A program made the translations under genes and the position numbers. A stretch of 64,000 bases of DNA from Hymenobacter sp. IS2118 (GTDB lineage Bacteria > Bacteroidota > Bacteroidia > Cytophagales > Hymenobacteraceae). The notes under the pieces were generated by a model. The model was not told the origin of the DNA and ran no database searches. It was given only the letters and a program-made list of their open reading frames with translations. The stretch covers positions 1-64,000 of the forward strand of contig NZ_JNLX01000145.1 in the NCBI RefSeq assembly GCF_000715495.1. The letters run 5' to 3'. How positions within the stretch are numbered: position 1 is the first letter of the stretch; the number at the start of each line of letters is the position of its first letter. Below are positions 1 to 64,000 of the stretch, piece after piece.

Positions 1-1
1 G

Positions 2-895
2 CCGGCCGCGCCACTGCCGGGCGCCGCCGCCGCCGGCCGGCCGCTGCGCAGCTACCTCGTACCGGTCATTTTCATCGCTGCGGGTGTGCTATCGGCGGCC
101 CTGGGCCTGAAAGGGTTCTTGCTGCCCAACGGCTTCATCGACGGGGGCGTAACCGGCATTTCGCTGCTGGGCAACCAGCTTTCCGGGGTCTCCGTTTCGG
201 TGCTGATTGTGCTGCTCAACCTGCCCTTCATCGTGATGGGCTACTACCAACTGGGCCGCACGTTTGCCCTCAAAACGCTGGCCGCCATTGTGGGGCTGGC
301 CGTGGTGCTGCTCTTCATCTCCTTCCCAACCCTCACCCACGACAAGCTGCTGATTGCCGTGTTTGGCGGGTTTTTCCTCGGCGCGGGCATCGGCCTCACA
401 GTGCGCGGTGGCGCCGTGCTCGACGGCACCGAAGTGCTGGCCCTGTACCTGAGCAAAAAAACGTCCCTCTCCGTCGGCGATGTAATTCTGCTTATTAACC
501 TCGTTATTTTTGGCGCGGCGGCCCTGCTGCTTTCGGTCGAAACCGCTCTGTATTCCATTCTCGCCTACCTCTCGGCCGCCAAAACGATTGATTTCATTAT
601 CGAAGGCATCGAGGAATACACCGGCGTCACCATCATCTCGGCCCACAGCGAAGCCATCCGCACCATGCTCACCGAAAAGCTCGGGCGCGGCGCCACCATC
701 TACGCCGGGCGCCGGGGGTTTGGCGCCCACGGCCAGGCCCGCGAAACCATCGACATCATTTTCACGGTAACTACCCGGCTGGAAGTCACCCGCCTCAAAG
801 AAGAAATCGACCAGATTGACCCCCAGGCATTCGTAGTGATGCACAGCGTGCGCGAAACCAAAGGTGGCCTCGTCAAACGCCGCCCCTTACATTAA
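2..895 (+). CDS. YitT family membrane protein with DUF2179 C-terminus (5' partial)
   Basis: The frame is open to the left edge of the window, so the N-terminus is missing; the first in-frame start codon inside the window (GTG at 86) lies within a hydrophobic helix and is unlikely to be the real start. The visible part has about five hydrophobic segments and then a soluble C-terminal domain of about 90 residues (ATIYAGRRGFGAHGQ, then a beta-alpha-beta pattern ending in VVMHSVRETKGG) typical of DUF2179. YitT-type proteins are inner-membrane proteins whose substrate is not established, so no transport function is claimed. The antiporter gene follows after 32 bases on the same strand and may be co-transcribed. 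Confidence 0.85.
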   Translation, partial: PAAPLPGAAAAGRPLRSYLVPVIFIAAGVLSAALGLKGFLLPNGFIDGGVTGISLLGNQLSGVSVSVLIVLLNLPFIVMGYYQLGRTFALKTLAAIVGLAVVLLFISFPTLTHDKLLIAVFGGFFLGAGIGLTVRGGAVLDGTEVLALYLSKKTSLSVGDVILLINLVIFGAAALLLSVETALYSILAYLSAAKTIDFIIEGIEEYTGVTIISAHSEAIRTMLTEKLGRGATIYAGRRGFGAHGQARETIDIIFTVTTRLEVTRLKEEIDQIDPQAFVVMHSVRETKGGLVKRRPLH

Positions 896-927
896 GCCTC
901 AAGCTTACAGCTCAACTATTCTTCCGT

Positions 928-2217
928 ATGTCATTTTATAACATTGCGCTGGTGGTGCTGGGCGTGGCCATTATGGGCGTGGCCTGGCTGCCTTCCCTGC
1001 TCGAAAAGTACCCGCTTTCCTACCCCATTTTCTATATTTTGCTGGGGTTGGGTGTGTTTTCGTTGCCCATTGAGCTGCCCTCAGTTGACCCTTTCGAGTC
1101 CCCGACGCTTATTACCCACCTGTCCGAGCTTTGCGTCATCGTGGCCCTCACCGGTACCGGGCTGAAAATTGACCGGGCGTTTTCGCTGCTTCGGTGGCGC
1201 ACGCCGCTTAAGCTGGTACTCATTCTCATGGTCCTCACCATTGCCGGCCTCACGCTGGCTGGCTGGGGGCTGTTGGGCTTGGCGTTGCCCTCGGCGGTGC
1301 TGTTGGCGGCCGCGCTGGCCCCTACCGACCCTGTGCTGGCCGGCGACGTGCAGGTGGGCGACCCCGGCGAAGGCCGCGAAGACAACGTGCGCTTCGCCCT
1401 CACCGGCGAGGCCGGCCTCAACGACGGCCTGGCATTTCCCTTCGTGTGGCTGGCCCTGGCCCTGATCCCCGATGCTATTCCGGTAACTGACCGGCTGCTG
1501 CACTGGCTCTGGATGGACGTGCTCTACCGCGTGGTGGCAGGCGTGGTACTGGGCTGGCTGTCGGGTCGGCTGCTGGCCTTCCTCATTTTCAGCCTGCCCA
1601 AGCGCATCAGCATCAAGGCCAGCGCCTACGGCTTCGTGGCCCTGGCCGTGACGCTCGTCAGCTACGGCGTCACGGAGCTGGTGCATGGCTACGGCTTTCT
1701 GGCCGTGTTCGTGGCCGCCATCACGCTGCGCGGCCGCGAGAGCAAGCACGAATACCACAAGCAGATGCACGCCTTCACCGACCAGCTGGAGCGCCTGCTG
1801 ATTGTGGTGATTCTGATTCTCTTTGGCGGCGCCATTGCGGGGGGCTTGCTGGCGCCGCTCACCTGGCAGGCCGCCGCCGTAGGCCTGCTGCTGCTACTGG
1901 TGCTGCGGCCCCTGGGCGGTATGCTCACCCTGGCTGGCTCCGAGCGCGTTACCCTGGCCGAGCGGGTGGTTATCTCCTTTTTCGGCATTCGGGGCATCGG
2001 TTCCATTTTCTACATTGCCTTCGCGCTGGAGCGAGCTAATTTCCCCCAGGCCCGCCTGCTGTGGGCCGTGCTGGGCTTCACCATGCTGGTTTCCATCGTG
2101 ATGCACGGCGCACTTGCCACGCCCGTCATGAACTGGCTGGACCGCCGCCACGGCCGCAAAATAGCCGCCGAGATAACCGAAGAATCCGACGGCAAAGCAG
2201 AGCCAACCGCCGAATAG
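928..2217 (+). CDS. Cation:proton antiporter, CPA1/NhaP type
   Basis: A 429-residue integral membrane protein with about 12 hydrophobic segments. It should exchange Na+ (or K+) for H+ across the inner membrane. The family's ion-binding signatures are visible: a TDP motif at residues 133-135 (APTDPVLAGD) and an ND pair at 165-166 (GEAGLNDGLAF), separated by the usual stretch. The C-terminus ends in a short charged cytoplasmic tail (about 25 residues), without the RCK/TrkA-N domain of some relatives. It follows the YitT gene closely. Ion specificity cannot be read from the sequence. Confidence 0.9.
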   Translation: MSFYNIALVVLGVAIMGVAWLPSLLEKYPLSYPIFYILLGLGVFSLPIELPSVDPFESPTLITHLSELCVIVALTGTGLKIDRAFSLLRWRTPLKLVLILMVLTIAGLTLAGWGLLGLALPSAVLLAAALAPTDPVLAGDVQVGDPGEGREDNVRFALTGEAGLNDGLAFPFVWLALALIPDAIPVTDRLLHWLWMDVLYRVVAGVVLGWLSGRLLAFLIFSLPKRISIKASAYGFVALAVTLVSYGVTELVHGYGFLAVFVAAITLRGRESKHEYHKQMHAFTDQLERLLIVVILILFGGAIAGGLLAPLTWQAAAVGLLLLLVLRPLGGMLTLAGSERVTLAERVVISFFGIRGIGSIFYIAFALERANFPQARLLWAVLGFTMLVSIVMHGALATPVMNWLDRRHGRKIAAEITEESDGKAEPTAE

Positions 2218-2260
2218 CGAGTGGGCAACACCACGGCCAGCTCTTCACAAGCCCACAAGC

Positions 2261-2307
2261 AAAAAGCTGCCCCGGCCCCTCCTGATTAATGGAGCGACCG
2301 GGGCAGC
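2261..2307 (-). terminator. Rho-independent terminator of the DJ-1/Ohr/OhrR gene cluster
   Basis: Ten-base arms GCTGCCCCGG (2266-2275) and CCGGGGCAGC (2298-2307) form a stem. On the minus strand the stem is followed by TTTTT. It lies 20 bases past the stop of the leftward DJ-1-like gene and also sits in the convergent gap after the antiporter gene. Confidence 0.75.
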
Positions 2308-2327
2308 CAGCAAATTCAAACCCGTAC

Positions 2328-3008
2328 TTACTTCGCCAGCTGCTTCAGCAGCTCGTGGGCGGCGGGCTCGGAGGAGGCCGGGTTTTGGCCAGTGATGAGG
2401 TGGCCGGCCGTTACCACGTAGGGCGCCCAGTCGGCGCCTTTCGAGTACTCGCCGCCGTTGCTTTTCAGCATGTCTTCCACCAGAAAAGGCACTATGTTGG
2501 TCAGCTGCACCGCTTCTTCCTCGGTGTTGGTGAAGCCGGTCACAGACTTGCCCTGCACCAGGGGCGTACCGTCGGCGGCTTTGGGGTGGCGCAGCACGGC
2601 GGGCGCGTGGCACACGGCCGCCACGGGCTTGCCGGCGGCATACATGGTTTCAATCAGCGCGATGGACTGCTGGTCCTCGGCCAAATCCCAGAGCGGACCG
2701 TGGCCGCCGGGGTAAAACACGGCGTCGTAGTCGGCGGCACTCACCGTGCTCAGCTGCACGGTTGTGGCCAGGGCCTGCTGGGCGGCCGTGTCCTGCTTGA
2801 AGCGCTTGGTGGCTTCGGTTTGAGCGTCGGGGGCGTCGCTTTTGGGGTCGAGGGGCGGCTGGCCACCTTTGGGCGAAGCCAGCGTGAGGTCTGCGCCTGC
2901 GTCCTGAAACACGTAGTAGGGCGCGGCAAATTCCTCCAGCCAAAAGCCGGTTTTCTCGCCGGTATCGCCCAGTTGGTCGTGCGAAGTCAGCACCATTAAA
3001 ATCTTCAT
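2328..3008 (-). CDS. DJ-1/PfpI family protein (Hsp31-like type 1 glutamine amidotransferase fold)
   Basis: A 226-residue soluble protein. The nucleophile elbow is AAVCHAPA with Cys133 followed by His134, and a conserved acidic residue sits at Glu25 (GFWLEEFAAPY), the arrangement of Hsp31/DJ-1-type glyoxalase or holdase proteins. The start chosen is MKILMVLTSH at 3008; the frame continues upstream for 13 residues that do not fit the family. It lies 58 bases after an Ohr gene and a MarR-family gene on the same strand, which suggests a role against electrophile or peroxide stress. Glyoxalase III, deglycase or chaperone activity cannot be told apart from the sequence. Confidence 0.88.
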   Translation of the reverse strand: MKILMVLTSHDQLGDTGEKTGFWLEEFAAPYYVFQDAGADLTLASPKGGQPPLDPKSDAPDAQTEATKRFKQDTAAQQALATTVQLSTVSAADYDAVFYPGGHGPLWDLAEDQQSIALIETMYAAGKPVAAVCHAPAVLRHPKAADGTPLVQGKSVTGFTNTEEEAVQLTNIVPFLVEDMLKSNGGEYSKGADWAPYVVTAGHLITGQNPASSEPAAHELLKQLAK

Positions 3009-3066
3009 CGGTATCGTAGGGTTAAGTTGAAAAATTGGGTAGCCCAACTGCCTGCTGGCAGCAGGA

Positions 3067-3501
3067 TTAGGCGTTGGTAGTCGTGGTGAGGCTCACCTCG
3101 ATGTTGCCTTTGGTAGCTCGCGAATACGGGCAGATACCGTGGGCCGCCGCCACCAGCTCCTCGGCTTGCGGCTGCGGAATGCCGGGCAGGTTCACGTGCA
3201 GGTCGGCCGAGATGCCGTAGCCCCCGTCCGTTGCCTGGCCAAAGCCAATGAAGGCTTCCACGGTCACGTTGCTCAGCTTCACGTCGGCCTGGCGCGCGGC
3301 CACGCCCAAAGCGCCTTCAAAACAGGCCGCGTAGCCGGCGGCGAACAGTTGCTCGGGGTTGGTGGCGCCAGCTTTGCCGGGGCCGCCCATTTCTTTGGGC
3401 GTGCTCAGGCTGAGGCTCAGCGCATTGTTGGCGGTGGTGATAGCGCCGTCGCGGCCACCTTTGGCCAAGGCCTGGGCGGTGAAGATTTTTTCGATTTTCA
3501 T
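3067..3501 (-). CDS. ohr: Organic hydroperoxide resistance protein (Ohr/OsmC family peroxiredoxin)
   Basis: A 144-residue protein of normal Ohr length. Ohr enzymes reduce fatty-acid and other organic hydroperoxides using a reactive cysteine, with lipoylated proteins as reductant. The key residues are present: Arg17 (GGRDG), Glu50 (NPEQLFAAGYAACF), peroxidatic Cys60 and resolving Cys124 (HGICPYSRAT). The start at 3501 (MKIEKIFTAQALAKGGRDG) matches the family; an upstream in-frame Met would add 14 unlikely residues. It sits between the MarR-type regulator and the DJ-1 gene and is probably transcribed with both. Confidence 0.93.
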   Translation of the reverse strand: MKIEKIFTAQALAKGGRDGAITTANNALSLSLSTPKEMGGPGKAGATNPEQLFAAGYAACFEGALGVAARQADVKLSNVTVEAFIGFGQATDGGYGISADLHVNLPGIPQPQAEELVAAAHGICPYSRATKGNIEVSLTTTTNA

Positions 3502-3543
3502 TAGGGTTAAAAAAAGGGGTTGAAGTAAAAAAAGCGGCCTCAA

Positions 3544-3996
3544 TCAGGCCAGCTGGGTCAGGATGTGTTGCAGTTGGCCGCGAAGGGCGTCGAATTCGGT
3601 GGAGGTGAGGGCCAGCTTTTTGAGCAGCTGCTTGGGAATGTGGCAGGCCCGGGCCTGCAAGTCGCGTCCGGCCGGCAGCAGCCGGATAAGTACCATGCGC
3701 TCATCGGTGGGGTCGCGGCGGCGGCTGAGCCACTGCTTTTGCTCCATGCGCTTAAGCAGGGGCGTGAGCGTACCCGAATCCAGTATCAATTGCTCGCCCA
3801 ATGCTTTCACCGTTAGCTCTTCGTGCTCCCACAGCAGCAGCAGCACGAGGTATTGCGGGTACGTCAGCTCCAGCTCCTGCAGGTAGGGCTGGTAGGCCTT
3901 GGTGAGCATCCGCGACGCGGCGTAGAGCGGAAAACACAACTGGTTTGCCAGCTGCTGCATGGGGTTGACGGGGGTAGGAGTGCTGGGCGTGTTCAT
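3544..3996 (-). CDS. ohrR: MarR-family peroxide sensor/repressor, OhrR type
   Basis: A 150-residue winged-helix repressor. The N-terminal sequence QLCFPLYAASR carries Cys21, placed like the peroxide-sensing cysteine of OhrR; a winged HTH follows (LTVKALGEQLILDSGTLTPLLKRME, then the wing RRRDPTDERMVLIRLL). Oxidation of this cysteine by organic peroxides is known to release OhrR from DNA. The start at 3996 (MNTPSTPT) was chosen over 4032 because it leaves the upstream palindrome outside the coding region. It is the first gene of a leftward set with ohr and the DJ-1 gene, so it likely represses all three and itself. Confidence 0.9.
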   Translation of the reverse strand: MNTPSTPTPVNPMQQLANQLCFPLYAASRMLTKAYQPYLQELELTYPQYLVLLLLWEHEELTVKALGEQLILDSGTLTPLLKRMEQKQWLSRRRDPTDERMVLIRLLPAGRDLQARACHIPKQLLKKLALTSTEFDALRGQLQHILTQLA

Positions 3997-4034
3997 AGGT
4001 TTCGAAAGGGTAAACCAATTTAAGTGGCGCAAGG

Positions 4035-4054
4035 TTTAATTGTGCACAATTAAA
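4035..4054. promoter_or_regulatory. Perfect 20-bp palindrome, probable OhrR operator
   Basis: TTTAATTGTGCACAATTAAA is a perfect inverted repeat without spacer, 38 bases upstream of the ohrR start. AT-rich dyads with a TTG-N4-CAA core are the known kind of OhrR binding site. It is the only perfect palindrome of this length noticed in the gap, and its position fits autorepression of ohrR-ohr-DJ-1. Confidence 0.75.
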
Positions 4055-4243
4055 TAATCCCTGTTACGCAGCTCAAGTGCTCCCCGGTTTAAAACGCGAC
4101 TGCAAGCACTACACCGCTTCGCTCGTCTGCTGAAACGCTGGTTTCACCGGGCACATACCGATGTTCGGATGGCAAAACTAGTCGTTGGGCCAAGGCGGAA
4201 GAATCGCGGCCTTTTAAGGCCAGATATTGCGGAGTAACTCCCT

Positions 4244-7200
4244 ATGCTCACGCCCTCGCCGCTGCCGTTGCCTTCCGCTACCCCCGCCGACCTGGCCCAG
4301 GCCCGGCAGCGTGCCACCGCTTTGCTCCGGGCCCTGGCACCCGCTCCCGAAGCGGCTGAAGCCATAACCCCCCAGGCGCATCTGCTTATCGACTTGCTGC
4401 CCGAGGGTATTGCGCTTCTCGGCGCCGACGGCCGCGTGGAAGTACTTAACCAGCGCTTTTTTACGCTTTATGGGCTGCCGGATGCGCCGACCAGCTGGCT
4501 GGGGCAGCCCGTAGAAAAGTTGCTGTCCCACGCGCAAACCCAGGTGCTGGCAAGCGAGGCGAGCAGCTTTGGACTGGTTCACACCCTGCACGGCGGCCGG
4601 GTGCTGGCATTCGGCGAGCTATCCGAGGCCGGGGAGGATGGCGACACCGGCCGGCGGCTATTGTATTGGCACGAGGTAACGGAGCGGCAGCAGCTATTGG
4701 CCCAGCTGGAGTCCGTGGCCCGCATTCCGCAGCAAAACCCCTACCCGGTGGTGCGGCTGGCTGCTTCGGGCCGGCTGCTCTATGCCAACGCCGCCGCCCA
4801 CCAGCTGAGTCGGAGCCTGGCCCGGGCCGAGCGGGTGCAGGGCCAAGCGGAGCTGCGCCGATTGGCCACGCAGGCGCTGAGCCAGGGCACCGGTTTTCAG
4901 ATGGAAAACGCCTTGGGCCAGCGGTGGTTTAGCGCGCATGTAGTGCCATTTGCCGCTGAAGGCTATGTAAACCTGTATTTGGGTGAAACAACCACGCGCG
5001 TGCGGGCCGAGCAGCAGTTGCGGGAGCAGGAGCACTTCTACGTAACCATTCTCAACGAGCTGCCCGCCGAGGTATTTGTGGTGGACCAGGAATACCGCTA
5101 CCGGTTCGTGAACCCGGCGGCCGTGCCCGATACCGCACTCCGCCAGTGGATGCTGGGGCGCACCAACGAGGAATATAACGCCCACCGGGGCAGCCCGACC
5201 AGCCTGGCGCAGCGTCGGCAGCAGCACATGCAAAACGTGCTTCGCAGCCGCCAGCGTCACGAATGGGTCGAGACTTTGGGCGATGCCGAACATCCCCACT
5301 ACATGATGCGCCGCCTGCAGCCCGTGCCCGAAGCCGGCGAGGCCATCCGGTTGGTTATCGGCTACGGGCTTGACATAACGGCGCAGGAAATAACGCGCCG
5401 GGCACTGAGCGAGCAGCAGGACTTCACCCAAAGCATTCTGGATGCCAGCCCCAGCGTGATTTACGTGCGCGACGGAGCGCACCGTATTGTGTTTGAAAAC
5501 CACGCCATGCAGGCCGTCCGGCAGGTTTGCCACCACCTGTCGGGTGAGGAACTAGCGCCCGGCAGCGTGGAGGCGGCAGAAGCAGCGCAGCTTATTGCCA
5601 ACGACCAGCAGGTTATCCGCAGCGGCCAAACGCTGCAGGTGGAGGAAACCCTGACCCTAATCGACGGCTCGAAGCGCGTGTACCAAACTGTGAAACGACC
5701 CCTGCCCCGGCCCGACGGCCGCATGCACGTGCTGGGCGTGAGCACCGACATCACCGCTTTCCGCCGCGCGCAGCAAACCCTGGAACGCAGCGAAAAGCAG
5801 TACCGCGACCTGATGAACTACGCGCAGGCCTTCATTTGTGCGCACGCCCTCGACGGCACGGTGCTCACGGCCAACCCCGCCCTGAGCGAGCTGCTGAATA
5901 TGCCCATGGACGAGATTGTGGGCAGCAATGTGGCCGTGGTAATGACCAGCGATGACCGGGCCGCCTTTGCCGATTACCTGGCGCTTATCACGGCGGCCCA
6001 CGAGGCGTCGGGCGTGCAGCGTGTGTGCCCCCGCGGCAGCACCGAGCAGCGCTACCTGCTCTACCGCAACTTTTTGGTGAGCGAGCCGGGCCAGGAGCCG
6101 TATGTTATTTCGCACTCGCACGACATTACCGAGCGCATTGCCGCCGAGCGGGAAATGCGGCGCGCCAAAGAAGCGGCCGAGTCGGCGGCGCTGGCCAGGG
6201 AAAATTTCCTGGCCAACATGAGCCACGAAATCCGCACGCCCCTCAATGGCATTCTGGGCATGGCCAGCCAGCTGGGCAAAACTCCACTGGAGCCCCGGCA
6301 GCAGGAGTTTCTGCGCATGATTCGCACCTCTGGCCAACACCTGCTCAGTGTCATCAACGACGTGCTGGACATGGCCAAAATCACCTCGGGCAAGCTGGAA
6401 TTTGAGCAAGTCGCCTTCAACCTCTGCGAATCGATGGGCCAGGCCGTGCAGCCCCTCGTGCTGCAGGCCCAGGAAAAAGGACTAACTTTTAGTGCCACCA
6501 CGCTGCGCGAAAGCTGCGCTTACCCCTGGGTGGTGAGCGACCCCTACCGGCTGAATCAGATTCTCATTAACCTGGTGGCCAACGCTATCAAGTTCACGGC
6601 CCGCGGCGGCATCACCGTAGCGGGGCGCCAGCTGACCGAAACCAGCACGCACCTCACCGTGGAATTCAGCGTGACGGATACCGGCATCGGCATTGCCCCA
6701 GACAAGCACGCCAGTATTTTCGAGGGCTTCACCCAGGCTTACGCCGATACGTCGCGGCACTTCGGCGGCACGGGGCTGGGCCTGAGCATCAGCCGGGCGC
6801 TGGTAGAGCAGCTGGGCGGCACCCTGCGCCTGCGCAGCGCCCCCGGCCAGGGCAGCACGTTCGCCTTCACCCTCACCTTGCCCAAGGCCGAAGCGCCCGT
6901 AGTGGTGCCCGATACCGCCGGCGAGTTCAATACTGGCGCGCTGGCCGGCCTGCGGGTGCTGCTGGTGGAGGACAACGAAATAAACCGCGAGGTCGCCCGC
7001 TTTATGCTGGAAGAGTGGGGCGTGCTGCTGGAAGAGGCCGTGGACGGCGAGCAGGGCCTGAAATTACTCACCGCCCACACCTACGACGCGGTGCTGATGG
7101 ATATTCAGATGCCCGGCCTGAGCGGGGTGGACGTGACCAGGGCTGTGCGCCAGCTGGCCGACCCAATTAAAGCGCAGGTGCCCATTTTGGCCCTCACGGC

Positions 7201-7708
7201 CAATGCTTTCCGGGAAGACAACGAGCGCTACCGTGCCGCTGGCATGAACGACTGCCTTGCCAAGCCCTTCGAGGAGCAGGACCTCTACCATAAGCTGACG
7301 GCCCTGCGCGCGCTGCCCTCCCCGGTCCGGCCCTACGACCTGACCAAGCTGCGCGCCATGGCCCGTGGCCGGGAAGCGTTTGTGGGCAAAATCATTCGTT
7401 CCTTTCTCACCAATACGCCGGCCACCCTGGCGCAGCTTCAGGAGGCCGCCGCGACCGGGCAGTGGAGCCGGGTGGCCGAGCTCACCCACCACATCAAGCC
7501 CAATTTGGCCGCGCTGGGCATACCAGGGGTGGCGCACGCGATGAGCGCGCTGGAAAAAGCCCCGGGTGCGCATCAGTACGCTACCCAAGCCAATACCACC
7601 GACCGGACCTTACTGGTAGCGCAGCTGGCCGCTGCCGTAAACCGTGCACTAACCGAATTGCCCACCGAGCTATCCACCGAACCAGGCTTGGATGTCGAGC
7701 TGAATTGA
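4244..7708 (+). CDS. Hybrid sensor histidine kinase with about five PAS domains, receiver and Hpt domain
   Basis: A 1,154-residue phosphorelay protein with no obvious membrane segment, so probably a cytoplasmic sensor. Domains in order: PAS-like units at about 45-115, 155-240, 265-375, 385-500 and 510-635; HisKA with phospho-acceptor His661 (MSHEIRTPLNG); HATPase_c with N box near 779 (NQILINLVANAIKF) and G boxes DTGIGI and GTGLGL; a receiver from about 904 with Asp953 (VLMDIQMPG) and Lys in LAKPF; and a C-terminal Hpt domain with likely phospho-acceptor His1082 (THHIKPNLAALG). The signal should pass His-Asp-His to a separate response regulator that is not next to it. It starts 190 bases from the divergent ohrR gene but the signal sensed is unknown. 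Confidence 0.93.
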   Translation: MLTPSPLPLPSATPADLAQARQRATALLRALAPAPEAAEAITPQAHLLIDLLPEGIALLGADGRVEVLNQRFFTLYGLPDAPTSWLGQPVEKLLSHAQTQVLASEASSFGLVHTLHGGRVLAFGELSEAGEDGDTGRRLLYWHEVTERQQLLAQLESVARIPQQNPYPVVRLAASGRLLYANAAAHQLSRSLARAERVQGQAELRRLATQALSQGTGFQMENALGQRWFSAHVVPFAAEGYVNLYLGETTTRVRAEQQLREQEHFYVTILNELPAEVFVVDQEYRYRFVNPAAVPDTALRQWMLGRTNEEYNAHRGSPTSLAQRRQQHMQNVLRSRQRHEWVETLGDAEHPHYMMRRLQPVPEAGEAIRLVIGYGLDITAQEITRRALSEQQDFTQSILDASPSVIYVRDGAHRIVFENHAMQAVRQVCHHLSGEELAPGSVEAAEAAQLIANDQQVIRSGQTLQVEETLTLIDGSKRVYQTVKRPLPRPDGRMHVLGVSTDITAFRRAQQTLERSEKQYRDLMNYAQAFICAHALDGTVLTANPALSELLNMPMDEIVGSNVAVVMTSDDRAAFADYLALITAAHEASGVQRVCPRGSTEQRYLLYRNFLVSEPGQEPYVISHSHDITERIAAEREMRRAKEAAESAALARENFLANMSHEIRTPLNGILGMASQLGKTPLEPRQQEFLRMIRTSGQHLLSVINDVLDMAKITSGKLEFEQVAFNLCESMGQAVQPLVLQAQEKGLTFSATTLRESCAYPWVVSDPYRLNQILINLVANAIKFTARGGITVAGRQLTETSTHLTVEFSVTDTGIGIAPDKHASIFEGFTQAYADTSRHFGGTGLGLSISRALVEQLGGTLRLRSAPGQGSTFAFTLTLPKAEAPVVVPDTAGEFNTGALAGLRVLLVEDNEINREVARFMLEEWGVLLEEAVDGEQGLKLLTAHTYDAVLMDIQMPGLSGVDVTRAVRQLADPIKAQVPILALTANAFREDNERYRAAGMNDCLAKPFEEQDLYHKLTALRALPSPVRPYDLTKLRAMARGREAFVGKIIRSFLTNTPATLAQLQEAAATGQWSRVAELTHHIKPNLAALGIPGVAHAMSALEKAPGAHQYATQANTTDRTLLVAQLAAAVNRALTELPTELSTEPGLDVELN

Positions 7709-7934
7709 GGCCGCCGCTGCCTGATAAGCTTTGCCGCACCCAGTGGCTTCCTGCGCAGCTGAAAACGGCGTATCACTGCTGGCCGACGACCCCTACCCCC
7801 GCTCAGCTTGTGGCCCTATAGCTGACTACAGACCCAAAAGCCAGGCGTCGGCCAACGGTTGGCTGGCGGCAAATGCGGTTGGGAGAGTAGCTTCGCCGGG
7901 TGGCCCCGCAATACCGGGCAACGCGGCTTCAGAT

Positions 7935-9275
7935 ATGAGTAAAAATTGCTTGCGGTGGTCCGCTGAAAAACGTGGTTTTGGGTGCTGGCGGGCTGGCCGC
8001 AGGGGCTTGCTGTGCGTCGGCTTGTGGGTGGGCATGGGGCTGGCCGCTCAGGCGCAACCCGCCGCAACCAGCCCCGCTGCCGGGGCTACCCTGCTACGGC
8101 CCGCCGCCGTGTTCGACGGGCAGAACCTGCACCAGGGCTGGGTTGTACTGGTGGAAAACGACCGGATAACGGCCGCCGGCCCGGCGGCTCAGGTAACGTT
8201 GCCCGTCGGCGGGCGCACCCTCGACCTGCCTGGCCTCACGCTGCTGCCTGGCCTCATTGAAGGTCACGCGCACCTGCTGCTGCACCCTTACAACGAAACT
8301 TCCTGGAACGACCAGGTGCTGCTGGAGTCGCAGGCCCTGCGCGTGGCTCGCGCTACGATGCACGCGCAGCGCACGCTGCTGGCGGGCTTCACCACGGCCC
8401 GCGACCTGGGCAGCGAGGGTGCCGGCTATGCCGATGTGGGCCTGAAGCAGGCCATCGACCAGGGCATTATTCCGGGCCCGCGCCTACTGGTGGCCACGCG
8501 GGCGCTGGTAGCTACGGGCAGCTACGGCCCCAAGCTGGCTACTGACATCGACGTGCCCCAGGGCGCCCAGGAAGCCGACGGTGTGGACGGTCTCGTGCGC
8601 GCCGTACGGGAGCAAATCGGGAAGGGCGCCGACCTTATCAAAGTGTACGCCGACTACCGCTGGGGCCTCAATAACACTGCCCAGCCCACGTTTTCGCAGG
8701 ACGAGCTGACGCTCATCGTGCAAACGGCCCGCTCGGCGGGCCGGGGCGTGGTGGCACACGCCTCCACGGTGGAGGGTATGCGCCGTGCCACGCTGGCCGG
8801 CGTCGAAACCATCGAACACGGCGACGAAGGCACCGTCGAAATATTCCGGCTGATGAAGCAGCGTGGCGTGGCGCTGTGTCCCACCGTGGCCGCCGGCGAC
8901 GCCACTTCGCAATACAAGGGCTGGAAAAAAGGGCGGGAACCTCAGCCACCGCGCATTCAGCAAAAACATGCCAGCATGGAGGCCGCCCTGAAAGCCGGCG
9001 TGACGCTGGTGATGGGCGGCGACGTTGGCGTATTTACCCACGGCGACAACGCCCGCGAGATGGAGCAGCTGGTGCAGGACTTTGGTCTCACGCCGCTACA
9101 AGTGCTGCGGCAGGCCACGAGCGGCAACGCCCGGATTTTTCACCTCGCCGACCGGGGCAGCATCCGTCCCGGCCTGCTGGCCGACCTGGTGGCCGTGGCC
9201 GGCGACCCTACCCAGGATGTGTCCGCCGTGCGCCAAATCCGGCTCGTGATGAAGGGCGGAGTACTGTATAAATAA
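7935..9275 (+). CDS. Secreted metal-dependent amidohydrolase (imidazolonepropionase-like / prolidase-like)
   Basis: A 446-residue protein with an N-terminal signal sequence (hydrophobic run about 24-40, ending AAQAQ) and an amidohydrolase TIM barrel. Metal-binding motifs are visible: H111-x-H113 (EGHAHLLLHP), a candidate carbamylated Lys in LIKVYADYR, later His residues in VVAHAS and TIEHGDEG, and the Asp in MGGDVGVF. Close families hydrolyse Xaa-Pro dipeptides or related amides in the periplasm; the substrate here is not predictable. The start at 7935 was chosen because it begins a normal signal peptide, whereas the open frame upstream to 7731 has no protein-like character. Confidence 0.88.
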   Translation: MSKNCLRWSAEKRGFGCWRAGRRGLLCVGLWVGMGLAAQAQPAATSPAAGATLLRPAAVFDGQNLHQGWVVLVENDRITAAGPAAQVTLPVGGRTLDLPGLTLLPGLIEGHAHLLLHPYNETSWNDQVLLESQALRVARATMHAQRTLLAGFTTARDLGSEGAGYADVGLKQAIDQGIIPGPRLLVATRALVATGSYGPKLATDIDVPQGAQEADGVDGLVRAVREQIGKGADLIKVYADYRWGLNNTAQPTFSQDELTLIVQTARSAGRGVVAHASTVEGMRRATLAGVETIEHGDEGTVEIFRLMKQRGVALCPTVAAGDATSQYKGWKKGREPQPPRIQQKHASMEAALKAGVTLVMGGDVGVFTHGDNAREMEQLVQDFGLTPLQVLRQATSGNARIFHLADRGSIRPGLLADLVAVAGDPTQDVSAVRQIRLVMKGGVLYK

Positions 9276-9339
9276 CGGTCAGTGCCTTTCGTTCGCCACT
9301 AACAGCTAATAAATTTGTTCCCGAATAAGCAGAAACGAA

Positions 9340-9387
9340 AAAATCGACGGTCATGCTTCGGCTGCGCTCAGCATGACCGTCGATTTT
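9340..9387. repeat. REP-like hairpin of the GTCATGC family
   Basis: Arms of 18 bases (9340-9357 and 9370-9387) are perfectly complementary and enclose a 12-base loop containing CGGCTGCGCT. The core GTCATGC/GCATGAC with a CGGCTGCGCT segment recurs at 47756-47845. It lies between convergent genes and may also act as a bidirectional terminator. Confidence 0.75.
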
Positions 9388-9421
9388 ACACTTTTTTGTA
9401 TTTAGGAACAAGTCTAATGAC

Positions 9422-10126
9422 TTATTGGATGTGGCGCACGCTGCTGCCGCCGCTGCTGGATTTGGATACTTTGGCGGCACCCTTGTAGCGAATGTCGCTG
9501 CCGCCGGAGGCGTTGACGGAAATTTCGCTCTCCGCCGATACGTTGGCGTCGGAGCCGCCGCTGGCGCTTACGGTGGCTGCGGTGCTGCGCAGGGCGAAGC
9601 CGTCGTAATCGGAGCCGCCGCTCACATTCACCTTCAGGCGTTCGGCACGCCCGGCCAGCTTGATATCGCTGCCGCCGGATGCCTGCACGGAAATGGTTTT
9701 GGCGGCCAGGGTGAGGTTGATGTCGCTGCCGCCGCTGGCATTGATTCTGAAATTATCGGTGGTAAATGTGGATTCGCTTCTGGCATCTGCGCCGCCGCTC
9801 ATCGACACGGATTTGAGCCGCGGAGAAGTGATGTAGACTACGACTTTGCCTTTGCTGCTCAACAGGTTTCGCCAGGAATAGTCGCGTTCCCAGCCAATGG
9901 TGAGGGCCCCGTCTTTCACTTCCGTTACCAGATGGGACTGGGCTTCGGCCGAGGCTTCTACCGTCACGGAAGTAGTGGCGCCCTGGGTCAGAACCACGTC
10001 AATGCCGCCGCTGGAGCTCACGGCGTCAAAGCTGCCTAGCTGGCGCGTTTTCCTTTCCTGCGCCTGCGCGGTGCAGGTGTCGAACGAAAATGCAGCCACG
10101 GTGGCGATAAGAAATAATGTCTTCAT
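9422..10126 (-). CDS. Head-GIN domain (DUF2807) secreted protein
   Basis: A 234-residue protein with a signal peptide (MKTLFLIATVAAFSF..., cleavage probably after AQAQ). DUF2807 forms a right-handed beta-helix-like fold; the sequence shows eight recurring turns of the type SGG[SAI][DS] (for instance NASGGSD, QASGGSD, NVSGGSD, SASGGSD) spaced roughly every 20 residues. Such proteins are common in Bacteroidota envelopes and have been called putative auto-transporter adhesins, but their function is unproven. The next gene upstream on the same strand also encodes a secreted protein, 65 bases away. Confidence 0.9.
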   Translation of the reverse strand: MKTLFLIATVAAFSFDTCTAQAQERKTRQLGSFDAVSSSGGIDVVLTQGATTSVTVEASAEAQSHLVTEVKDGALTIGWERDYSWRNLLSSKGKVVVYITSPRLKSVSMSGGADARSESTFTTDNFRINASGGSDINLTLAAKTISVQASGGSDIKLAGRAERLKVNVSGGSDYDGFALRSTAATVSASGGSDANVSAESEISVNASGGSDIRYKGAAKVSKSSSGGSSVRHIQ

Positions 10127-10191
10127 GAGAAACGCAGAAAAAAGGTGTGAACGACTGGATGCCGGAACGCAGTGCGAGGTTGTCCGGCGCC

Positions 10192-10686
10192 CTAATTTAC
10201 CACAGCTTTCCGAAAAAGGTAGCGCGTTTCCGAAGAAGTAACAATGGACGTTGTGCCCTTGTAAACCGGCCGGGTAGGGTCGTTGAAGGGCAGCTCCGTC
10301 TCGATTTTTTGAGTGGCTTCTACCGGCATCGTGGAAGCTTGTATTTCCAGCAATTCCCAGCCATCGGCCGAAAGCTCGTTGATGATTTTGAGCAGTAGGC
10401 CATCCAATTCACCCACTTCATTGCTGTTGAAGAGCCGGCGGGACGCTTCCCGCTTCGTTTGGCCGCGCCAGGCCGGTGCCAGCCAGATAATACGGTTGTC
10501 GAGGTGAACCAGCTGGTACTGGTAGCGCACCCCCGCCGCACTGCGCACCGCCGTGGTACTGTTTGTAGGCTGCAGGCTGGCCACGGGCAGCGCGGGCAGT
10601 ATAGTGTGGGGTGGGAGCGTGGCCCCGGCCTGCGCCACCGCCAACTGGCAAGGCAGCAGCGCGGCAAAAAGTAGCCAGTGTCTCAT
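10192..10686 (-). CDS. Small secreted protein of unknown function
   Basis: A 164-residue protein starting with a clear signal peptide (MRHWLLFAALLPCQLAVAQ). The mature part contains a YQYQLVHLD strand and a segment LLKIINELSADGWELLEIQAS, which resembles the 'LN-x-L-x-x-x-GWEL' pattern of DUF4177-like small proteins. No catalytic motif is visible. It is on the same strand as the head-GIN gene, which follows at a 65-base distance. Confidence 0.7.
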   Translation of the reverse strand: MRHWLLFAALLPCQLAVAQAGATLPPHTILPALPVASLQPTNSTTAVRSAAGVRYQYQLVHLDNRIIWLAPAWRGQTKREASRRLFNSNEVGELDGLLLKIINELSADGWELLEIQASTMPVEATQKIETELPFNDPTRPVYKGTTSIVTSSETRYLFRKAVVN

Positions 10687-10700
10687 AAGGTCAAAAGCAG

Positions 10701-10747
10701 AAAAAAGGGTGAGAACGGCGCGTCATGCGGCGTTCTCACCCCTTTTT
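10701..10747 (-). terminator. Terminator downstream of uvrB
   Basis: GGGTGAGAACG (10707-10717) pairs with CGTTCTCACCC (10731-10741). On the minus strand the stem is followed by TTTTTT; on the plus strand by CTTTTT, so it may work both ways. It begins about 20 bases past the uvrB stop. Confidence 0.75.
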
Positions 10748-10768
10748 CGAATTCCGTGCCAGTCGCGG

Positions 10769-12811
<2,043 letters not shown>

Positions 12812-12910
12812 GCAACGCGAAAGGTAGGCCGAAAAGGTCAGCCTGACTTAACCGCAAACCACCATTTTGGGTTTCGTCGGAAGCGAATTAGGCGTGTTGG
12901 TTACGCTCGC

Positions 12911-14644
12911 TTAGTGGCCAAACTCCAGCCCTGCTTCAAGGCCGAACGTGTAGGCGCGGCTCTGACGCAGGTAGCCCTGCGCCGGGTTAGCGTTCAGGGT
13001 TAACAGGTTCATTTCGGCTACCGGGCCGAGCGTGAAGGCCCACAGGCCGCTGCCGGGCCGGAACTGAGCCCCCGCGCCTCCTTGCACGCTGGCCAGCAGG
13101 CGGCGGTAGGGCCCGCCGGCCGAAGCGATGGAGTAGGTTTTCGTTGCTTCGGGGGAGCCCGCTACTTCGCTGCGCACGCTTAGTAAGGCGTTCACCGCGC
13201 CGCCCAGGCGGCCATACAGGCTCCAGCCGCGCTTCAATGGGTTGTTATAGCTTGCTTCTACCGGAATGCCGGCCACGCGGTAGCGGAAGTCGGTGGCGTA
13301 CATTTTTCCGTTGGTAAACCGGCCCAAATCAATCAGCTGCTCGCCTACAAAAGCCGAGGTCGAAGCCGATTGGGCCGTGGCCTGCGACAGGCTCAAACCC
13401 GTGCTCAGCGACCAGTTGCCGGTGAGGTGGCGCTTGACGACCAGCGCGAGGCGTTGGCTGAGACCGGCCTGTAGGTTTTCGCGGTATTGAGTGGCGGCGG
13501 CTTCCGTCAGAGCCGGCGAATCGGGGCCGAGGGCGGGATTATATGGGTATTCGGTTTCGATGCCCGCGCGGGAGAAATTGATGTTGGGATTGAACGCCCC
13601 AACCGTGTAGGTGCCGCCAAAGCGCCATTTGCTGGTGGCCAAAGCCAGAGCGGGTTCCTCGGCCGGTATGGCCAGCGCCGCCAAACCATGGGGCAACGCG
13701 GCCGCGCCGCTCAGGCTCAACGCCGCCGGGCGGGCGGCCAGCAAGCCCACCGCCTCTGGGCCAGCCACGGCTGCCGCCGACCCGGCAGTAGCCAGGGCTG
13801 CCGAAGCACTGGCCGCACCCAGCCCCGCCGCGCTGCCAGCTACCAGCGTGCTGCCAGTCGCTGCCGTGGCAAGCGCTGCTTCGGTCGCCGGCAATGCCGC
13901 CGGATACACCCTGTCAGCGCCGCCGGGCGCCGGAGTTTCAGTAGCGTCCGCTTGCGTGGTGCGAGCTGCCGCCAGCTCGGTACCGCCGTTGGCCGCACTA
14001 TAAACTGTACCGGAAGCGCCATTGCCGGGTATTTCAACTACTCCAGTGCCAGTGCCAGCGCCGCGTCCGGCCGCAGTCGGACCATTGCCCAAGCCGGTGC
14101 GGGCAGCCGCAGGACCAAAGCCCGTGCTCCGGCGCGCCGACCGTTCCGCCGCCGCCGCCGCCATAGTTGCGGCATAAGTGCCGCGAGCCGGGGTGTCGGC
14201 AGCGGTTCCGCGGTTAGCCAGGCGGGTGGCGGCCGATGAGCTGGCCGACACGGAAGCGTTGGCGGGCATTGATTCGGCGGCGTTGTTTCCTGCCTGGGTA
14301 GCATCAGCACGGGACGGGCCCGAGGGGATATTGCCCGTAGTTGCTTGCGGTGTGCGAATGGTTGTGGCAACTTCCGCTCCGGTCATTTCGGCCGTGTGGC
14401 TGGCCCACCAACCGGTGCCGGCCAGCGTGGCCAGCAGCAGACTGGCCGCCGCTACCCAGCGGGTGGCAGCCAGTCGGCGGCGGTAAGTTTCGTTCTGCCG
14501 CACGAGCAGCGAGTTGTCAATCTGGTCCCAGAGCATGGGACGCGGGGGCACGGCGGCCTCCTCGCCCAGATGGTGGCGAAACAGGTCCTCTAAGCTGCCG
14601 GTGGGTTTAGGCGTAGAATTATCTTCGATAGGATTAGTTGACAT
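12911..14644 (-). CDS. Anti-sigma-like N-terminus, one TM helix, low-complexity linker and outer-membrane-barrel-like domain
   Basis: A 577-residue protein. Residues 1-60 are soluble and charged (LEDLFRHHLGEEA, LWDQIDNSLLVRQNETYRRR), like the cytoplasmic anti-sigma segment of FecR-type proteins though without a clear domain match. Residues 61-82 form one membrane helix. Residues 83 to about 335 are Ala/Gly/Thr/Ser-rich with little predicted structure. The last 240 residues have alternating hydrophobic beta strands typical of PorT-like outer-membrane barrels and end with an aromatic-poor ...GLEAGLEFGH. The start at 14644 overlaps the end of the upstream sigma-factor gene by 11 bases, suggesting translational coupling and a regulator role. 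If the barrel is real, the protein would reach from cytoplasm to outer membrane. Confidence 0.8.
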   Translation of the reverse strand: MSTNPIEDNSTPKPTGSLEDLFRHHLGEEAAVPPRPMLWDQIDNSLLVRQNETYRRRLAATRWVAAASLLLATLAGTGWWASHTAEMTGAEVATTIRTPQATTGNIPSGPSRADATQAGNNAAESMPANASVSASSSAATRLANRGTAADTPARGTYAATMAAAAAERSARRSTGFGPAAARTGLGNGPTAAGRGAGTGTGVVEIPGNGASGTVYSAANGGTELAAARTTQADATETPAPGGADRVYPAALPATEAALATAATGSTLVAGSAAGLGAASASAALATAGSAAAVAGPEAVGLLAARPAALSLSGAAALPHGLAALAIPAEEPALALATSKWRFGGTYTVGAFNPNINFSRAGIETEYPYNPALGPDSPALTEAAATQYRENLQAGLSQRLALVVKRHLTGNWSLSTGLSLSQATAQSASTSAFVGEQLIDLGRFTNGKMYATDFRYRVAGIPVEASYNNPLKRGWSLYGRLGGAVNALLSVRSEVAGSPEATKTYSIASAGGPYRRLLASVQGGAGAQFRPGSGLWAFTLGPVAEMNLLTLNANPAQGYLRQSRAYTFGLEAGLEFGH

Positions 14645-15284
14645 GGCGGATTGGAGCATTGAGGCGCTCCAGCTTAGTTTGTAAAATTGCCCGGCCCCTG
14701 GAGTATTGCGACTTGCTGGTGCCTTCGGTGATGCCTAATAGCTCGCCGATTTCTTTGTGGTTGTAGCCTTCGATGGCGTACAGGTTGAACACCATGCGGT
14801 AGCGCGGGGCCAACTCCTGCACCATCTGCAAAAGCTCCTGAAAATTATAATTGCTTAGGGTAAATTCTTCGCTGGCCAGGGTTTGCGGGTACTCGCCGTC
14901 GCTCACCGCCACCAGCGAGGCGTTGCGGCGGTGCTGGCGCAGGGCCGCGTTTATCATGATGCGGCGAATCCAGAACTCCAGCGGGCACTCGCGCCGGAAG
15001 CTGGCCAGGGTGCGGAACACCGTCAGAAAGCCTTCCTGCAGCACGTCTTCGGCTTCGAACGTGGTTTGGGCGTAGCGCAGGCATACGGCCATCATTTTGC
15101 CAGCGTACTTGTCGTAAAGCAGCTTCTGGGCCAGCTGGCGGCCGCGCAGGCAGCCGTCAATCAGCTCGGCTTCGGTGGGCGGCCCGGCGGTGGCGGCCCG
15201 GCTGGCCGTCAGGCGCGGGGCCACGGGCGTTTGGTCGGGTAGCACGTCATCGGCCCCGAACGCGAACCACGTCGCGGCGCTCAT
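14634..15284 (-). CDS. RNA polymerase sigma factor, ECF/sigma-70 family
   Basis: A 216-residue sigma factor. Region 2 (YAGKMMAVCLRYAQTTFEAEDVLQEGF, followed by RRECPLEFWIRRIMINAALRQHRR) and region 4 with its HTH (HKEIGELLGITEGTSKSQYSRGR) are intact, and regions 1 and 3 are absent as in ECF factors. The start at 15284 (MSAATWFAF) was chosen; a longer frame to 15398 gives non-conserved residues. About 45 residues before region 2 are Pro/Ala-rich and unusual. The downstream gene overlaps it and encodes a membrane-anchored protein that is a good candidate for its anti-sigma factor. Confidence 0.93.
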   Translation of the reverse strand: MSAATWFAFGADDVLPDQTPVAPRLTASRAATAGPPTEAELIDGCLRGRQLAQKLLYDKYAGKMMAVCLRYAQTTFEAEDVLQEGFLTVFRTLASFRRECPLEFWIRRIMINAALRQHRRNASLVAVSDGEYPQTLASEEFTLSNYNFQELLQMVQELAPRYRMVFNLYAIEGYNHKEIGELLGITEGTSKSQYSRGRAILQTKLERLNAPIRHVN

Positions 15285-15656
15285 GCCGACGGCCGGCAAA
15301 TCCTGCCGACGGGAAGAAGGGTAGAGAAGGTCATTTTTCGCAGCATAGAAAGGTAGTAGAAGTGTGCATGGCCCCGTCCCGTTGGTGGCCCGCTGCATGT
15401 GGATGCACCCGGACCCCGAATGGTTGCAACAACTTTCTAAAAAGACGTGGTGTGGGCTGGAGAGCAGCGGAATAATGCCTGCACGTCGAAGATATTGTGC
15501 GAAGAAACAATAACCTTAAATACACCTGAGGAGTATAAATAATGTAGGTACATTGTTTTGTGAGCTTCGCTTCCATTTACCTGCAACCTCACTGTGCAAT
15601 CCGGCTGGCGTGATTTGCCAGCGGCGTTACTTTTTCAACCCCTTTTCCTTTTTCGT
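15285..15656. other. Divergent intergenic region between sigma factor and wrbA
   Basis: This 372-base gap holds both promoters of the divergent pair. Two small dyads are visible: ATTGT-N8-ACAAT at 15494-15511 and AATGTA-GG-TACATT at 15541-15554. Either could be a regulator site. No convincing open reading frame or RNA gene was found. Confidence 0.45.
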
Positions 15657-16271
15657 ATGAAAACCCTTGTGTTGTTCTATTCCACCTATGGCCACATCTG
15701 GAAAATGGCCGAAGGCATTGCCGAAGGCGCCCGCGAAGTAGCCGGCAACGAAGTAGTGGTGAAACGCGTGCCCGAAACCTTGCCCAAAGAGCTGCTGGAC
15801 CAAATCGGTGCCACCGAAGCCCAAAAAGCCTTCGCGCACGTACCCGTGGCCACCCCCGATGAGCTGACCGAGTACGATGCCATCATCTTCGGCACGCCCA
15901 CGCGCTATGGCAACCTCTGCGGGCAGATGCAGTCCTACATGGACAGCACTGGCGGCCTGTGGGCCAAAGGCGCGCTGGTGGGCAAAGTGGGCGGCGTATT
16001 CGTGAGCACCGCCACTCAGCACGGCGGCCAGGAAACCACCATTCGGGCCTTTCATACCGAGCTGCTACACCATGGCTTTGTTATTGTGGGCTTGCCCTAC
16101 GCCTGGCAGGGCCAGATGGGCCACGAGGAAGTAACCGGCGGCACGCCCTACGGCGCCAGCACCGTGGCCGGCGGCAAAGGCGAGCGCCAGCCCAGCGCCA
16201 ACGAGCTGGAAGGTGCCCGCTTCCAGGGCAAGCACACCGCCGAAATTGCCAAAAAATTGGCCGCCAAGTAA
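15657..16271 (+). CDS. wrbA: NAD(P)H:quinone oxidoreductase, WrbA type
   Basis: A 204-residue flavodoxin-like protein that transfers two electrons from NAD(P)H to quinones through FMN. The FMN phosphate loop is [15 protein letters not shown] near the N-terminus, and the WrbA signatures PTRYGN and [12 protein letters not shown] are present. Length is normal for the family. The start [12 protein letters not shown] at 15657 was chosen over an upstream Met at 15594. It stands alone with a strong terminator downstream. Confidence 0.96.
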
Positions 16272-16294
16272 TAATCAGAACGGTTTTTTGCAAA

Positions 16295-16327
16295 ACAGGC
16301 CGCCCAATCGGGCGGCCTGTTTTTTTG
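16295..16327. terminator. Bidirectional terminator between wrbA and the LytTR regulator
   Basis: ACAGGCCGCCC (16295-16305) and GGGCGGCCTGT (16310-16320) form a perfect 11-bp stem with a 4-base loop, followed by T7 on the plus strand and TTTTG on the minus strand. It lies between convergent genes. Confidence 0.9.
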
Positions 16328-16328
16328 G

Positions 16329-17087
16329 TTACAGCTGGTTATGCGCCCGAATCAGTTCCCCAAACGACTCGCGGTAGGTATCGCCGACGGGCAGCAGCCG
16401 GCCGGCCACCTGCACCTTGCCGCGCTCGACGTGCTCGATGTGGCTCAGGGCCACGAGGAAGGATTTGTGGATGCGTGCGAACCGCTCGGGTGGCAGCACT
16501 TCCTCCACGCGGCGGAACGACTGGAGGGTGAGGATTTTGCCCGCCGAAGCCGTGTGCAGCAGCAGGTATTCCTTCATGCCCTCGATGTAGAGAATGTCGT
16601 CGAAGGCCACGCGCTGCAGGCGATGCTCGTTTTTGACGAACATGGCATCGATGGGCGGGGCGGCGACCGGACCCACCAATGCCGGCGCTGGCCCGGCGGC
16701 CGGTGCCGCGCCCGGTGTCGCGTGGGCCACGGCCTGCCGCACTTTGGCCACGGCTTGCAAAAACCGCTCAAAGGCGATGGGCTTGAGCAGGTAATCGGTA
16801 GCGTTGAGGCTGTAGCTCTGCACCGCGTATTGGTCGTAGGCGGTGGTGAAAACGATGCGCGGGCCGGGGCTGGGCAGCAGCTGCACCAGCTGCAGGCCGG
16901 TGAGGCGCGGCATGTGAATGTCGATAAAAACGACGTCCACGGGATTGTCCTGTAGGAAAGCCAGGCCCGTAAGCGCGTCATGAAATTGCCCCCGCAGGTC
17001 CAGAAATGGTATTTGGGCACAGTAGTCGGCCAGCAGGTCGAGGGCCAGCGGTTCGTCGTCAAGAAGGACGCAGGTCAGGCGTTGCAT
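16329..17087 (-). CDS. LytTR-family response regulator
   Basis: A 252-residue response regulator. The receiver domain occupies about 1-120 with acidic residues at Asp10/Asp11 and phospho-acceptor Asp56 (VVFIDIHMP) and the switch Lys in LLKPI. The LytTR DNA-binding domain is at about 150-248 (DILYIEGMKEYLLLH, RIHKSFLVALSHIE). A Pro/Ala-rich linker joins them. The cognate LytS-type kinase gene is 40 bases upstream on the same strand. LytTR regulators bind direct repeats upstream of target promoters; targets are not known here. Confidence 0.95.
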   Translation of the reverse strand: MQRLTCVLLDDEPLALDLLADYCAQIPFLDLRGQFHDALTGLAFLQDNPVDVVFIDIHMPRLTGLQLVQLLPSPGPRIVFTTAYDQYAVQSYSLNATDYLLKPIAFERFLQAVAKVRQAVAHATPGAAPAAGPAPALVGPVAAPPIDAMFVKNEHRLQRVAFDDILYIEGMKEYLLLHTASAGKILTLQSFRRVEEVLPPERFARIHKSFLVALSHIEHVERGKVQVAGRLLPVGDTYRESFGELIRAHNQL

Positions 17088-17127
17088 TGGTAGCAGGGCA
17101 AAGGAGCCCGCAAATAAAGGCAGATTC

Positions 17128-18330
17128 TCAGGCGCGGCGCGGGGCCGTGAGCCGTTTGGCTTCTCCGTGCAAGACTAGTTCCACGGCGTACTCGCCCGGT
17201 AGCGTGCGCACATGGAGCGCGTGGCGGCCAGGGTAGAGCAGTTCCAGGCGGCGGCGCAGGTTGTGCAGGCCCAGGCCGCCGGGCTGGTGCGGCAGGTCGG
17301 TGGCGGCTGCCACGTAATTGTGCACCGAAAAGTGCAAATCCTCGCCCAGCAGCTCCAGCTCGATGCGGATGGCCTCGGGGCGCGCCGCTAAATCGCCGTG
17401 CTTAAAGGCGTTTTCAACCAAGGGCAGCAGCAAGAGCGGAGCCACCGGAAACACCAGGTCGGCGGACCCGAAAAGGTGGAGGACGATGGCTGCCTCGGCT
17501 TCGGCCTGGGGCAGGCGCAGGCGCTGCAAGTCCAGAAAGCTGCGCAGGTGGGCCAACTCCTGACTCAGGGGCACCGTGTCGGCGCTGCTTTCATAGAGAA
17601 GGTAGCGCATGCTTTCGGCCAGGCGCAGCACTGCTTCCGGTGCGCGGTCCGATTTGCGGCTGGTGAGGGAATAGATGTTGTTGAGGGTGTTGAAGAGAAA
17701 ATGCGGATTGATTTGGGTTTTGAGCATGGCCAGCTCCGTGAGCAGGTGCTGGCGTTCCAGCTCGCGGCGCTGGCGCTGGCTGTGGAGGTAATCGAGCGCG
17801 ATGCGCAGGCCCGAGCTGGCGGCCACGGTCACCAGGTTGCCCACCCAGAGCATGGTAAACAGCATCCCGAAATGCGTGCTCAGGTCCGGGTCGTTGGTGC
17901 TCAGCGCGTAATACACCAGGTTGGAAGTGGCCATTCGCAGCAGCGTGAACCCCGCCGCCGAAGCTGCGGCGGCCAGCAGGTAGCGGTCCATGCGGCCGTG
18001 GGCCAGCGTGCGCGGAAATAGCACGGCCCAGTTCCAGTAGAACAGCGCCGCCGTCAGGGCATCCAGCGCGCCGTTGCGCACATACCACACCAGGTCGATG
18101 CGCACGTTGCTTTTCGGGCCGAGGAGCGTGGCGTAATACAGGAGCACATCGATGCCCAGCAGCACGAACAGTAGCAGTGCGTGCACCCACCACGGCACGG
18201 GTGTGGTTTCCGGCGCGCGCGGCCACCACTTAAAATCGCCGAAAGCGCGGGCCCGCCCGGCGGCAGCGGCCGGGCCCGGACTAGCCGTCCCCGGCCCGGG
18301 TGCCGCCGCCGAAACGAAAGAAGTATCCAT
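17128..18330 (-). CDS. LytS/YehU-type sensor histidine kinase (His_kinase family)
   Basis: A 400-residue membrane kinase with about four hydrophobic segments in the first 180 residues and no recognisable sensor domain. The His_kinase motif is QINPHFLFNTLNNIYSL with phospho-acceptor His210, followed by a HATPase_c domain (LVENAFKHG, GGLGLHNLRRRL). The start at 18330 (MDTSFVSAAA) fits better than the longer frame to 18498. It precedes the LytTR regulator by 40 bases and forms a two-component pair with it. Confidence 0.93.
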   Translation of the reverse strand: MDTSFVSAAAPGPGTASPGPAAAAGRARAFGDFKWWPRAPETTPVPWWVHALLLFVLLGIDVLLYYATLLGPKSNVRIDLVWYVRNGALDALTAALFYWNWAVLFPRTLAHGRMDRYLLAAAASAAGFTLLRMATSNLVYYALSTNDPDLSTHFGMLFTMLWVGNLVTVAASSGLRIALDYLHSQRQRRELERQHLLTELAMLKTQINPHFLFNTLNNIYSLTSRKSDRAPEAVLRLAESMRYLLYESSADTVPLSQELAHLRSFLDLQRLRLPQAEAEAAIVLHLFGSADLVFPVAPLLLLPLVENAFKHGDLAARPEAIRIELELLGEDLHFSVHNYVAAATDLPHQPGGLGLHNLRRRLELLYPGRHALHVRTLPGEYAVELVLHGEAKRLTAPRRA

Positions 18331-18545
18331 GCCGAAAGGTAGCCAGCGGCAAAAGCATCCGGCCCGCGTTTCAACCAACGGCTCCGGCATCCCGCCCAAC
18401 GCCTGCATTGGCGCCACCAACCACCTGCCGGCCCCCAATAGCAGCCTGGTAACTGCCAAACAGGCGTTTGAGGGCCAAAAGTAGTCGTTTCGGGACACGG
18501 CGGCCGGGTTGGTTGAATAGCCAGTAGCTAGGGATTTAGGGCGTT

Positions 18546-18553
18546 TAGGTTTG
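18546..18553 (+). promoter_or_regulatory. -7 box (TAGGTTTG) for the serine hydrolase gene
   Basis: TAGGTTTG matches the Bacteroidota -7 consensus TAnnTTTG. It lies 54 bases before the chosen start. No good -33 TTTG was found at the expected distance, so the call is moderate. Its position argues against a start at 18551. Confidence 0.5.
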
Positions 18554-18607
18554 CTTCAGACTTCTGCCTTAACCAGTTCAACGCTCACCTTTTTTCCTGC
18601 CTGCCTT

Positions 18608-20041
18608 ATGAAAACCTGCCTCCCCTCCGCCGCCGGCCTTGGCCTCTTGTTCCTCGGCTTGCTGACGCCCGCCCCTAGCCAGGCCCAGGCTGCCTCCGGC
18701 GCTCCCCAGGCCGTTGCAAGCGCCACCACCATCAATCAGCAGCTCGATGCCTACGTGCAGCAGTTTCAGCAGGCTGGCCGCTTCAACGGCTCGGTGCTGG
18801 TGGCCGAGCAAGGCCAGGTGCTGCTGCAAAAAGGCTACGGCCTGGCCAGCCGCGAGCCGCAGGTACCCAACGCCCCCGATACCAAATTTCGCATTGGCTC
18901 CCTCACCAAGCAGTTTACGGCGGCGCTGGTACTGCAATTGGTCGAAAAAGGCCAGCTCCGGTTGGCTGGCTCCGTTTCGGATTACCTGCCCGATTACCCC
19001 CAGCCGGCCGGCCGCCAGCTTATCCTGCACCACTTGCTGTCGCACACGGCCGGCCTGCCCGACTACACTGCCCTGCCCAATTTCGGCCCCGACATCATGC
19101 GGTCGCCCCAGACGCCGACGCAGCTGGTAGCCCTCTTCGCGGCATTGCCCCTGCAGTTTGAGCCCGGCACGCAGTTTCAGTACAGCAATTCCAACTACGT
19201 GCTGCTGGGTGCCATTATCGAAAAAGTGACGGGCAAGCCCTACACCCAAGTGTTTCAGGAAAACATCGCCCGGCCGTGCAACATGAAATCCACCGCCTAC
19301 GATGCCTTCGAACCCGCCGACCGACGCCGCGCGGCCGGCTACCAAAGCACCCCCAACGGCGTGGTGAATACCAGCCCGCTCGACATGAGCGTGCCCTACG
19401 CGGCCGGCGCCATCACCTCCACCGTGGCTGATATGTACCGCTGGAACCAGGCCCTGAACGGTACCAAAATGCTGTCGGAAGCCAGCAAGAAGCTGCTTTT
19501 TACTCCCGTTAAGGATAATTATGCCTACGGCTGGATGGTGATGACGGCGAAAATGGGTTCCGAAACCATGGAGCTACAGGAGCACAACGGCGGCGTCAAT
19601 GGCTTCAAGTCTTACCTCGTGCGGGTGCCCCAGCGCCAGCAGTTTATTGTGTTGCTCGACAATCATAGCAGCAATGCGCTGCCGGAACTGCGCCGGGGGC
19701 TGCTCCGCATCCTCAATCACCAGCCGGCCACACCACCTGCCACCGCTGCTAGCCCCGCGCCATCGGCGGCAGTGGCCGTGAGCGAAACCGTGCTCAAGTC
19801 CTACGAGGGCGTGTACGAGCTGGCGCCCAGCTTCCGCATTACCGTGCGGCAGCGGGCCGGCAAGCTGTTCATGCAAGCCACCGGTCAGTCGGAGTTCGAA
19901 ACCGAAGCAGCGTCGCCAGTGCTATTTGCCTTGAAAGGGGTGGACGCCCAGGTTGAGTTCGCCAACAACGACAAAGGGCAAGTGGCCGAACTCATTTTGC
20001 ACCAGAGCGGGCGTGACCAACGGGGCGCTAAAGTCGAGTAA
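18608..20041 (+). CDS. Secreted serine hydrolase, class C beta-lactamase-like
   Basis: A 477-residue protein with a signal peptide (MKTCLPSAAGLGLLFLGLL...PSQAQA). The beta-lactamase/DD-peptidase fold carries the catalytic SxxK as S98-L-T-K101 (FRIGSLTKQF) and the YxN as Y192-S-N194 (FQYSNSNY). A C-terminal extension of about 90 residues after a Pro/Ala-rich linker (ATPPATAASPAPS) forms a lipocalin-like beta domain often seen in such hydrolases (LKSYEGVYELAPSFRITV). It probably acts in the periplasm on peptides or esters; beta-lactam resistance should not be assumed. Confidence 0.92.
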   Translation: MKTCLPSAAGLGLLFLGLLTPAPSQAQAASGAPQAVASATTINQQLDAYVQQFQQAGRFNGSVLVAEQGQVLLQKGYGLASREPQVPNAPDTKFRIGSLTKQFTAALVLQLVEKGQLRLAGSVSDYLPDYPQPAGRQLILHHLLSHTAGLPDYTALPNFGPDIMRSPQTPTQLVALFAALPLQFEPGTQFQYSNSNYVLLGAIIEKVTGKPYTQVFQENIARPCNMKSTAYDAFEPADRRRAAGYQSTPNGVVNTSPLDMSVPYAAGAITSTVADMYRWNQALNGTKMLSEASKKLLFTPVKDNYAYGWMVMTAKMGSETMELQEHNGGVNGFKSYLVRVPQRQQFIVLLDNHSSNALPELRRGLLRILNHQPATPPATAASPAPSAAVAVSETVLKSYEGVYELAPSFRITVRQRAGKLFMQATGQSEFETEAASPVLFALKGVDAQVEFANNDKGQVAELILHQSGRDQRGAKVE

Positions 20042-20051
20042 GCCGGTGCGG

Positions 20052-20125
20052 CTCAATTATAGTTGCTCGTTGTTAGTTGTCGGTGGTTTCTAATTGGCTC
20101 ACTGACAACGAACAACGAGCAAATC
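20052..20125. repeat. TTAGTTGTC-type inverted repeat
   Basis: GCTCGTTGTTAGTTGTC near 20063-20079 pairs with GACAACGAACAACGAGC near 20104-20120 with one mismatch. Related inverted repeats with AGTTGTC/GACAACT arms occur near 30425, 43307 and 59419. It lies between convergent genes. Confidence 0.6.
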
Positions 20126-20130
20126 CCCTT

Positions 20131-20874
20131 TTATTTACCATTCCAGATATCCCAGGCGGCCTCGGCTTGCAGGCATAGCATCTCGAAACCATTCTTTACC
20201 TGGGCACCCGCCTCCAGGCCCTTGGCCATAAACAGGGTTTCCATTGGGTTATACACCAGGTCGTAGAGGTAATGGTCGGCGGTGAGGGCGTGGTACGGGA
20301 GCTGCGGGCACTCGCCGGCGTTCGGAAACGTGCCCACTGGCGTGGCATTGATAATGAGCCGGTGCGAGGCCAGCAGCTGTGGCGTCAGGTCGTCGTAGGT
20401 GAGGCCCGGTCCGAGCAAGGTGCGCGACACGTTCCAATAGGGAATGCCCAACTCGCGCAGGGCCACCTCCACGGCTTTGGCCGCGCCGCCCGTGCCCAGC
20501 ACCAGGGCCCGCGCCGCCTCGCCGCGCAGCGGGCAAAAGGTGCGCAAGGAGTCCCGAAAGCCGATGTAATCTGTGTTGTGGCCCACCAGCCGTCCTTCAG
20601 CCGTGCGCTCAATCACATTAACGGCGCCCACGCGGTTAGCCGAAAGCGCCGTGTCGTCGAGGTAAGGCACCACTAACTCTTTGTACGGTACGGTCACGTT
20701 CAGGCCCGTCAGGTTGGGGTTGGCGGCCAGCAGCCTGGGCAGTTCCCCAATAGTGGCCAGCTCAAACAGGTCGTACCGGTGGTCCGCTAGCTGCTGCGAA
20801 TAAAATTTCTGCGTGAAGTACGTCTGCGAAAACGAGTGACTGAGGGTGCGGCCAATAAGCCCAAACTGACGCAT
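20131..20874 (-). CDS. aroE: Shikimate dehydrogenase (NADP+)
   Basis: A 247-residue enzyme reducing 3-dehydroshikimate to shikimate. The substrate-binding Ser pair is SHSFS near residue 13, the catalytic Lys is in NVTVPYKE, the Asn/Asp partner in HNTDYIGF, and the NADP-binding loop is LGTGGAAKA. The C-terminal DLVYNPMET and NGFEMLCLQAE motifs are also present. Length is slightly shorter than the E. coli enzyme, as is usual in Bacteroidota. aroK lies 38 kb away in the same window, so the two are not an operon. Confidence 0.97.
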   Translation of the reverse strand: MRQFGLIGRTLSHSFSQTYFTQKFYSQQLADHRYDLFELATIGELPRLLAANPNLTGLNVTVPYKELVVPYLDDTALSANRVGAVNVIERTAEGRLVGHNTDYIGFRDSLRTFCPLRGEAARALVLGTGGAAKAVEVALRELGIPYWNVSRTLLGPGLTYDDLTPQLLASHRLIINATPVGTFPNAGECPQLPYHALTADHYLYDLVYNPMETLFMAKGLEAGAQVKNGFEMLCLQAEAAWDIWNGK

Positions 20875-20918
20875 AAGGGGAATTCAAATAGCAGAAAAAC
20901 GCTCTAAAATAACACAAA

Positions 20919-20954
20919 AAAGCCGCCCCGGCCGGTAAAGGGCGGGGCGGCTTT
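20919..20954 (-). terminator. Terminator downstream of the DedA gene
   Basis: AAAGCCGCCCCG (20919-20930) pairs with CGGGGCGGCTTT (20943-20954). On the minus strand the stem runs into TTTTTT. It lies 44 bases past the DedA stop and upstream of the aroE start. Confidence 0.85.
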
Positions 20955-20997
20955 ATCAGTAGATTGCAATTTGTAAGAATTCCGGGAGGTAACGTCC

Positions 20998-21675
20998 TTA
21001 TTGGCCCTCGGCCACGGGCTGGGGGCTGAGCTTGCCTTTGATGAACGACCAGAGGGGCGGCAGAATGGACAGCAAAATAATCCCGTAGATAACCATGGTA
21101 AAATTCTTCTGCACCCATTCAATATTGCCAAAAAAGTAACCGGCCAGGGTGAGCGAAATCACCCAGAGCGCGGCGCCTGCAATGCTGTAGGAGATGAAAA
21201 AGCGGTAAGTCATGGTGCCCACACCGGCCACAAATGGCGCAAACGTGCGCACGATGGGCACGAAGCGCGCCATGATGATGGTCTTGCCGCCGTGCTTGGC
21301 ATAAAAAGCCTGCGTTTGGTCCAGGTATTTGCGGTTCAGGAACTTGTAGTTTTCCCGAAACACTTTCGGTCCCAGATAATCGCCTACAAAGTAGTTGAGG
21401 TTATCGCCCAAAAAGGCGGCGGCCATTAGCAGGGGAATGAGAATCAGGATATTCAGCAGCGGCTCCCCGGTTTCGAGGTTGGGCTGTGCTGCCAGCGTCC
21501 CGGCCACAAACAAAAGGGAGTCGCCGGGCAGGAAAGGAAAGATGATGACGCCCGTCTCGGTGAAGATAATGAGGAACAGAATGAGATAAGTCAGACTGCC
21601 GTATTCATTCACCAGGAGTTTGAGTTGCACGTCGAGGTGCAAAACAATATCGAAAAAATGCTTAATTAATTCCAT
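20998..21675 (-). CDS. DedA/VTT-domain membrane protein
   Basis: A 225-residue integral membrane protein. It carries the DedA signatures: FLPGDSLLFVAG in the first re-entrant segment and ARFVPIVRTFAPFVAGVG in the second, with basic residues in both. DedA proteins are implicated in recycling the lipid carrier undecaprenyl phosphate and in membrane homeostasis. The start at 21675 (MELIKHFFD) was preferred over 21735. It is followed by a terminator and separated from aroE. Confidence 0.93.
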   Translation of the reverse strand: MELIKHFFDIVLHLDVQLKLLVNEYGSLTYLILFLIIFTETGVIIFPFLPGDSLLFVAGTLAAQPNLETGEPLLNILILIPLLMAAAFLGDNLNYFVGDYLGPKVFRENYKFLNRKYLDQTQAFYAKHGGKTIIMARFVPIVRTFAPFVAGVGTMTYRFFISYSIAGAALWVISLTLAGYFFGNIEWVQKNFTMVIYGIILLSILPPLWSFIKGKLSPQPVAEGQ

Positions 21676-22183
21676 GCCAGATATAAGTGAGGCACAAAGA
21701 AAACCGTTAGTCGCCGAACCAGCCGAAGCCCCCACACTAAGGAGTAACTAATGAGGGCCTTTTACCAATTTAGCAGGGCCTTGGATTCGGTTATTTTCAG
21801 CAAGGCCGGAGAGAAAGGAGGTGGTATTATTTGATGAGAATATTTTGCGCCAGGCCCCCACTGTTCATACCTTTGTAGCTCAGATTCAAAACATAGCAGT
21901 ATAAATTATTAAATGTTTTTACAGTAGATACCGAAGAGCAGGAATAGGCGTTAGGAATACACTGGACGCGCAATTGAGCGTCGCGAAAGCCTCGCAGCTG
22001 GTTTACGAACCTTTGCATGAGGAACCAAAATTTGGAAAGTGGCATGACGTGTGCGGGGCACGACGGCGGTGGAAGTCTGTCCGTCACGCTTCTGAGCCTG
22101 GCGGCGTCTTTTCGAACAAAACCGCAATAACTCCCATTATGCCTTTCTCGTTGTAGGAGAGGACGTAACTTATACTTTATCGA
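21676..22183. other. 508-base intergenic region with a promoter but no clear gene
   Basis: This is the longest uninterrupted gene-free stretch in the window. It holds a good Bacteroidota promoter (21844-21875) whose transcript would run about 300 bases before reaching the bestrophin start. Short open frames exist on both strands (for example 21974-22156 on plus) but none has protein-like composition or a recognisable family. It could be a long 5' leader or a small RNA. Confidence 0.5.
21844..21875 (+). promoter_or_regulatory. Bacteroidota-type promoter TTTG-N20-TACCTTTG
   Basis: TTTG (21844-21847), a 20-base spacer and TACCTTTG (21868-21875) match the primary-sigma consensus of Bacteroidota in both boxes. 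Transcription would start near 21882, about 300 bases before the bestrophin-like gene. Confidence 0.65.
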
Positions 22184-23107
22184 ATGATTGTTTACCAGGG
22201 AGGGGATTGGTGGAAAGCCTTGCGGCACTTCCAGACTTCGGCAATCATTCGCCTATTACTGAAGCGTGTAGCACTGGTGGGCCTCTATGGCTCGGCAGTA
22301 GCCGTTATCAGCCTCGATTTTCATACCCTGAACGTGAAAATCGGTCGCGAATACCTCTCCATCCTGGGTATTCTGCTAAGCTTGTTGCTCGTGTTCCGCA
22401 CCAATACCGCCTACGACCGCTACTACGAAGGCCGCAAAGTGTGGGGCGTTCTGGTATCGCAATGCCGGGGCTTGGCTATGGAAATGAATGCCCTGCTGCC
22501 CCGCGAGGCCAAAGCCAGCCGGCGCTACTTCGCGGCCCTCATCTCCAATTTCCCCATTGCTGTGGAAGGTAGCCTGCGCAACAAGGTGCGCTTCGATAAA
22601 ATGGAAGCCACGCCCGACATCATCGAACGCCTGCAAAAGGCCGAGAGTGTGGCTTCTACCATCATTGCCGTGCTCATGGAAAGCGTGGAGCAGCTCCGCC
22701 AGGTGCAGATATTCGACCCCATTCACCTCATCAATATCAAGCAGCACTACCTCGCGATGATGGCCGTGAACGGCACTTGCGAGCGCATCAAGTCCACGCC
22801 CATCCCGTATTCGTACAGCTTCTTTATAAAGTGCTATATCACAATATTTATTATGATAATGCCGCTCGTGCTGGTCGATTCCTGCGATTGGTGGATGGTG
22901 CCCATCACCATGATTGGAGCCTACGCCATGCTGGGACTGGAAATGATAGGGAACGAAATTGAAAACCCTTTTGGTTACGACAGCAATGACCTGCCCATTA
23001 CCCAGCTTTCCAACAAAATTCGGGTGAGCGTGCACGACCTGCTGGGTGTGGAGCTGCCGGCTGAGAAAAAAGCTTTAGCATCAGTTCCCTACAGCGTTAT
23101 GCATTAG
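22184..23107 (+). CDS. Bestrophin-like (UPF0187) membrane channel protein
   Basis: A 307-residue protein with the bestrophin/UPF0187 pattern: an early charged segment GGDWWKALRHF, then hydrophobic helices, the FRTNTAYDRYYEGRKVWG motif that follows the second helix, and the late IENPFGYDSNDLPI motif. Bacterial homologues form pentameric ion channels, cation- or anion-selective depending on the pore residues. The start MIVYQGGDWW at 22184 is the family's usual one. Selectivity and role are not predictable. Confidence 0.92.
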   Translation: MIVYQGGDWWKALRHFQTSAIIRLLLKRVALVGLYGSAVAVISLDFHTLNVKIGREYLSILGILLSLLLVFRTNTAYDRYYEGRKVWGVLVSQCRGLAMEMNALLPREAKASRRYFAALISNFPIAVEGSLRNKVRFDKMEATPDIIERLQKAESVASTIIAVLMESVEQLRQVQIFDPIHLINIKQHYLAMMAVNGTCERIKSTPIPYSYSFFIKCYITIFIMIMPLVLVDSCDWWMVPITMIGAYAMLGLEMIGNEIENPFGYDSNDLPITQLSNKIRVSVHDLLGVELPAEKKALASVPYSVMH

Positions 23108-23293
23108 CGTTTGTTTTGTTTTTGGGTGTTTAATTGGCACGCAAAGCCGTATAAAGCAGTGTTTTAGTATCGTCTGACCAATTTATTCTTTTTTTGAGAT
23201 AAGTAAGACATCCTTTTTTTTAACATGAGCGTATATGGCGCTCGATGCGCAACGCGCGTTTTCTCCCCTGATTTCATTCAAATACCCAATTCC

Positions 23294-26200
23294 ATGAATA
23301 ATCTAACTTTTACTCAAAAGCTGCTGCGGCAGCGCTTTTTCTTCAACTGCCTCATCCCGCTACTTGCGTTGTTTGTGGGTGTGGGCTCGGCCCAGGCGCA
23401 AAACGTTGCCATTGCTGTCGGTACCAACGTTACCCTGAATGTGAAGGGTACGACCAGTGCATACAACACGCGTGGTACCAATGGAAATACCTTTGTTAAT
23501 AATGATTTCGGTTCATTCAATGTTAATTCCGATGTCTTTACGCTCAACGCTACTACGTTGCGGCTTGATGAGACGGCAGCTACTGCGCTCAATGCTTTCC
23601 TGCTAATCCGGGTTTTCCAAGGTAATCTATCTACTGCAAGCACTGCAAACTCACCGGCATTTACTGTTATAGCGTTGCAAGACGGCGGAACTGTAAACGG
23701 CGCGCATCAATTCACGCTGAGCTCAGCGTCTATCAACCTGTTAAGTTCGGTAGTTGGTAGTGCAGCTGGTACGTCATATCGATTCGACCTTCGTTATCGG
23801 GTATTTCAAGGCAATGGCACGACGTACAATTCGCCCATTAGAAATTCCGTTTTTACGGCCGTTACGCCTCCCTTTGTTCCTTCATCGGCTACGCTGCGCA
23901 ACGTCATAGTAACTTCCGGCACTACGGCGGCTAATGCCACTACCAACACTTACGACGCTAATACCAGCGCTGCTGGACCAGGAGTATTCAATGGAACAGA
24001 CTTTGGTCCCTTGAACCTAAGCAGCAGCCGTTTGCTGCTGCGCGGTGGCGCCATCGAGATTCAGGAGCGCAATGGCGACTCATTCAATCAGGCCCAAATC
24101 AGCTACGTAGTTTCTCCGGGTACTCTCGCTACGGCAGGGGCAGCTTTCCCCCAAGGACAAAATTTGCCGTTGACGGAGGTAAGCTATAATGCGGCTACTA
24201 TGACGCGTCGGTTTGCTCTCAGCAATGCTGCTCGTAACATCTTGTCACTGGCCACTACTGGTGGTAGTCCGGGCACTAGCTACCGCTTCGATGTCAGCGT
24301 TTCGGCTACTGGTACCAATTTCGATTCCGACCCTATTACCCTCAGTGGGCAGCGCCAGCGCTCGGTATTTACCGCCACGGGTGTTCCGATATTCCAGCCT
24401 ACGCTGAATAACACAACTGTTCTAGTTGCTGCCAATGGTGGGAGTAATGTTTCGTACGATGGCAGCAATGTTTCCGCTAATCCCGATTTTGCTGGCGCCA
24501 ACCTTGGCACCTTTGACGTGAACGAAGGTTTACTCGTTCTTAATGGTGGCACAGCAACTACGGTGGCAAACGGCCCTAATATGGTTGATGACGTTACATT
24601 GTATTTCCGCGTTCGGAGGAATGGTACTGGCGGCGGGGGATTTAGCTCGTTGCCGTTAGTACAAACCTCCTTAAATACGGATGGTAATGGCACCCGGACA
24701 CGCACCTTCGAGCTTTCTAATGCCGCTCGAAACTTGCTCGCAGCTGTTACCGCCACGGGTGATTACCGGGTTGATGTTTATCTGCAGGCGAGCGGTGTAA
24801 ACGAGGATGTGGAGGCTGAGGGCATGGATGGTACTTTTCTGGTAACCAGCCCTACGTACATAGCCAACTTCACGGTGAATGGTACACCTGTTGTGACTAC
24901 GGTATGGACTGGCGGACTAGATGACAACTGGTTCGATGCCCTAAACTGGACCAATGGCGTGCCAACGGCCACTTCAAATGCTATTATCCCCAACTTCCCA
25001 AGTGGAAACACTCGGCCTTACCCAAACATCTACAGCGATGTGGTGAAGCCGCCCACGGCACAATCCACTTCCACCAATCCGGATGGCACTCAGGACGTCA
25101 TTCCAGCTACTCCCGGCTATGACAATAGAGGCAGCGGCAATGCCATGGTTCGCAACCTCACATTACAGGGCACCTCGCAGGGAAACCGAAGCATCACGCG
25201 CCTAATCCGTGGTCGGTTAGATGTGTTTGGTGATTTTGACAACCCCCAGGGTAGCTTCATCCAGCGTGAAACAACGGTCATTAGTTTCAAATCGCAAGGT
25301 AATCAGACCATTAGCGGCTCTATTAACGGTTTCACGGATGTTGAGATTGACGGCGGTGCCAATAGCATCAAGACCCTGACGGGTAGCTTTAAGGTGAAGG
25401 CCGGCGGCTCGCTGCGATTCATTAATGGCATTTTGCAAACCAATATTTCCTTGGTAAGCAGCAACTTTGTGGATTTTGAAGGCGCTTCTACCGACCCGAC
25501 TACTTTGGTTATTGTTCCAGCGGCTCAGCTTCTTGGCGAAACGGAAACCAGTTGGTTGCGCGGTTTCATAACCACTACCCAGCCTGCTGCCCTCAATACT
25601 CCTCAGAATTTCAGCAATATTGGTCTAACGCTGACGTTCACCGAAAATGAGCCCGGTAATACGACCGTTACCCGCAACACCGTAGAAAACCGGCCAGAAA
25701 CCGCTTTCGCGGGCTCGACATTGAACCCCAATTCCGACCCTAGGCCAAGTATCCGTCGCATATTCGGCGTGCAGCCAGCTAACCCAGCTACCCAAGGCCG
25801 CCGTTTGAGGGCAAACATAGCTTTCCGCTACCTCGACAATGAATTGGTTAACTTGAGAAGGTTCGACGACCCTAACAACCCCAACTTTAACAGTACCACC
25901 TCACTGGACGAGAGCAAGCTGTCGCTTTACGTATCGTCTACGGGCGGCAACACGTTCAACCAGCTGGGTCGTGATTCCAATACTGGTAATGTGCTCACGA
26001 AAGCCAACATAACCACGTTTGCTACCTTCACATTGAGTGAAGCTGCGGTGTTGCCTCCCTTACCCGTTACTCTCACCAAGTTCGATGTGCAGCGCACTGG
26101 TACTGATGCGCTCGTAACGTGGGCTACGGCCAGCGAAATCAACAGCAAAGGCTTCAGCGTGCAGGTGTCGAAGGATGGTAAGGAGTTCCGTACCCTGGGC

Positions 26201-26629
26201 TTTGTGGCCAGCGTTGCGCCAAATAGCTCGCGTCTCACCAACTACAGCTTCACCGACAACGAGAAGAACAAAGCCGGCCTGCGCTACTACCGTTTGGAGC
26301 AGGTTGATATTGACGGTACTCTGGCCTACAATACCCCGAAAGTGGTATCGTTCGAAGGTGCCTTTAACCAGACCGGTGTAGCCTTCGCTTACCCGAACCC
26401 CTACATCAACGAAGTGTCGCTGAGCCTCAAGTCGAGCACCGACGGAAAAGCCTTGGTCAACATTACCGACATGACGGGCCGTACGGTTGGTCAGCGCACC
26501 ATTGCGCTTGCTACCGGTACCAACGAAGTAGAAGTGAAGGATTTGGCAAACCTCAAGTCCGGCCTCTACCTGATGCGGGTAACGATGCCTTCGGGCGAGG
26601 TTAAGAATGTGAAAGTGGTGAAGCAATAA
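23294..26629 (+). CDS. Large secreted protein with T9SS type A sorting domain
   Basis: A 1,111-residue protein starting with a signal peptide (hydrophobic core ending GSAQAQ). The N-terminal two thirds contain repeated units with similar blocks such as 'YRFDLRYRVF', 'FALSNAARNILSL' and 'FELSNAARNLLAA', suggesting at least three divergent repeats. A GLDDNWFDALNWTNGVP block lies near 540, as in many Bacteroidota surface proteins. The C-terminus has an FN3-like unit (LPVTLTKFDVQRTG) and the type IX secretion sorting domain (AYPNPY ... GLYLMRV ... VKVVKQ). The gene is visibly less GC-rich than its neighbours. No enzymatic domain is recognised; it is probably a surface adhesin or structural protein. 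Confidence 0.9.
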   Translation: MNNLTFTQKLLRQRFFFNCLIPLLALFVGVGSAQAQNVAIAVGTNVTLNVKGTTSAYNTRGTNGNTFVNNDFGSFNVNSDVFTLNATTLRLDETAATALNAFLLIRVFQGNLSTASTANSPAFTVIALQDGGTVNGAHQFTLSSASINLLSSVVGSAAGTSYRFDLRYRVFQGNGTTYNSPIRNSVFTAVTPPFVPSSATLRNVIVTSGTTAANATTNTYDANTSAAGPGVFNGTDFGPLNLSSSRLLLRGGAIEIQERNGDSFNQAQISYVVSPGTLATAGAAFPQGQNLPLTEVSYNAATMTRRFALSNAARNILSLATTGGSPGTSYRFDVSVSATGTNFDSDPITLSGQRQRSVFTATGVPIFQPTLNNTTVLVAANGGSNVSYDGSNVSANPDFAGANLGTFDVNEGLLVLNGGTATTVANGPNMVDDVTLYFRVRRNGTGGGGFSSLPLVQTSLNTDGNGTRTRTFELSNAARNLLAAVTATGDYRVDVYLQASGVNEDVEAEGMDGTFLVTSPTYIANFTVNGTPVVTTVWTGGLDDNWFDALNWTNGVPTATSNAIIPNFPSGNTRPYPNIYSDVVKPPTAQSTSTNPDGTQDVIPATPGYDNRGSGNAMVRNLTLQGTSQGNRSITRLIRGRLDVFGDFDNPQGSFIQRETTVISFKSQGNQTISGSINGFTDVEIDGGANSIKTLTGSFKVKAGGSLRFINGILQTNISLVSSNFVDFEGASTDPTTLVIVPAAQLLGETETSWLRGFITTTQPAALNTPQNFSNIGLTLTFTENEPGNTTVTRNTVENRPETAFAGSTLNPNSDPRPSIRRIFGVQPANPATQGRRLRANIAFRYLDNELVNLRRFDDPNNPNFNSTTSLDESKLSLYVSSTGGNTFNQLGRDSNTGNVLTKANITTFATFTLSEAAVLPPLPVTLTKFDVQRTGTDALVTWATASEINSKGFSVQVSKDGKEFRTLGFVASVAPNSSRLTNYSFTDNEKNKAGLRYYRLEQVDIDGTLAYNTPKVVSFEGAFNQTGVAFAYPNPYINEVSLSLKSSTDGKALVNITDMTGRTVGQRTIALATGTNEVEVKDLANLKSGLYLMRVTMPSGEVKNVKVVKQ

Positions 26630-26650
26630 GCTCACCCCTCTCTAAAAGTA

Positions 26651-26686
26651 AAAATGCCGGTCTCCGCAAGGAGGCCGGCATTTTTT
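26651..26686 (+). terminator. Terminator after the T9SS cargo gene
   Basis: AAATGCCGG-T-CTCC and GGAG-G-CCGGCATTT form a stem with a GCAA loop, followed by TTTTTT. It lies 22 bases past the stop codon and between convergent genes. Confidence 0.85.
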
Positions 26687-26734
26687 GTGCCTTACGCAAT
26701 AGCTGCGCGCAGATTGCGGCAGCAACCCGGTCGG

Positions 26735-27565
26735 TTAGCCGCGCGGCATAGACGTACCAGGCTTGCCGGTTTTGGCGGCCGGGTGAAACATGGGGTCCAC
26801 GGCGTCCATGTCGAGGAAGTGCGAGAAGGTGTCGCCCCGCAGGCCCAAGCGGATGGTTTCGAGGCTCACCACCTCGTTGGGCGCAATGTTGCCCAGGTTT
26901 ACGTTGGCACCCAGTAGTTTGATAAACCAAACCTGCTGCGCCTTCTGGGGCGCTTCCCAGAGAATCTTTTCGGAAGGTATTTTGGTGAGAATTTCCTCTA
27001 CCAGTCCCGAGCGTACCTCGCCGGTGCTACGGAACAGGCCCACGTTGCCTCCCTCACGCGCCTCGCCGATTACCTTGATGGCTCCGGCCGACAGCTCGGC
27101 TTCCATCTGCGCAATCCATTTGTAGGGCGGAATGATTTTCTCGGCATCCTTGGAGCCTACTTCGCTCAGCACGCGTACCGATTTGCTTAGCTCGCGGATA
27201 AACCCGCATTTGCGCTCGTGATTGAGGTCGATGCTACCATCGGATACTTCGGCGTACTCCATGCCGTAAGTGTCCAGCAGGCGGCGGTAATCGTCGAATT
27301 GGTTGCGGATGATGAAAGCCTCAAACAAGGTGCCCCCGAAATACACGGGAATGTCGGCCGCCCGGTAGATTTCGAGCTTGCGCTTTAGGTTGGGCACCAC
27401 GTAAGAAGTTCCCCAGCCCAGCTTCACCACGTCGGTGTAGGCGGCGCTCACTTCCAGAAAATCTTCTACTTCGCGCAGGCTCATGCCCTTGTCCATTACC
27501 ATCGTATAGCCCTGTTCGCGGGGCTTGGGCGTGCGCTCGGGGAGTTGAGAGAGGTCGTAATTCAT
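26735..27565 (-). CDS. Phosphosulfolactate synthase-like (ComA/HSA32 family) protein
   Basis: A 276-residue TIM-barrel protein. The family signatures include the N-terminal KPREQGYTMVMDKG, VVKLGWGTSY, VYFGGTLFEAF, VEVSDGSI-like AEVSDGSIDL, and VLSEVGSKD. In methanogens ComA joins sulfite to phosphoenolpyruvate to make phosphosulfolactate, the first step to coenzyme M; plants have a related heat-stress protein, HSA32. Bacteroidota do not make coenzyme M, so the role is open: a link to sulfonate metabolism (for instance sulfonolipid precursors) is possible but unproven. Neighbouring genes give no help. Confidence 0.85.
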   Translation of the reverse strand: MNYDLSQLPERTPKPREQGYTMVMDKGMSLREVEDFLEVSAAYTDVVKLGWGTSYVVPNLKRKLEIYRAADIPVYFGGTLFEAFIIRNQFDDYRRLLDTYGMEYAEVSDGSIDLNHERKCGFIRELSKSVRVLSEVGSKDAEKIIPPYKWIAQMEAELSAGAIKVIGEAREGGNVGLFRSTGEVRSGLVEEILTKIPSEKILWEAPQKAQQVWFIKLLGANVNLGNIAPNEVVSLETIRLGLRGDTFSHFLDMDAVDPMFHPAAKTGKPGTSMPRG

Positions 27566-27591
27566 AATCGCTGATTAGCTGTGATTAGCTA

Positions 27592-27792
27592 TGATTTCGC
27601 TGATTCCTGACGGTCCCGAATTTATGGGCTGGCAGGCTTCGGCACAAAAAAGCCGCCCGCAATAACGCGGGCGGCTACAAAAGTAGGGTAGGACAGAGTT
27701 ATTAGAATGTAATTGCGTGAAGTATGCCGTCAATAGCCTGATTACAAATCAGTTACCGGCCACTTCACATAAATACATAATCAGCGAAATCA
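27592..27792. repeat. 14-bp inverted repeat flanking the TPR-gene terminator
   Basis: TGATTTCGCTGATT (27592-27605) is the exact reverse complement of AATCAGCGAAATCA (27779-27792). The pair encloses the terminator hairpin at 27645-27676. Variants of GATTAGCT also repeat just to the left. It resembles the edges of a small palindromic intergenic element. Confidence 0.6.
27645..27676 (-). terminator. Terminator downstream of the TPR gene
   Basis: AGCCGCCCGC (27651-27660) pairs with GCGGGCGGCT (27667-27676) across a 6-base loop. The minus strand then reads TTTTTT. It stands 134 bases past the TPR stop and before the ComA-like gene. Confidence 0.85.
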
Positions 27793-27809
27793 CGGTTAAT
27801 CAAGCCCAA

Positions 27810-29216
27810 TCAGTGATTTCGGAACTGCTCAATCAGCTTCTTCAGACCTGGCTGTTCGCGCAGGGCCGGAAAGTAGTCGAATAGCAGCACATGCTGCTCG
27901 TAGTTGAGCGTGAGCGCCGTTTCCAGCGTGTTATAGGCTTCGCGCATCCGGCCATCAGCTAGCTGGTAGGCGCACAGCATGTAGTGGAAGTGCGCTTCGT
28001 GCGGGTGCAGGTTAACGGCGTGGCGCACCAGCTCCACGGCTTCGGTAAAATGCCCCTGCTCGTAGAGAATGGCGCTCCAGCTCACCCAGCCCTGTGCGTC
28101 GTCGGGTGCTACTTCGGTGGCCTTCTCATACGATTCGAGGGCGCTGACAACGTTGCCCACCTGGTTTTCGGCCGCCCCCAGCGCCGACCAGTATTCGCCG
28201 CTTTCGGCGTAGAGCTCAGTGGCCTTACGGAAGTAATGAATGGCTTCGAACCAGCGGCCCTGCTCCTGCAGCAGCACGCCCTGGCCAAACCACGCTTCGT
28301 CCATCTCGGGGTTTAGCTCCAGGGCCTGGCGGTAGTAGCGGCGGGCGGGCTCCCAGTCGCGCAGCTTTTCGTAGCATTCGCCAATGTTGCACAAGGCCTC
28401 ATCGGTGGGCTCGCCGGTGGGGTAGGCCAGCTCAAATTCGGGGATGGCTTTCTGGTACTCCTGTTGGCACACAAACGTATCGGCCAGCCAGTGGTGGGCG
28501 TCGTGAAAATCGGGGCTGATGACCACCGCATAATCAAATGCTTCTACTGCCTTGGCAAAATCCTCGCGGCGGTACCAGTACTGCCCCAGGTTGTACCAGG
28601 CCGTGGCCGAAAACGGGTCGTCGTCGGTGAAGCGCTTGAAAAACTCTTCGTGTTCGTCAAGGCGCCCGCTGATGTCCAGACAGTGCAACAGCTCCTGCAC
28701 GCCGGTTTCGTTGTCAGGGTTGAGGCGCAGGCTTTGCTTGTAGTGCTTGGCCGCGCTCTTGAATTTCTGCCAGCTTTGGAAAGCCAGGCCAAGGTTGAAG
28801 TGAATGTCTTCCCGCTCGGGTTCCTGCTCGAGGCCGGCGCGAAAAAACTCAACCGCCTGCTCAAACTCGCCCCGCTGGGTGCTGATGATACCCCGCGTTA
28901 CGGCCACGTCGGCATTGGTGGGGTCGAGGGCCGCTACGGCGTCAATCTGGCGTTCCGCTTCGGTGTAGTCGCCGCGCATGGCCGTAACCTGGGCCCGGTC
29001 GATGAGCAGCTCCGTGGAGAAGGGGTACTGGCCCAGGGCCGCTTCGCAGGCTTGCAGGGCCTTATCAAATTCCGCGTTGGTAACGTAGTGGTCGATGATG
29101 TTCTCAAAGTCCTCTAAATCGAAGAAGACGGGCTCCTGCTGGGCCACCATGCGCTCGAAACGACGGACGACATCGAGCACAGCCCGGTGATTTTCAAAAT
29201 GTTCGTTCATGCGCAT
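27810..29216 (-). CDS. Tetratricopeptide-repeat protein
   Basis: A 468-residue soluble protein made almost entirely of TPR units from about residue 40 to the end (for example AWYNLGQYWYRREDFAKAVEAFDYAVVISPDF, and AWFGQGVLLQEQGRWFEAIHYF). There is no signal peptide or membrane segment, so it is probably a cytoplasmic scaffold. An in-frame Met two codons in (29210, MNEHFEN) is an equally possible start. TPR proteins mediate protein-protein contacts; no partner is suggested by the neighbours. Confidence 0.9.
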   Translation of the reverse strand: MRMNEHFENHRAVLDVVRRFERMVAQQEPVFFDLEDFENIIDHYVTNAEFDKALQACEAALGQYPFSTELLIDRAQVTAMRGDYTEAERQIDAVAALDPTNADVAVTRGIISTQRGEFEQAVEFFRAGLEQEPEREDIHFNLGLAFQSWQKFKSAAKHYKQSLRLNPDNETGVQELLHCLDISGRLDEHEEFFKRFTDDDPFSATAWYNLGQYWYRREDFAKAVEAFDYAVVISPDFHDAHHWLADTFVCQQEYQKAIPEFELAYPTGEPTDEALCNIGECYEKLRDWEPARRYYRQALELNPEMDEAWFGQGVLLQEQGRWFEAIHYFRKATELYAESGEYWSALGAAENQVGNVVSALESYEKATEVAPDDAQGWVSWSAILYEQGHFTEAVELVRHAVNLHPHEAHFHYMLCAYQLADGRMREAYNTLETALTLNYEQHVLLFDYFPALREQPGLKKLIEQFRNH

Positions 29217-29378
29217 AAAATCGCAGTTAAATAAATGGACTATCCGGGTTTGTGAAGGGCCGAATCTGCCAGCGGATTCTCGTTGGTACGTCGCACGCCA
29301 GCACCGGGGCCCGGCACTTTATTCCTTCTATATCAATAATAACAAAAATTAGCCAAAACAGTGCAATCTGGCTTATTG

Positions 29379-30401
29379 CTAAGATACGATAACTGCCGGG
29401 GAGATGGCCGGGTTCAGCCCTAATCTGGCCGCGCACCAAGCCAGCGTATCCGATAACGGGCGGAACCCGAGGCCAGTAGCAGTTTGTACTTTGGCGTGGG
29501 CGTACAGTACGGGGTGGCGCCCGGCCCGGGCCGTGTCTTTGGTAATAAGCGGTCGGGCGCCGGTGATGACGGCCCGCGCGTGTTCCAAACGCCAGATGAT
29601 TTCGGCGGCCCAGTTGGGTACCGCCACGGTAGGCGGCCGACGTTGCATGGCAGTGGCAGCTTGCTGGAAAAAATCAGCCAGCGGTACGGCTTCGGCGCTC
29701 AGAATGTAGCGCTCCCCGCTCCGGGTGGGCTGGTCGAGAGCCAGGGCCAGCAGCTGCGCCACCACGTCGCGCACATCCACGAAATTGACCAGCCCGTGGG
29801 TGTAAAACCGATGCTGCTGGTGGGCGTAGCGCAGCAGCCGGGTGCTGCTGCGGTGCCAGTCGCCCGGCCCCAACACCACCGATGGGTTGACGATGACAGC
29901 CGATAAGCCTTCTGCCACGCCCCGCCACACCTCCAGCTCGCCCAGATACTTGGAAGTAGCGTAAGCCGGATGCGCCGCGCCCAGGTCCCAGGTGCTCGTT
30001 TCGGTTACCAGATGCGTGCCGGAGGGGCCGGCAATGCTTGACGGGCCCGGCCCGCCCAGGGCGGCCACCGACGACACGTGCGCTAGCCGAATGCCCGGTC
30101 TTTCCAGGCAGGCATCCACTACGGCTGCGGTGCCTTCCACATTCACGCGCAGCAGCAAATCCTCGTCCTGTGGCGCGTAAGAAACCAGGCCGGCGCAGTG
30201 AAATACGTGGGTTACGCCGGGCGTAAGGGCAGCCCGCAGCAGGTCGGTGTCGAGCAGGTCGCCCGCCACCCATTCCACGCCCGCCGGCCCTGCGGTGGGC
30301 ACGGCCCCGCGGTGCAACGCCCGCACGGCCAGCCCCCGCGCCCGCAGTGCCTCCAACAGAAATGAGCCAATGAGGCCGGTGCCGCCGGTAACAAATATCA
30401 T
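29379..30401 (-). CDS. NAD-dependent epimerase/dehydratase (extended SDR)
   Basis: A 340-residue extended short-chain dehydrogenase. The nucleotide-binding loop is VTGGTGLIGSFL at the N-terminus, the catalytic Ser/Tyr/Lys are represented by SSVAALGG and YATSKYLGE, and NPSVVLGPGDW is the family's substrate-side motif. It resembles dihydroflavonol reductase-like and sugar-nucleotide-epimerase relatives. It lies 141 bases after the exopolysaccharide phosphatase on the same strand, so a role in sugar-nucleotide supply is possible, but the gap contains a repeat and co-transcription is uncertain. Confidence 0.88.
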   Translation of the reverse strand: MIFVTGGTGLIGSFLLEALRARGLAVRALHRGAVPTAGPAGVEWVAGDLLDTDLLRAALTPGVTHVFHCAGLVSYAPQDEDLLLRVNVEGTAAVVDACLERPGIRLAHVSSVAALGGPGPSSIAGPSGTHLVTETSTWDLGAAHPAYATSKYLGELEVWRGVAEGLSAVIVNPSVVLGPGDWHRSSTRLLRYAHQQHRFYTHGLVNFVDVRDVVAQLLALALDQPTRSGERYILSAEAVPLADFFQQAATAMQRRPPTVAVPNWAAEIIWRLEHARAVITGARPLITKDTARAGRHPVLYAHAKVQTATGLGFRPLSDTLAWCAARLGLNPAISPAVIVS

Positions 30402-30424
30402 GAGTAAGGGCGGAAGAGGTATTA

Positions 30425-30478
30425 GTTGTCAGTTGCTGGAGCCGAGGTAATTCGTTGACTGACAACAATCAAAAAACA
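30425..30478. repeat. TTAGTTGTCAGTTG-type inverted repeat
   Basis: TTAGTTGTCAGTTG near 30422-30436 faces TTGACTGACAACAA near 30455-30468. This is the same repeat type found near 20063, 43307 and 59419. It separates the epimerase gene from the phosphatase gene. Confidence 0.5.
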
Positions 30479-30542
30479 GCTCATTTCTTTGCTTCTACAA
30501 AGGCCCGCAGTTGAGCTCAGCTATAAGGAAGGGAAAGCAGTT

Positions 30543-31310
30543 TCAGAGCGTTTGGTTCAGCAGCGGCAACTGAAGCAGCTTTTGCATGTAGGGCTGGGGC
30601 AGGACGCGTCGCGACAGCGTTTCGGTATGGCGCAAGTGGTGGGTGTCGGTGCCTACAAAGTCAACCAAGCCGCCGTCAATCAATTGCTCGGCCACTTTTT
30701 TGGCAGCGGAGGAGTAGTAGCCTGCCAAGGAGTTGAGGTTCACCTGCATCAGCACGCCGTGGTTGTTGCGTAGCTGCTCAATTTCATCGAACCGGCCGTA
30801 GAGGTAGGTGTAGCGCTCGGGGTGGGCCAGCACCGGGCTATACCCCTGGGCCTTCATTTCAAAAATGATTTCAAACAAATTCAGCGGCTCGTTCATGTAC
30901 GAAGTCTCGAATAGCAGGTAGCGCTTGTCGCCTCCGAAGGTGAGCATCTCGGTGCCATCGGCCAGCTTGTAGCCCAAAAATTCATCGAGATAGTATTCGG
31001 CAGCGCATTCGAGCGCCACGTCGGCCAGGCCTGCCTGCGCGGCTGCCTCTCGCAGCAGCGCCAAGGCGGCCCGGATGCCCTCCGGGGTGTTTTTATAGAA
31101 GTCGCCCATGATGTGGGGCGTCATTATCAACTTGCGAAAGCCCAAATCCCGCAAGGCCCGAAGCAGGTGCAGCGAGTGCTCCACGGTTTCGGCGCCGTCG
31201 TCCAGGCCGGGCAGCAGGTGCGAGTGCATGTCGGCCGCCAGCGTACCCAGTCCGGTCAGCGTCGCTGGGCTGGTGGGCTTTCGCCCGAATAGGCGTTGAA
31301 GGAATGACAT
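30543..31310 (-). CDS. CpsB/YwqE-type tyrosine-protein phosphatase (PHP fold)
   Basis: A 255-residue PHP-domain phosphatase. Metal ligands are visible as DMHSHLLPGLDDG (His29, His31, Asp37/38), a later TPH motif (LIMTPHIMG), ECAAEYYLD, LAHPERY and GTDTHH. Such enzymes remove phosphate from the tyrosine tail of BY-kinases and so control chain length or export of exopolysaccharide. It starts 12 bases after the stop of the Wzc-like kinase gene, its expected substrate, and is the third gene of the export module. Confidence 0.95.
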   Translation of the reverse strand: MSFLQRLFGRKPTSPATLTGLGTLAADMHSHLLPGLDDGAETVEHSLHLLRALRDLGFRKLIMTPHIMGDFYKNTPEGIRAALALLREAAAQAGLADVALECAAEYYLDEFLGYKLADGTEMLTFGGDKRYLLFETSYMNEPLNLFEIIFEMKAQGYSPVLAHPERYTYLYGRFDEIEQLRNNHGVLMQVNLNSLAGYYSSAAKKVAEQLIDGGLVDFVGTDTHHLRHTETLSRRVLPQPYMQKLLQLPLLNQTL

Positions 31311-31322
31311 GCAGCCGGGCCG

Positions 31323-33818
31323 TTAATTGAAGAATTTCTTCAGCTTTTCCCCGAAGCTGAGGGGCTTGGTCACGGGCTCTTCGTAGTAGCCCTGGCCGTA
31401 GGCACCGTAGCCGTAGCCATACCCGTAGCCGTAGCCATAACCATAGCCGGAACCACGGCTGCTGGCGTCGTTCAAAATGGTGCACATACGCGTCAGATTA
31501 TTGGCGCGCATCAGCCGGTTCATATTCTTGATAAACGCCTTGCGGGAATAATCTGCCCGCACGATGTAGAGCGGAATGTCGGCCTTGCGCATAATCAGAA
31601 TACCATCGGTGACCAAACCAACGGGGGGCGTGTCAATCAGAATAACGTCGTAGGACTGAAACAGCTCCTGAATCATCAGGTCAAACTTGTCGCTCAGAAT
31701 TAGCTCCGAAGGATTGGGGGGCGTGGGGCCGGCCGAGATAAACTGCATCGAGTCGATGGCAGTGGGCTGGATGCATTCCTGCACACTGTGCCGGTCAATG
31801 AGAATGGTGCTGATGCCTTTTACGTTCTGTGCCCCAAAAGCCAGGTTTACTTTGGGCTTGCGCATGTCCAGGTCCAGGATGATGACCCGCTGCCCTGACA
31901 AGGCAATAATACCGCCCAGATTCACCGTGACAAAGGTTTTGCCTTCGCCCGAGATGGTGGACGTGACCGAAATCATACGCTTTTTCTTCGCCGAGCTGAT
32001 AAAATCCAGGTTTGTTCGAATGGAGCGAATGGATTCCGAGATGGCAGACTTGGGATTTTTATCCACAATCAGCCGCGAGACTTCCATCTTTTCTTTGTCG
32101 TAGGTTGGAATAATCCCCAGCACCGACGCCTTGGTGTTGCGCTCCAGCTCCCGCACATTCGTGATGGTGTTGTGCATGAAATAGCGGGCCGCAATCAGGC
32201 TAATGCCCAGGAAAAGCCCGGCAGCCAGCCCTATGGCGTACACGATAAGCCGATTGGGGAAAATGGGTGCGGCCGGCGGGGTGGCCGGCGAGAGTATCAG
32301 AAAATCAGCCGTCGCGCCCGCCTGCTCGATGTTGAACTGAACCTTGCGGTCCATCAGCTGCAGGAAGTTTTTGTCGTACAGGCCCAGCGGCCGCTGCAGG
32401 CGCGCCAGCTCCGTGCTTTTGGAGGGCAGGCTTTGCAATTCGCCGGCCAGCCGGTCACGCTGCTGGTTCAGGCGGCCCAGCTCACTCTGCAGAAGCTTCT
32501 GGTTTTGCTTCAACAGGCGTTTTATAGTGGCTCGCGTGAAGGCGATGTTAGCCTTGCGGCTCTGCACCGTCTCGGTCTTATCGGTATAGGAACGCGAAAT
32601 TCTCCGCAGCTCCCATTGCAATCCATTCAGTGCGTTCAACTCCTGTATCAATTGCGGCTCCTGAATGCCCGAGATGGAGGGCATGCTCTGTTCGACGGTC
32701 TGAGTTTCGTCACGGGTAAGCTGTTCCTGGCTGGCCATCTGAGCTACCTCGCTCAAAAGGCTCATTTTATCCGTGAGGGCAATCCGGGCGGTTTCCAGAG
32801 CTTCCATTTTAGTGGAAATGGCTTCGAACTCTCCTTTCGTATCGTAGCTACCTGTTTGCTGCACATACCGCTGCAACCGGTCCTCGGCCCGCTCCAGATT
32901 TTTGCCGTTCTCATCGAGTATTTGGTCCAGGAACTCGAGCTGGTTCCGGGTTGCCTCGTTCTTACGGCTTAATTTCTCGGTCAGATAAAGTGCATCTATC
33001 TTATCAACAATGACCTGCGCTTTATTCGGGTTGAAGTCAGTGAAGGAAATCTGAATCGTATTGGCATCAAAATTTACGATTTCAACCGCTAGGTTTTTGT
33101 TCAGGTAAGCGTTTACCTGGCTGTCGTTCAGCATCACGAAGTGATAGTTTTCTTCCAGCGTTCGGGTACTTAATTCTGACGTGCCAAATACCTGCAGCGT
33201 AATGCCGGGCCAGGTTATCACCTGGCCAAAGTCAAATTCACCCCTCATGGGCTGGCCCTGCCCGGTATACTCCAGGGTGAACCGCTTGGGAGAAACAAAT
33301 TTTAAATCAAACTTGCTATTGTATAACGAACGGTCGGTTATGTTATGTTTTACCTGGAAGGGAGAAGTGCCAAAAAGCTCCGTTTCGAGTACGGTGCCTT
33401 GCACATAGTAATTGACGTCGAGCGCCAGAGAATCTTTGAGCTTGCGATAAATGATATCCGATTTAATCAACTCAACTTCGCCGGCAAGCTTGTTGGTGCG
33501 GCTTTGTTCAGCCGCCGGAGTCCCCGCTAAGCCCAGGGCGCTGCCCTCGTTGCGCTCGTCTATCTTCAGTAGCGACTGCGACTTGTAGACCGGTTTGGTG
33601 TAGCGCAGGTACAGCCACGAGGCCGTGACGCCCAGTGTGACAAGCAGAATCATCCACAGCAAGCTGCGACGGGCCACCAGTACGAGCGTTGCCGTGTCCA
33701 AGCTGGCCGGTTCTTCTTCGGAATCGTTTCCACTCATTAGCGGCGCCTCTGGAACAGCAGCGCCACCATTGGCGTTGCGGATGAGGTCCTCTAACTCCTT
33801 ATTCTCATTTGTAGCCAT
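31323..33818 (-). CDS. Exopolysaccharide chain-length determinant with BY-kinase domain (Wzc-like)
   Basis: An 831-residue inner-membrane protein. A Wzz-type domain is flanked by two membrane helices (about 52-72 and about 520-540), with a long coiled-coil periplasmic part between. The cytoplasmic BY-kinase domain has Walker A (STISGEGKTF), Walker A' (VIILDLDMRKP) and Walker B (VILIDTPPVG). The C-terminus carries a run of alternating Gly-Tyr residues followed by QGYYEE, a tyrosine cluster for autophosphorylation. It sits between the Wza-like and PHP-phosphatase genes, a full export/phosphorylation unit. No glycosyltransferase, flippase or polymerase is nearby. Confidence 0.96.
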   Translation of the reverse strand: MATNENKELEDLIRNANGGAAVPEAPLMSGNDSEEEPASLDTATLVLVARRSLLWMILLVTLGVTASWLYLRYTKPVYKSQSLLKIDERNEGSALGLAGTPAAEQSRTNKLAGEVELIKSDIIYRKLKDSLALDVNYYVQGTVLETELFGTSPFQVKHNITDRSLYNSKFDLKFVSPKRFTLEYTGQGQPMRGEFDFGQVITWPGITLQVFGTSELSTRTLEENYHFVMLNDSQVNAYLNKNLAVEIVNFDANTIQISFTDFNPNKAQVIVDKIDALYLTEKLSRKNEATRNQLEFLDQILDENGKNLERAEDRLQRYVQQTGSYDTKGEFEAISTKMEALETARIALTDKMSLLSEVAQMASQEQLTRDETQTVEQSMPSISGIQEPQLIQELNALNGLQWELRRISRSYTDKTETVQSRKANIAFTRATIKRLLKQNQKLLQSELGRLNQQRDRLAGELQSLPSKSTELARLQRPLGLYDKNFLQLMDRKVQFNIEQAGATADFLILSPATPPAAPIFPNRLIVYAIGLAAGLFLGISLIAARYFMHNTITNVRELERNTKASVLGIIPTYDKEKMEVSRLIVDKNPKSAISESIRSIRTNLDFISSAKKKRMISVTSTISGEGKTFVTVNLGGIIALSGQRVIILDLDMRKPKVNLAFGAQNVKGISTILIDRHSVQECIQPTAIDSMQFISAGPTPPNPSELILSDKFDLMIQELFQSYDVILIDTPPVGLVTDGILIMRKADIPLYIVRADYSRKAFIKNMNRLMRANNLTRMCTILNDASSRGSGYGYGYGYGYGYGYGAYGQGYYEEPVTKPLSFGEKLKKFFN

Positions 33819-33972
33819 TTTGCTGATAGTGCCAGGAGTGGCGTCAATTCAAGGTGGTATAGTGAAATGTTATAAGTAGATAATTGAACTTAATCAACAA
33901 GACAGCAGGATTGTAGGTGCCTGCTAACTATCCGACGCCTTGTGACTGATGCCCTACTATGTATAACGGATG

Positions 33973-34941
33973 TTAGTTGCTTCTGGTGAACTGGTTGATA
34001 AGGAAAAACGTGGTGCTGAGCAACAGTGTTGAGAGGGTAATAATTGGGCTTAAATCTGCCAGCGCATCCAGGAATGGCCGTCGGATTGGCTCCACATAAA
34101 TAATGTCGTTGGGCTCTATCTGTAAATTGGCGCGGCGCATGCCATCCAGCGTAGACAAGTCAATCTGCTGCACCCTGGGGTTTTTCAAATCGCCTCTGAT
34201 AATGCGGATGTCGTTGGCCTTGCCCCCGTTGCGGTAGTTCGACACGCCGCCCCCACCACTTCCTCCTGAGCTCCTGCCCCCGTCGATGCCGCCGGCCAGG
34301 GCCAGGACTTCCAACAGGTTCATGTTGTCGTTGTTGAGGGGAATTACCTGTCCGCCCGTGGCTCCCATCACAATCACCCGGTTGTTGGTTACGCGGGTCG
34401 ATACGAAGGACTCTTTATAAAATTCGTTGTAACGCAGGGCCAGCACGCTGTCGGCCTCCAATAGCGTCAGGCCGCTCACGCGTACCCGGTCTACCATGGG
34501 CAATACCACCGTACCATCGGCCTGAACCAAAAAGACAGACCCACCAGCCGCAACCCGAGCCCCTCCACCGGAAGCGCTGGCGCCGGAACTGCTGCCCCCA
34601 CCACCCCCGCCACCGGAAGGAACTGCGCCACCGCCAGTCGGCAAACCCCCACCGGGCTGGCCAAATTGTAATTCTCCGTTGGGGTCGAGAATACGCTCTC
34701 CTCGGTTTGTATTAACCCGCACTTCCAGAAAATCATTGGCCTGAATGACATAATTGCGCTCCGTGCGGTTTACGGCGATGCGCAGCTTGGTGCTGTCGAG
34801 TTTGCGGCCCTGGCTATCGGTGAGCTGGAAAAGGGTGCGTTTTTGGTAGTATTTAGTAGTGGCGCACGACGAAAAGAAGAGCATCGCCGGCAATGCCAGC
34901 AGCAACAATCGCGCGTAGCGACGAAAAAAATTAGTAGGCAT
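33973..34941 (-). CDS. Outer-membrane polysaccharide export lipoprotein (Wza/SLBB type)
   Basis: A 322-residue lipoprotein. The lipobox is LFFSSC after a short signal sequence. The polysaccharide export domain begins YVIQANDFLEVRVNTN and the SLBB-like part includes VFLVQADGTVVLPMVDRVRVSGLTL and VIVMGATGGQVIPLNNDN. A membrane helix closes the protein (ITLSTLLLSTTFFLINQF), as in Wza where C-terminal helices cross the outer membrane. Two Gly/Ser-rich inserts (about 100-135 and 220-235) are unusual for the family. The start MPTNFFRR was preferred over a Met three codons earlier. It heads the module and has its own promoter. Confidence 0.93.
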   Translation of the reverse strand: MPTNFFRRYARLLLLALPAMLFFSSCATTKYYQKRTLFQLTDSQGRKLDSTKLRIAVNRTERNYVIQANDFLEVRVNTNRGERILDPNGELQFGQPGGGLPTGGGAVPSGGGGGGGSSSGASASGGGARVAAGGSVFLVQADGTVVLPMVDRVRVSGLTLLEADSVLALRYNEFYKESFVSTRVTNNRVIVMGATGGQVIPLNNDNMNLLEVLALAGGIDGGRSSGGSGGGGVSNYRNGGKANDIRIIRGDLKNPRVQQIDLSTLDGMRRANLQIEPNDIIYVEPIRRPFLDALADLSPIITLSTLLLSTTFFLINQFTRSN

Positions 34942-35020
34942 GGAGGCCAATTAGATGGGGACTGGACAGAACGGCGCGAAAAACCTTTGACTCAACGGTT
35001 AGGTTCTCCTCAAAAAGCCT

Positions 35021-35052
35021 CAAAAGTAACGCTTTTAGCGTGCCTATTCAAA
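35021..35052 (-). promoter_or_regulatory. Promoter of the exopolysaccharide export module (TTTG-N20-TACTTTTG)
   Basis: On the minus strand TTTG (35052-35049) is followed after 20 bases by TACTTTTG (35028-35021), a full match to the Bacteroidota promoter consensus. The transcript would start near 35014, giving a leader of about 70 bases before the Wza-like gene. Confidence 0.75.
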
Positions 35053-35104
35053 AACAGGTGATTAGGTGCAGGCCTGGCGCTGGGTTTTCCCGCCGCATGA
35101 ATCG

Positions 35105-35112
35105 TACTTTTG
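35105..35112 (+). promoter_or_regulatory. -7 box (TACTTTTG) of the acyl-CoA dehydrogenase gene
   Basis: TACTTTTG fits TAnnTTTG and lies 86 bases before the start codon. No clear -33 box is present at 19-21 bases. It lies about 50-80 bases from the divergent exopolysaccharide promoter, so both promoters share this gap. Confidence 0.5.
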
Positions 35113-35190
35113 CAGCGTTAACCCACCTATTGATGGCTCTGAAGCCATTGAACCCCGTCCTTTCAAATTCCCACCCTCATTTCCTTTTCA

Positions 35191-36336
35191 ATGGAAGCCG
35201 TAGCCACCGAGAACCAAACCATGATTGCGCAGATGGTGCGCGACTTTGGCGCCCAACACATCAAGCCCAACATGATGAAATGGGACGAGAGCCAGGAGTT
35301 TCCCATCGACGTGTTCCACAGGCTGGGCGAGCTGGGCCTGATGGGCGTGCTCGTGCCGCAGGAATACGGCGGCTCGGGCTTTGGCTACATGGAATATGTG
35401 ACGGCTATTGCCGAGCTGGCCAAAATTGACGGCAGCATTGGCCTGAGCATGGCCGCGCACAACTCGCTGTGCACCGGCCACATTCTCCAGCATGCCTCCG
35501 AAGAGCAAAAGCGCAAGTACCTGCCCAAGCTGGCTTCGGGTGAGTGGATTGGGGCCTGGGGCCTCACCGAGCCCAACACCGGCTCCGATGCCGGCAACAT
35601 GCGTACCACCGCCGTGCTCGACGAGAGCGGCGAGAATTACATCATTAACGGCGCCAAAAACTTCATCACCCACGGCAAATCTGGCCACGTGGCTGTGGTT
35701 ATTGTGCGCACCGGCGAAGTGGGCGACTCCCACGGCATGACGGCCTTCATCGTCGAGCGCGGCACGCCGGGCTTCGAGGCGGGCCGCAAGGAAGACAAGC
35801 TGGGCATGCGCGCGTCGGAAACCACCGAGCTGATTTTCACCGACTGCAAAGTGCCGACGGGAAATGTGATTGGCAAGGTGGGCGACGGCTTCGTGCAGTC
35901 GCTGAAAGTGCTCGACGGCGGCCGTATCAGCATTGCCGCCCTTAGCCTTGGCATTGCCCAGGGCGCTTTCGAAGCCGCGGTGCAGTACAGCAAGGAGCGC
36001 CACCAGTTCAATCAGCCCATTAGCAGCTTCCAGGGCATTGCCTTCAAGCTCGCGGACATGGCCACCGAAATTGAAGCCGCCAGCCTGCTCACCTACCGTG
36101 CCGCCGACATGAAGGACCACGGCCAGAACGTGAACCTGGAATCGGCCATGGCCAAGCTCTACGCCTCGGAAGTGAGCGTGCGCGTGGCCACCGAAGGCGT
36201 GCAGATTTTTGGTGGCTACGGCTACACCAAAGACTACCCGGCCGAGAAGTACTACCGCGACGCCAAGCTCTGCACCATCGGCGAAGGCACCAGCGAAATC
36301 CAGAAGCTCGTTATTGCCCGCGTCCTACTGAAATAA
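35191..36336 (+). CDS. Acyl-CoA dehydrogenase
   Basis: A 381-residue FAD enzyme of normal length, oxidising acyl-CoA thioesters at the alpha-beta position and passing electrons to ETF. Family motifs are [18 protein letters not shown] (FAD contact), [22 protein letters not shown] and the C-terminal [34 protein letters not shown]. In this motif the Glu of GEGTSE is the usual catalytic-base region for short-chain enzymes. Substrate chain length is not certain. It appears to be a single gene. Confidence 0.96.
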
Positions 36337-36339
36337 ATC

Positions 36340-36468
36340 ACGAATTCGTCGGATTAACGGCGGCGTTGCCGGATTTCGTAGCCGTCATGTAGGAAGCGTT
36401 TGATAGCCGAAACGAAGCGTTTAGCTTGAGGCTGAATACAAATCGACTACAAAATCCGACCAATTCGT
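36340..36468. repeat. 129-bp palindromic element with ACGAATTnGTCGGATT ends
   Basis: ACGAATTCGTCGGATT (36340-36355) and AATCCGACCAATTCGT (36453-36468) are inverted repeats with one mismatch. The interior also has weak internal symmetry. It lies between the acyl-CoA dehydrogenase stop and the rpsU promoter. Confidence 0.6.
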
Positions 36469-36491
36469 TTTTAATTCGATAAATCCTTGAT

Positions 36492-36499
36492 TATCTTTG
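36492..36499 (+). promoter_or_regulatory. -7 box (TATCTTTG) of rpsU
   Basis: TATCTTTG matches TAnnTTTG and lies 50 bases before the rpsU start. The -33 region at the expected distance is T-rich (GTTTTTAA) rather than TTTG. Confidence 0.6.
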
Positions 36500-36549
36500 C
36501 GGCCCGATTTACTCGGCTCCCCTCCTGAAAATCTCCCTCATTCCCTGAT

Positions 36550-36744
36550 ATGATTATCATTCAAATCAAAGACAACGAATCGGTTGACCGCGCGCTGAAG
36601 CGCTTCAAAAAGAAGTTTGAGCGCACCGGCGTTCTGAAAGAGTTGCGTCGTCGCACGTTTTTCCAGAAGCCCAGCATCACCGAGCGTAAGATGAAGCAAA
36701 AGGCTGTTTACAAGCTCGCCACCTACGGCCAGCCGAACGAATAG
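36550..36744 (+). CDS. rpsU: 30S ribosomal protein S21
   Basis: A 64-residue, highly basic protein of normal S21 length, part of the small ribosomal subunit near the anti-Shine-Dalgarno region. The family core is seen in DRALKRFKKKFERTGVLKELR and RRRTFFQKPSITERKMK. A strong terminator follows, so it is monocistronic. Bacteroidota S21 is linked to their unusual handling of Shine-Dalgarno sequences, but that is background and not seen here. Confidence 0.98.
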   Translation: MIIIQIKDNESVDRALKRFKKKFERTGVLKELRRRTFFQKPSITERKMKQKAVYKLATYGQPNE

Positions 36745-36775
36745 CCCGAAATTTCGGGAACCGTTAGCATTGCTA

Positions 36776-36818
36776 GAACCGGCAGGTTTGTCTTCGAAGG
36801 CAAGCCGGCCGGTTTTTT
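36776..36818 (+). terminator. Terminator after rpsU
   Basis: A long hairpin with arms AACCGG/CCGGTT and GGTTTG/CAAGCC around CTTCGAAG is followed by TTTTTT. A separate 14-bp palindrome (CCCGAAATTTCGGG, 36745-36758) sits immediately after the stop codon. Confidence 0.8.
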
Positions 36819-36940
36819 CGCGTCCGTACCGTAATGGATTAGCTGGCAGATGATTCCCTATTTGCGTGTTCTCACTGCCGCGGCTAGCAGAACATCCGCC
36901 TGCGCTCTTCAACCCTGCCACTTCACTTTCCCACCCACCC

Positions 36941-37537
36941 ATGTCCGTTCCCCTCGTTGCGCCCCTGCGGGCCGATGCCAACTCCGAAGTGGCTCAACTG
37001 GCCACCTTCTTCAACGAAACCCTGGGATTTTGCCCCAATAGCGTGCTCACCATGCAGCACCGGCCGGCCATCGCCACGGCTTTCATTGAATTGAATAAGG
37101 CCGTAATGGCTAACCACGGCCGCGTCACTAGTGCCCTGAAGCGGCTTATTGGTTACCTGAGCAGCCACGCGGCGGGCTGCCAGTACTGTCAGGCCCACAC
37201 CATCCTGGCCGCTGAGCGCTACGGCGCCGCTCAGGAGCAACTCGACCACATCTGGGAGTTTGCCACGCATCCGGCCTTTAGTGCGGCCGAGCGGGCGGCG
37301 CTGGCTTTTGCCGTGGCCGCGTCGGCCGTGCCCAATGCTGTGAATGAGCCTATCAGCGACACACTGCGGGCCCACTGGAACGAAGGCGAAATCGTGGAAA
37401 TACTAGGTGTTGTGAGCCTTTTCGGCTACCTCAACCGCTGGAACGACTCGATGGGTACTACCCTGGAGTCCGGTGCTGTAGCCGCCGGCCAGCAGCACCT
37501 CGCCGGCCAGGGCTGGTCGTCGGGCAAGCACGCATAA
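36941..37537 (+). CDS. Carboxymuconolactone decarboxylase-like / AhpD-like protein
   Basis: A 198-residue all-helical protein with the AhpD-type CxxC site and following His: GCQYCQAHTILAAERYG. Proteins of this peroxidase-related type reduce peroxides or act as thiol-disulfide partners; true decarboxylase activity is unlikely with this motif. The start MSVPLVAPLRA at 36941 was chosen over an upstream Met at 36866. A second conserved block is VSLFGYLNRWNDSMG. It is followed by a repeat element and a HAD gene on the same strand. Confidence 0.88.
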   Translation: MSVPLVAPLRADANSEVAQLATFFNETLGFCPNSVLTMQHRPAIATAFIELNKAVMANHGRVTSALKRLIGYLSSHAAGCQYCQAHTILAAERYGAAQEQLDHIWEFATHPAFSAAERAALAFAVAASAVPNAVNEPISDTLRAHWNEGEIVEILGVVSLFGYLNRWNDSMGTTLESGAVAAGQQHLAGQGWSSGKHA

Positions 37538-37560
37538 GGCGGTGCTGTTGCAAATGACTA

Positions 37561-37663
37561 CAGGACTTGCGCAGCCAGCCGCTGACGCGTGGCTCTTCCG
37601 GACCTGGCGTTTCCAGAAAACTGTGGTCTGGAGCAGCCCGACGCGGCGGGGATGCGTAAGCAG
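37561..37663. repeat. Degenerate copy of the AGGACTTACGCA-ended hairpin element
   Basis: It begins CAGGACTTGCGCAGCCAGCC and ends in GATGCGTAAGCAGG. The start is nearly identical to the copies at 56891 and 60715 (CAGGACTTGCGCAGTCAGC). The right end has decayed. It lies between the AhpD-like and HAD genes. Confidence 0.6.
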
Positions 37664-37742
37664 GCGCATGATTTCCCGTCGCGCTGTCTTGTAGTCCTTT
37701 GCCTTTGCCGCCGCTATAGCCGGGCCTTTTTCCTTATCCGCC

Positions 37743-38429
37743 ATGAGTAGTGTCGCCTTTTCCCACCCCAAGCTGCTGATTTTCGACGTCAACGAAACCC
37801 TGCTCGACCTAAGCAAGCTGCAGCAGGCCGTCAATCAGGAGTTTAGGTCGGCAACAGCCTTCAAGCAGTGGTTTGCGCTGCTGCTCCAGTATTCGCTGGT
37901 TGATACCGTGACGGGCAACTACCACAATTTCGGGCAGATTGGCGACGCGGCCCTTGATATGTTGGCGCAGGCGATGGGCCAGCCAGCCCGGCCTGCAGCC
38001 CGCAAAAAGGAAATCCTCATCCTCATTACCGAGCTGCCCCCGCACCCCGACATCATTCCCGGCCTCACGGCCCTGCAAAAGGCGGGCTTCCGCATGGTCA
38101 CGCTCACCAACTCGCCCGATGCCACGGTGCAAAAGCAGATGGCCTACGCCGGCCTCACCAGCTTCTTCGAGCAGCTGCTCAGCATCGACGCGCTCAAGCG
38201 CTACAAGCCCCACCCCGAAACCTACTACAGCACCTGTAAGCAGCTGAAAGTAGCGCCCGCCCAAGCCATGCTGGTAGCTGCCCACGGCTGGGATACGGCC
38301 GGCGCGCAGTTGGCGGGGCTGCAGGCCGCGTTCATCTCCCGGCCGGGGCAGCAGGTATACCCATTAGCCCCCGCGCCCACCCTCACCGGTCCCACTCTGC
38401 CCGACATTGCCCGGCAGCTCATCGGCTAG
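37743..38429 (+). CDS. Haloacid dehalogenase type II (HAD superfamily)
   Basis: A 228-residue HAD hydrolase. The nucleophile Asp15 is in LLIFDVNETLLDL, motif II Ser/Thr is in LTNSPDAT, the conserved Lys is in KRYKPHPETY, and the closing acidic/aromatic loop is VAAHGWDTAGA. This pattern fits L-2-haloacid dehalogenases, which hydrolyse short 2-haloacids, though many such proteins have other substrates. It stands between a repeat element and a redoxin gene. Confidence 0.9.
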   Translation: MSSVAFSHPKLLIFDVNETLLDLSKLQQAVNQEFRSATAFKQWFALLLQYSLVDTVTGNYHNFGQIGDAALDMLAQAMGQPARPAARKKEILILITELPPHPDIIPGLTALQKAGFRMVTLTNSPDATVQKQMAYAGLTSFFEQLLSIDALKRYKPHPETYYSTCKQLKVAPAQAMLVAAHGWDTAGAQLAGLQAAFISRPGQQVYPLAPAPTLTGPTLPDIARQLIG

Positions 38430-38504
38430 GCGGCTACTGCTAAAGTGGCCGGGTGGCCGGTGGCTTTTCAACTGAAACCAGGGAGTAGCCACTACCTTTC
38501 GGTC

Positions 38505-39107
38505 ATGATGAACTACCGGCTGCCCGTTTCGATGCTCCTTTTAGCGCTACCGCTGGCCGGCCGTGCCCAAACTGTGCCCGCCCGCACCGCTGCGCCGCTG
38601 GCCGTGGGCACCGTGGCCCCGGCCTTCAAAGGCAAGGACGCCACCGGAAAGCCCATCGAGCTGAAGCAGCTGCTGAAGAAGGGCCCGGTGGTGCTCTACT
38701 TCTACCGTGGCCAGTGGTGCCCCTACTGCAACAAGCAGCTCAGCCAGCTCCAGGACTCGCTGCAGCTGCTCACGGCCAAGGGCGCTCAGATAGTAGTCGT
38801 GACGCCCGAAACTCAGGAGAACATCAGCAAAACTGTGGAGAAGACCAAAGCGGCTTTCCCTATCGTGCAGGACCAGGGCTTCGTCATCATGAAAGCCTAC
38901 AACACGGCCTTCACCGTCGACCCCGCCACTGCCCTCAAATACAAGGGTTTCGGGGTTGATTTGCAGAAAGCCAACGCCGCCTCCGACGACGTGCTGCCCG
39001 TGCCGGCCACCTACGTCATCGGCCGCGACGGCCGCATCAAGTTCACCTACTTCAATCCCGACTACAAGCAGCGCGTATCGGTGCGCCGCATAGCGGCCGC
39101 GCTGTAG
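38505..39107 (+). CDS. Secreted peroxiredoxin-like (AhpC/TSA) redoxin
   Basis: A 200-residue protein with a signal peptide (MMNYRLPVSMLLLALPLAGRAQ) and a thioredoxin fold. The active site reads YRGQWCPYCNKQL, so there is a CxxC rather than the lone peroxidatic Cys of classical AhpC. The pattern is typical of the redoxin/PRX-like 'peroxiredoxin-like family' proteins. It would act in the periplasm as a thiol peroxidase or disulfide reductase. A second Met at 38508 is an equal start candidate. The preceding HAD gene is 75 bases upstream. Confidence 0.9.
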   Translation: MMNYRLPVSMLLLALPLAGRAQTVPARTAAPLAVGTVAPAFKGKDATGKPIELKQLLKKGPVVLYFYRGQWCPYCNKQLSQLQDSLQLLTAKGAQIVVVTPETQENISKTVEKTKAAFPIVQDQGFVIMKAYNTAFTVDPATALKYKGFGVDLQKANAASDDVLPVPATYVIGRDGRIKFTYFNPDYKQRVSVRRIAAAL

Positions 39108-39118
39108 GGCCGGGCCTG

Positions 39119-39500
39119 CTACAGCTTAAATTCCACATCGAGGGCCGATTGCAGCAGCGACGACACGTCCTGGTGGTCCATAACCAGCTTTGGGTTGATG
39201 CGGGCCGCCACCGGGTTTAGTGGACATCTAGCCGCTCCGGCCGCGAGCCGGTGGCCCGCCGGCCCTGCACGTACAGTACCTTGCCTATGTCGGCCGCGCC
39301 GCTCATCGGCAAGCCAAACTGCGTGGCCTGCCGGGCTTTGTGCATCTGCCGCGCCGCATGAATCAGGGACTTGCTGGGCACGCAGCCGTGGCTGGGCAGT
39401 CGCCGCCCACGTCCTCGGCTGTGCGGTTGATGAGCAGCAAGCGCAGCTTGCTGCGGGCCATGAACAAGCTCAGGCCCCCAGCCCGGCCGAACCGGCGCGC
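39119..39500 (-). pseudogene. Decayed FAD-dependent pyridine nucleotide-disulfide oxidoreductase fragment
   Basis: On the minus strand one frame reads GGLSLFMARSKLR ... INRTAEDVGGDC (about 39500-39415), then the reading frame shifts and continues as GCVPSKSLIHAARQM ... FGLPMSGAADIGKV (about 39390-39280). Together these are the FAD-binding start and redox-site helix of a mercuric-reductase/dihydrolipoamide-dehydrogenase-like enzyme. The N-terminal dinucleotide loop and everything after about residue 85 are missing, and a small deletion separates GGDC from GCVPS. The rest to 39119 is an unassigned remnant (...NPKLVMDHQDVSSLLQ). It is a non-functional relic. Confidence 0.75.
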
Positions 39501-39654
39501 TGGCTTGGTGCGCCGCAACAAGGGTTATTGTTTCTTTGCCGGGTGGCATTTGTATCGGCTGAAATTGGGGACTGTCAGCTTGTTCACCAAACGCTTTTAG
39601 AAGGGCAGAACGGTAAAGCATACGTTCCGCTTCAAGCAGCAAGCCGGCACTGAG

Positions 39655-39685
39655 TTTGGCGGATAATAAAAAACCAGTACATTGG
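39655..39685 (+). promoter_or_regulatory. xerC promoter (TTTG-N19-TACATTGG)
   Basis: TTTG (39655-39658), a 19-base spacer and TACATTGG (39678-39685) fit the Bacteroidota promoter with one mismatch in the -7 box. The transcript would start near 39692, about 30 bases before xerC. Confidence 0.65.
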
Positions 39686-39722
39686 ATGCCCGGCCCACCC
39701 ACCGGGCATTTTTGGTGTTGGT

Positions 39723-40601
39723 ATGGATGCTTTTCTCGATTTTTTGCGCTTTGAGCGGCGTTACAGCCCCCACACGGTCACTTCGTACCAAACCGACCTG
39801 GGGCAGTTCGCGGCCTATCTGAAATCGGCCTACGAATTGCCCGACCCGGCGCAGGCCACGCACCCGCTCATCCGGGGCTGGGTGGTGGAGCTGATGGAGC
39901 AGAACCTGGACCCGCGCACCGTGAACCGCAAGGTGGCCTGCCTGCGCTCGTACTACAAGTTTTTGCTGCGTAACGGCCGCATCGAAGCCAACCCGATGCT
40001 GCGTATCAAAGCCCCGAAAATGGCCAAGAAGCTGCCCGAATTCGTGCCCGAGGACGCGCTCAACGGGCTGCTGAACTCGTTTGAATTTGGCGATGACTTT
40101 GCCGGACACCGCGACCAGCTCGTGCTGGAGATGCTCTACGGCACGGGCATTCGTTTGTCGGAGCTCATCGGCATCCACGCCGACGACGTGAGCCTGGGCG
40201 CCAGCACCGTGCGCGTCACCGGCAAGGGCAATAAGCAGCGCCTCGTGCCCCTAAACCCATCATTGAAGCTGGTGATTGAACACTACCAGGCCCGCCGGGC
40301 GCGGGAGTTTGGCCCGGCCGCAGGGCCGCTGCTGCTCACCGACAAAGGCGAGCCCATGTACGAGAAGTTCGTGTACCGTACCGTGAAGCGCTACCTCAGC
40401 CAGATTACGACGTCGAGCGCGCAGCAGCACCCGCACGCGCTGCGCCATGCCTTTGCCACGCACTTGCTGGGCAAGGGCGCCGACCTCAATTCCATCAAAG
40501 AATTGCTGGGGCACGCCAGCCTGGCAGCCACCCAAGTCTATACACACCTATCCGTTGATAGGCTGAAATCCGTATTTGAACAAGCCCATCCACGGGCTTG
40601 A
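39723..40601 (+). CDS. xerC: Tyrosine recombinase XerC
   Basis: A 292-residue tyrosine recombinase. It cuts and rejoins DNA at dif to resolve chromosome dimers. The catalytic set is complete: Arg144 (GTGIRLSEL), Lys168 (TGKGNKQR), His237 and Arg240 (HPHALRH), His263 (LLGHASLAATQ) and nucleophile Tyr272 (QVYTHLS). An N-terminal SAM-like core-binding domain (FLRFERRYSPHTVTSYQTDL) covers the first 100 residues. Genes for hibernation factor follow 37 bases later. Housekeeping Xer is more likely than an integrase since no mobile element is attached. Confidence 0.93.
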   Translation: MDAFLDFLRFERRYSPHTVTSYQTDLGQFAAYLKSAYELPDPAQATHPLIRGWVVELMEQNLDPRTVNRKVACLRSYYKFLLRNGRIEANPMLRIKAPKMAKKLPEFVPEDALNGLLNSFEFGDDFAGHRDQLVLEMLYGTGIRLSELIGIHADDVSLGASTVRVTGKGNKQRLVPLNPSLKLVIEHYQARRAREFGPAAGPLLLTDKGEPMYEKFVYRTVKRYLSQITTSSAQQHPHALRHAFATHLLGKGADLNSIKELLGHASLAATQVYTHLSVDRLKSVFEQAHPRA

Positions 40602-40638
40602 GTTTCTTTTACCCTTTTACCTCTTAACCAACTGCTTT

Positions 40639-40938
40639 ATGAAAGTACAGATGCATTCGGTGCACTTCGACGCCGACCAAAAACTGCTTGATTTCGTGCA
40701 GCAACGCCTCAATAAGCTTGAGACTTTTTACGACAAAGTAACCGGTGGCGAAGTTATTATGCGCCTCAACAACAAAGACGGAATAGAAAATAAGACCGTC
40801 GAAATAAAGCTGCTGGTGCCCGGCACTACGCTTTTCAGCCAGGAAGACGCCGCGTCCTTCGAAGCCGCCGCCGATGCCGCCGCCGATAGCCTGCGCCGCC
40901 AAATCACCAAATACAAGGAGAAATCCACCGCCCATTAA
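40639..40938 (+). CDS. hpf: Ribosome hibernation-promoting factor, short form
   Basis: A 99-residue HPF/RaiA-type protein. It binds the ribosome in the tRNA/mRNA channel and inactivates it in stationary phase. The family pattern is KVQMHSVHFDADQKLLDFVQQRLNKLETFYD. The C-terminal dimerisation domain of long HPF is missing, as in E. coli short HPF. The start at 40639 matches the family; an upstream Met at 40576 overlaps xerC. It follows xerC by 37 bases without a separate promoter and is followed by a strong terminator, so xerC-hpf are one unit. Confidence 0.95.
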   Translation: MKVQMHSVHFDADQKLLDFVQQRLNKLETFYDKVTGGEVIMRLNNKDGIENKTVEIKLLVPGTTLFSQEDAASFEAAADAAADSLRRQITKYKEKSTAH

Positions 40939-40993
40939 TAATTAGCTGTTAGCTGACAGCTTTTAGCCGTTAGCTCCTCAGATATTTTAAAAG

Positions 40994-41030
40994 AAAAAGC
41001 CCCGCTTGATACAATCAAGCGGGGCTTTTT
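40994..41030. terminator. Bidirectional terminator between hpf and metK
   Basis: AAAAAGCCCCGCTTGAT (40994-41010) and ATCAAGCGGGGCTTTTT (41014-41030) form a perfect 17-bp stem with a 3-base loop. T-runs follow on both strands. It lies between the convergent hpf and metK genes. Confidence 0.95.
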
Positions 41031-41092
41031 GCTGGATTTTGCGCCGGAAAAACGCTCAGACGGGCACAAGCTGAAGCTTATGATACAGATGG

Positions 41093-42358
41093 CTAATTAA
41101 GTCCGAACTCAGCCTTAATCTGGGGCACGTAGTCGAGCTTTTCCCAAGTGAAGGTTTCGAAGGTTTTCACGCTGCCGTCTTTCATGGTGGCTTGCACGGT
41201 GCCGGGCTGCCGGCCCATGTGGCCGTAGGCCGCCGTTTGGGCAAAAATGGGGTTTTGTAGGCCAAAGCGCTGCACAATGGCATAAGGCCGCAGGTCGAAT
41301 AGCTTATTCACTTTGTCTGCGATTTCCCCGTCGGTGAGCGTGGTGCCACGGCTGCCCTGGACCTTGGTGGTGCCGTAGGTAGTTACGAACACGCCCACGG
41401 GCTGGGCCACGCCAATGGCGTAGGCTACCTGCACGAGTACCTGGTCGGCCACGCCGGCCGCTACCAGGTTTTTGGCAATGTGCCGGGCCGCGTAGGCCGC
41501 CGAGCGGTCTACTTTAGACGAGTCTTTACCGGAAAATGCACCGCCGCCGTGAGCGCCCTTGCCGCCGTAGGTGTCCACGATGATTTTACGGCCCGTGAGG
41601 CCGGAATCGCCGTGGGGCCCGCCGATAACGAACTTGCCGGTGGGGTTGATGTGGTAGATAATCTGGTCGGTGAACAGGGCCTGGGCTTCGGCGCTCAGGC
41701 CGGCTTTCACGCGCGGGATGAGGATGGCGAGCACATCGGCCTTGATGCGGTCCAGCATCACGGTTTCAGAAGGGTCGAACTCGTCGTGCTGCGTGCTGAT
41801 GACAATGGTGTCGATGGCTTCGGGCAGGTGGTCGTCGGAGTAGCGAATCGTGACCTGGCTCTTGGCGTCGGGGCGCAGGTAAGTCATTTCGCGACCTTCG
41901 CGGCGGATGGCGGCCAGTTCCTGCAGCAAGCGGTGCGACAAATCAAGGGCCAGCGGCATGTAATTGGCCGTTTCGTGGCTGGCGTAGCCGAACATCATGC
42001 CTTGGTCGCCGGCGCCCTGGTCTTCGTCCTTGGCGCGCTCCACGCCCTGGTTGATGTCGGGCGACTGCTCGTGCAGGCGGTTCATTACCTCGCAGGTGTC
42101 GGCGTTGAACAGGTATTCGGGCTTGTCGTAGCCGATGCGGCGAATGGTTTCGCGGATAATGGGCTCGGCATCGACGTGGGCCGTGGACTTGATTTCGCCA
42201 GCCACCAGCGCAAAGTCAGTGGTTACGAGGGTTTCGCAAGCAACTTTGGCGGTCGGGTCCTGGCGGAGGTACTCGTCGAGGATGGCATCGGAAATCTGGT
42301 CAGCGACTTTATCAGGATGACCTTCCGAAACCGATTCGGAAGTGAACAGATAGGGCAT
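41093..42358 (-). CDS. metK: S-adenosylmethionine synthetase
   Basis: A 421-residue enzyme making S-adenosylmethionine from methionine and ATP. The signatures are [22 protein letters not shown] at the start, [33 protein letters not shown] and [20 protein letters not shown]. Length is a little above the E. coli enzyme, as in other Bacteroidota. The start [13 protein letters not shown] at 42358 was preferred over 42433. A -7 box is 73 bases upstream. No SAM riboswitch consensus could be recognised in the leader. Confidence 0.98.
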
Positions 42359-42430
42359 TGATAGCGCGAAAAGAGCAAAAAGAAAAGACAAGGGTTCCCC
42401 CCAGGCTGCGAACAACAGGCGGGCGCAGGG

Positions 42431-42438
42431 CAAAACTA
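42431..42438 (-). promoter_or_regulatory. -7 box (TAGTTTTG) of metK
   Basis: On the minus strand TAGTTTTG fits TAnnTTTG. It lies 73 bases upstream of the chosen metK start, with a plausible transcript start near 42424. The -33 region is weak. Confidence 0.5.
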
Positions 42439-42549
42439 CGGAAATCCGGGCTATTGGGAACGGCCGCCGGTACAGGCCCAGCCGCGAGCACTCAGAATTT
42501 CAACCCAATAACTACACAGCACGCCCGCTTTCCTGGTTATCTCAGCTCC

Positions 42550-43284
42550 TTACAGCTGCGCCAGGCGGCCGCCGTCCACGGCAAGAGTGGTGCCGTGGAT
42601 GAAGCTGGCTTCGTGCGAGGCCATGAAAGCAATGGCAGCGGCCAACTCTTCGGGCCGGCCTACGGTAGCTTTGTCAATGACTTCGACGCCGTTCTCCACA
42701 TTCGGGTTGGTCCAGAGCATGGGGGTGTCCACGGCGCCGGGAGCCACGGCGTTGATGCGAATTTGCCGGTAATCAAGCTCCCGGCTCATGCCGCGTACGA
42801 AGGCTTCCATCGCGCCTTTGCTGGTGGCGTAGGGCACCACGCTGGCCGTGGTCTGGTGCGCGTGCACCGAGCTGATGGCCACAATGGCGCTGCCCTTGGG
42901 CATGTGCGGCAGGCAAAGCTGCGTAAGCTGCGCCAGGGAGCGCAGGTTCACCTGCATGAGCAGGTCCCATTCGCCCAGGGGCAGGTCCACGAGGGACTCG
43001 AAAGTCATCATGGCCGCGTTGCATATCAGTACGTCCACGCGGTGGTATTTCGTCACTACCTTCTTTACCGTGGCGGCAATTGCCTTGGGCTCGGCCAGGT
43101 CACAGGCCAGGAAAATGGCTGTGCCCCCGGCTTCGGTAATGGTGGCTACGGTCAGGGCGCCGTCCACGGCGTCGCGGCCCAGCACTACCACGGTAGCGCC
43201 TTCGGCGCCCAGCCGCACGCAGGTGGCGCGGCCAATGCCCGACGTTCCGCCCGTTACCAGGCACACTTTATCTGTAAATCGCAT
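42550..43284 (-). CDS. Short-chain dehydrogenase/reductase (SDR family)
   Basis: A 244-residue classical SDR. The cofactor loop is VTGGTSGIGRAT (TGxxxGxG), the structural NAG-like motif reads ICNAAMM, and catalytic Ser and Tyr-x-x-x-Lys are in AISSVHAH and VVPYATSKGAMEAF. The cofactor-dependent acidic/basic residue after beta-2 is Arg in LGRDA, suggesting NADP(H) or NAD(H) without certainty. The substrate is unknown. It precedes metK on the same strand by 191 bases but is not obviously co-regulated. Confidence 0.92.
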   Translation of the reverse strand: MRFTDKVCLVTGGTSGIGRATCVRLGAEGATVVVLGRDAVDGALTVATITEAGGTAIFLACDLAEPKAIAATVKKVVTKYHRVDVLICNAAMMTFESLVDLPLGEWDLLMQVNLRSLAQLTQLCLPHMPKGSAIVAISSVHAHQTTASVVPYATSKGAMEAFVRGMSRELDYRQIRINAVAPGAVDTPMLWTNPNVENGVEVIDKATVGRPEELAAAIAFMASHEASFIHGTTLAVDGGRLAQL

Positions 43285-43306
43285 TATTAATTCAAAAGGA
43301 GGTACT

Positions 43307-43365
43307 AGTTGGCAGTTGTCAATTTATTATGCATTCTAACAACTGACAACCAGCAACTGCCAACT
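43307..43365. repeat. AGTTGGCAGTTG-type inverted repeat
   Basis: AGTTGGCAGTTG (43307-43318) and CAACTGCCAACT (43354-43365) are perfectly complementary 12-base arms. The loop contains CAACTGACAAC, which belongs to the same family. It sits between the methyltransferase stop and the SDR start. Confidence 0.65.
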
Positions 43366-43384
43366 AAAGAAGTCGGGGCGATGT

Positions 43385-44596
43385 TTAAATCAAGCCCACC
43401 ACCGGGGCCTGCATTTTCTCGCAAACCAGCACCACCGGTCGGCCGCGCAGGTCCGTAGTGGCAAAAAGGTACACCTCGCCGCCCTCCCGAATGCCGGTAT
43501 GGCGCCGGAAGTCGGCCACCGATTCCGGGAAGTTGCGGGTCGTGACGTGCGCCCTGGCCTCGGGTCCCAAGTGCGCCTTTAGCGCGGCCCCGTCGGCTTT
43601 TTCCACGGCTTTTACCCGAAAAATGCGTCCCGGAAAGTCAGTCCGCAGCACTTCCGACGTGTAGAGATGGCTGTGCTGATGCAGCTTGAGCAGCTCGAAT
43701 GCCGTGCCGATGCTGCGGAAGGCCCCGGCCTTGAGCACCGCCGCATTGGGCTCGTACAAATACTGCTGGGCTTCGGCGTAACGAGGCGTGGCGCGGGCTT
43801 CGCGGGCGCGGTTGAGGCGAAATTCCTGCTGACTGCCATCGCGGCGCAGGTTCAGGGCGTAGCGTTCGGGGTCCACGGCGGGTTCCTGGCCCAACTCGTA
43901 GAGTACTTCCTTCACCTCGTTGTCCACGGCCAGCACCCACAGCCGGCGCACGTGCCCCAGGCCCTGCACGGCGTGCTCGATGTCGAGCATGGGCGAGGTT
44001 TTGAGCAGCACCTTGTCGGCCTTGTGCAGCAGCAGCGGCAGCAGCTTCACCACGTCGGGCTCGCAGTCGCGCAGCAGAAAAATCTTGCGGGCCGCGGTGT
44101 CGCGCCGGGCTGGGTCGAGGTACAGCCAGTCGTAGTGGTGGGGGGTGCTTTTGAGGAAGGCCAGCGCGTCTTCGGCGTGCACGGCCACATTGGTCACGCC
44201 CAACTGGGTCAGATTGTAGCTCACGATTGCTGCCAGCCGGGGGTCGCGCTCCACATAATCGACGTGCGCTACGCGGGCCGCAAAATGCGCCGTGTCGGCC
44301 CCGAAGCCACCGGTGAGGTCGGCCAGGCGCTGGCCTTCCACCAGGCTGGCTTTGAAGGCCGCCGTGCGAGCCGACGAGGCCTGCTCGACCGACAGCGTGG
44401 GCGGAAAAATCAAATCCGGGTTATCGGCCCATTCGGGCAGCTTGGTGCGGGCCTTCTGGCGGGCCTGAATCTGGCGCACCAGCTCGGGTACGGGCAAACC
44501 GGGGTGGCGGCGGGCTTGGAGGGCCAGATGCGCGGGGTCGTCGTGCAAGTGCGCGGCCACATAGCGCCTGGCCGCTTCGGGCAAGGGGTATTCCAT
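43385..44596 (-). CDS. Class I SAM-dependent methyltransferase with THUMP-like C-terminal domain
   Basis: A 403-residue protein. The SAM-binding core is LADLTGGFGADTAHFA, with VDYVERDPRL as the ribose-binding acidic motif and YLDPARRD as motif IV (a DPAR signature shared with RNA methyltransferases). An N-terminal helical region (LPEAARRYVAAHL) and a C-terminal THUMP-like region of about 70 residues complete it. It probably methylates RNA. The start at 44596 (MEYPLPEA) is the family one. It follows an unknown membrane protein gene on the same strand by 29 bases. Confidence 0.88.
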   Translation of the reverse strand: MEYPLPEAARRYVAAHLHDDPAHLALQARRHPGLPVPELVRQIQARQKARTKLPEWADNPDLIFPPTLSVEQASSARTAAFKASLVEGQRLADLTGGFGADTAHFAARVAHVDYVERDPRLAAIVSYNLTQLGVTNVAVHAEDALAFLKSTPHHYDWLYLDPARRDTAARKIFLLRDCEPDVVKLLPLLLHKADKVLLKTSPMLDIEHAVQGLGHVRRLWVLAVDNEVKEVLYELGQEPAVDPERYALNLRRDGSQQEFRLNRAREARATPRYAEAQQYLYEPNAAVLKAGAFRSIGTAFELLKLHQHSHLYTSEVLRTDFPGRIFRVKAVEKADGAALKAHLGPEARAHVTTRNFPESVADFRRHTGIREGGEVYLFATTDLRGRPVVLVCEKMQAPVVGLI

Positions 44597-44625
44597 CAAT
44601 AAACCAATACGGGAAAACGGAGAAA

Positions 44626-45222
44626 TTAGCGCACCGTCCAGCGCAAAGCCAGCAGCGGCTGGCCCGTGGGCGCTGCGCCAAGGCCAATAGAAGCAGGTTG
44701 CAGTCGCTGCCAAAATGCCCCGCCAGCACCGTTGGGCGACTCGTTGTACATTTTCACGGCGCGCTGCAGGTAGCTGTTGGTGTTGCGATTGATGAACACC
44801 GTGGCCAGCACGCTGCTCGCGAATACCCCCAGCGCCATTTTCTGGTTGTTGTTGAAATACTGAGGGTCCCCGTGGGCAAAAATCTGCTGGCCGTACACCC
44901 CAAACGAGCCCACCGCCACCAGCCGGTCAATTAGAAAAAGGGTTTTTTGGCGGCGGTAGCGGTCCAGGTTGGCCAGGGCTTGGGGGTTGCCAGCTAGGTA
45001 AGGCCGCAGCCGCTGGCCGAAGAAGCCGGCGGTCTGGTACTTATTGCCCTCCGCGCCAGGCGCCAGGAAGTCGAAATTGTGCTGGGCCCCGTTGAAACCG
45101 CGCGTGGCATCCTCGGGGCTCAGCCGGATGGTGTTTACATCCTGAGCCAGCGTCGGCAAGAAAATGCCACCGGACAGGGCTACAACAGCAGCAAAGCGTA
45201 TCTGCCAGGTTAAGAAACGCAT
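44626..45222 (-). CDS. Small exported membrane protein of unknown function
   Basis: A 198-residue protein with a signal sequence or N-terminal anchor (MRFLTWQIRFAAVVALSGG) and two later hydrophobic segments near the middle (KTLFLIDRLVAVGSFGVYG and KMALGVFASSVLATVFI), followed by RNTNSYLQRAVKMYNES. The pattern is reminiscent of DUF5683-like Bacteroidota proteins but no domain is assigned. The start at 45222 fits a -7 box at 45246-45253; the Met at 45240 would lie before the expected transcript start. It is likely co-transcribed with the THUMP-like methyltransferase gene, 29 bases downstream. Confidence 0.75.
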   Translation of the reverse strand: MRFLTWQIRFAAVVALSGGIFLPTLAQDVNTIRLSPEDATRGFNGAQHNFDFLAPGAEGNKYQTAGFFGQRLRPYLAGNPQALANLDRYRRQKTLFLIDRLVAVGSFGVYGQQIFAHGDPQYFNNNQKMALGVFASSVLATVFINRNTNSYLQRAVKMYNESPNGAGGAFWQRLQPASIGLGAAPTGQPLLALRWTVR

Positions 45223-45245
45223 ACGAGGAGTAAGGTGCATGCTAA

Positions 45246-45253
45246 CAAAGGTA
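45246..45253 (-). promoter_or_regulatory. -7 box (TACCTTTG) upstream of the exported membrane protein gene
   Basis: On the minus strand TACCTTTG fits TAnnTTTG. Its expected transcript start near 45239 favours the Met at 45222 as start codon. A -33 box is not clear. Confidence 0.5.
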
Positions 45254-45396
45254 TGGCGGATTGCCAGGCCGACTCAGTGGGAATAATAAAATAATTCCGG
45301 GCCCCGACTCAACAAACCCACTGCTTTGCACGTTCAGGCCGGGCCGGCTTGGCGTATTCGGGCTGGCAGGTTTCATTTACTAAACGCCTATTTGTT

Positions 45397-46149
45397 ATGA
45401 GCACATCCTCCCTTTTTCGCCGCACTTTGCAAGTTCTGCTGCCGGCAACCCTACTATTGACCGCCTGCGGCAAAGACGACAAGCCCGCCGACCCCGCGCC
45501 CGATAAAGGCAAGGTGCTGCTTTCGCACGCCGCCGCCGCCGCCAACACCCCGGTAACTGCGTTCATCAACGACCAGCAAGTGGGCCAGCTTAATTTCGGG
45601 CAAAGCACCGCTTACCTCAGCACGAATGCGGGCACCCAGGCCTTGCGCATCAACAGCGGCACGCAGTCTGTGGCCACGCAGGTGCTCACCATTGCCAAAG
45701 ACCAGAACTACACGGTATTTGCCTATTCTCCTGCTGCTACCATCGGCAGCATAGCCCTGCTCCAGGTACCCGATGACCTGACTGCCCCGCCCGCTGGCCA
45801 GGTAAAAGTGCGGCTGGTGCATCTGGCCGTGGGCGCCCCCAGTCCGTTGCGTCTCTCCGTGCCCTCACCCATTCCCGGCAGCCTGGGCCCCGACATCACT
45901 ACGGACGTAGAATTTACGAAAGCTTCGGCCTTTACTAACCTCAATGCCGGTGCTTTCAACCTGAGCGTCACTACCGTCAACACAACGCCCCGCGCGGAGT
46001 TGCTGGCCGTGGGCGACGGTACCGGAGCCGGCACGGGCACAAAAACATTTGAAGCCGGAAAAATTTACACCGTGGTGGTGCGCGGCATTTCCGGGGGCGC
46101 TGTGCCCGCGGCGCAGCAGCCGCAGGCTATCATTATCCAGCACAATTAA
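45397..46149 (+). CDS. DUF4397 domain lipoprotein
   Basis: A 250-residue exported lipoprotein; the lipobox is LLLTACGK. DUF4397 is a beta-sandwich domain present here in roughly two copies: one from about residue 30 (VLLSHAAAAANTPVTAFINDQQV) and one from about 140 (VKVRLVHLAVGAPSPLRLSV). Such proteins are found on cell surfaces of Bacteroidota and others; the function is unknown. The start at 45397 was chosen for the signal peptide. A terminator follows. Confidence 0.88.
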   Translation: MSTSSLFRRTLQVLLPATLLLTACGKDDKPADPAPDKGKVLLSHAAAAANTPVTAFINDQQVGQLNFGQSTAYLSTNAGTQALRINSGTQSVATQVLTIAKDQNYTVFAYSPAATIGSIALLQVPDDLTAPPAGQVKVRLVHLAVGAPSPLRLSVPSPIPGSLGPDITTDVEFTKASAFTNLNAGAFNLSVTTVNTTPRAELLAVGDGTGAGTGTKTFEAGKIYTVVVRGISGGAVPAAQQPQAIIIQHN

Positions 46150-46183
46150 ATTGGCGTCATAGCCACATTGTGACCTTCTGCAG

Positions 46184-46213
46184 AAAACCCGCGTTCACCG
46201 ACGCGGGTTTTTT
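46184..46213 (+). terminator. Terminator after the DUF4397 gene
   Basis: AAAACCCGCGT (46184-46194) pairs with ACGCGGGTTTT (46201-46211) over a 6-base loop and is followed by a T-run. It lies 35 bases past the stop and before the ahcY promoter. Confidence 0.88.
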
Positions 46214-46215
46214 CA

Positions 46216-46247
46216 TTTCAGGCTTTTGAACAAAGGCCGTACCTTTG
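46216..46247 (+). promoter_or_regulatory. ahcY promoter (TTTC-N20-TACCTTTG)
   Basis: TTTC (46216-46219), a 20-base spacer and TACCTTTG (46240-46247) fit the Bacteroidota promoter with one mismatch in the -33 box. The transcript would start near 46254, about 30 bases before the ahcY start. Confidence 0.6.
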
Positions 46248-46285
46248 CAGTTGAATCCTGAATACTTCAACTAAACTGCATCACG

Positions 46286-47602
<1,317 letters not shown>

Positions 47603-47674
47603 ACCACGGATTGGCGCGAATTTCACGGGTTTCGTGAACGGCGCAGTTCCCTGCTGATTACTGCGTAAAATAAA

Positions 47675-47706
47675 GAAGGCCACTCCCAGGAGTGGCCTTC
47701 TTTTTT
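47675..47706 (+). terminator. Terminator after ahcY
   Basis: GAAGGCCACTC and GAGTGGCCTTC form an 11-bp stem with a CCAG loop, followed by TTTTTT. It begins 72 bases past the stop. Confidence 0.88.
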
Positions 47707-47755
47707 GCGTTTGCGGGAGGTAAGCAGTTGAGCAAAAGGAACAGTATTGAATTTG

Positions 47756-47845
47756 GTCATGCCGAGCGCAGCCGAGGTATCTCGCTCGCTTCGTCCGCAC
47801 CGTTCGACGAGGCGAGCGAGATGCCTCGGCTGCGCTAGGCATGAC
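47756..47845. repeat. REP-like hairpin of the GTCATGC family, 90 bases
   Basis: Arms beginning GTCATGCC and ending GGCATGAC enclose near-complementary AGCGCAGCCGAGG / CCTCGGCTGCGCT and ATCTCGCTCGC / GCGAGCGAGAT segments. A related hairpin is at 9340-9387. It lies between the convergent ahcY and luciferase-like genes. Confidence 0.8.
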
Positions 47846-47856
47846 AGGCTGGAAAA

Positions 47857-48945
47857 CTAAGGTTGCTGAGGCGCGGCTGCTTGATGCGAAACAGCAGCAA
47901 CGGCCTCTTGGGCAATTCCCAACGCTGCTCGTACAGCTGGTGCTACTTCTGTTCCGAACAGCTCGACGGACTGCAGCACGCTTTGGTGCGAAATGCCCTC
48001 CAGGACCAGCTGGCCCAGGAAGCGCGTGTTTTGAAAGAGGCTGTGCAGGTTCAGCAGCTTTTCGGTGATTTCGGCGGGCGTGCCTACGAACAGCGGACCC
48101 TCCGGACCGCGTAGGAAATCGAAATGGCGGCGGTCCATCGGTGACCAGCCGCGCTCGCGGCCAATACGGTTCATGAGCTGCGCGTAGGGCGGGAAAAACG
48201 CATCGGCAGCTTGCTGTGAGGTCTCGGCTACGTGAAAGTGGCAGTTGAGGCACAGCGGCAGTTGGGCGGCATCGTGACCGGCCTGCTGCGCCGATTCGCG
48301 GTACAGCTCGGCAAACGGGACGTACCGGGCGGGCGCCCCGCCCAGCACGGCAATGGTGAGCGGCAGCCCCAGCTTGCCCGCCCGCACGGCCGATGCGGGT
48401 GTGCCCCCAATGCCAATCCAAACGGGGATTTTGGACTGCACCGGGCGCGGGTACACGCCCTGGCCGGCCAGGGCGGCGCGGTGCTTGCCCTGCCACGAAA
48501 CCACTTCGCTTTCGTTGATTTTGAGCAGCAGCGTCAGCTTTTCGATAAATAGCTCGTCGTAATCATTGAGGTCGTAGCCAAACAGCGGGTACGATTCGAT
48601 GAACGAACCGCGCCCGGCCAGAATCTCGGCCCGCCCGCCGGAAATCAGGTCCACAGTCGCGAAGTTCTGGAACACGCGCACCGGGTCGGCCGAGCTCAGC
48701 ACCGTGACGGCACTGGACAGGCGGATGCGCTGCGTGACCGCCGCCACGGCCGCCAGAATGACTTCAGGTGCCGAAATGATGAAATCGGCGCGGTGGTGCT
48801 CGCCCAGGGCCAGCACGTCGAGACCGACTTCATCGGCCCGTCGGGCCAGGGCCAGCAGCTCTTGCATGCGTTGAGCAGCGCGGGTGTCGTGGCCCGATAC
48901 GTGCGCGGGGTCTATTTCACCAAAGGAGCTGATGCCGAGTTGCAT
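47857..48945 (-). CDS. LLM-class flavin-dependent oxidoreductase (luciferase-like)
   Basis: A 362-residue FMN-dependent monooxygenase-type TIM barrel. Motifs are GLDVLALGEHHRADF and the LLM hallmark ISGGRAEILAGRGSF, with WIGIGGTPASAVRAG as a further conserved element. The family includes alkanal monooxygenase alpha-like proteins; the substrate is not known. The start at 48945 (MQLGISSFGEID) was chosen; an in-frame Met lies 8 codons earlier at 48969. It follows the prolyl oligopeptidase stop by 24 bases on the same strand. Confidence 0.92.
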   Translation of the reverse strand: MQLGISSFGEIDPAHVSGHDTRAAQRMQELLALARRADEVGLDVLALGEHHRADFIISAPEVILAAVAAVTQRIRLSSAVTVLSSADPVRVFQNFATVDLISGGRAEILAGRGSFIESYPLFGYDLNDYDELFIEKLTLLLKINESEVVSWQGKHRAALAGQGVYPRPVQSKIPVWIGIGGTPASAVRAGKLGLPLTIAVLGGAPARYVPFAELYRESAQQAGHDAAQLPLCLNCHFHVAETSQQAADAFFPPYAQLMNRIGRERGWSPMDRRHFDFLRGPEGPLFVGTPAEITEKLLNLHSLFQNTRFLGQLVLEGISHQSVLQSVELFGTEVAPAVRAALGIAQEAVAAVSHQAAAPQQP

Positions 48946-48969
48946 AAGGAAGTGGTTGGCGGAAGGCAA

Positions 48970-51201
<2,232 letters not shown>

Positions 51202-51528
51202 AGGATGAGTAGTAAATGCTGTTACGCAGACCAAACGCTAGCCTCACCCTCTAACCCCCTCTCCAAAAGAGAGGGGGACTAGCTTTAGTTCTAAGAACCT
51301 AGTTTCTAGTAGCTAAGGCTAAAAAATGGTTCCCCTCTCCTGGGCTTCGCGCATAAAGCGAACCGGGGGTTAGGGGGTGAGGTTTGCGGGTGCACTGCGT
51401 AAGGTCAGATAGTAAGACATCAGTAACAAGTAGTAAGTGCCTATCCGAAAAAGGTAAAAAAAGGAACTGTCATGCCGGGCCATTTGGATAGGCGCTAAGC
51501 GCCAGCGAGCACCTCCTGACACTAGTTC
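51202..51528. other. 327-base gap with palindromic repeats upstream of the peptidase gene
   Basis: It contains the CCTCACCC-ended element at 51242-51382, a second inverted repeat GCCTATCC/GGATAGGC with a GTCATGCC-like core at about 51440-51525, and partial TTACGCA-type ends at about 51220 and 51395. No protein-coding frame or RNA gene is supported. Confidence 0.55.
51242..51382. repeat. Palindromic element with CCTCACCCnCTAACCCCC ends
   Basis: CCTCACCCTCTAACCCCC (51242-51259) and GGGGGTTAGGGGGTGAGG (51365-51382) are inverted with one mismatch. The element is flanked by GTTACGCA (about 51221) and TGCGTAA (about 51396), which are themselves inverted. It lies just upstream of the prolyl oligopeptidase gene. 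Confidence 0.7.
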
Positions 51529-52599
51529 TTAATCCAGCTGAACATCGTCGGCTACCGCATTATCCGCACTGGGCGGGGCCGGTTCGTCAACGGGTGCCGT
51601 CGCGATGGGTTGCGCGATGGCCGCGGCAATCAGCTCGGGCAAGTTGGCCCGCAGCCACCGCAGCTCCTCGTCCACGCGCTGGCTCACCAGGCGCTCCACC
51701 TCGAGGCGTTGGGCAGGGCTGAGCTTATCCGGTGCGGGCGTTGCGGGCGGGGTGGTGGGGTCGGGCGTGGCGGCCAGCACCAGGGCTTCGGCCCGTTTGA
51801 TGCGGGCCACGGAGTCGGCCACGGCGGCGCTGGTCTCGGCGGCGGCGGCCTGGGCGGCCGTGGCAGCCTGTTTGGCAGTGAGGGTTTCGCGGCGCTGCTG
51901 GCGGCGCCAGTGGCCCAGCGTCACGCGCAGCATAATATAAAGCACCAGGCTCAGGATGCCCAGAATCAGGGCCAGCGGCGCGGCAAACTGGTCCAGCAGG
52001 CTGCCAGTGCCTGTGGCGGGTCGGGCCGCTGCGCTGGTTTCATCGGTGAGCCCTTCGGCGGCGGCTTGGGCTTCGGCTGCTTCGGCGGGGCCTAGTACGG
52101 TGCTGGCGGTGGCCGTGGTATCGGCCGTTTCGGGCGTCATGGCGCTGGGCACGTCGCCGGGCGGGGTGCCCGACACCACGTAATTGGTCAGGGCCATTTC
52201 GAGGGCAGCCACGCGGGCCATGCGGTCGGGGTCGCGACGGCGGGCCGGCGAGCTTTTCAGCTTGCTGATAATGGCCCTGGTGAGGGCCATGAGGCGCGCC
52301 GGGGTATCTTTTTTGCCCGCGTAAATGCTGCCCCGGCCCTCAATGGGCTGGTAGAGCACGCTGTACACCCGCAGGCTGTCGGGCCGGATGCTGGCGGCCA
52401 GCGCGGCAAGGTTGGCGCCTTCGCAGCGCACGGTGCTTTTGAGGTTGGGCCGGCCGGCGTCGTCGTACACGAACCGGGCCGTGGCGCACCAGATTTGCAC
52501 CTTGGACTCATCAAGGGAAGGCTGGCCGAGGGGCGTCTGGGCGCGGGCGGAGCTGGCGAGGCCCAGCAGCACGGCCGCCAGAAAGAAACGGAGAATCAT
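51529..52599 (-). CDS. Exported membrane protein of unknown function
   Basis: A 356-residue protein with a signal peptide (MILRFFLAAVLLGLASSARAQ), an N-terminal region (KVQIWCATARFVYDDAGRP) with two Cys, a Pro/Ala/Thr-rich spacer, and one membrane helix at about 207-227 (PLALILGILSLVLYIML). The C-terminal part is an alanine-rich helical segment with LSPAQRLEVERLVSQRVDEELRWLR, a likely coiled coil. No domain is recognised. The gene order before (nucleotidyltransferase) and after (peptidase) gives no clear role. Confidence 0.75.
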   Translation of the reverse strand: MILRFFLAAVLLGLASSARAQTPLGQPSLDESKVQIWCATARFVYDDAGRPNLKSTVRCEGANLAALAASIRPDSLRVYSVLYQPIEGRGSIYAGKKDTPARLMALTRAIISKLKSSPARRRDPDRMARVAALEMALTNYVVSGTPPGDVPSAMTPETADTTATASTVLGPAEAAEAQAAAEGLTDETSAAARPATGTGSLLDQFAAPLALILGILSLVLYIMLRVTLGHWRRQQRRETLTAKQAATAAQAAAAETSAAVADSVARIKRAEALVLAATPDPTTPPATPAPDKLSPAQRLEVERLVSQRVDEELRWLRANLPELIAAAIAQPIATAPVDEPAPPSADNAVADDVQLD

Positions 52600-52863
52600 A
52601 AGCAGCGCGATTTTACCGGAAAAGTACGGGCTGGGGCGCTATTTATGGGTGGGGTGCTACGGGCGCGCGCCGCTTTGTGGAGTCGGCGCGACGGCTAGGC
52701 CAGCGGCCCAGGGAAGTGACTGGAGCACGAGTGCCTGAGCGCGCAGGCGGGTACAAGCCGACCTTTGTAAAGAAACGCTACTTTATTGACAGAGGCAATT
52801 GATTTGGATGCTGGGGTTTAATGACTCACCTCAATGGGGGCTTGCCACTGCTTTCTGCCAAAA

Positions 52864-53865
52864 TCAGCTGTAATCAATCTCCGTGTTGTCCCCGATGTTG
52901 AGCGAGTGGTTCATGCCCCGAAACGAGGCGTCGGAACCCACGATGCAGTCGTGCATCACGGCCGAGCGCAGCTCGGAGTAGGTGCCGATGATGGAGTCGC
53001 TCAGAATGCAGTTTTTGATGATGGTTTTGTCGCCGATGGCCACGTTGGGGCCGATGATGGAGTGCGAAATCTGGCAGCCGCGCCCAATGCTCACCGGCGG
53101 AATAATCACGGCGTCGGGAAACTCGGAGTAGTCGCGCGGCTCCAGAAACTCGGCCGTGTTGAGCAGTCGGGCGTTGGCTTCGAGCAGCGTTTCCTTGCGG
53201 CCGCAATCAAACCAGTTGTCCACCGAGGCCGTGGTCATCACCTCGCCTTCCTCAATGAGGTGCATGAGGGCGTCGGTGAGCTGCAGCTCGCCGTGGGTGC
53301 GCACGTCGGTGTCGTGCAGCCATTCCAGGGCCTGGGCCAGCTTTTCGGGGTAGGCCAGCTTGTAGAGGCCCACCATGGCGAAGTTCGATTTTGGGATTTT
53401 AGGCTTCTCCACCACCTTGCTCACCCGGCCGCCGGCCCCGGTTTCTACCAGCCCGAACAGGCTGGGCGTTTTCACCTCCTTCACGGCCAGCACCGAGCCG
53501 GGCGTGGCCAGCAGGGCGGGCAGGTCCACGTCCACAATGGTGTCGCCGAGCAGGATGAGCACGCCGTCGGTGTCGTGGCGGAAGTTTTCGCGGGCCAGCC
53601 ATAGGGCGTGGCCAATGCCTTCGCGGGGTTCCTGCACCACGAAGGTGGCGTTGAGGGCCGGGTAGTGGCGGCGCACGTAGCGCACGATTTTATCGCCCAG
53701 ATAGCCCACGATGAACACAAACTCGGTGATGCCAGCGTTGCGCAGCCGGTCGATGATGTGGCCCAGAATGGTGTTTCCGGCCACCGGAACCAGAGTTTTG
53801 GGCTGGGTGTGGGTGTGGGGGCGCAGGCGCGAACCAATGCCGGCAACGGGAATAACAGCTTTCAT
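52864..53865 (-). CDS. Sugar-phosphate nucleotidyltransferase with left-handed beta-helix
   Basis: A 333-residue enzyme. The NTP-binding loop is IPVAGIGSRLRPHTHTQPK, followed by LLGDTIVDVD with the metal-binding Asp, as in glucose-1-phosphate thymidylyltransferases and mannose-1-phosphate guanylyltransferases. The C-terminal third has hexapeptide repeats of a left-handed beta-helix (IPPVSIGRGCQISHSIIGPNVAIGD). It supplies an activated sugar; which base and sugar are not decided by the sequence. The start MKAVIPVAGIG at 53865 is the family one. It is divergent from lemA. Confidence 0.9.
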   Translation of the reverse strand: MKAVIPVAGIGSRLRPHTHTQPKTLVPVAGNTILGHIIDRLRNAGITEFVFIVGYLGDKIVRYVRRHYPALNATFVVQEPREGIGHALWLARENFRHDTDGVLILLGDTIVDVDLPALLATPGSVLAVKEVKTPSLFGLVETGAGGRVSKVVEKPKIPKSNFAMVGLYKLAYPEKLAQALEWLHDTDVRTHGELQLTDALMHLIEEGEVMTTASVDNWFDCGRKETLLEANARLLNTAEFLEPRDYSEFPDAVIIPPVSIGRGCQISHSIIGPNVAIGDKTIIKNCILSDSIIGTYSELRSAVMHDCIVGSDASFRGMNHSLNIGDNTEIDYS

Positions 53866-54053
53866 GGGGGTGGTTGGAAGCAGGTGAGTGGGTGCGAAAA
53901 CGGGCCCAGCTAGGGAGCAAGCTACAACCACTGGGGCCAAGCTGCGTACTTTGCGCCAAACCCGACCTAAACCGGCCCCGCCGCGTCAAGGTTTGGGTCG
54001 GCCTGAAAATCACCCCTTCTCAACTTCTTACCCTTTCATTCCCTCACCTCATC

Positions 54054-54632
54054 ATGAAACGCTTCCTTCTTTACTTCGTGGGCCTGGCCCTTTTGCTCAC
54101 CCAGTCCTCCTGCGGCTTCAACGCCATGACCGAGAAAGAGCAGGCCGTGAAAGGCCAGTGGGCCAACGTGCAAAGTTCTTACCAGCGCCGGGCCGACCTG
54201 ATTCCCAACCTGGTGAATACCGTGAAGGGCGCCGCCAAGCAGGAGCAGGCCACCCTCACCAGCGTGATGGAGGCCCGTGCTAAAGCCACCAGCGTGCAGA
54301 TTTCGGCCGACCAGCTCACGCCCGAAAATATCCAGAAATTCCAGGCCGCGCAAAGCCAGCTCTCCTCCGGCCTGGGCCGGCTGCTGGCCGTGTCGGAGAA
54401 CTACCCGGAGCTGAAAACCAACGCCAACTTCCAGGAGCTGCAGGCTCAGATTGAAGGTACCGAAAACCGCATCAACGTGGAGCGCAACAAGTTCAACACC
54501 GTCACCAACGACTACAACGGCACCGTGAAGTCGTTCCCCAACAACCTGTTTGCCAAAATGTACGGCTTTGCCGAGAAGCCTTATTTTGAGGCTGACGCCG
54601 CCGCCAGCAAGGCGCCCACGGTTCAGTTTTAA
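54054..54632 (+). CDS. LemA family protein, lipoprotein-anchored
   Basis: A 192-residue helical protein. The lipobox is LTQSSC after a signal sequence (MKRFLLYFVGLALLL), and the LemA core follows (EKEQAVKGQWANVQSSYQRRADLIPNLVNTVKG) with the C-terminal NVERNKFNTVTNDYNGTVKSFP. The family has a long antiparallel helical bundle and is often paired with TPM/YgcG-like proteins, as here. Its biochemical role is unclear. The start at 54054 was chosen over the open frame at 53874. Confidence 0.94.
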   Translation: MKRFLLYFVGLALLLTQSSCGFNAMTEKEQAVKGQWANVQSSYQRRADLIPNLVNTVKGAAKQEQATLTSVMEARAKATSVQISADQLTPENIQKFQAAQSQLSSGLGRLLAVSENYPELKTNANFQELQAQIEGTENRINVERNKFNTVTNDYNGTVKSFPNNLFAKMYGFAEKPYFEADAAASKAPTVQF

Positions 54633-54639
54633 AGGGAGA

Positions 54640-54705
54640 GATGCAACACCGATAGTCGTCTGTTGTGCCGAGCTTGTCGAAGCATGACGTTCAATCGATT
54701 TGTGA
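54640..54705. repeat. Partial GTCATGC-family repeat between lemA and the first TPM gene
   Basis: The stretch contains TGCCGAGCTTGTCGAAGCATGAC, a pattern also seen around 60870-60905 (CCGCTTGTCGAAGCATC). It is a half or degenerate copy of the REP-like family and sits in the lemA-TPM gap. Confidence 0.5.
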
Positions 54706-54721
54706 TATTCAATAGCAGCGA

Positions 54722-55180
54722 ATGAAAAGCTTTCTCACCCCTGAGCAGGACGCGGCGCTGGTGGCAGCCATTCGCCGGGCTGAAGTGCGGACTTCGGGCG
54801 AAATTCGGGTGCACTTGGAGGACGTCTGTCCCACGCCCGAGCCCCTGGACCGCGCGGCGCAGGTTTTTGCCGAGCTCAACATGCACAAAACGGCTGCCCG
54901 CAACGGCGTGCTGTTTTACCTGGCCTGGGAGAGCCGGCAGTTTGCCGTGATTGGCGATGCAGCCATCAACGCGGCCGTGTCCGATGATTTTTGGGAAACC
55001 ACCAAAGAAGCGGTGCTAGACCAGTTTCGGCACGGCAAGTACGTGCTGGGCCTGGAGCACGGCATTAATAGGGTGGGCGAACAGCTCAGAAGCTACTTCC
55101 CCTACAACGCCCAGACCGACGAGAACGAGCTGGACGATGCCATTTCTTTCGGCGGCCCCAAGCCGTCATCCGACAAATGA
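54722..55180 (+). CDS. TPM-domain protein (DUF477), first copy
   Basis: A 152-residue soluble protein with a TPM_phosphatase fold: FLTPEQDAALVAAIRRAEVRTSGEIRVHLE, then GVLFYLAWESRQFAVIGDAAIN. The TPM family contains phosphatase-like proteins (Arabidopsis TLP18.3) and assembly factors. There is no signal peptide here, so this copy may be cytoplasmic. It overlaps the next TPM gene by four bases (ATGA), and lemA precedes it, giving a LemA-TPM-TPM set. Confidence 0.9.
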   Translation: MKSFLTPEQDAALVAAIRRAEVRTSGEIRVHLEDVCPTPEPLDRAAQVFAELNMHKTAARNGVLFYLAWESRQFAVIGDAAINAAVSDDFWETTKEAVLDQFRHGKYVLGLEHGINRVGEQLRSYFPYNAQTDENELDDAISFGGPKPSSDK

Positions 55181-56049
55181 GAAATTTTGTGGCTAACGCC
55201 CAGCCGTCCACGCTACTTCGCCCGGTAGCTCGCGCCTGGTTTGGGGCAGCCATGCGCTGGTGGCCGCTGCTGCTGGCGCTGCTCTGGCTGCTGCCGGGAG
55301 GGTTGGTGGCGGCCCAGGGCCTGCCGCCGCGTCCTAATCCGCCGCGTCTCGTCAACGACCTGGCCAACCTGATGCAGCCCGGCGAAACCGATGCCCTGGA
55401 GCGCAAGCTGGTGGCGTATAATGACAGCACCTCGTCGCAGATTGCGGTGGTCATCGTGCCCAGCCTCGGGGGCGAGGAAATAGCTGATTACGCTCAGAAG
55501 CTGTACGAAAGCTGGGGCATTGGCCGCAAAGGCAGCAACAACGGTATTCTGGTGCTAGTGGCGCAGCAGGAACGGGTGGCGCGCATCCAAACCGGCTACG
55601 GCCTGGAAGGCGCCGTGCCCGACGCCATCGCCAAGCGCATCATCAGCAACACGCTGGTGCCGGCCTTCCGCCAAAACCAGTACTACGCCGGCCTCGACCG
55701 GGCCACCGACCAGCTCATTGCCCTCGCTAAAGGCGAGTACAAGGCCGACCCGGCCGATGCCCAACGCCGGGGCCGGCGCGATACGTCTGGTTCGGGTCCG
55801 CCCTTCTGGGTTATTATCGGCGTTTTGGTGCTCGTTTTCTTCTTCCTGCGCAAGCGCGGCGGAGGGGGTGGCGGGCGCGGCAACCGCGGCATTGGCGGCG
55901 GCTTTATCCCGCCCATCCTCTTCGGCGGCGGCTTTGGTGGCGGCGGTGGCGGCTTCGGCGGTGGTGGCTTTGGTGGCGGCGGCGGGGGCGGTTTCGGTGG
56001 CTTCGGCGGCGGCAGCAGCGGCGGCGGTGGCGCTAGCGGCAGCTGGTAG
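55177..56049 (+). CDS. YgcG-like TPM-domain membrane protein with Gly-rich tail
   Basis: A 290-residue protein. A signal sequence or anchor (MRWWPLLLALLWLLPGG) is followed by the TPM domain (LVNDLANLMQPGETDALERKL ... QIAVVIVP ... RVARIQTGYGLEGAVPDAIAKR), a membrane helix near 205-225 (FWVIIGVLVLVFFFL) and a glycine/phenylalanine/serine-rich tail of about 65 residues. This is the standard layout of YgcG/TPM proteins. The start overlaps the previous gene (ATGA), showing translational coupling. An internal Met at MRWWP could be the true start. Confidence 0.93.
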   Translation: MRNFVANAQPSTLLRPVARAWFGAAMRWWPLLLALLWLLPGGLVAAQGLPPRPNPPRLVNDLANLMQPGETDALERKLVAYNDSTSSQIAVVIVPSLGGEEIADYAQKLYESWGIGRKGSNNGILVLVAQQERVARIQTGYGLEGAVPDAIAKRIISNTLVPAFRQNQYYAGLDRATDQLIALAKGEYKADPADAQRRGRRDTSGSGPPFWVIIGVLVLVFFFLRKRGGGGGGRGNRGIGGGFIPPILFGGGFGGGGGGFGGGGFGGGGGGGFGGFGGGSSGGGGASGSW

Positions 56050-56087
56050 CTGCAAACCGGATATTCGCCAGGTGTTTAAATAGAGAG

Positions 56088-56137
56088 ACTCAAATAGCCC
56101 TTCCGGCCACATGGCTGGAAGGGCTATTTGAGTTTTG
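56088..56137 (+). terminator. Terminator after the LemA-TPM-TPM cluster
   Basis: ACTCAAATAGCCCTTCC (56088-56104) and GGAAGGGCTATTTGAGT (56117-56133) form a perfect 17-bp stem followed by TTTT. It lies 38 bases past the stop. Confidence 0.85.
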
Positions 56138-56212
56138 GGGAAGGGCCAGGTTTCAGCAGGGACCTTTTTTTGTGCGTTAAATGGGCGGTGCCGTAGTTAT
56201 TTGGCGAGCCGG

Positions 56213-56743
56213 CTAGAGGAAGAAGTCCAGCGTGAGGGTTGGGAAAACTACCACCCGGCGGCCGGTTACCACCATGTCGCCCGCCTGGTATTCGGCCCGA
56301 AAACCGTTGACTGCAAAAATGTTGAGCCCGGTCCGAAAACGGTCGTTGAACCGTAGGTTGGTGCCAAAGCCTGCCCCGAAGTTCAGGTCGGTTACGTTGC
56401 CGCTGTCCCCGGCAAGCGCCCAGTGGTAAAGTGAGTACACGGCCCCAACGCCCACTACCGGTTCTACCAGTTTAAAGTTGGTGGGCAGGGAATAGGTCAG
56501 GAGCCCGATGCCGGCCCGGCCGTACTCGGCGGCCCGTTCGTAGCCAAACTGCTGAACCCCGGCCAGCTTCACGCCCCAGCGCCGGGCAAAGCGGTAGTCC
56601 GACTGAATGCCCACGCCATTGTAAGTGCCCAATACCCCAACAGAAAACCGACGTACCGGGTAGGCCGCAAGGGGAAGCGCTTCCTGCCCCCATGATGGCA
56701 GGGCCGCCAAACAGAAAAGAGTTAATAAGCTGCGTTTCACCAT
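56213..56743 (-). CDS. Small outer-membrane beta-barrel-like protein
   Basis: A 176-residue protein with a signal peptide (MVKRSLLTLFCLAALPSWG) and strands with alternating hydrophobic residues (RRFSVGVLGTYNGVGIQSDYRF, NLRFNDRFRTGLNIFAVNG). It ends in hydrophobic VVVFPTLTLDFFL, which has the typical C-terminal Phe of outer-membrane barrels. This suggests a small outer-membrane barrel of unknown function. It is a lone gene between repeats. Confidence 0.78.
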   Translation of the reverse strand: MVKRSLLTLFCLAALPSWGQEALPLAAYPVRRFSVGVLGTYNGVGIQSDYRFARRWGVKLAGVQQFGYERAAEYGRAGIGLLTYSLPTNFKLVEPVVGVGAVYSLYHWALAGDSGNVTDLNFGAGFGTNLRFNDRFRTGLNIFAVNGFRAEYQAGDMVVTGRRVVVFPTLTLDFFL

Positions 56744-57084
56744 TGTGGCTAATTATTCAGGTTTTTATAGGCTCTCCGGCCAAGGGCGGGGCACTCCCAA
56801 ACATACACTGCTCCGGTTCATTAACTGGCTTCGGCGCGTGTTCCAGCTTTGGGTAAGAACAAGGGTGCGCAGTACGGCGGGCTATTTTGTCAGGACTTAC
56901 GCCCTCAGCCGCTGGCGCGCGTCTCTGACGCGTGGCTTGCTGGCTTGGCGATTCCAACCGCTGCCGTTCGCCTCCGTCTGGTCTCATTGGCCCCGCGCAT
57001 CGGAGACGCGAAACCAGGGGGCAACGCGTCGGAGACGCACGCCAGCTACTGGGTGCGTAAGTCTTGTTCGTTTCGGCTTTGTCC
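56744..57084. other. 341-base gap with a hairpin repeat element
   Basis: It mostly holds the palindromic element at 56891-57066. The remaining 150 bases contain no convincing gene or RNA. Confidence 0.6.
56891..57066. repeat. AGGACTTACGCA-ended hairpin element, longest copy
   Basis: The ends CAGGACTTACGC and TGCGTAAGTCTTG are inverted repeats. Inside, GCTGGCGCGCGTCTCTGACGCG near 56912 is nearly complementary to CGCGTCGGAGACGCACGCCAGC near 57025. The element is about 176 bases and has no coding capacity. Shorter copies are at 60715 and 37561. Confidence 0.8.
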
Positions 57085-57717
57085 TCAATGGTCGCTACGA
57101 ACCCCAGCCGGAATGGCCACTGAAAGCCGGTTTTCGGCGGGCGGAACCGGGCACGAATACCCGTGATTGTAAGCGCAGGACGGGTTGTAGGCGCGGTTGA
57201 AATCCAGCTGCATGACGGTGGTGCCTTTGGGCGGAATGCGCAGGTCCAGGTAGCGCCCGCCGCCGTAGCTGCCGTGGCCGTTGGTGTGGTCGGTGAAGGG
57301 CACGAATAGGTAGTCTTCGAGGCCGGGACGCTTGAGCAAATCGGCGCTTTGGTATACGCTCAGGCGCATGGGCTGGCCCTGGAGCACGAAGCGCAGCTCG
57401 CCGTATTTGCGGTACAGGGGCCGGCGGTCGGTGCTGGTTTCCATGGCAAAGGGCTGCGAGGTGGAATCCCGCACGAGCTGCGCCGCCACGTAGTAGCCGT
57501 AGCGACTGGGGTAGTAGGGCAACGACGTAAACTTCCGCCGCTCTGCCGCCGTCAGCGGCGATTCTTCGGGGTTGCTGAACTCCTTGTTCAGCGTCTGTTG
57601 AAACGCAAGTACCGTTTGCTGATGGGCCAGGCTATCGAGGTGGCCGGCCAACCCCTGCGCCTGGCCAGCGCGGCCTGATAAAACCAAAAGCAGAGCAAAA
57701 AGAAGCGCGGTTTTCAT
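57085..57717 (-). CDS. DUF1684 domain secreted protein
   Basis: A 210-residue protein with a signal peptide (MKTALLFALLLVLSGRAGQAQ). DUF1684 signatures are FVPFTDHTNGHGSYGGGRYLDL and FNRAYNPSCAYN, CPVPPAENRL, with paired Cys in the last motif. The function of the family is unknown. The start is the only plausible one; an apparent TAATTTTG box at 57722-57729 lies only five bases before it, probably by chance. The opposite-strand small lipoprotein gene begins 151 bases away. Confidence 0.9.
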   Translation of the reverse strand: MKTALLFALLLVLSGRAGQAQGLAGHLDSLAHQQTVLAFQQTLNKEFSNPEESPLTAAERRKFTSLPYYPSRYGYYVAAQLVRDSTSQPFAMETSTDRRPLYRKYGELRFVLQGQPMRLSVYQSADLLKRPGLEDYLFVPFTDHTNGHGSYGGGRYLDLRIPPKGTTVMQLDFNRAYNPSCAYNHGYSCPVPPAENRLSVAIPAGVRSDH

Positions 57718-57868
57718 GCTTCAAAATTACACGCGCCAACGGCTTAGTCCCGGAACGAAGTCCGGCGCGGGAGCCCCGGCTCAACCTTTTGGGCGTGGCC
57801 TCAGTATCAGCAGGCATCCGGCCGTGCCAATATTGCCGGCTGCTTCTTTCACCCTTCGCTTCAACTCC

Positions 57869-58045
57869 ATGAACACTTCCCGGCTTACTCTCTTTCTCTT
57901 TCTCGGCGTATTGGCTACGGCCCTCACGGGTTGCGATGCCATTGGCACCATTTTCAAAACCGGTTTTTATGGCGGCATCATCGCCGTGGTGGTCGTGGTA
58001 CTAATCGTATTATGGCTGGTGAACAAAATGCGCAGCCGCACCTAA
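57869..58045 (+). CDS. Small lipoprotein-like membrane peptide (58 aa)
   Basis: A 58-residue protein: a signal sequence with lipobox ATALTGCDAIG, then a short linker GTIFKTGFYGG, one strong hydrophobic helix (IIAVVVVVLIVLWLVN) and a basic end KMRSRT. Small proteins with this lipobox-helix layout are widespread in Bacteroidota and often misannotated. It is divergent from the DUF1684 gene and followed by a strong terminator, supporting expression. Confidence 0.78.
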   Translation: MNTSRLTLFLFLGVLATALTGCDAIGTIFKTGFYGGIIAVVVVVLIVLWLVNKMRSRT

Positions 58046-58066
58046 CGTAGCCTTTCGTTAACCACT

Positions 58067-58111
58067 GCATAAAAAAGCGCGGCCCCGGAATGGGGCCGCG
58101 CTTTTTTATGC
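58067..58111. terminator. Strong bidirectional terminator
   Basis: The arms, 20 bases each (58067-58086 and 58092-58111), read TGCATAAAAAAGCGCGGCCC and onwards, and mirror exactly around a GGAAT loop. T-runs occur on both strands. It separates the convergent small-lipoprotein and hydroxylase genes. Confidence 0.92.
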
Positions 58112-58124
58112 ACTGTGTGCGGCC

Positions 58125-58814
58125 TTAGGCGGCCTCTTTCTCTTCGGAAATCTTACCGGGCATGGTGCCGATAACGTGGTCCCACAAGGTACTGGACACG
58201 CCAAAGGCTACTTCATCCTGCCGGTAGTGGTGCTGGCTGTGGTGCGTCCACCATACTTTCAAAAAGTTCTTGGGGGGCGCGTAGGCATGAATGGCATAGT
58301 GCACAAACAGGTACATGGCGTACCCGAACGTGAAGCCCGACAGCAGGCCGAAAGCATAGGAGCCAAAGCTGAAGCGGAAGATGAAAAACAGCAGCGACGC
58401 CACAAAAACCGTCACAATGGGCGGCATGGCCAGCCGCGTCTTATCCTTGGGGTACTCGTGGTGCACACCGTGCATGGTGTACTGAAACTTCACGCGGCCT
58501 GGCGAAGTAGCCGGAAGGTGGTACAAATACCGGTGCACCGCGTACTCGGCAAACGTGAAAGCCAGCAGGCCCACCAGAAAAAGTCCCAGCGCCGAAATGC
58601 CCGACATGAAGCCGCGCGTGAGGCCGTAATACAGGCTGAGCACGGCCGTAACCGCAAAAATTCCCACTGGCAGGGCAATGTGCGTGTGCGACAAACGCTC
58701 CAGCAGAGGGTTTTGGAACAGCTGCGCCGAGCCCTTGTGCTTGGGCCGAACGGGAGGCGCGGTAACGGTAGGCGTAGGGCTAGCCTGGGGTTCCTTAGGG
58801 GATATTGCTTGCAT
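58125..58814 (-). CDS. Fatty acid hydroxylase / sterol desaturase family membrane protein
   Basis: A 229-residue integral membrane di-iron protein. The histidine clusters are HRYLYH, HGVHHEYP, HYAIHAY and HHSQHHY, the arrangement of the fatty-acid hydroxylase superfamily (sphingolipid 2-hydroxylases, carotenoid hydroxylase relatives). It probably hydroxylates a lipid acyl chain; Bacteroidota sphingolipids or sulfonolipids are possible targets but unproven. The start at 58814 is supported by a TAATTTTG box at 58847-58854. It is followed by aroK on its upstream side (same strand, 64 bases). Confidence 0.92.
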   Translation of the reverse strand: MQAISPKEPQASPTPTVTAPPVRPKHKGSAQLFQNPLLERLSHTHIALPVGIFAVTAVLSLYYGLTRGFMSGISALGLFLVGLLAFTFAEYAVHRYLYHLPATSPGRVKFQYTMHGVHHEYPKDKTRLAMPPIVTVFVASLLFFIFRFSFGSYAFGLLSGFTFGYAMYLFVHYAIHAYAPPKNFLKVWWTHHSQHHYRQDEVAFGVSSTLWDHVIGTMPGKISEEKEAA

Positions 58815-58846
58815 AGAGGTAACGGACGTTGTACGATAGGAATTGG

Positions 58847-58854
58847 CAAAATTA
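58847..58854 (-). promoter_or_regulatory. -7 box (TAATTTTG) of the hydroxylase gene
   Basis: On the minus strand TAATTTTG fits TAnnTTTG and lies 33 bases before the chosen start at 58814. A -33 box is not clear. It would sit just downstream of the aroK stop. Confidence 0.45.
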
Positions 58855-58878
58855 CGCACCAAGCGGTAGTTCACCGTC

Positions 58879-59400
58879 TTAGCCCGGAACCAGGCCGATG
58901 GCGGCCAGCTGCGCGGTTACCGCGTCGGTAGTGCAGTCGTCGGCCGCGCAACGCAGCCGGGCTTGCTCGTAAAACTGTTTGCGTGTGCTTAGGGTTTCGT
59001 GCAGCCATTTTTCGGTGGGGCCACTGGTGGCCAGCAGGGGGCGGCTTTTCGTTTCGGCCGCCGTAGCCAGCCGGGCCGTGAGCAGAGACACCGGCACGTC
59101 GAGCCACAGGGTTATGCCGTTGTCATTCAGTACCGTCAGGTTGTGGTGGAAACAGGGTGTGCCGCCGCCCGTGGCCAGCACCAAAGGCCCCGGCCGGGCC
59201 ACTATTTCCCGCAGCGTATCCGCTTCCAGCTGCCGGAAATGGGCTTCGCCGTGCTCCAGGAAGATAGCCGAAATAACCTGGCTGGCCCGGGCCACAATTT
59301 CGGCATCAAGGTCCAGGAAGGGCAGGTTGAAACGAGCGGCCAGGGCGTGGCCCAAGGTAGTTTTGCCCGAGCCCGGCATGCCGATGAGGAAGAGTTTCAC
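58879..59400 (-). CDS. aroK: Shikimate kinase
   Basis: A 173-residue enzyme phosphorylating shikimate at the 3-OH with ATP. Walker A is GMPGSGKTT near the start, the shikimate-binding DLD is in PFLDLDAEI, the next Arg/Glu motif is GEAHFRQLEA, and the GGG loop is LATGGGTPC. Length is normal. The start codon is GTG at 59400 (in the genome the codon reads GTG rather than ATG), and the protein begins MKLFLIGMPGSGKTT as expected. The upstream region holds a small transposon-like element. Confidence 0.95.
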   Translation of the reverse strand: MKLFLIGMPGSGKTTLGHALAARFNLPFLDLDAEIVARASQVISAIFLEHGEAHFRQLEADTLREIVARPGPLVLATGGGTPCFHHNLTVLNDNGITLWLDVPVSLLTARLATAAETKSRPLLATSGPTEKWLHETLSTRKQFYEQARLRCAADDCTTDAVTAQLAAIGLVPG

Positions 59401-59418
59401 GAGAGAGTTAGCTAGGGG

Positions 59419-59612
59419 GTTAGTTGTCGGTTGTCAGTTATTAACTGATGTTACGCGGCAACTACTTCTACGTTTCGGAAAGGCCCTTTTGCTGCTTCAG
59501 CAAAGACTGTTTCCAGGCAACCAGCCAATCCACTGCGTAACATCAGTTATTAATTATCAGTTTTTGGCCAATATGTCGCCTAACAACCAGCAACCAACAA
59601 CCGACAACTAAC
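59419..59612. repeat. Outer TTAGTTGTCGG-type inverted repeat enclosing a smaller element
   Basis: GTTAGTTGTCGGTTGT (59419-59434) and ACAACCGACAACTAAC (59597-59612) are perfect 16-base arms. The 102-bp element at 59445-59546 lies between them, as if inserted into an older repeat of the AGTTGTC type. Confidence 0.7.
59445..59546. mobile_element. MITE-like element, 102 bp, with 12-bp inverted ends and 7-bp direct repeats
   Basis: CTGATGTTACGC (59445-59456) and GCGTAACATCAG (59535-59546) are perfect inverted ends. The sequence TTATTAA flanks both sides (59438-59444 and 59547-59553), the sign of a target-site duplication. No open reading frame fits inside, so it would need a transposase in trans. 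The central part (about 80 bases) is not palindromic. Confidence 0.75.
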
Positions 59613-59615
59613 AAT

Positions 59616-60674
59616 TCAGCTAAGTTTTACGCGGGGGTCGAGCAGAGCATACAGCACATCGACCGCAATATTTATCAGTACAAAAAGCGCGGCCACAAAT
59701 AGCGTGGCCCCCATCACCACCGGAAAATCCAGGTTTTCGACGGCCCGCAGCGTCACCGTGCCCAGGCCTTTCCAATTGAAGATGTACTCGATGAAAAAGG
59801 CGCCGGCCATGAGCGAAGCCAGCCAGCTCGATACGGCCGTTACCACCGGGTTCAGGGCGTTGCGCAGGGCGTGGTGCAGCACCGTGGCGGTTTGGCTCAG
59901 CCCCTTGGCCCGCGCCGTGCGGATGTAGTCCTGGCCCAGTACGTCGAGCATGCTGGAACGCGTGAGCTGGGTGATGATGGCCAGCGGCCGGATGCCCAGC
60001 GCCACGGCCGGCAGCAGCAGGTTGCGCAGCACCAGCTGGCGCTGGCCCGTGAAGGGGTCGGTTTCGTAGAGCTGCCCGGTCAGGCTCAGGCCCGTCCAAT
60101 GGCTCCAATAAAAGCCAAACGTAACGGCAATGACGATGGCCGCCACGAACGAGGGCACCGAAATGCCAAACACCGACGTGGTGACCAGTGTGCGGTCCAG
60201 CACCGATTGGGGCCGGAGCGCCGCCGCCACGCCAAAGGCCACGCCACCCAGGCTGGCAATGAGCATGGCGGCCAGGGCCAGCCACATGGTGCCCGGAAAA
60301 TAATCGAGCAGAATGCGCAGCACGTCTTTATTGCTCTGAAAGGAGCGGCGCAGGTAGGGCGTTTTGAGCACCAGGGCCTGACCGCCCAGCGGCAGCAGGG
60401 CCACGCCGCCGTAGCGGGCCCGGCCGGCCGAGTCGCGCGGGTGCAGGCCCAGGGGCGAAATGTCGTTGAGGTAACCGGCTAACCGCGCCGGCAAGGGCTT
60501 GTCGAGCCCCAAATCGGCGGTGATGGCGGCTTTGGTGGCTACGTCGGAGCGCTGGCCGGCCAGCAGGGCGGCCGGGTCGCCGGGCAGCACATTAAACAGC
60601 AGGAACACCGTGCACGCCACGCCCACCAAAACCAGCAGGCCCTGAGCCAGACGACGGAGAATAAATGCGAGCAA
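59616..60674 (-). CDS. ABC transporter permease, OppB/DppB type
   Basis: A 352-residue inner-membrane permease for peptide-like import systems. It starts MLAFILRRLAQGLLVLVGV with a helix that is characteristic of DppB, then PGDPAALLAG, and has the EAA-type loop TARAKGLSQTATVLHHALRNALNPV where the ATPase docks. Six hydrophobic segments are visible. A periplasmic insert of about 60 residues is longer than in DppB. The ATPases, second permease and binding protein are not adjacent, so its partners lie elsewhere. Hairpin elements lie on both sides. Confidence 0.92.
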   Translation of the reverse strand: MLAFILRRLAQGLLVLVGVACTVFLLFNVLPGDPAALLAGQRSDVATKAAITADLGLDKPLPARLAGYLNDISPLGLHPRDSAGRARYGGVALLPLGGQALVLKTPYLRRSFQSNKDVLRILLDYFPGTMWLALAAMLIASLGGVAFGVAAALRPQSVLDRTLVTTSVFGISVPSFVAAIVIAVTFGFYWSHWTGLSLTGQLYETDPFTGQRQLVLRNLLLPAVALGIRPLAIITQLTRSSMLDVLGQDYIRTARAKGLSQTATVLHHALRNALNPVVTAVSSWLASLMAGAFFIEYIFNWKGLGTVTLRAVENLDFPVVMGATLFVAALFVLINIAVDVLYALLDPRVKLS

Positions 60675-60714
60675 AGGGCTTAACGGTTAATGGTGAGCGG
60701 TTCTCAGGACTTGC

Positions 60715-60818
60715 GCAGTCAGCTGCTGGCGCGCGTCTCCGACGCATGACTTCCTGGCCTGGTGCTTCCAAGCGCCGCCGTTTGCACCGCGCGCCAGCAC
60801 CGGAGTGCGTAAGTCCTA
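60715..60818. repeat. AGGACTTACGCA-ended hairpin element in the permease leader
   Basis: CAGGACTTGCGCA and TGCGTAAGTCCTA form inverted ends. Inside, GCTGGCGCGCG is perfectly complementary to CGCGCGCCAGC. It is 104 bases and lies between a -7 box at 60843-60850 and the permease start at 60674. Confidence 0.8.
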
Positions 60819-60842
60819 GTTGAAATATTCCAAGCACTCGCG

Positions 60843-60850
60843 CAAAAGTA
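60843..60850 (-). promoter_or_regulatory. -7 box (TACTTTTG) upstream of the permease gene
   Basis: On the minus strand TACTTTTG fits TAnnTTTG. A transcript from near 60836 would carry the hairpin element at 60715-60818 in its leader. The -33 box is not clear. A GTCATGC-family fragment lies just upstream, around 60870-60905. Confidence 0.45.
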
Positions 60851-60965
60851 GCCCTAGCAAAAAAAACTTTCATGCTCATCCGGCGTCCGCTTGTCGAAGC
60901 ATCTCTACCGAAGAAGACAAGCTTACTTCTGCGATAATGCTTGACCACTCCCCGCCAAAAAAAAA

Positions 60966-62135
60966 CTATTCTTTGAGGACTTTTTCAACTTCCCAAAGCT
61001 CGGGGATGTCGTGGTAGTGGTACTTGGCTTTTACCACGCCGTTGCGCAGCACCAGCAGGCCGGGGTTGGAGCGGATGATGGATTTGAGCACCGTGGCATC
61101 GGCGAAGTAGTAGGAGCCGGGCAGGTTCACATCGTGGCGGAAGGAATCGAACTTGGCCGCGCTGGTGCTGGTGATGGTGAGGGCCGTGATGGCGCGCCGC
61201 GACTTGGTGGCGGCCTCCATCAGCGCGTTGATGGCCCCGAACCGGTCGCGGTCGGCCTTGTTGGTGTTCTGCACGATGAGGATGAGCTTGTTGCCCGTGA
61301 GCACTTCCTGCGTGTAAGAACCTCCGTTGACATCTGAAACGTCGAAATCGGTGATGACCGGAGTCGACGTGATGGGATTCAGCGACTTCATGGCCTGGTA
61401 TTTCCAGGTGGTGTCGGTGGGGTACTGGTCAAATTCCTTGGTTTCGCCGTTGCGCGTCATCGTATAAGTGTAGCGGGCGGGTTCGGTGGGCTTCATCAGC
61501 TTGCCAATGTCGTTGCCTACCTTGTAGGGCAGGAAATCGAAATATGGCAGGTGTCCCAGCGCCCGCATGCCAATGCCAATGGCGATGGCCGAAACAAAAG
61601 TCATGGTCATGATGCCCGGCGTGCCCTGCACGAAGGCATGGCGCAAAAACCGCTGGTTGAAGAATACCATCGCCCACAGCACAAGCAAAAACACGTCCTT
61701 GGCAAACGAAGTCCAGGGCGTGAGCTTGATAAAATCGCCGAAGCAGCCGCAGTCGGTCACCTTGTTGAACGCCGCCGAATAGAATGTCAGGAAGGTGAAA
61801 AACACCAGCAGGCCCAGCAGTATCCACAGGGTGGCCCGCAGGTACCAGCGCAACAGCAGCGCCACCCCCAAAATAACTTCCAGCGAGCTGAGGACGATGG
61901 ATAACGTGCGGGACAAATCTTTGAACCACAGGAAAAAACCCGCCAGCGCGGGTACGGACACTGCAAATACATCAAAGTATTCCTCCAGCTTATAAGCCGT
62001 GCCCACGGGGTCGTTGAGCTTGATGAGGCCCGAAAAGATGAACAGCACGCCCAGCAGCAGCCACGCAACGCGGGTTAGCGTGCGCAAGGGGTGGGGCGCG
62101 GGAGCGGTTTGGGTACTGAAACTGGAAGTTGGCAT
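60966..62135 (-). CDS. DoxX/BT_3928 family membrane protein with thioredoxin-like C-terminus
   Basis: A 389-residue protein. Residues 1-220 hold about six hydrophobic segments of DoxX type (WLLLGVLFIFSGLIKLNDPVG) with a MauE-like CGCFGDF motif. The C-terminal half is soluble, with a thioredoxin-like pattern (LILIVQNTNKADRDRF, PGLLVLRNGVVKAKYHYHD) that lacks a CxxC. The same two-part structure defines the BT_3928 family of Bacteroidota. Its function is unknown; the CxC and thioredoxin-like fold suggest a redox or quinone-related role. The DUF1599 and folP genes follow upstream, an arrangement common in Bacteroidota. Confidence 0.9.
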   Translation of the reverse strand: MPTSSFSTQTAPAPHPLRTLTRVAWLLLGVLFIFSGLIKLNDPVGTAYKLEEYFDVFAVSVPALAGFFLWFKDLSRTLSIVLSSLEVILGVALLLRWYLRATLWILLGLLVFFTFLTFYSAAFNKVTDCGCFGDFIKLTPWTSFAKDVFLLVLWAMVFFNQRFLRHAFVQGTPGIMTMTFVSAIAIGIGMRALGHLPYFDFLPYKVGNDIGKLMKPTEPARYTYTMTRNGETKEFDQYPTDTTWKYQAMKSLNPITSTPVITDFDVSDVNGGSYTQEVLTGNKLILIVQNTNKADRDRFGAINALMEAATKSRRAITALTITSTSAAKFDSFRHDVNLPGSYYFADATVLKSIIRSNPGLLVLRNGVVKAKYHYHDIPELWEVEKVLKE

Positions 62136-62407
62136 AAGACAAAGTAAGTCCGTGGCAAACGGCGGTGCCGCGCGCAAAGTTTGGATTGACCGCAAAGTGC
62201 CCTGATACGGACTAGATAAAACAACGTCGTAGCAGGCCCGACGTGCAATTTTCGTTGGCCAACGCCTGCTGCGGCGATGGTCTGAATGGACGTAGCGCCA
62301 CCACTTTTGGGGCGTCGTGCCACTACTCAAACTGCCGCCCCTGGTTGCTACGCGCCGCGTGCCAGCGCCCGGCTACCGGCCGGAAACCGGATGGCTCAGC
62401 ACTGCAA

Positions 62408-62944
62408 TCAGCCTTCGCCGCGCAAAATCAAGGCAAACACGGCGTAGTTCAGCATGTCGCGGTAGCTGCCTTCGACGCTTTCGCTCACCAGGGCCGCCCC
62501 GCCAATATCCTCCAGCTGCTTCACGCGGTGCAGCTTCATCAGAATCAGGTCCGTGATGCTGGCCACGCGCATTTGGCGCCAGGCCTCGCCGTAGTCGTGG
62601 TTTTTGGCCAGCAGTAGGGTGCGGTTTTCGGCTGCTTCGTGGTCGTAGGCGGCGGCTACGGCCTCGGTGCTCATGTCCAGGGGCGTGCCGGGTGGCAGGT
62701 GCAGCTGCATCAGGGCAATGAGGCAGTAGTTGACGATGGCCACGAACTCCTCGTTCACGTCATCGGCCACCAGCTGCACGCCGGTTTCCTGAATGGTTCG
62801 GATGCGGTTGGCTTTAATAAAAATCTGGTCCGTGACCGAAGGCAGGCGCAGAATGCGCCAGGCCGTGCCGTAGTCGTGGGTTTTGGCCAGAAACAGGGTG
62901 CGGCAGCGGGCCAGCAGCAAGTCGTAGTGGGCGGGGGTTTGCAA
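62408..62944 (-). CDS. DUF1599 protein, internally duplicated
   Basis: A 178-residue soluble protein belonging to DUF1599 (nucleotide-modification-associated domain type). It consists of two similar halves: LAKTHDYGTAWRILRLPSVT in the first and LAKNHDYGEAWRQMRVASIT in the second, each with His/Asp-Tyr-Gly in the same place. The function is unknown. The start appears to be TTG at 62944 (MQTPAHYDL); no ATG or GTG is available upstream in frame. It is divergent from folP, 118 bases away. Confidence 0.88.
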   Translation of the reverse strand: MQTPAHYDLLLARCRTLFLAKTHDYGTAWRILRLPSVTDQIFIKANRIRTIQETGVQLVADDVNEEFVAIVNYCLIALMQLHLPPGTPLDMSTEAVAAAYDHEAAENRTLLLAKNHDYGEAWRQMRVASITDLILMKLHRVKQLEDIGGAALVSESVEGSYRDMLNYAVFALILRGEG

Positions 62945-62959
62945 GGGGTGAGATGGTGA

Positions 62960-63113
62960 GGGAGTGACTGAGTGAGGGAGTAATTGAGTGGCAGCGCCTC
63001 CTCCACGCGCCGCAAGTTCGCCCCCGCCGTTAGATATTGAGCTCGCCTAGCCTCCCAATCCCATGTCCTCTTTCCGCCATCACTCAGTTACTCCGCCACT
63101 CAGTCACTCCCTC
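62960..63113. repeat. Inverted repeat GGAGTGACTGAGTG crossing the folP start
   Basis: GGAGTGACTGAGTG near 62961-62974 is the reverse complement of CACTCAGTCACTCC near 63099-63112. The right arm lies inside the N-terminal coding region of folP, and further variants (GAGTAATTGAGTGG, CACTCAGTTACTCC) are next to both arms. Confidence 0.6.
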
Positions 63114-63944
63114 CTCTCGCCCCACGGCCGGCTGCTCAGCCTGCATCAGCCGCGGGTGATGGGCATCCTCAACCTCACGCCCGACTCGTTTTTCGCCGGC
63201 AGCCGCGTGGCGTCGGAGCAGGACCTGCTGGCGCGGGCCGCCGCCATGCTGGCCGCCGGGGCCGCCGTGCTCGACCTGGGCGCCTACAGCACCCGCCCCG
63301 GCGCCGACGATATTCCCGAAGCCGAAGAAACCCGGCGGCTGCTGCCGGCCGTGCAGGTGCTGCGCCGCGCGTTCCCGCAGGCCTTTATTTCGGTGGATAC
63401 CTTCCGGGCCGGCGTGGCCGAAGCCGCCGTGCTGGCCGGGGCCGATATGGTGAACGATGTGGGCGGCGGCACCCTCGACGCCGCCATGTTTGCCACCGTG
63501 GGCCGTCTGCGCGTGCCCTACGTGCTGATGCACCTGCGCGGCACCCCCCAAACCATGACCAGGCTCACGCACTACGATGACGATATAGTGCTCACCCTGC
63601 TGCGCTACTTCCGCGACGGCCTCGCCGCCCTGCGCCAGGCCGGCGCCGTGGATGTGCTGCTGGACCCCGGCTTCGGCTTCGCCAAAACGCCCGCCCAAAG
63701 CCACGAGCTGCTGCGCCGCCTGGCCGAGCTGCAGCCCCTGGGCCGGCCGCTGCTGGCCGGCCTCTCGCGCAAGAAAATGGTGTACGCGCCCCTCGGCCTC
63801 AGCCCCGAAGCGGCCCTGAACGGGACCACCGCCCTGCACGTGGTGGCCCTGCAGGGCGGCGCCCGCCTGTTGCGCGCCCACGACGTAGCCGAAGCCCACC
63901 AAACCATACAATTATTTGCCAATACCTTTCCAGTAGGGGAATAA
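63063..63944 (+). CDS. folP: Dihydropteroate synthase
   Basis: A 293-residue enzyme that joins p-aminobenzoate to the pterin in folate synthesis and is the sulfonamide target. Motifs are VMGILNLTPDSF, DLGAYSTRPGADD, VNDVGGGTLD, LDPGFGFAKT and LAGLSRKKMVYAPLG, covering the pterin and pABA sites. An N-terminal extension of about 30 residues is encoded by a repeat-rich stretch and is probably not conserved; no start codon lies between 63063 and the conserved core. The next gene begins after the window edge. Confidence 0.97.
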   Translation: MSSFRHHSVTPPLSHSLLSPHGRLLSLHQPRVMGILNLTPDSFFAGSRVASEQDLLARAAAMLAAGAAVLDLGAYSTRPGADDIPEAEETRRLLPAVQVLRRAFPQAFISVDTFRAGVAEAAVLAGADMVNDVGGGTLDAAMFATVGRLRVPYVLMHLRGTPQTMTRLTHYDDDIVLTLLRYFRDGLAALRQAGAVDVLLDPGFGFAKTPAQSHELLRRLAELQPLGRPLLAGLSRKKMVYAPLGLSPEAALNGTTALHVVALQGGARLLRAHDVAEAHQTIQLFANTFPVGE

Positions 63945-64000
63945 AGGCCGTAATTTGGGGGATGATGGGCCGGCCGCGCTGCGGTTACGCACGAGTCCGT

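Follow-up and report, generated by a model that had tools for sequence, protein, structure and literature searches.

A predicted Dma-type dual-membrane anti-sigma factor operon in Hymenobacter sp. IS2118

The window analysed here, a stretch of 64,000 nucleotides from Hymenobacter sp. IS2118, carries on its minus strand an ECF sigma factor gene and, overlapping it, a gene whose product probably acts as a dual-membrane anti-sigma factor. With a probability of about 0.8, the operon is a switch of the Dma type, autoregulated and coupled to a short leader frame. Computed support comes from the conserved operon with its overlaps, the link of the N-terminal domain to ECF sigma factors, a membrane helix, a disordered tether, a barrel fold, a promoter and a leader frame. 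The idea of a sigma factor regulator whose chain extends to the outer membrane is already in print, in the form of the Dma proteins. According to PMC7406223, class I anti-sigma domains stand beside 6% of Bacteroidetes ECF sigma factors versus 32% across all phyla, and other anti-sigma classes are one possible reason for this shortfall. The N-terminal domain described below, with a sigma partner in 50 of 50 loci and with both fused and split barrels, offers a handle on that gap in environmental Bacteroidota, and the promoter motif and leader open reading frame (ORF) make the operon testable by reporter.

Gene layout and protein architecture

The features are as follows.

15401..15429, minus strand: predicted ECF autoregulatory promoter, with -35 element TTGCAACC (15422-15429), a 16-nt spacer and a -10-like CATCC (15401-15405)
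15281..15346, minus strand: leader ORF (uORF) of 21 codons, MLRKMTFSTLLPVGRICRPSA, its TGA overlapping the sigma start as ATGA
14634..15284, minus strand: ECF sigma factor gene, 216 aa (Pfam Sigma70_r2 and Sigma70_r4_2, TIGR02937)
12911..14644, minus strand: putative gene for a Dma-type dual-membrane anti-sigma factor, 577 aa, with an 11-bp overlap with the sigma gene
14462..14644, minus strand: N-terminal cytoplasmic domain, putatively sigma-binding, residues 1-61 (alignment A1, gene neighbourhood)
14405..14458, minus strand: single transmembrane helix, approximately residues 63-80, with RRRL in front (hydropathy; AlphaFold2 helix)
13652..14383, minus strand: Ala/Gly/Ser/Thr-rich periplasmic tether, predicted disordered, residues 88-331 (pLDDT)
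12914..13639, minus strand: predicted C-terminal eight-stranded outer-membrane beta-barrel, residues 336-577 (AlphaFold2, Foldseek, VIA)

The sigma gene runs from an ATG at 15284 to a stop codon at 14634-14636. Its product matches Sigma70_r2 (E 1.9e-13), Sigma70_r4_2 (E 5.1e-16) and TIGR02937 (87.5 bits, cut-off 42.9), has a short N-terminal extension ahead of region 2, and is 94% identical to its counterpart in Hymenobacter sp. BT770. For the second gene, conservation across the genus points to ATG 14644 (MSTN...) as the start, where the mechanical ORF list has ATG 14659; with the conserved start, the coordinates and the 11-base overlap given in the original prediction are right. The charged N-terminus and single membrane helix that it described are both present (helix RRRLAATRWVAAASLLLATLAGTGWW, by hydropathy), and its Ala/Gly/Thr/Ser-rich linker of about 250 residues measures 249, with 69% A/G/S/T/P.

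Three structural features of the Dma family can be recognized in the protein. The single helix is seen in the hydropathy profile, which peaks at 1.46 over 19 residues preceded by RRRL, and it overlaps residues 36-77, modelled as one helix in the full-length AlphaFold2 prediction. The long disordered tether is apparent from pLDDT values under 50 at residues 88-317 and 324-331 of the same model (49 sequences). Across 69 orthologues, this tether spans 163-267 aa (median 202) with 54-71% AGSTP, and its contour of roughly 55-100 nm, by our own arithmetic, is ample for crossing the periplasm. The C-terminal beta-barrel, predicted by AlphaFold2 from 68 homologues of the last 242 residues (mean pLDDT 89.7, pTM 0.86), has eight strands, the first two separated by a helix; DSSP recognizes one further short strand split off the fifth, and the barrel is again well predicted in the full-length model.

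The best solved matches of the barrel model include OmpA, NspA, OprF and PagL. Foldseek places OmpA first (E 4.7e-9, with moderate TM-scores of 0.48/0.62), and VIA-align gives Z 15.1 to an integrative OmpA model (3.2 Å over 168 residues) and 14.4 to NspA; four other OmpA entries score 13.0-14.1, and two OmpA structures from NMR score 8.6-9.1. The alternation of hydrophobicity between the barrel faces exceeds that of shuffled sequences (P 0.0008); it is clear in six of the eight strands and absent from the other two. In our reading of the model, four longer loops alternate with three short turns, which puts both barrel ends on one side and suits a periplasmic tether. Counting against the reading, the chain does not end in an aromatic residue, and 2-12 residues follow the last strand in the aligned homologues. 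On the whole protein, the Pfam match to OMP_b-brl_2 (PF13568) is sub-threshold (E 3.8e-5, 24.3 versus 27 bits; 27.6 bits with neighbours in frame), so that the barrel call rests on structure prediction. This Pfam result would suit a classical anti-sigma factor with a soluble periplasmic C-terminal beta domain, the outcome that the original prediction had named as speaking against it. When looked at by structure prediction, the domain came out as a barrel instead; the high confidence of the eight-strand model, its solved relatives and the alternating faces in six of the eight strands make a soluble domain highly improbable. The outer-membrane-barrel pattern first seen in the letters has its counterpart in a predicted eight-strand fold resembling OmpA and NspA.

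Sigma partners, conservation and split forms

Similarity to known anti-sigma profiles is weak: NF052375 scores the second protein at 21.7 bits, far under its cut-off of 100, and matches two of 50 relatives (E <= 0.001). The N-terminal profile A1, made from 25 sequences and with the sigma factor not part of the query, was searched against 395 genomes of the phylum and matched in 65 of them (E <= 0.01). These amount to 88 matches. Four are genus orthologues (L081-L084) and were excluded; from the 84 that then remained, 46 were taken for examination, mostly stronger matches, and 38 were left aside. Together with four loci from the orthologue search, 50 loci were read, four of them Hymenobacter paralogues. 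All 50, long and short forms alike, have an ECF sigma gene immediately upstream in the same orientation, with open frames ranging from a 107 bp overlap to 84 bp apart. At E <= 0.001, PF13568 is found in 16 of the 50 proteins and PF13505 in 10, two sets that may overlap. A FecR domain was absent from the Hymenobacter protein in a Pfam scan with E up to 1, OMP_b-brl_2 being the sole match. At least one further fused candidate is encoded in the same genome: L138, a 763-aa open frame with matches to NF052375 (E 2.0e-4) and PF13568 (E 8.1e-8) and a sigma homologue just upstream.

The second gene could also encode an outer-membrane protein co-expressed with the sigma factor and not inhibiting it, given that its link to the sigma factor consists of gene order and weak profile similarity. 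The N-terminal domain stands beside an ECF sigma gene in all 50 loci read, whether the protein is long or short, and this, together with the genetics of Dma proteins in Bacteroides (PMC13088901), renders such a role very unlikely; an anti-sigma function is preferred.

Orthologues of the second protein were sought in 119 genomes, its own included, at E <= 0.001. They were found in 76, namely 73 of the same genus and three from another family of the order, the latter matching by the N-terminal part. Since all 73 same-genus genomes among those listed have an orthologue (23 genomes with no match lie outside that listing, with kinship not shown, and further same-genus genomes such as G281 and G506 exist), the second gene is not a chance frame. 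A sigma homologue stands upstream on the same strand in all 76 loci read. The original prediction had suggested looking for this overlap in further genomes of Hymenobacter, and the outcome is positive: the anti-sigma gene overlaps the sigma gene by 11-20 bp in 53 of the 69 same-genus loci where its start is assignable, and lies 12-63 bp downstream in the other 16. The start is not assignable in L036, L054, L064 and L067; L077, outside the genus and with a mis-assigned start, is left out of this count, and L026-L028 are replaced by L074-L076, which have the same genes with fuller flanks. L054, L064 and L067 look frame-broken or shifted. The best 80 of at least 577 loci from named genomes belong to Hymenobacter, Solirubrum, Pontibacter, Adhaeribacter and one MAG labelled Hymenobacteraceae. 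Among these 80, the N-terminal domain is downstream of the sigma gene in 79 and shares its frame with the barrel profile in 78, the two exceptions being L221, whose available sequence is cut short, and L170, with N-terminal domain and barrel in two overlapping frames.

Short forms, classed by hand, account for 21 of the 50 N-domain loci (206-366 aa), L087 (357 aa) being kept with the long forms. A PF13568 barrel gene (E <= 0.01) follows the short anti-sigma gene in 13 of 20 loci; 11 are over Pfam's cut-off and two, L098 and L099, are below it. Among the seven loci with no following barrel match, six have downstream ORFs cut by the locus end. L112 stands outside the 20 scanned (the ORF picked had 113 aa), and a barrel match was found just downstream. 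With 7-16 PF13568 matches per genome in the five genomes searched, chance barrel neighbours would be expected to be rare. The frequency of such neighbours, together with this sparseness, therefore indicates that barrel and anti-sigma gene belong together, and that fused and split versions of one module exist. Split sigma/anti-sigma/OMP_b-brl_2 triplets of other Bacteroidota share the N-domain family and the barrel Pfam family with the Hymenobacter protein and differ in having anti-sigma (open frames of 206-366 aa) and barrel as separate genes. From our literature search, the split forms appear unreported in the open-licence literature covered, where neither OMP_b-brl with anti-sigma nor a Hymenobacter anti-sigma factor with a beta-barrel was found.

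The separate genes bear on another possibility, in which the helix is a late signal peptide and cleavage yields an ordinary outer-membrane barrel and a short anti-sigma peptide, with no bridge between the membranes. Anti-sigma factor and barrel can indeed be separate in other Bacteroidota (the 13 of 20 loci), and several of the separate barrel proteins start with what looks, by eye, like a signal peptide. Such cleavage is nevertheless unlikely: a 60-residue charged domain precedes the helix, helix and tether (163-267 aa) are kept in 69 orthologues, and Dma proteins are described in PMC13088901 as spanning outer membrane to cytosol. An intact chain bridging both membranes is thus the preferred form.

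Promoter and leader frame

Of the 72 genus loci with an assigned start, 71 have a TGCAAC motif 120-210 nt before the start codon of the sigma gene, as against 18 of 72 on the other strand (450 nt); in the exception, L009, TTGCAACC is present once the sigma start is corrected. The motif is followed, after a gap of about 16-19 nt, by CATCC, CTCC or TCTT, depending on the clade. All of the best 80 of at least 577 named loci have it in the 420 nt preceding sigma region 2, and 17 of the 50 phylum loci have it within 430 nt, where by our own arithmetic about five would be expected for any six-letter word. Conservation of this motif suggests that the operon is under the control of its own sigma factor, a reading against which the clade-dependent -10-like part counts.

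It also counts against this reading that other ECF sigma factors may use TGCAACC as well. With strict promoter patterns, the operon's own site was recovered in three of six genomes in a first scan and in four of six in a second (12 matches versus 5 in the reversed control); with up to 3 mismatches it was recovered in five of five genomes (28 versus 8). Some of the other promoter-like sites were looked at closer, in sets of four and seven, two of them identical. One site, found in five of five genomes with a single-base difference in G000, has a long open frame opposite it and looks coding (L250). Another lies 37 nt ahead of the start codon of a gene for an oxidoreductase-like protein (L239, L248), an SDR by our own reading, which is present in 74 of 74 genomes. 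TGCAAC is found within 150 nt upstream of this gene in 19 of 30 loci fetched, a count that includes as misses L273 and L279, for which the script evidently took the wrong strand; the sites are mostly TGCAACCTTT-N13-CATAC at a similar distance. The SDR-like gene may belong to the regulon, or a different ECF sigma factor may act on it. The latter is suggested by G050, where the SDR site keeps TGCAACC...CATAC (L272) and the operon promoter is TGCAACG...CTTCTT (L019). A gene for a small secreted protein (L142/L285) has relatives in 11 of 74 genomes, with TGCAAC in 4 of 11 at an unsteady site.

Between promoter and sigma gene lies a leader ORF, of 14-36 codons across the genus. The leader stop codon and the sigma start share bases in the form ATGA or GTGA, replaced by TAATG/TGATG in the clade whose sigma gene begins ATGGG. 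An in-frame leader is assigned in 72 of 73 genus loci by a script that requires the frame (L054 has none). The single phase found over 69 loci and 21 changes, in a comparison where, as in the pair comparison below, the starts of L006, L046, L047 and L050 were set by hand to the conserved upstream ATG, holds by construction, and the weight rests on frame-blind tests. In 66 loci, the 66 TATG within 130 nt upstream divide 63/0/3 across the three phases; the nearest upstream TATG, present in 60 of 66 loci, falls in a single phase in all of these 60, over 16 different distances. As loci are not independent observations, changes were counted on a tree. On the protein tree of 58 loci, the nearest TATG undergoes 19 distance changes and no phase change, whereas the promoter-to-sigma distance in the same loci shows 40 distance changes and 26 phase changes. 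One phase maintained through 19 length changes indicates that the leader frame is kept.

The encoded peptide is not constrained in the same way. In 118 pairs from 59 loci, leader differences at the three codon positions number 671/601/665, and synonymous/nonsynonymous differences (238/1043) are like those of the other frames (251/1015 and 207/1029); the same pair comparison over the first 40 sigma codons gives a third-position excess (1495/1274/2111). L050, one codon off in this comparison, has a unique length and is in no pair. A functional or arrest peptide is thus unsupported, as is a hairpin that would mask the sigma start (across 72 loci, mean z is -0.03, versus -0.01 for a control inside the sigma gene). 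Because the frame is kept while the peptide drifts, the simplest reading is a minicistron: the pattern suggests a leader ORF that delivers ribosomes to the sigma start by translational coupling. Frame conservation speaks for leader translation only indirectly. Two results count against coupling: the lack of hairpin support and the rarity of Shine-Dalgarno-like matches, with 2 of 72 before the leader ORF and 13 of 72 before the sigma gene.

Outside the genus, MQP... leader frames (L096, L097, L100, L106) coincide with the ATGCAACC promoter motif and were not counted. The script found no leader ORF in nine Pontibacter/Adhaeribacter loci, bar a frame in L229 that ends inside the sigma gene and was not counted either; its detection means that the frame-conditioned script has a chance rate. 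Pontibacter and Adhaeribacter keep the promoter motif, close to the sigma gene in five loci read. Leader ORFs or translational coupling of this kind appear unreported in the open-licence literature as judged by title and abstract start.

Proposed switch and relation to known systems

In the switch that we propose, the N-terminal domain would hold the sigma factor at the inner membrane, and the tether would link this inner-membrane part to the barrel in the outer membrane. A trigger at the outer membrane, which may be a ligand, an assembly failure or an altered distance between the membranes, would free the sigma factor, perhaps with proteolysis near the helix. Once free, the sigma factor would drive transcription of its operon from the TGCAACC promoter. 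On reaching the leader stop codon, ribosomes would re-initiate on the sigma gene and then, via the 11-bp overlap, on the anti-sigma gene, fixing the ratio of sigma to anti-sigma factor. It is tempting to go further and propose, at even odds, that a leader minicistron with selected frame and neutral peptide, serving solely to bring a ribosome to the sigma start codon, gates the operon at translation, that the Hymenobacter Dma protein is a fusion of anti-sigma and barrel modules kept as separate genes elsewhere, and that the split systems are unrecognised sigma switches sensing the outer membrane.

The closest likeness is to the Dma proteins of Bacteroides thetaiotaomicron, which have the same four-part layout beside an ECF sigma gene (PMC13088901). 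Dma2 is described there with an N-terminal anti-sigma domain, a helix, a disordered tether and a barrel, beside a putative ECF21 sigma gene; the phenotype of its deletion depends on the cognate sigma gene das2, and the same source reports repression of the cognate sigma factor and raised vesicle production on loss. The Hymenobacter protein shares the predicted helix, disordered tether and barrel and the adjacent ECF sigma gene, the last evident from coordinates, Pfam and the genus loci; its N-terminal domain may correspond to the anti-sigma domain. It differs in lineage, in its Ala/Gly/Ser/Thr-rich tether and in the leader ORF on the sigma start. The published layout, with the predicted barrel and disordered linker, supports the original prediction of one chain that runs from cytoplasm to outer membrane and regulates the sigma factor. 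By likeness to the published description, the locus works like, and most likely is, a Dma.

Two other systems can be compared. FecI/FecR/FecA signalling relies on a separate, large TonB-dependent barrel receptor. It likewise combines an outer-membrane barrel, an inner-membrane anti-sigma factor and an ECF sigma factor in one pathway; its receptor is separate, whereas in Hymenobacter an eight-strand barrel is predicted to be fused to the anti-sigma chain. RsgI of Clostridium thermocellum is one chain in which a cytoplasmic anti-sigma domain is connected via membrane and linker to a surface sensor. It shares with the Hymenobacter protein the single chain leading from a cytoplasmic anti-sigma domain through membrane and linker, but belongs to a Gram-positive organism that has no outer membrane, and its sensor binds carbohydrates.

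Predicted promoter and leader ORF of the sigma operon

Two predicted features precede the ECF sigma gene in the window:
15401-15429, (-) strand: predicted promoter, TTGCAACC-N16-CATCC
15281-15346, (-) strand: leader ORF, overlapping the sigma start

In Pontibacter and Adhaeribacter, too, the sigma gene is preceded by the TGCAAC word. Genus-wide comparison of the locus indicates that the leader frame is kept, while its peptide drifts. In the same neighbourhood, our reading of the ORF list places genes for a LytTR-type response regulator and a histidine-kinase-like protein at 16329-18498, (-) strand, adjoined by a divergent flavodoxin-like gene.

Similar motifs elsewhere in Hymenobacter

The related motif TGCAACCTTT-N13-CATAC precedes, at a comparable distance, an SDR-like (oxidoreductase-like) gene in many Hymenobacter genomes (loci L239, L248 and L255-L284), with TGCAAC present in 19 of 30 loci. 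The product carries a hydrophobic stretch at its N-terminus. Judged from sequence, this gene is a possible regulon member, either of the operon's ECF sigma factor or of another one. Near-matches were also seen ∼260-275 nt upstream of a gene for a secreted cupredoxin-like protein (a label from our own sequence reading) in three of five genomes:
L236, L237, L238 (genomes G000, which holds the window, G042 and G045): TAGCAACCTTT...GGCATC near-matches

Apparently broken, fused and split arrangements

Within the genus, the anti-sigma or sigma frame appears broken or shifted at three loci (L054, L064 and L067), which may reflect real loss or assembly error. The genome of the window itself contains a 763-aa open frame (L138, contig C122, around 20399-21955), a candidate second fused sigma/anti-sigma/barrel set. 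In the paralogue L112 (contig C70), the N-terminus carries a doubled ..(D/E)LFR..L..HATPP..LW motif and a barrel match follows immediately downstream; at the level of predicted genes, this pair is a split version within the same genome. In other Bacteroidota, short anti-sigma genes are directly followed by separate genes of the OMP_b-brl_2 barrel family (L093, L096, L097, L100, L106 and L110, among others).
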